From: Bacillota bacterium | Lineage (GTDB): Bacteria; Eremiobacterota; SpSt-956; JAKJGF01 | Length of the DNA: 8,856 nt | Assembly (NCBI GenBank): GCA_029555925.1 | Contig: JAKPQU010000502.1 | Location: 1-8,856, forward strand | Direction of reading: 5' to 3' | In this document: positions 1 through 8,856 of the stretch, piece after piece | Layout: every line of letters starts with the position of its first letter | Numbering within the stretch: the first letter of the stretch is position 1 | The notes under the pieces: generated by a model | The model's input: only the letters and a program-made list of their open reading frames with translations | Told to the model about the DNA's origin: nothing | Databases searched by the model: none | Program-made: the position numbers and the translations under genes

Positions 1-30
1 TATTTCATAACTTATTAGAATTTAAGTCGT

Positions 31-101
31 CGTGACGCGTAACGCGTGACGCGTGACGGGTTTAATCCCTGCGCATCACGCATTACGCTTTACGCATTAC
101 G
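31..101. repeat. Palindrome made of two opposed 7-bp repeat arrays
   Basis: Four heptamers of the form CGTGACG or CGTAACG (31-58) are followed by GGG-TTTAAT-CCC (58-69) and then by four heptamers of the form GCATTAC, GCATCAC or GCTTTAC (73-100). The second set is a degenerate reverse complement of the first, so the whole is a large imperfect inverted repeat with a perfect 3-bp tip. It lies beyond the 3' end of the minus-strand GTPase gene. The same heptamer recurs at 2520-2550. Such CG-rich heptamer arrays in AT-rich spacers look like dispersed intergenic repeats; their function is unknown. No T-run follows on either strand, so this is not a standard intrinsic terminator. Confidence 0.8.
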
Positions 102-117
102 AGGTCATTATTTATGG

Positions 118-137
118 ATAGTTATGAAACTAACTAT
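118..137. repeat. Short AT-rich inverted repeat
   Basis: A perfect 7-bp inverted repeat, ATAGTTA and TAACTAT, flanks a 6-nt loop (tgaaac). It lies 27 bp past the stop codon of the minus-strand GTPase gene. It is AT-rich and no U-tract follows in the direction of that gene, so it would be at best a weak terminator or RNA 3'-end stabiliser. Confidence 0.35.
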
Positions 138-163
138 AAATTTAAACAAAACATCTTACACTC

Positions 164-1072
164 TCAAATTTTTTTATTAAAGATTCTATGAAACATTTCG
201 TCTGCAATTTTAAAAGGATCGTAATTCTTCAGAGACATTTCATCAATCATCTTATCATTTAAATATTTATGAAGACATTCATCTTTAACATGTTTCATTA
301 TAAGCCATTCCAGCGTATTTCTCAGATTTTCTCTTTTATGTTCAACTTTAAAACTCTTTAATTCTTCAAAAAGCCTGTCATATGTTTCAGGCAAATTCAC
401 ACCTGTTTCAAAAATTTTAACCTTTTTATGGCCTATTGCACCCATAAGAGCTGCTTTTACGGAATAAGAATCAAGGATATCACATTTGGTAACGGCTATT
501 ATATCTGCAATTTCCATTATACCGGCTTTCATAAGCTGTATTTCATCACCTGCCTGAGGCTGAACCGCCATTACTACAAAATCGGAGACAGATGAAATTT
601 CCGTCTGAGTCTGCCCAAGGCCGGCAGTTTCAATAAAGATAATATCTGCTCCCCATAGTTCCAGTATGCGGGAAATTACCATTACTTCAGGCGTTACGGA
701 TTCTGTTCTGGAAGGGACTGAACGTATGAAAACACCTTCATCTGTATAATGATGTTTCATTCTTATCCTGTCACCGAGTATGGCCCCGCCGCTGAAAGGA
801 CTTTCAGGATCAAATGCCACGACACCGACTCTGCAATTATTTTTTCTGGCACTTTTTATGAGACCGTCAATAAGAGTGGATTTTCCGACACCGAATGAGC
901 CGGCAATACCTGCATATTTTATGTTGCCTGTTAAAGGATAGATATACGACGAAACTTCTCTTAAAAATCCTGCAGAATCTTCACATTCACTTATGAGCCT
1001 GGCCGTAGCTCTTCTGTCACCTGATCTGATTTTCTCTATTATTTCATGAATATTTTTTATATTAATCTTCAT
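164..1072 (-). CDS. meaB: MeaB/ArgK-family P-loop GTPase (methylmalonyl-CoA mutase chaperone type)
   Basis: This 302-residue protein belongs to the G3E/SIMIBI GTPases. MeaB proteins load and protect the adenosylcobalamin cofactor of acyl-CoA mutases in the cytoplasm. Visible motifs are the Walker A loop GSFGVGKST (58-66), the family signature DPESPFSGGAILGDRIRM (88-105), the switch segment ETAGLGQTQTE (148-158), the GDEIQLMKAGIMEIAD stretch (175-190) and a specificity motif TKCD (195-198) in place of the usual NKxD. The glycine-rich RG-GG stretch normally found after the conserved 'FIRS' is absent: here it reads SVPSRTESVTPEV (118-130). The protein is slightly shorter than the usual 310-340 residues. 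No mutase gene is in the window, so its client is unknown. The start is the only upstream ATG before an AT-rich spacer and lacks a clear Shine-Dalgarno. A TATAAT on the minus strand (1082-1087) lies about 10 bp before the ATG, which would give an almost leaderless transcript. Family assignment is firm; the client is not. Confidence 0.88.
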   Translation of the reverse strand: MKINIKNIHEIIEKIRSGDRRATARLISECEDSAGFLREVSSYIYPLTGNIKYAGIAGSFGVGKSTLIDGLIKSARKNNCRVGVVAFDPESPFSGGAILGDRIRMKHHYTDEGVFIRSVPSRTESVTPEVMVISRILELWGADIIFIETAGLGQTQTEISSVSDFVVMAVQPQAGDEIQLMKAGIMEIADIIAVTKCDILDSYSVKAALMGAIGHKKVKIFETGVNLPETYDRLFEELKSFKVEHKRENLRNTLEWLIMKHVKDECLHKYLNDKMIDEMSLKNYDPFKIADEMFHRIFNKKI

Positions 1073-1140
1073 AGTTGAATAATTATATCATAATTTCATG
1101 TTTCATATTATATATAATTTATTTTATCCTCTCTTGTTTT

Positions 1141-1168
1141 TTGACATATATATAAGGTAATATATATC
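1141..1168 (+). promoter_or_regulatory. Candidate sigma-70 promoter for the glycosyltransferase gene
   Basis: A perfect TTGACA (1141-1146) is followed after 16 bp by TATATC (1163-1168, four of six matches to TATAAT). It points toward the plus-strand glycosyltransferase and sits 47 bp before its ATG. The spacer is very AT-rich, so weaker alternative -10 hexamers overlap it. Confidence 0.42.
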
Positions 1169-1173
1169 TGTAT

Positions 1174-1208
1174 GTGAATAGAAAGAACATTACCGTCGAA
1201 CAATTCAC
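1174..1208 (+). promoter_or_regulatory. Leader inverted repeat just before the glycosyltransferase start
   Basis: GTGAAT (1174-1179) and ATTCAC (1203-1208) are perfect 6-bp complements flanking 23 nt, and the second arm ends 6 nt before the ATG at 1215. The leader has no recognisable Shine-Dalgarno, so initiation may depend on structure or on another mechanism. A stem of this size can arise by chance. Confidence 0.25.
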
Positions 1209-1214
1209 CGGGCC

Positions 1215-2456
1215 ATGATTATGAGAATCCTTCATACCCTGAGCCAGAAGCCGGAAGCTACAGGCAGCGGCATAACAATAAGAGAAATTATAGCACAATC
1301 CCATAAGAAGGGACATGAAAATTTTCTGTTTGCCGGTATTTCCGGAGGAGAAACCTGCAGATTTCCATGTTACCTTGAAGAAAATCATATTTTTGTTGAA
1401 TTTAACAGTGAAAATCTTCCCTATGATGTGGCGGGGATGAGTGATGTCATGCCCTATAAAAGCACAAGATTTTCAGATCTTTCGGAAGAAGATATAATTA
1501 AATATGAAGAAGCTTTTCTGGAAAAACTCATCATTTCCGTGGAAAGATTTAAACCTGACATAATACATGGCCACCATCTGTGGATTTTAACAGGACTCAT
1601 GAAAAGAACCTTTCCGGAAATACCACTGATTGCTCACTGTCATGGAACTGATCTCAGGCAAATTCAACTCTGTCCTCAACACAGACACAGAGTTATATCA
1701 GGCTGTTCAAAAGTAGATGGTGTGCTGGTCCTTTCCGGAGCCCAGAAAGAACAGGTCGTAAAAACATACGGACTTTCACCGGAAATTGCTTTTCTTACAG
1801 GCACAGGTTATAATGAACAAATTTTTCATAATGACCGGAAAGAAAAAAAAGGCAGAATAGAAATTCTTTACGCAGGAAAACTCAGCAGGGCAAAAGGTGT
1901 TTACTGGCTTCTTGAAGCCTTACATAAAATCAGTCACTTCAAGTGGCATCTACATATGGCAGGAAGCGGTTCAGGCCCGGAAAAGGATGAAATTTTAAAA
2001 AAATCTGAAGAGATGAAGGATAAAGTGACATGGCACGGCCAGATAAACCAGAAAGAGCTGGCAGAACTGATGAGGTTATGTCATATATTCGTTCTTCCTT
2101 CCTTCTATGAAGGTTTTCCTCTTGTTCTTATTGAAGCCCTTGCATCTGGATGCAGAATCGTAGTAACAGAACTTCCTGCAGTGACAGAAATGAAAAGTGA
2201 AAAATCTATGCCCTTTATAAGCACTGTCCCTCTCCCCCGCCTTAACGGCCCTGACAGGCCGGTAGAAGAAGATGTGCCTTTATTCGTAGAAAATTTAAAA
2301 AAATCACTGGAAGAACAACTATATCTTTCAGAGGAAAAATTACGTGATGAAGAAATTACGCCTTTGCTGAAATATTATACGTGGACCGAGGTTTTTAAGA
2401 GAATCGAACAGGTTTATGAAGCCCTTATCGTGAATAAAAGAAACAAATTTTTATAA
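1215..2456 (+). CDS. GT4-type (GT-B fold) glycosyltransferase
   Basis: This 413-residue protein is a group 1 glycosyltransferase of the GT-B fold, predicted to transfer a sugar from a nucleotide-sugar donor to an unknown acceptor at the cytoplasmic membrane face. The N-terminal Rossmann half opens with MRILHTLS (3-10) and carries an IIHGHHLW strand-loop (117-124) and an HGTDLR motif (143-148) typical of GT4 enzymes. The donor-binding half has GKLSRAKG (221-228), where the basic residues usually contact the diphosphate. It also has the E-x7-E retaining motif, E299 to E307 in EGFPLVLIE, followed by ALASGCRIVVTELPAVTEM. Length is normal. ATG at 1215 or 1221 (residue 3) could be the start; neither has a clear ribosome binding site. 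No in-frame ATG, GTG or TTG lies between the stop at 1179 and 1215. The gene stands alone and there is no polysaccharide cluster in view, so the acceptor cannot be inferred. Confidence 0.9.
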   Translation: MIMRILHTLSQKPEATGSGITIREIIAQSHKKGHENFLFAGISGGETCRFPCYLEENHIFVEFNSENLPYDVAGMSDVMPYKSTRFSDLSEEDIIKYEEAFLEKLIISVERFKPDIIHGHHLWILTGLMKRTFPEIPLIAHCHGTDLRQIQLCPQHRHRVISGCSKVDGVLVLSGAQKEQVVKTYGLSPEIAFLTGTGYNEQIFHNDRKEKKGRIEILYAGKLSRAKGVYWLLEALHKISHFKWHLHMAGSGSGPEKDEILKKSEEMKDKVTWHGQINQKELAELMRLCHIFVLPSFYEGFPLVLIEALASGCRIVVTELPAVTEMKSEKSMPFISTVPLPRLNGPDRPVEEDVPLFVENLKKSLEEQLYLSEEKLRDEEITPLLKYYTWTEVFKRIEQVYEALIVNKRNKFL

Positions 2457-2485
2457 AAAAACTATATAGATATTTTTCAAATCCC

Positions 2486-2494
2486 TGTTATAAT
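2486..2494 (+). promoter_or_regulatory. Candidate extended -10 promoter for the fusion-gene cluster
   Basis: TGTTATAAT matches the extended -10 consensus TGnTATAAT exactly. No good -35 hexamer is visible 16-18 bp upstream, which extended -10 promoters tolerate. Transcription from about position 2500 would give a leader of roughly 165 nt containing the heptamer array (2520-2550) and the two-hairpin element (2560-2640). A second TATAAT at 2511-2516 is an alternative. Confidence 0.42.
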
Positions 2495-2519
2495 ATATAG
2501 ATAAATTACATATAATCCT

Positions 2520-2550
2520 CGCGTCACGCGTCACGCGTCACGCGTCACGA
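2520..2550. repeat. 7-bp tandem repeat array (CGCGTCA x4)
   Basis: Four exact copies of CGCGTCA (2520-2547) are followed by a partial CGA. The reverse complement is the same heptamer as in the first arm of the 31-101 palindrome, here in opposite orientation and without the opposed second arm. Each junction creates the palindrome ACGCGT. It lies past the 3' end of the glycosyltransferase gene, as the first array lies past the 3' end of the GTPase gene, so both are in analogous positions. Confidence 0.85.
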
Positions 2551-2559
2551 TTTTTATAA

Positions 2560-2640
2560 TAACAGACATGACCGGAGCGGGTCACAACCAGATATGAGAA
2601 TCGACATCCAGTGAAATCGGAAACTGGATCATTCTCATAT
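2560..2640 (+). repeat. Two-hairpin ~80-nt dispersed element, copy 1
   Basis: The 42-nt block at 2560-2601 matches the reverse complement of the block in 8644-8684 with two substitutions and one 1-nt indel. It contains a small hairpin, TGACC (2569-2573) with GGTCA (2580-2584), then GTCACAACCA, then ATATGAGAAT (2592-2601). That last decamer pairs perfectly with ATTCTCATAT (2631-2640). The 29-nt loop holds a further perfect stem, ATCCAGT (2606-2612) with ACTGGAT (2623-2629), giving a long interrupted hairpin. The element ends 11 nt before the Shine-Dalgarno of the downstream gene, so on the plus strand it lies in that gene's 5' leader. No known riboswitch or ribozyme core was recognised. Confidence 0.85.
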
Positions 2641-2651
2641 AAATTCCTTTT

Positions 2652-2671
2652 GAGAGGAGACCAGGACATTG
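2652..2671 (+). promoter_or_regulatory. Shine-Dalgarno fixing a TTG start
   Basis: GAGAGGAGA (2652-2660) precedes TTG at 2669-2671 with about 9 nt between GGAG and the start. An in-frame TGA at 2651-2653 rules out any start further upstream. The first in-frame ATG is residue 23 and has no comparable ribosome binding site, so TTG is the best start. Confidence 0.75.
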
Positions 2672-5600
2672 TTCAGAGATAAAGATGAAACAGGTGACAG
2701 GTTTGATTTCCTGCCAGGTTCTTCGGAATTTTCCATGCTGGAAGGAGAAAGAATTTTTTATAATTATGTAAAAGAACTCTATGAAACTCATGGAAAAAGA
2801 ATAGAAAAATACAGAGATCAACTTATAGAAATGGGTAAAAATCTTTCCATTCCGCCTGACAGTCAGAGAGAGATTGAATTATATATAAGAGAAGAATATT
2901 TTTCCTATATAGAAGATGTTCCGGAAGAAATAAAACCGGAAAAGAAACGGGGAAAAAAGCTCCTTCAGGAAAAAACAAAAAAAGAACCTATCAGGGAAGA
3001 ATTACTTGATCTGTCATTACTTGAAGAGAAAAATAAACTCATGTCCATAAAAAACGAACTGGAAGAAAAAGAAAAAGATCTTCAGGAAGTGAAGAAAAAA
3101 CTGGAACAGGAACAAAGAGAACTGGAAAGCTATAAAGATAAAACCTATAAAGAACTTGGTAAAGAAAGAATAAATATAAGAAAAGAAAAAATGGAACTGA
3201 GCCGGCACAGAGAAGAATTGCAAAGCTACCTTGAAAGCCATAAAGCTCAGGAAGAAAACATAGAAACCTTCATAAAACTTCAGCAAACCATAGAAGAACT
3301 CAGGGAAGAAAAAAACCGGCTGGAAAAAGAAAAAGAAGAAGTTTCTGCTACAGGCAGAGAAACCAGAGCAATGGCAAAACCTGACGAGAAAACACTTGAA
3401 CTGTTACAGACAATAAAAAAACTTCAGGAAGATAATGAAAGACTTCAAAAAGAAAAAGAGGAATATACAGAAAAAATTCTCTTTTCCGGACAGGCCAGAC
3501 CGGGCCATGATGAAGAAATAAAAAAACTTCAAAAAGCCATTGAAAAACTCAGAGGGGAAAAGAAATCCCTCCAGGATAAAAAGGAAGAACTGGAAAAACT
3601 CCTGGAAGGACAGAAAAAAACAGACGATACAGACATGGAATGCATAAAAAAAGCTATGGAAGAATTTAATGAGAAAAAAGCAAGTTATGAGAAGGAAGTG
3701 AAAGAAAAAGAAAAACTGCTGAAGGAAAAATACGAGAAAATAACTGAAGAGGCAAAGAGAAAACTGCTGGAACTGGAAGAAGAAAAAGAAAATTTTGAAG
3801 AGTTAAAAGAAAAGCATATAAAAAAATTCCATGATGAAGAAAAAAAGCTGAAAGAAAAATATGATAAATTACTATATGAACTGAACAAAGAAAGAAAGGC
3901 TGTAGAAAAAGTCAAACAGGATTTTACACAATTGCAGGAAAGAATGAAAAAAGAACTGGAAGAGCAGAAAGGATATCTTGAAAAAAAAGGGGTAACTCTG
4001 GAACTGGAAAAAGAAAGTCTGGAAGGAGAAAAATGGGAAATTGAAAAATTCCTGAAAGAAGAAAAAAAGACACTGGAATGGAGACTCCATTTACTCACAC
4101 AGGAGAGAAAAATCTTTGAAAAAGAAAAAAAAGAAATGATGGAACAGCTTGCAGAACAGGAGAAAGAATTCGAAATAAAATTCCTGGAACTTTCCGATGA
4201 AAAAGCAAGGCTGGAAATGGAAAAAGAAGAATTTCAGAAAAATGTAAATCAGGAACGAATGTCTATAAAGAGAGCCCTCTGGGAAGCAGAAGAAAAACTG
4301 GCTGCTATAGAAATTCAGAAAGAGGCAATAGAAAGTATAAAGGAAGAACCGGAAAAAAAGAAGGAACTGGAACATCTAGAACTGGAACTTAGGAAAGCAA
4401 AAAGAGAACTGAAAATAGAAGAAGAAGAACTGTTAAATAAAAAAAGAGAATATGAAACTGCAATGAAATTTGTAGGTAAACTGAGAGAAAAACTCGTAGA
4501 TATAAAAGATGATTTCATACAGTCAACAGGTCTGGACCCCGTTGAAAGAGACTGGCAGATTCTGGAAACAATCATAGATAGTGCGGCAGAAGAACAGAAA
4601 AAAGAAATGCCCTCGGAACCTGATACAAAGAAGATTGTAAGTAAAATAATCAGTAAAAAGACGTTGCCCTTAAAATATGACATATATCCTTCTCCACCGA
4701 TGGATCTGAATATTAAAGCCATAACCTACTGGCCTCTCTTTCAGGGCAATCTGAAAAGAGACGGCCATTCGGCATCGGAATATGAGCTGATGCCGCCTCT
4801 TGAGAAGATATGGGACTTTAAAACTAAAGGTGCTGTAATAAACAGTCCTGCTATATACAGTGAAGCAGTTTATGCATCTTCCGAAGAAAAGCTTTATGCA
4901 GTAAAATTCCACACAGGTAAAGAAATATGGTCTATCGATATGGCTGTAAATTCCACTCCATGTATAAATGACCATGCCCTCTTTATCGGTTCTCTCGATA
5001 CTAAATTTTATTCTCTCGACAGACTGACAGGTAAACAGTTATGGAAATATAAGACTCACGGAGAAATTCAATCATCACCTCTCATAGAAGAAGGACTGGT
5101 ATATTTCGGTTCCGAAGACGGCATTTTATATGCTCTTGATGAAATTAAAGGCCATAAGTTATGGGATTTTTCAACAAACGGACAGATAAAAACAGCTCCT
5201 GCCCTCTATAAGGGAATAATCTATATAACCTCAACAGATAACTGTTTATACGGCCTGAATGCTTCCACAGGAGGTGAAATATGGAAATACAATCTGGGGA
5301 CAGAAGGAGATATGCCTGTCATATATAAAGAACAGCTTATAATCACCGATCATATGAGCAGACTTCACTTCTTCAACAGCAGAACAGGTGAAAAACTCCG
5401 TGATATACAGTTAATAGGAAATATCTGCGGCATGGCAATTCTGGAAGATACTATATATATAACATCAAAAGAAGGTGTTATATTTGCCCTGAACGGATTG
5501 TCAGGTGAAGAAACATGGAAGCAGAACTTTAATGTATCTTTCACCGGCGCTCCTGTAATAGCCAATGGCGTAATATACGCAGGAACGGCAGAAGGTGAAC

Positions 5601-5770
5601 TCTATTCCATAGTAATGAAAGAAAAGAAAAAATTCCTGAAGAAAAGGCCCGGCATAAAGCACTACTCCATCAATTTAGGAGGAAAAATCATGGCACCTCC
5701 TGCAATAGCTTCCGGCCTGATTATTACAGGGGGCAGAAATCTGTACGGACTGAAAACGGCAGGGAGGTAA
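2669..5770 (+). CDS. Coiled-coil / PQQ-type (BamB-like) beta-propeller fusion protein, no export signal
   Basis: This 1033-residue protein has three parts. Residues 1-90 form a small, probably helical domain (YVKELYETHGKRIEKYRDQL and IPPDSQREIELYIREEY) that I do not recognise. Residues about 110-620 are almost continuous Glu/Lys-rich heptad sequence, an SMC/myosin-like long coiled coil interrupted near residues 220-240 and 270-285. After a linker, WPLFQGNLKRDG (688-699) opens a PQQ_2/BamB-type propeller that runs to the C-terminus. It has seven to eight repeats of about 40 residues, each shaped like SPxIxxGxVYxGSxDGxLYALDxxTGKxLWxY; clear cores are GKEIW, GKQLW, GHKLW and GGEIW. Such propellers are mostly periplasmic scaffolds, yet there is no signal peptide or membrane segment, so a cytoplasmic location is inferred. 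The tryptophan docking motifs suggest a structural propeller rather than a PQQ enzyme. The stop overlaps the next gene's ribosome binding site. Function unknown; a scaffold role is plausible. Confidence 0.88.
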   Translation: MFRDKDETGDRFDFLPGSSEFSMLEGERIFYNYVKELYETHGKRIEKYRDQLIEMGKNLSIPPDSQREIELYIREEYFSYIEDVPEEIKPEKKRGKKLLQEKTKKEPIREELLDLSLLEEKNKLMSIKNELEEKEKDLQEVKKKLEQEQRELESYKDKTYKELGKERINIRKEKMELSRHREELQSYLESHKAQEENIETFIKLQQTIEELREEKNRLEKEKEEVSATGRETRAMAKPDEKTLELLQTIKKLQEDNERLQKEKEEYTEKILFSGQARPGHDEEIKKLQKAIEKLRGEKKSLQDKKEELEKLLEGQKKTDDTDMECIKKAMEEFNEKKASYEKEVKEKEKLLKEKYEKITEEAKRKLLELEEEKENFEELKEKHIKKFHDEEKKLKEKYDKLLYELNKERKAVEKVKQDFTQLQERMKKELEEQKGYLEKKGVTLELEKESLEGEKWEIEKFLKEEKKTLEWRLHLLTQERKIFEKEKKEMMEQLAEQEKEFEIKFLELSDEKARLEMEKEEFQKNVNQERMSIKRALWEAEEKLAAIEIQKEAIESIKEEPEKKKELEHLELELRKAKRELKIEEEELLNKKREYETAMKFVGKLREKLVDIKDDFIQSTGLDPVERDWQILETIIDSAAEEQKKEMPSEPDTKKIVSKIISKKTLPLKYDIYPSPPMDLNIKAITYWPLFQGNLKRDGHSASEYELMPPLEKIWDFKTKGAVINSPAIYSEAVYASSEEKLYAVKFHTGKEIWSIDMAVNSTPCINDHALFIGSLDTKFYSLDRLTGKQLWKYKTHGEIQSSPLIEEGLVYFGSEDGILYALDEIKGHKLWDFSTNGQIKTAPALYKGIIYITSTDNCLYGLNASTGGEIWKYNLGTEGDMPVIYKEQLIITDHMSRLHFFNSRTGEKLRDIQLIGNICGMAILEDTIYITSKEGVIFALNGLSGEETWKQNFNVSFTGAPVIANGVIYAGTAEGELYSIVMKEKKKFLKKRPGIKHYSINLGGKIMAPPAIASGLIITGGRNLYGLKTAGR

Positions 5771-5777
5771 AGAAATG
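5762..5777 (+). promoter_or_regulatory. Ribosome binding site embedded in the end of the fusion gene
   Basis: GGGAGG (5762-5767) lies within the last two sense codons of the fusion gene, whose TAA is 5768-5770. The next ATG is at 5775, 7 nt downstream. This arrangement implies co-transcription and probable translational coupling of the two genes. Confidence 0.75.
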
Positions 5778-6692
5778 AAACATCCTCTGTTTATTAGCAC
5801 CGTTGCTCTTGGCATAATGGCTTCCATTAACTCATATATATTTGCCGGAACCAGGACAGGCAGACATGCTCTGGAAGGAGAAGACAGAATTTACCGGTGG
5901 AGATATGGCAATATTTTTTATAAAGTCAGAGGAGAAGGAAAAAAAATACTGCTTTTACATAATATACATCAGGGAGCTTCTTCCTTTGAATGGAATAACA
6001 ATTTCTCTCTGCTGGCCGAAAAATTCAGAGTATACGCTCCTGACCTGCCGGGATTCGGTCAGTCGGAAAAATTAAAAAGAGGATACAGAGCAAAACTCTA
6101 TGTAAAATCGATCTTTGATTTCATAGACAGTATAATAGAAGATGAATGTTCCGTAATAGCAAGCGGACTGAGTTCTATATATGCCATAAGAAACAGCTCT
6201 CTTTACCCGAAAAAAATAAAATCCCTCTTTCTTATAGATCCTCCTGTGCTGGAAAGAGGAAAAAAATCTGAGATAATAGAATTAATGACCTATCAGTTCG
6301 TAAGCAGTCCTGTCATAGGAAGAACCATATATAATCTTATGACATCAAAATTATTTATAAGGAATTTCCTGAAAACAGAGGTTTACAGTAAACCTGTAAC
6401 AGGAGATATGGTAAATTATTATCATATGGCAGGACATCAGAAAGGAAGCGACCTGTTTTATCCTTCATTCATATGCGGTTTATTAAATATGAATGTATCT
6501 GAGGAATTCAAACACTTAACTCAGGAAATAACAGTATTATTCGGAAAAGAAACAGATTACTACGACAGAATGAAAACATTAAAAAAATTAAATCCGGCAG
6601 TAAGAATAAAAATATTTGAACACTGTAAAATATTACCTCATGGAGAAAATGCCGAAGGATTTAATAGATTTATTGAAGAAAAACTTTTATAA
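5775..6692 (+). CDS. Alpha/beta-hydrolase-fold protein, membrane-anchored or exported, catalytic triad apparently degraded
   Basis: The 305-residue protein has a hydrophobic N-terminus (5-24) suggesting a signal peptide or membrane anchor. An alpha/beta-hydrolase domain follows: RWRYGNIFYKVRGEGKKILLLH, GASSFEW (67-73), the strand VYAPDLPGFGQSEK (86-99), the elbow region VIASGLSSIYAI (127-138) and YPKKIKSLFLIDPP (144-157). Active enzymes of this type carry HG, G-x-S-x-G and a late GH. Here the oxyanion HG reads HN (62-63). The elbow reads A-S-G-L-S, placing Gly131 where the nucleophile Ser is expected. The terminal segment reads CKILPHGE (284-291), placing Ile286 where GH-type proteins have His, although His289 is nearby. 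Asp261 (GKETD) could be the acid. I infer a pseudoenzyme or a shifted active site; Ser130 or Ser133 with His289 remains possible. It begins 4 bp after the fusion gene and ends 3 bp before the protease gene. Confidence 0.82.
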   Translation: MKHPLFISTVALGIMASINSYIFAGTRTGRHALEGEDRIYRWRYGNIFYKVRGEGKKILLLHNIHQGASSFEWNNNFSLLAEKFRVYAPDLPGFGQSEKLKRGYRAKLYVKSIFDFIDSIIEDECSVIASGLSSIYAIRNSSLYPKKIKSLFLIDPPVLERGKKSEIIELMTYQFVSSPVIGRTIYNLMTSKLFIRNFLKTEVYSKPVTGDMVNYYHMAGHQKGSDLFYPSFICGLLNMNVSEEFKHLTQEITVLFGKETDYYDRMKTLKKLNPAVRIKIFEHCKILPHGENAEGFNRFIEEKLL

Positions 6693-6695
6693 TTA

Positions 6696-7619
6696 ATGAA
6701 TATTATGACAATCATATTGAAAGAACATAAAAGACAGATTATTATAATAGGTATAGCCGTTATATTTCTATTGTTGAGCTTTTTTAAATATATACCGGAG
6801 AGTGTTGATAAATACTGGATGGGCTTAAAGTTATATCAATATATTATGATTGTCTGTTTAATATTAAATGTAATATCCGTTCTGGGCCCACTGAAATCAT
6901 TAAAACATTCTCTATCTCTTATGCTTGCCTGGTCGATTGCCTATTCAATGGTAGAGATAATATTTGTTAATACGTTTTATCTTATACCTGTATATACGGA
7001 AGCATTCCAGGATAACTTTAAAACCTTCTTTATACAGACCTGTTATCAATTTATCGGGATTATTATATTGCTGTCTTTTTTCTATAATAATAAAGCTGCA
7101 TGGAGTAAGAGTTTTTTAAGAGCAGGTAATATGAAAGCAGGAACTACGGCACTCGGCTATAAAGAACCTATGCCCTGGTATATGGTTGTAACAAGGTTCT
7201 CTGTTGCGGTTATTATAATATTTCTCATATTGCTCACAGTTCAGAATTTATGGCCTGCCTACAGCAATGAAAAATTTATAAATTATTTACCTGTATTACT
7301 GGGTACGGTAACAAATTGTCTGGTAGAAGAAATATTAAACAGAGGAATATTTCTGGGAGTATTTCTTCAGGAAATGAGCGGAGGAAAAGCAAACCTGCTG
7401 CAGGCCATAATATTCGGACTGCTGCACTGGCCTTCTTATACCCTGTTACATTATCTGATGAAAATAGTACTTTTTACATTTCTCGGATGGTTCTTCGGAA
7501 GAGCAACTATGGAAACAAAGGGGATTATGCCGTCAACAATCATGCATTCAGTCCTCATAGCATGCCTGTATGCTTCTTTGTTTATCTTTCAAATTACAGG
7601 TTTTAACTATTTTAAATAA
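6696..7619 (+). CDS. CPBP-family (CAAX-like) intramembrane metalloprotease
   Basis: A 307-residue, very hydrophobic polytopic membrane protein with about eight predicted membrane segments, including 14-30, 48-64, 76-97, 112-130, 165-183 and the helices around the motifs. The C-terminal half carries the three hallmarks of the CPBP/Abi (Rce1-like) family. These are EEILNR (211-216, the EExxxR motif), FGLLH (240-244, FxxxH) and H284 in STIMHSV, near the position of the third conserved His/Asn. The catalytic Glu and the ligand His residues are therefore present. Family members cleave prenylated or other membrane peptides, process bacteriocins or have unknown substrates, and nothing here selects among these. 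The start lies 3 bp after the hydrolase-fold stop. ATG at 6705 (residue 4) is an alternative start, and neither has a strong ribosome binding site, consistent with translational coupling. Confidence 0.88.
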   Translation: MNIMTIILKEHKRQIIIIGIAVIFLLLSFFKYIPESVDKYWMGLKLYQYIMIVCLILNVISVLGPLKSLKHSLSLMLAWSIAYSMVEIIFVNTFYLIPVYTEAFQDNFKTFFIQTCYQFIGIIILLSFFYNNKAAWSKSFLRAGNMKAGTTALGYKEPMPWYMVVTRFSVAVIIIFLILLTVQNLWPAYSNEKFINYLPVLLGTVTNCLVEEILNRGIFLGVFLQEMSGGKANLLQAIIFGLLHWPSYTLLHYLMKIVLFTFLGWFFGRATMETKGIMPSTIMHSVLIACLYASLFIFQITGFNYFK

Positions 7620-7687
7620 GGAAAGATTTTTTTCACCGGAATGGAAAAAAACCGGGAACACGGGGTTTTAACTATTTTAAATAAGGA
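7599..7687. repeat. 24-bp direct repeat flanking a 41-bp insert with its own inverted repeat
   Basis: Positions 7599-7622 and 7664-7687 are identical over 24 bp, or 28 bp with one mismatch. The first copy encodes the last six residues of the protease (GFNYFK), its TAA and a GGA. The second repeats all of this and supplies the real ribosome binding site of the hydratase gene. The intervening 41 bp contain a perfect inverted repeat, TTTTTTTC with GAAAAAAA around accggaatg (about 7627-7651). It could be a small insertion with a long target duplication or a segmental duplication. In RNA the T7/A7 stem would be a weak hairpin, not a standard terminator. Confidence 0.85.
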
Positions 7688-7699
7688 GAGAATTATATG
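7683..7699 (+). promoter_or_regulatory. Ribosome binding site of the hydratase gene, within the second repeat copy
   Basis: AAGGAGAG (7683-7690) precedes the ATG at 7697 by about 7 nt and is the strongest Shine-Dalgarno in the window. It lies at the end of the 24-bp direct repeat. The equivalent site in the first copy reads AAGGAAAG and is followed by a T-run rather than a start codon. Confidence 0.75.
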
Positions 7700-8473
7700 A
7701 GTAAAGATTTAAAACATATAGAATTTACCGTAGAAAAGGATGTGGCAAAAATCACCCTTAACAGGCCGCCTCTGAATGTAATGAATATAGAAATGCTCAA
7801 TGAACTGGGGACGACATTAAAATCAATACAGGATATGGCAGATATAAAACTTCTGGTAATAAATGCAGCAGGTAAAGCCTTTTCTGCAGGTCTGGATATA
7901 AAGGATCATTCGCCGGATAAAATAGAAAAACTCATATCTGTATTTAACAGGGTATTTTACCTGTTAAACAGTTTTAAGATTCCTACTATGTCCATAGTTC
8001 AGGGAGAAGGTGCTTTTGGAGGAGGATGCGAACTGGCTACATTCTGTGACATAGTAATTGCTACGGAAGAGGCAAAATTTGTTCAGCCCGAGTTAAAGGT
8101 AGGTGTAATTCCTCCAATAGCAGTGATTACGTATCAAAAAAAGATAGGCAAACATGGAGCATATGAAATGCTGCTTACAGGGAAAGAGCATAAAGCCACA
8201 CAGGCAGCCAGAATAGGTCTCATAAGCAAAGCTGTAACAGATGATAAACTGGAAGCAGAAGTAAGCAGAATAATAAAACGTATTACTTCAAACAGCGGCA
8301 TAATACTGAAGATGACCAAACAGGCTATGATAAAAACTGCCGATATGAATTTTGACGATGCAATTAAAGAAGTGGAAAAAATTTATTTAAAATCTTTAAT
8401 AAAAACGCAGGATGCAAGAGAAGGACTTAATGCGTTTCTGGAAAAAAGAAAACCTGTGTGGAAAAATAAATAA
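7697..8473 (+). CDS. Enoyl-CoA hydratase/isomerase (crotonase), cyclohexa-1,5-dienecarbonyl-CoA hydratase-like
   Basis: This 258-residue cytoplasmic crotonase is predicted to hydrate an unsaturated acyl-CoA. The N-terminal signature LNRPPLNVMNIEML (21-34) is followed by the first oxyanion-hole segment KAFSAGLDIKDH (60-71) and the second, GAFGGGCELATFCDIVIA (105-122). Both glutamates corresponding to the classic catalytic pair are present: Glu112 in GGCELA and Glu132 in QPELKVG. The combination SAGLDIKDHSPDKIEKL with QPELKVGVIPPIA is what I recall of cyclohexa-1,5-dienecarbonyl-CoA hydratases (Dch/BamR group, anaerobic aromatic degradation), which also have about the same length. Related sequences may serve other substrates, and no other gene of that pathway is in view, so the specific name is tentative. 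The gene has a strong ribosome binding site and lies 77 bp after the protease, so it may share the upstream transcript. A MeaB-type GTPase in the same window is another hint of CoA-thioester metabolism. Confidence 0.9.
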   Translation: MSKDLKHIEFTVEKDVAKITLNRPPLNVMNIEMLNELGTTLKSIQDMADIKLLVINAAGKAFSAGLDIKDHSPDKIEKLISVFNRVFYLLNSFKIPTMSIVQGEGAFGGGCELATFCDIVIATEEAKFVQPELKVGVIPPIAVITYQKKIGKHGAYEMLLTGKEHKATQAARIGLISKAVTDDKLEAEVSRIIKRITSNSGIILKMTKQAMIKTADMNFDDAIKEVEKIYLKSLIKTQDAREGLNAFLEKRKPVWKNK

Positions 8474-8604
8474 AAGAAAATGTTGGAGAATGAGAAAGGA
8501 GAAGGAATCAACAGGTACTGCTAAAAAGAAAACAGGTAAAGAAAATTTTAAAAAGTACAATAAAATAATAACATTCAGGCATAAAACTGAACGAAATTAT
8601 ATTT
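8474..8604. other. Spacer after the hydratase gene, no recognised gene
   Basis: The sequence is A-rich. It contains only a lysine-rich frame starting at ATG 8490 that runs into the dispersed element, with GGAG just 2 nt before the ATG, too close for normal initiation. No terminator hairpin with a T-run is visible directly after the hydratase stop. Confidence 0.6.
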
Positions 8605-8684
8605 ATATGAGAATAATAGAAGCTTATTCTTCACTGTTTACTAATTCTCATATTTGGTTGTGACCCCTCCGGTCATGCCTGTTA
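8605..8684 (-). repeat. Two-hairpin ~80-nt dispersed element, copy 2 (inverted relative to copy 1)
   Basis: Read on the minus strand, this copy starts with the same block as copy 1 (TAACAGGCATGACCGGAG, then GGGTCACAACCA). It ends with ATATGAGAAT, a 29-nt loop and ATTCTCATAT. On the plus strand the stem arms are 8605-8614 and 8644-8653, a perfect 10-bp pair. The loop (8615-8643) has the same length as in copy 1 but mostly different sequence; CAGTGAA is shared at the same loop position. The TGACC/GGTCA mini-hairpin is kept. This copy lies in the spacer about 130 bp after the hydratase stop and precedes no minus-strand gene, so it is not a leader here. Confidence 0.85.
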
Positions 8685-8724
8685 GTGCGAAATAAAATTC
8701 TAAAAAATACTCTTCAGTAAACAA

Positions 8725-8802
8725 CCACCGACCCTGTCGGTGGCTTTGGGGGACAAGACAACACCTCCTGACAATGTCATTCGTCGTTGTCTTTCCAAAG
8801 CC
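8725..8802 (-). other. Structured segment with three stems; candidate minus-strand terminator or small RNA/mobile-element end
   Basis: Three perfect inverted repeats are packed together. CCACCGAC (8725-8732) pairs with GTCGGTGG (8736-8743) around a 3-nt loop. GGCTTTGG (8742-8749) pairs with CCAAAGCC (8795-8802). Inside that, AAGACAAC (8755-8762) pairs with GTTGTCTT (8786-8793), and the apical loop contains the palindrome TGACAATGTCA (8769-8779). The first stem shares two bases with the second, so they would form alternatives or stack. On the minus strand the GC-rich 3-nt-loop hairpin is followed by TTGTTT and, after a weak TACT-GAAG-AGTA stem, by six T, which resembles intrinsic termination. 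On the plus strand only CTTT follows. Local GC content looks higher than in the rest of the window. Confidence 0.6.
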
Positions 8803-8856
8803 TCAATTGCTCTCCTCTAATCTCATTCTCTTGTTGAATACGTACATATCTTTTGA

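Follow-up and report, generated by a model that had tools for sequence, protein, structure and literature searches.

Genomic setting of the two copies

The window (the whole 8,856-nt stretch of DNA analysed here, contig JAKPQU010000502.1, probably from an uncultured bacterium) contains two intergenic copies of a short hairpin element in opposite orientation, each located downstream of a gene. Copy 1 (bp 2560-2644, + strand, 85 nt by pairwise alignment) lies between co-directional + strand genes, 103 nt past the end of a glycosyltransferase gene (bp 2456) and 24 nt ahead of the TTG start (bp 2669) of a gene encoding a 1033 aa protein, with a GGAG sequence between the copy and this start. Copy 2 (bp 8684-8601, - strand, 84 nt by pairwise alignment) is flanked by convergent genes: the end of an enoyl-CoA hydratase gene (+ strand, bp 8473) is 127 nt away, and the stop codon of an IS200 transposase gene (- strand, bp 8779-8777) is 92 nt away. 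It leads no gene in the window, as only the hydratase gene, in antisense, is found beyond it on its strand. For the 1033 aa protein, all plasmid matches are partial (143 records, <60% identity), and no glycosyltransferase relative was confirmed among four IMG/VR stretches.

The transposase gene is represented by the last 25 residues and stop codon of an IS200-type Y1 transposase (bp 8777-8854, - strand). This tail is named by its identity to the last 25 residues of P0121, a protein from 'Candidatus Eremiobacterota'; as a lone query, the 25 aa sequence had no match in Pfam, NCBIfam, plasmids or PDB. With the transpos_IS200 model (cut-off 55), P0121 reaches 158.6 bits, compared to 23.8 bits with REP_Tyr_transpos (cut-off 80). 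Sequences similar to P0121 were found in 2701 plasmid and 94 phage records, in each case at <60% identity. The right-end region of the insertion sequence (IS; bp 8716-8776, - strand) includes the hairpin CCACCGACAGGGTCGGTGG, and similarity to a related sequence (L011) stops at bp 8716. Judged from this one 71%-identical relative, the right end is at approximately bp 8716, which places copy 2 approximately 31 nt outside of the IS; the left end of the IS falls beyond the window. No copy of the element is present in 6.4 kb of the relative's contig.

A 6-bp direct repeat (ATTTCG) is found 3 nt outside each end of copy 2. This repeat would suit a target duplication, but at 4.3% of the 8732 window positions a 6-mer is matched with offsets differing by no more than 1 nt (and at 13.3% a 6-mer is shared anywhere in such flanks), and the only direct repeat in the copy 1 flanks is TTTT. 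The bases preceding the copies, with boundaries set from these two copies, also differ (ATAA for copy 1 and GCAC for copy 2).

Structure and conservation of the element

A preliminary description had reported two copies with a common frame, two hairpins and 29-nt loops, and sequence comparison and BLASTN confirmed these at both locations. Both copies are slightly longer than first described, because the AAAT beyond the stem is also common to the two. When 200 bases around copy 1 were compared with 356 bases around copy 2, BLASTN aligned them with 68/87 identical bases (E-value: 9e-15), and the 22-base core GGTCACAACCARATATGAGAAT occurs twice with no mismatches, compared to an expectation of 0.00 from 200 dinucleotide shuffles in which up to three mismatches were allowed. 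Chance similarity of the copies was ruled out on these grounds. The boundaries, set where similarity ends, are sharp, and the outside flanks do not align.

The 5' block of 42 nt is identical at 39 positions, with two substitutions and one indel, while the 3' arm and AAAT are identical at 14/14 positions. Hairpin 1 (TGACC/GGTCA) has a 6-nt loop in copy 1 (bp 2569-2584, + strand) and a 5-nt loop in copy 2 (bp 8661-8675, - strand). Hairpin 2 has a perfect 10-bp stem (ATATGAGAAT/ATTCTCATAT) in both copies: in copy 1 (+ strand), the 5' arm ATATGAGAAT occupies bp 2592-2601, the 29-nt loop bp 2602-2630 and the 3' arm ATTCTCATAT bp 2631-2640, and in copy 2 (- strand) the corresponding positions, in the element sense, are bp 8644-8653, 8615-8643 (also 29 nt) and 8605-8614. 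The two hairpins are unlike each other, and hairpin 1 has no mirror image at the 3' side, so the element is visibly asymmetric. TAACAG is outermost at both sides of the bp 2560-8684 pair.

The frame is identical between copies at 53/56 positions and the loop at only 12/29 (Fisher's exact test, p = 1.1e-7). If only the columns from hairpin 1 to the stem end are counted (41/43), p = 4.1e-7; both values are somewhat flattering because the frame was delimited by its likeness. For this pair, the significantly higher conservation of the frame excludes uniform drift following duplication, in agreement with the earlier proposal that simple duplication and drift do not fit. The loops had also been described as mostly different. 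This is true overall, but they are not free throughout: loop positions 8-14 read CAGTGAA in both copies and in the same register (bp 2609-2615, + strand, and bp 8630-8636, - strand), accounting for 7 of the 12 matching positions. When one loop was shuffled 200,000 times, 0.17% of the shuffles had an in-register run of at least 7 (a test picked after the box had been noticed) and 4.9% reached a total identity of 12/29, while outside the box 5/22 positions match, which is the chance level. The suggestion of a length-fixed variable cassette was not upheld. Common descent keeps length barring indels, so equal loop lengths are expected from plain descent and two copies are unable to show such a cassette; in addition, the loops share the 7-nt box.

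Folding and RNA signals

With short flanks, the element sense strand folds as RNA with z-scores of -3.9 (copy 1) and -3.0 (copy 2), and for each copy none of 200 shuffles folded as well. Folding of the opposite strand is less clear (z = -2.2 and -2.7, respectively). On its own, the copy 1 loop folds significantly (7 bp, z = -2.4) but the copy 2 loop does not (z = -0.4), and there is no inner fold common to both loops. Both stems are identical in the two copies, leaving no stem covariation to score. A terminator-like site was called once, on the opposite strand of hairpin 1 of copy 1, and none was called on copy 2. The whole window has 27 promoter-like matches, similar to the shuffle mean of 27.8, two of which overlap the copies.

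When 4227 Rfam families were searched, no match to the copy 2 region was obtained up to E = 10, and the copy 1 region had one, a CRISPR repeat in the loop (13.3 bits, gathering score 38), which was read as chance. Up to E = 1, the whole window had no credible match to the element; a mir-592 match at bp 20-112 (26.4 bits, gathering score 67) was likewise attributed to chance. As no Rfam family matches the element at its gathering score, the initial statement that it was not recognised as a known riboswitch or ribozyme is supported.

Searches for further copies

A genome_contigs pattern search with 22 fixed bases produced one match, which is alphaproteobacterial, lies inside an ORF and lacks the large stem; it was read as chance. 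Two exact-pattern searches for the element in IMG/VR had no matches. In the same database, the large stem with any 20-40 nt loop was found at three loci (L003 and L004, which are homologous to each other there, and L005), none of which has the frame, and a relaxed hairpin 1 was found at five loci, none with the large stem. BLASTN with copy 1 returned no plasmid match up to E = 1 and one 22-base phage match (E-value: 3). For copy 2 and its neighbourhood, matches to three plasmid records (24 bases, E-value: 0.06) and two phage records (31 and 26 bases, E-value: 0.9) were considered to be chance.

A covariance model was built from the two copies and run over the window and 11 loci. Up to E = 10 there were 14 matches, with the two copies themselves scoring 107-109 bits. 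The next matches were L005 (22.3 bits, E-value: 0.011, without the frame), L004 (19.0 bits), L001 (18.7 bits) and weaker ones; these were discounted as noise or because the loci had been picked by patterns beforehand. The model found no copy in 60 genomes, G001 included, from the phylum of the alphaproteobacterial match, in a search that had no positive control, and this group is an unlikely host, so the negative result carries little weight. Among the literature matches listed, none dealt, in the parts of the sources available, with such repeats in this phylum.

Comparison with known repeat classes

REPINs (REP doublets that form hairpins), as described in an extract of PMC3116915, have conserved inverted ends around a less conserved, hairpin-forming spacer of constrained length. 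The element is similar in that it is intergenic, contains no gene and has inverted arms, in both copies, around a less conserved spacer, although only the loop of copy 1 folds significantly alone. It differs in being asymmetric, with hairpin 1 only at the 5' side, and in having a neighbouring transposase that, judged by P0121, is IS200-type and not RAYT. REPINs have many intergenic copies per genome; two intergenic copies are present in this 8.9 kb window.

According to the available portion of PMC3733652, REPs occur predominantly between co-directional or convergent genes and favour the 3' end of the upstream gene. The element resembles REPs of the GTAG and CGTC superfamilies in being small and palindromic and in lying between genes that are co-directional or convergent, but it is 85 nt in length, compared to the 20-40 bp given there for REPs, and copy 1 (103 nt) is not near the 3' end of its upstream gene. 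GTAG, CTAC, CGTC and GACG are absent from both strands of both copies, and with neither such a tag nor an adjoining RAYT the element is, by these features, not a REP, in agreement with the original statement that it was not recognised as one. A RAYT gene may still be present elsewhere in the genome.

The palindrome-associated transposable elements (PATEs) of Haloquadratum carry palindromes close to their termini that resemble IS605-type ends, and they cause no target duplications (PMC3119063, in extract). The element similarly has palindromes near both termini, no room for a gene and no established target duplication, but its hairpins are unlike the one IS200-type right end compared and its copies have no common target word. 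Known IS200/IS605 members use hairpins near their ends (PMC6006769, in extract); the member adjoining copy 2, however, has the distinct right-end hairpin noted above, and its similarity to a related IS ends before copy 2 is reached.

The core site of integron attC sites is GTTRRRY. This sequence is absent from both strands of both copies, consistent with the original statement that the element was not recognised as an attC site.

Interpretation

In our best reading, the element is REPIN-like in architecture, yet by the tested features it is neither a REP nor a REPIN. We consider it slightly more probable than an even chance that it is a non-autonomous hairpin repeat interspersed in intergenic regions, probably on a chromosome from 'Candidatus Eremiobacterota'. 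This reading is favoured because both copies are full-length and end at the same boundaries, with flanks that do not align, because their intergenic positions match the predominant REP arrangements (PMC3733652, in part), because the contrast between frame and loop resembles the REPIN pattern in the extract of PMC3116915, and because the IS adjacent to copy 2 places the Y1 enzyme class nearby. Against it, only two copies are known and mobility is putative, there is neither a convincing target-site duplication nor a common target word, copy 2 is outside the right end of the adjacent IS (based on one relative), there is no GTAG/CGTC tag, and the asymmetry is unlike that of described REPINs. The distances of copy 1 from the next start and the previous stop (24 and 103 nt) suit a regulatory leader rather than the REP preference.

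The main rival is a structured RNA (a small RNA or leader), with selection on two RNA hairpins and CAGTGAA and with the other loop positions free or locus-specific. The element sense strand folds beyond shuffles in both copies and more clearly than its complement, copy 1 precedes the TTG start with GGAG between, and copy 2, which follows the transposase gene and shares its strand, could sit in a 3' untranslated region. We regard this explanation as possible but doubtful: copy 2 leads no gene within the window, the only Rfam match is the sub-gathering CRISPR repeat, the identical stems leave no covariation to score, the loops have no common inner fold, and the sole terminator-like call is on the opposite strand of copy 1. 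Less probable, and in our opinion unlikely, is an origin as a short remnant or miniaturised version of an IS200/IS605-family element, which would be PATE-like in its near-terminal palindromes and lack of terminal inverted repeats and target duplication. The proximity of an IS200-type element and the palindromes of Haloquadratum PATEs, which in the extract of PMC3119063 occur without target duplication, would fit such an origin, but, judged from one 71%-identical relative, the neighbouring IS has another hairpin at its right end and does not extend to copy 2, the relative's contig lacks the element over the 6.4 kb compared, hairpins 1 and 2 of the element are dissimilar, and ATAA and GCAC provide no common target.

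Conservation of double-stranded DNA instead of a fold is somewhat more unlikely again. The element would then consist of two half-sites bound by a protein, ATATGAGAAT and its inverse, separated by a spacer; conservation of the arms is perfect, as is expected of half-sites whose spacers drift, and two IMG/VR contigs, homologous to each other in this region, have the same arms separated by 27 nt close to where different genes begin, which may be coincidence. However, these IMG/VR cases lack the frame, the remainder of the frame (hairpin 1 and GGTCACAACCA) is also conserved in the window, and promoter-like matches are no more frequent than in shuffles, although two overlap the copies. We consider it very unlikely that the element represents a new mobile or functional Eremiobacterota hairpin family in which a strict frame and CAGTGAA hold an exchangeable 29-nt loop that is meaningful at each locus (as a guide or in pairing, for example) and that is moved or processed by a Y1/HUH enzyme. 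Least probable of all is that the copies are terminal inverted repeats of one 6.1-kb mobile unit (bp 2560-8684). They flank an apparent operon in inverted orientation, and TAACAG is the outermost sequence on either side, but Pfam identified no transposase or recombinase (E-value up to 0.001) among the four main inner genes, the longest word common to the outer 20-nt flanks is ATAA, which is at the left junction and 7 nt off the right, and terminal repeats would be unlikely to carry diverged 29-nt loops.

The element is too short for a gene; as single-stranded DNA, or as RNA where transcribed, it can form two hairpins, the smaller with the TGACC/GGTCA stem and the larger with a 10-bp stem and a 29-nt loop. 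For an interspersed repeat, we infer that a protein supplied in trans may recognise the folded frame and spread copies, a HUH/Y1-type enzyme being a guess, and that the loop may drift because what is read is mainly the loop length and the CAGTGAA box. Effects on neighbouring transcripts would be secondary.

On present evidence, the element is one more interspersed repeat, apparently a small and passive one of a kind found in many bacterial genomes. If confirmed, it would be a small hairpin repeat from a little-studied phylum whose frame resembles neither the GTAG nor the CGTC type, and one would then have to ask which enzyme moves it; the sharp difference between frame and loop and the conserved loop box point to the parts of the element that are worth testing.

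Structure and context of the repeated element

The two copies of the element lie at 2560-2644 on the plus strand and at 8684-8601 on the minus strand. Each comprises a TGACC/GGTCA mini-hairpin (hairpin 1) and a 10-bp stem around a 29-nt loop (hairpin 2). Sequence comparison bore out the preliminary description and added four common bases, AAAT, at the 3' end. The copies are identical at 39 of 42 positions in the 5' block and at all 14 positions of the 3' arm plus AAAT. This frame is therefore conserved at 53/56 positions as against 12/29 for the loop (p = 1.1e-7, Fisher's exact test, with frame bounds set by the likeness itself); narrowing it to hairpin 1 through the stem gave 41/43 versus 12/29 (p = 4.1e-7, same test). 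The core motif was found in none of 200 shuffled windows.

Copy 1 begins 103 nt after a glycosyltransferase gene whose best organism-named relative, among the 120 of 2863 relatives listed, is from Candidatus Eremiobacterota (51% identity). A 1033-residue gene with a TTG start (2669-5770, plus strand) begins 24 nt past copy 1; its product has a long Glu/Lys-rich region, coiled-coil-like by eye, followed by a C-terminal PQQ-type beta-propeller. Genes for an alpha/beta hydrolase, a CAAX-type protease relative and an enoyl-CoA hydratase come next, and then copy 2, which is oriented opposite to the hydratase gene.

Other repeats were also observed in the window. Arrays of GTGACGC/GCGTCAC-like heptamers occupy 25-115, which folds into a long, imperfect hairpin (z -4.8), and 2519-2550, which ends about 10 nt before copy 1; 30-58 is 97% complementary to 2522-2550. 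A 31-nt direct duplication (7599-7629 and 7664-7694, 94% identical, 65 nt start to start) lies where the CAAX-protease-like gene ends, with its second copy directly before the hydratase gene.

Loop sequence and folding

The loop had been proposed to be a mostly different, length-fixed cassette. Seven of its 12 identities make up one unbroken run, CAGTGAA, which occupies positions 8-14 of each loop; the remaining 22 positions match at five, the chance level. An in-register run of this length arose in 0.17% of 200,000 shuffles, in a test made after the run had been seen. Because of this clustering, the loop is read as a conserved CAGTGAA box within otherwise unrelated or saturated sequence. Equal loop length is expected from indel-free descent and, with two copies, is no evidence for a fixed-length cassette. 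Pairing of the box differs between copies: in copy 1, part of it enters a 7-bp inner stem. Folded alone, the copy 1 loop has a z of -2.4 and the copy 2 loop shows no significant fold (z = -0.4).

When short flanks are included, the folding energy of the element strand is -26.2 (copy 1) and -20.4 kcal/mol (copy 2), with z of -3.9 and -3.0 and no equally good fold among 200 shuffles for each. The opposite strand gave z of -2.2 and -2.7, with 4/200 shuffles equally good for each.

Search for further copies

A scan of the genome collection with an exact pattern of 22 fixed bases gave one match, in an alphaproteobacterial MAG. It lies inside an ORF, without the large stem, and was read as chance. 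As a single altered base among the 22 would hide a relative from this pattern, absence from the scan is weak evidence. No third copy was found by pattern scans of IMG/VR, by BLASTN against plasmids and phages, or by a covariance model over the window and 11 loci. Two IMG/VR contigs, at L003 9761-9807 and L004 3501-3547, carry the same 10-bp arms (ATATGAGAAT/ATTCTCATAT) around a 27-nt loop. These sites are homologous to each other and near the starts of different genes; because the element's frame is absent from them, they are probably a separate control site.

The neighbouring IS200-type element

On the minus strand, the terminal part of an open frame at the right margin of the window matched P0121 as sole candidate (147 aa, 100% identity, E = 8.7e-5; scored on 41 residues, 24 before the stop, the match spanning 59%). 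P0121, named "IS200/IS605 family transposase [Candidatus Eremiobacterota bacterium]", has the same last 25 residues as the window frame. Judging from this name and that of the glycosyltransferase relative, Candidatus Eremiobacterota is the probable source of the window. It is a Y1 transposase (Pfam, 141.9 bits, cut-off 23) and well over the NCBIfam cut-off for the IS200 type; the REP-associated type falls under its cut-off. Eight PDB sequences match it, including the ISHp608 transposase. Together with a comparison to L011 (IMGVR_UViG_3300005264_001257), a contig whose transposase is 71% identical and whose right-end hairpin is similar, this marks 8716-8854 (minus strand) as the right-end region and transposase C-terminus of an IS200-type element.

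L011 aligns to 8823-8716 (minus strand) through the hairpin CCACCGACAGGGTCGGTGG. Since similarity ends at 8716 and copy 2 starts at 8684, copy 2, judged by this one relative, appears to lie beside the IS without forming its right end. The 6.4 kb of L011 examined held no element copy, and an IMG/VR scan with the right-end pattern returned L011 only. Insertion sequences are known to settle in palindromic repeats (PMC1525189), and the adjacency may thus reflect target preference or coincidence.

Nature of the element

Structured RNA is the main rival explanation for the element. A leader role is at odds with copy 2, which leads no gene within the window, although its position leaves room for a free small RNA or the 3' untranslated region of the transposase gene. 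Neither stem differs in sequence between the copies, so covariation is absent and does not separate RNA structure, DNA structure and double-stranded sites. At the junctions, ATTTCG stands 3 nt outside each end of copy 2, making a target duplication possible; only TTTT is near the ends of copy 1, and in this AT-rich window a 6-mer is common to such flanks at 13.3% of positions (4.3% at offsets within 1 nt).

REPINs, according to PMC3116915, have conserved ends and a less conserved spacer whose length and hairpin capacity appear critical, and the element's conserved frame and loose loop resemble this arrangement. Unlike REPs and REPINs, the element lacks the GTAG or CGTC tag and copy 2 adjoins a transposase of IS200 type, not of the REP-associated type; for these reasons, and with two copies known, it is not filed as either. 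Because the same ends recur in flanks that do not align, in intergenic positions and with a conserved frame around a loose loop, the evidence best supports reading the element as an interspersed, non-autonomous hairpin repeat, which would be mobilised by an enzyme acting in trans.
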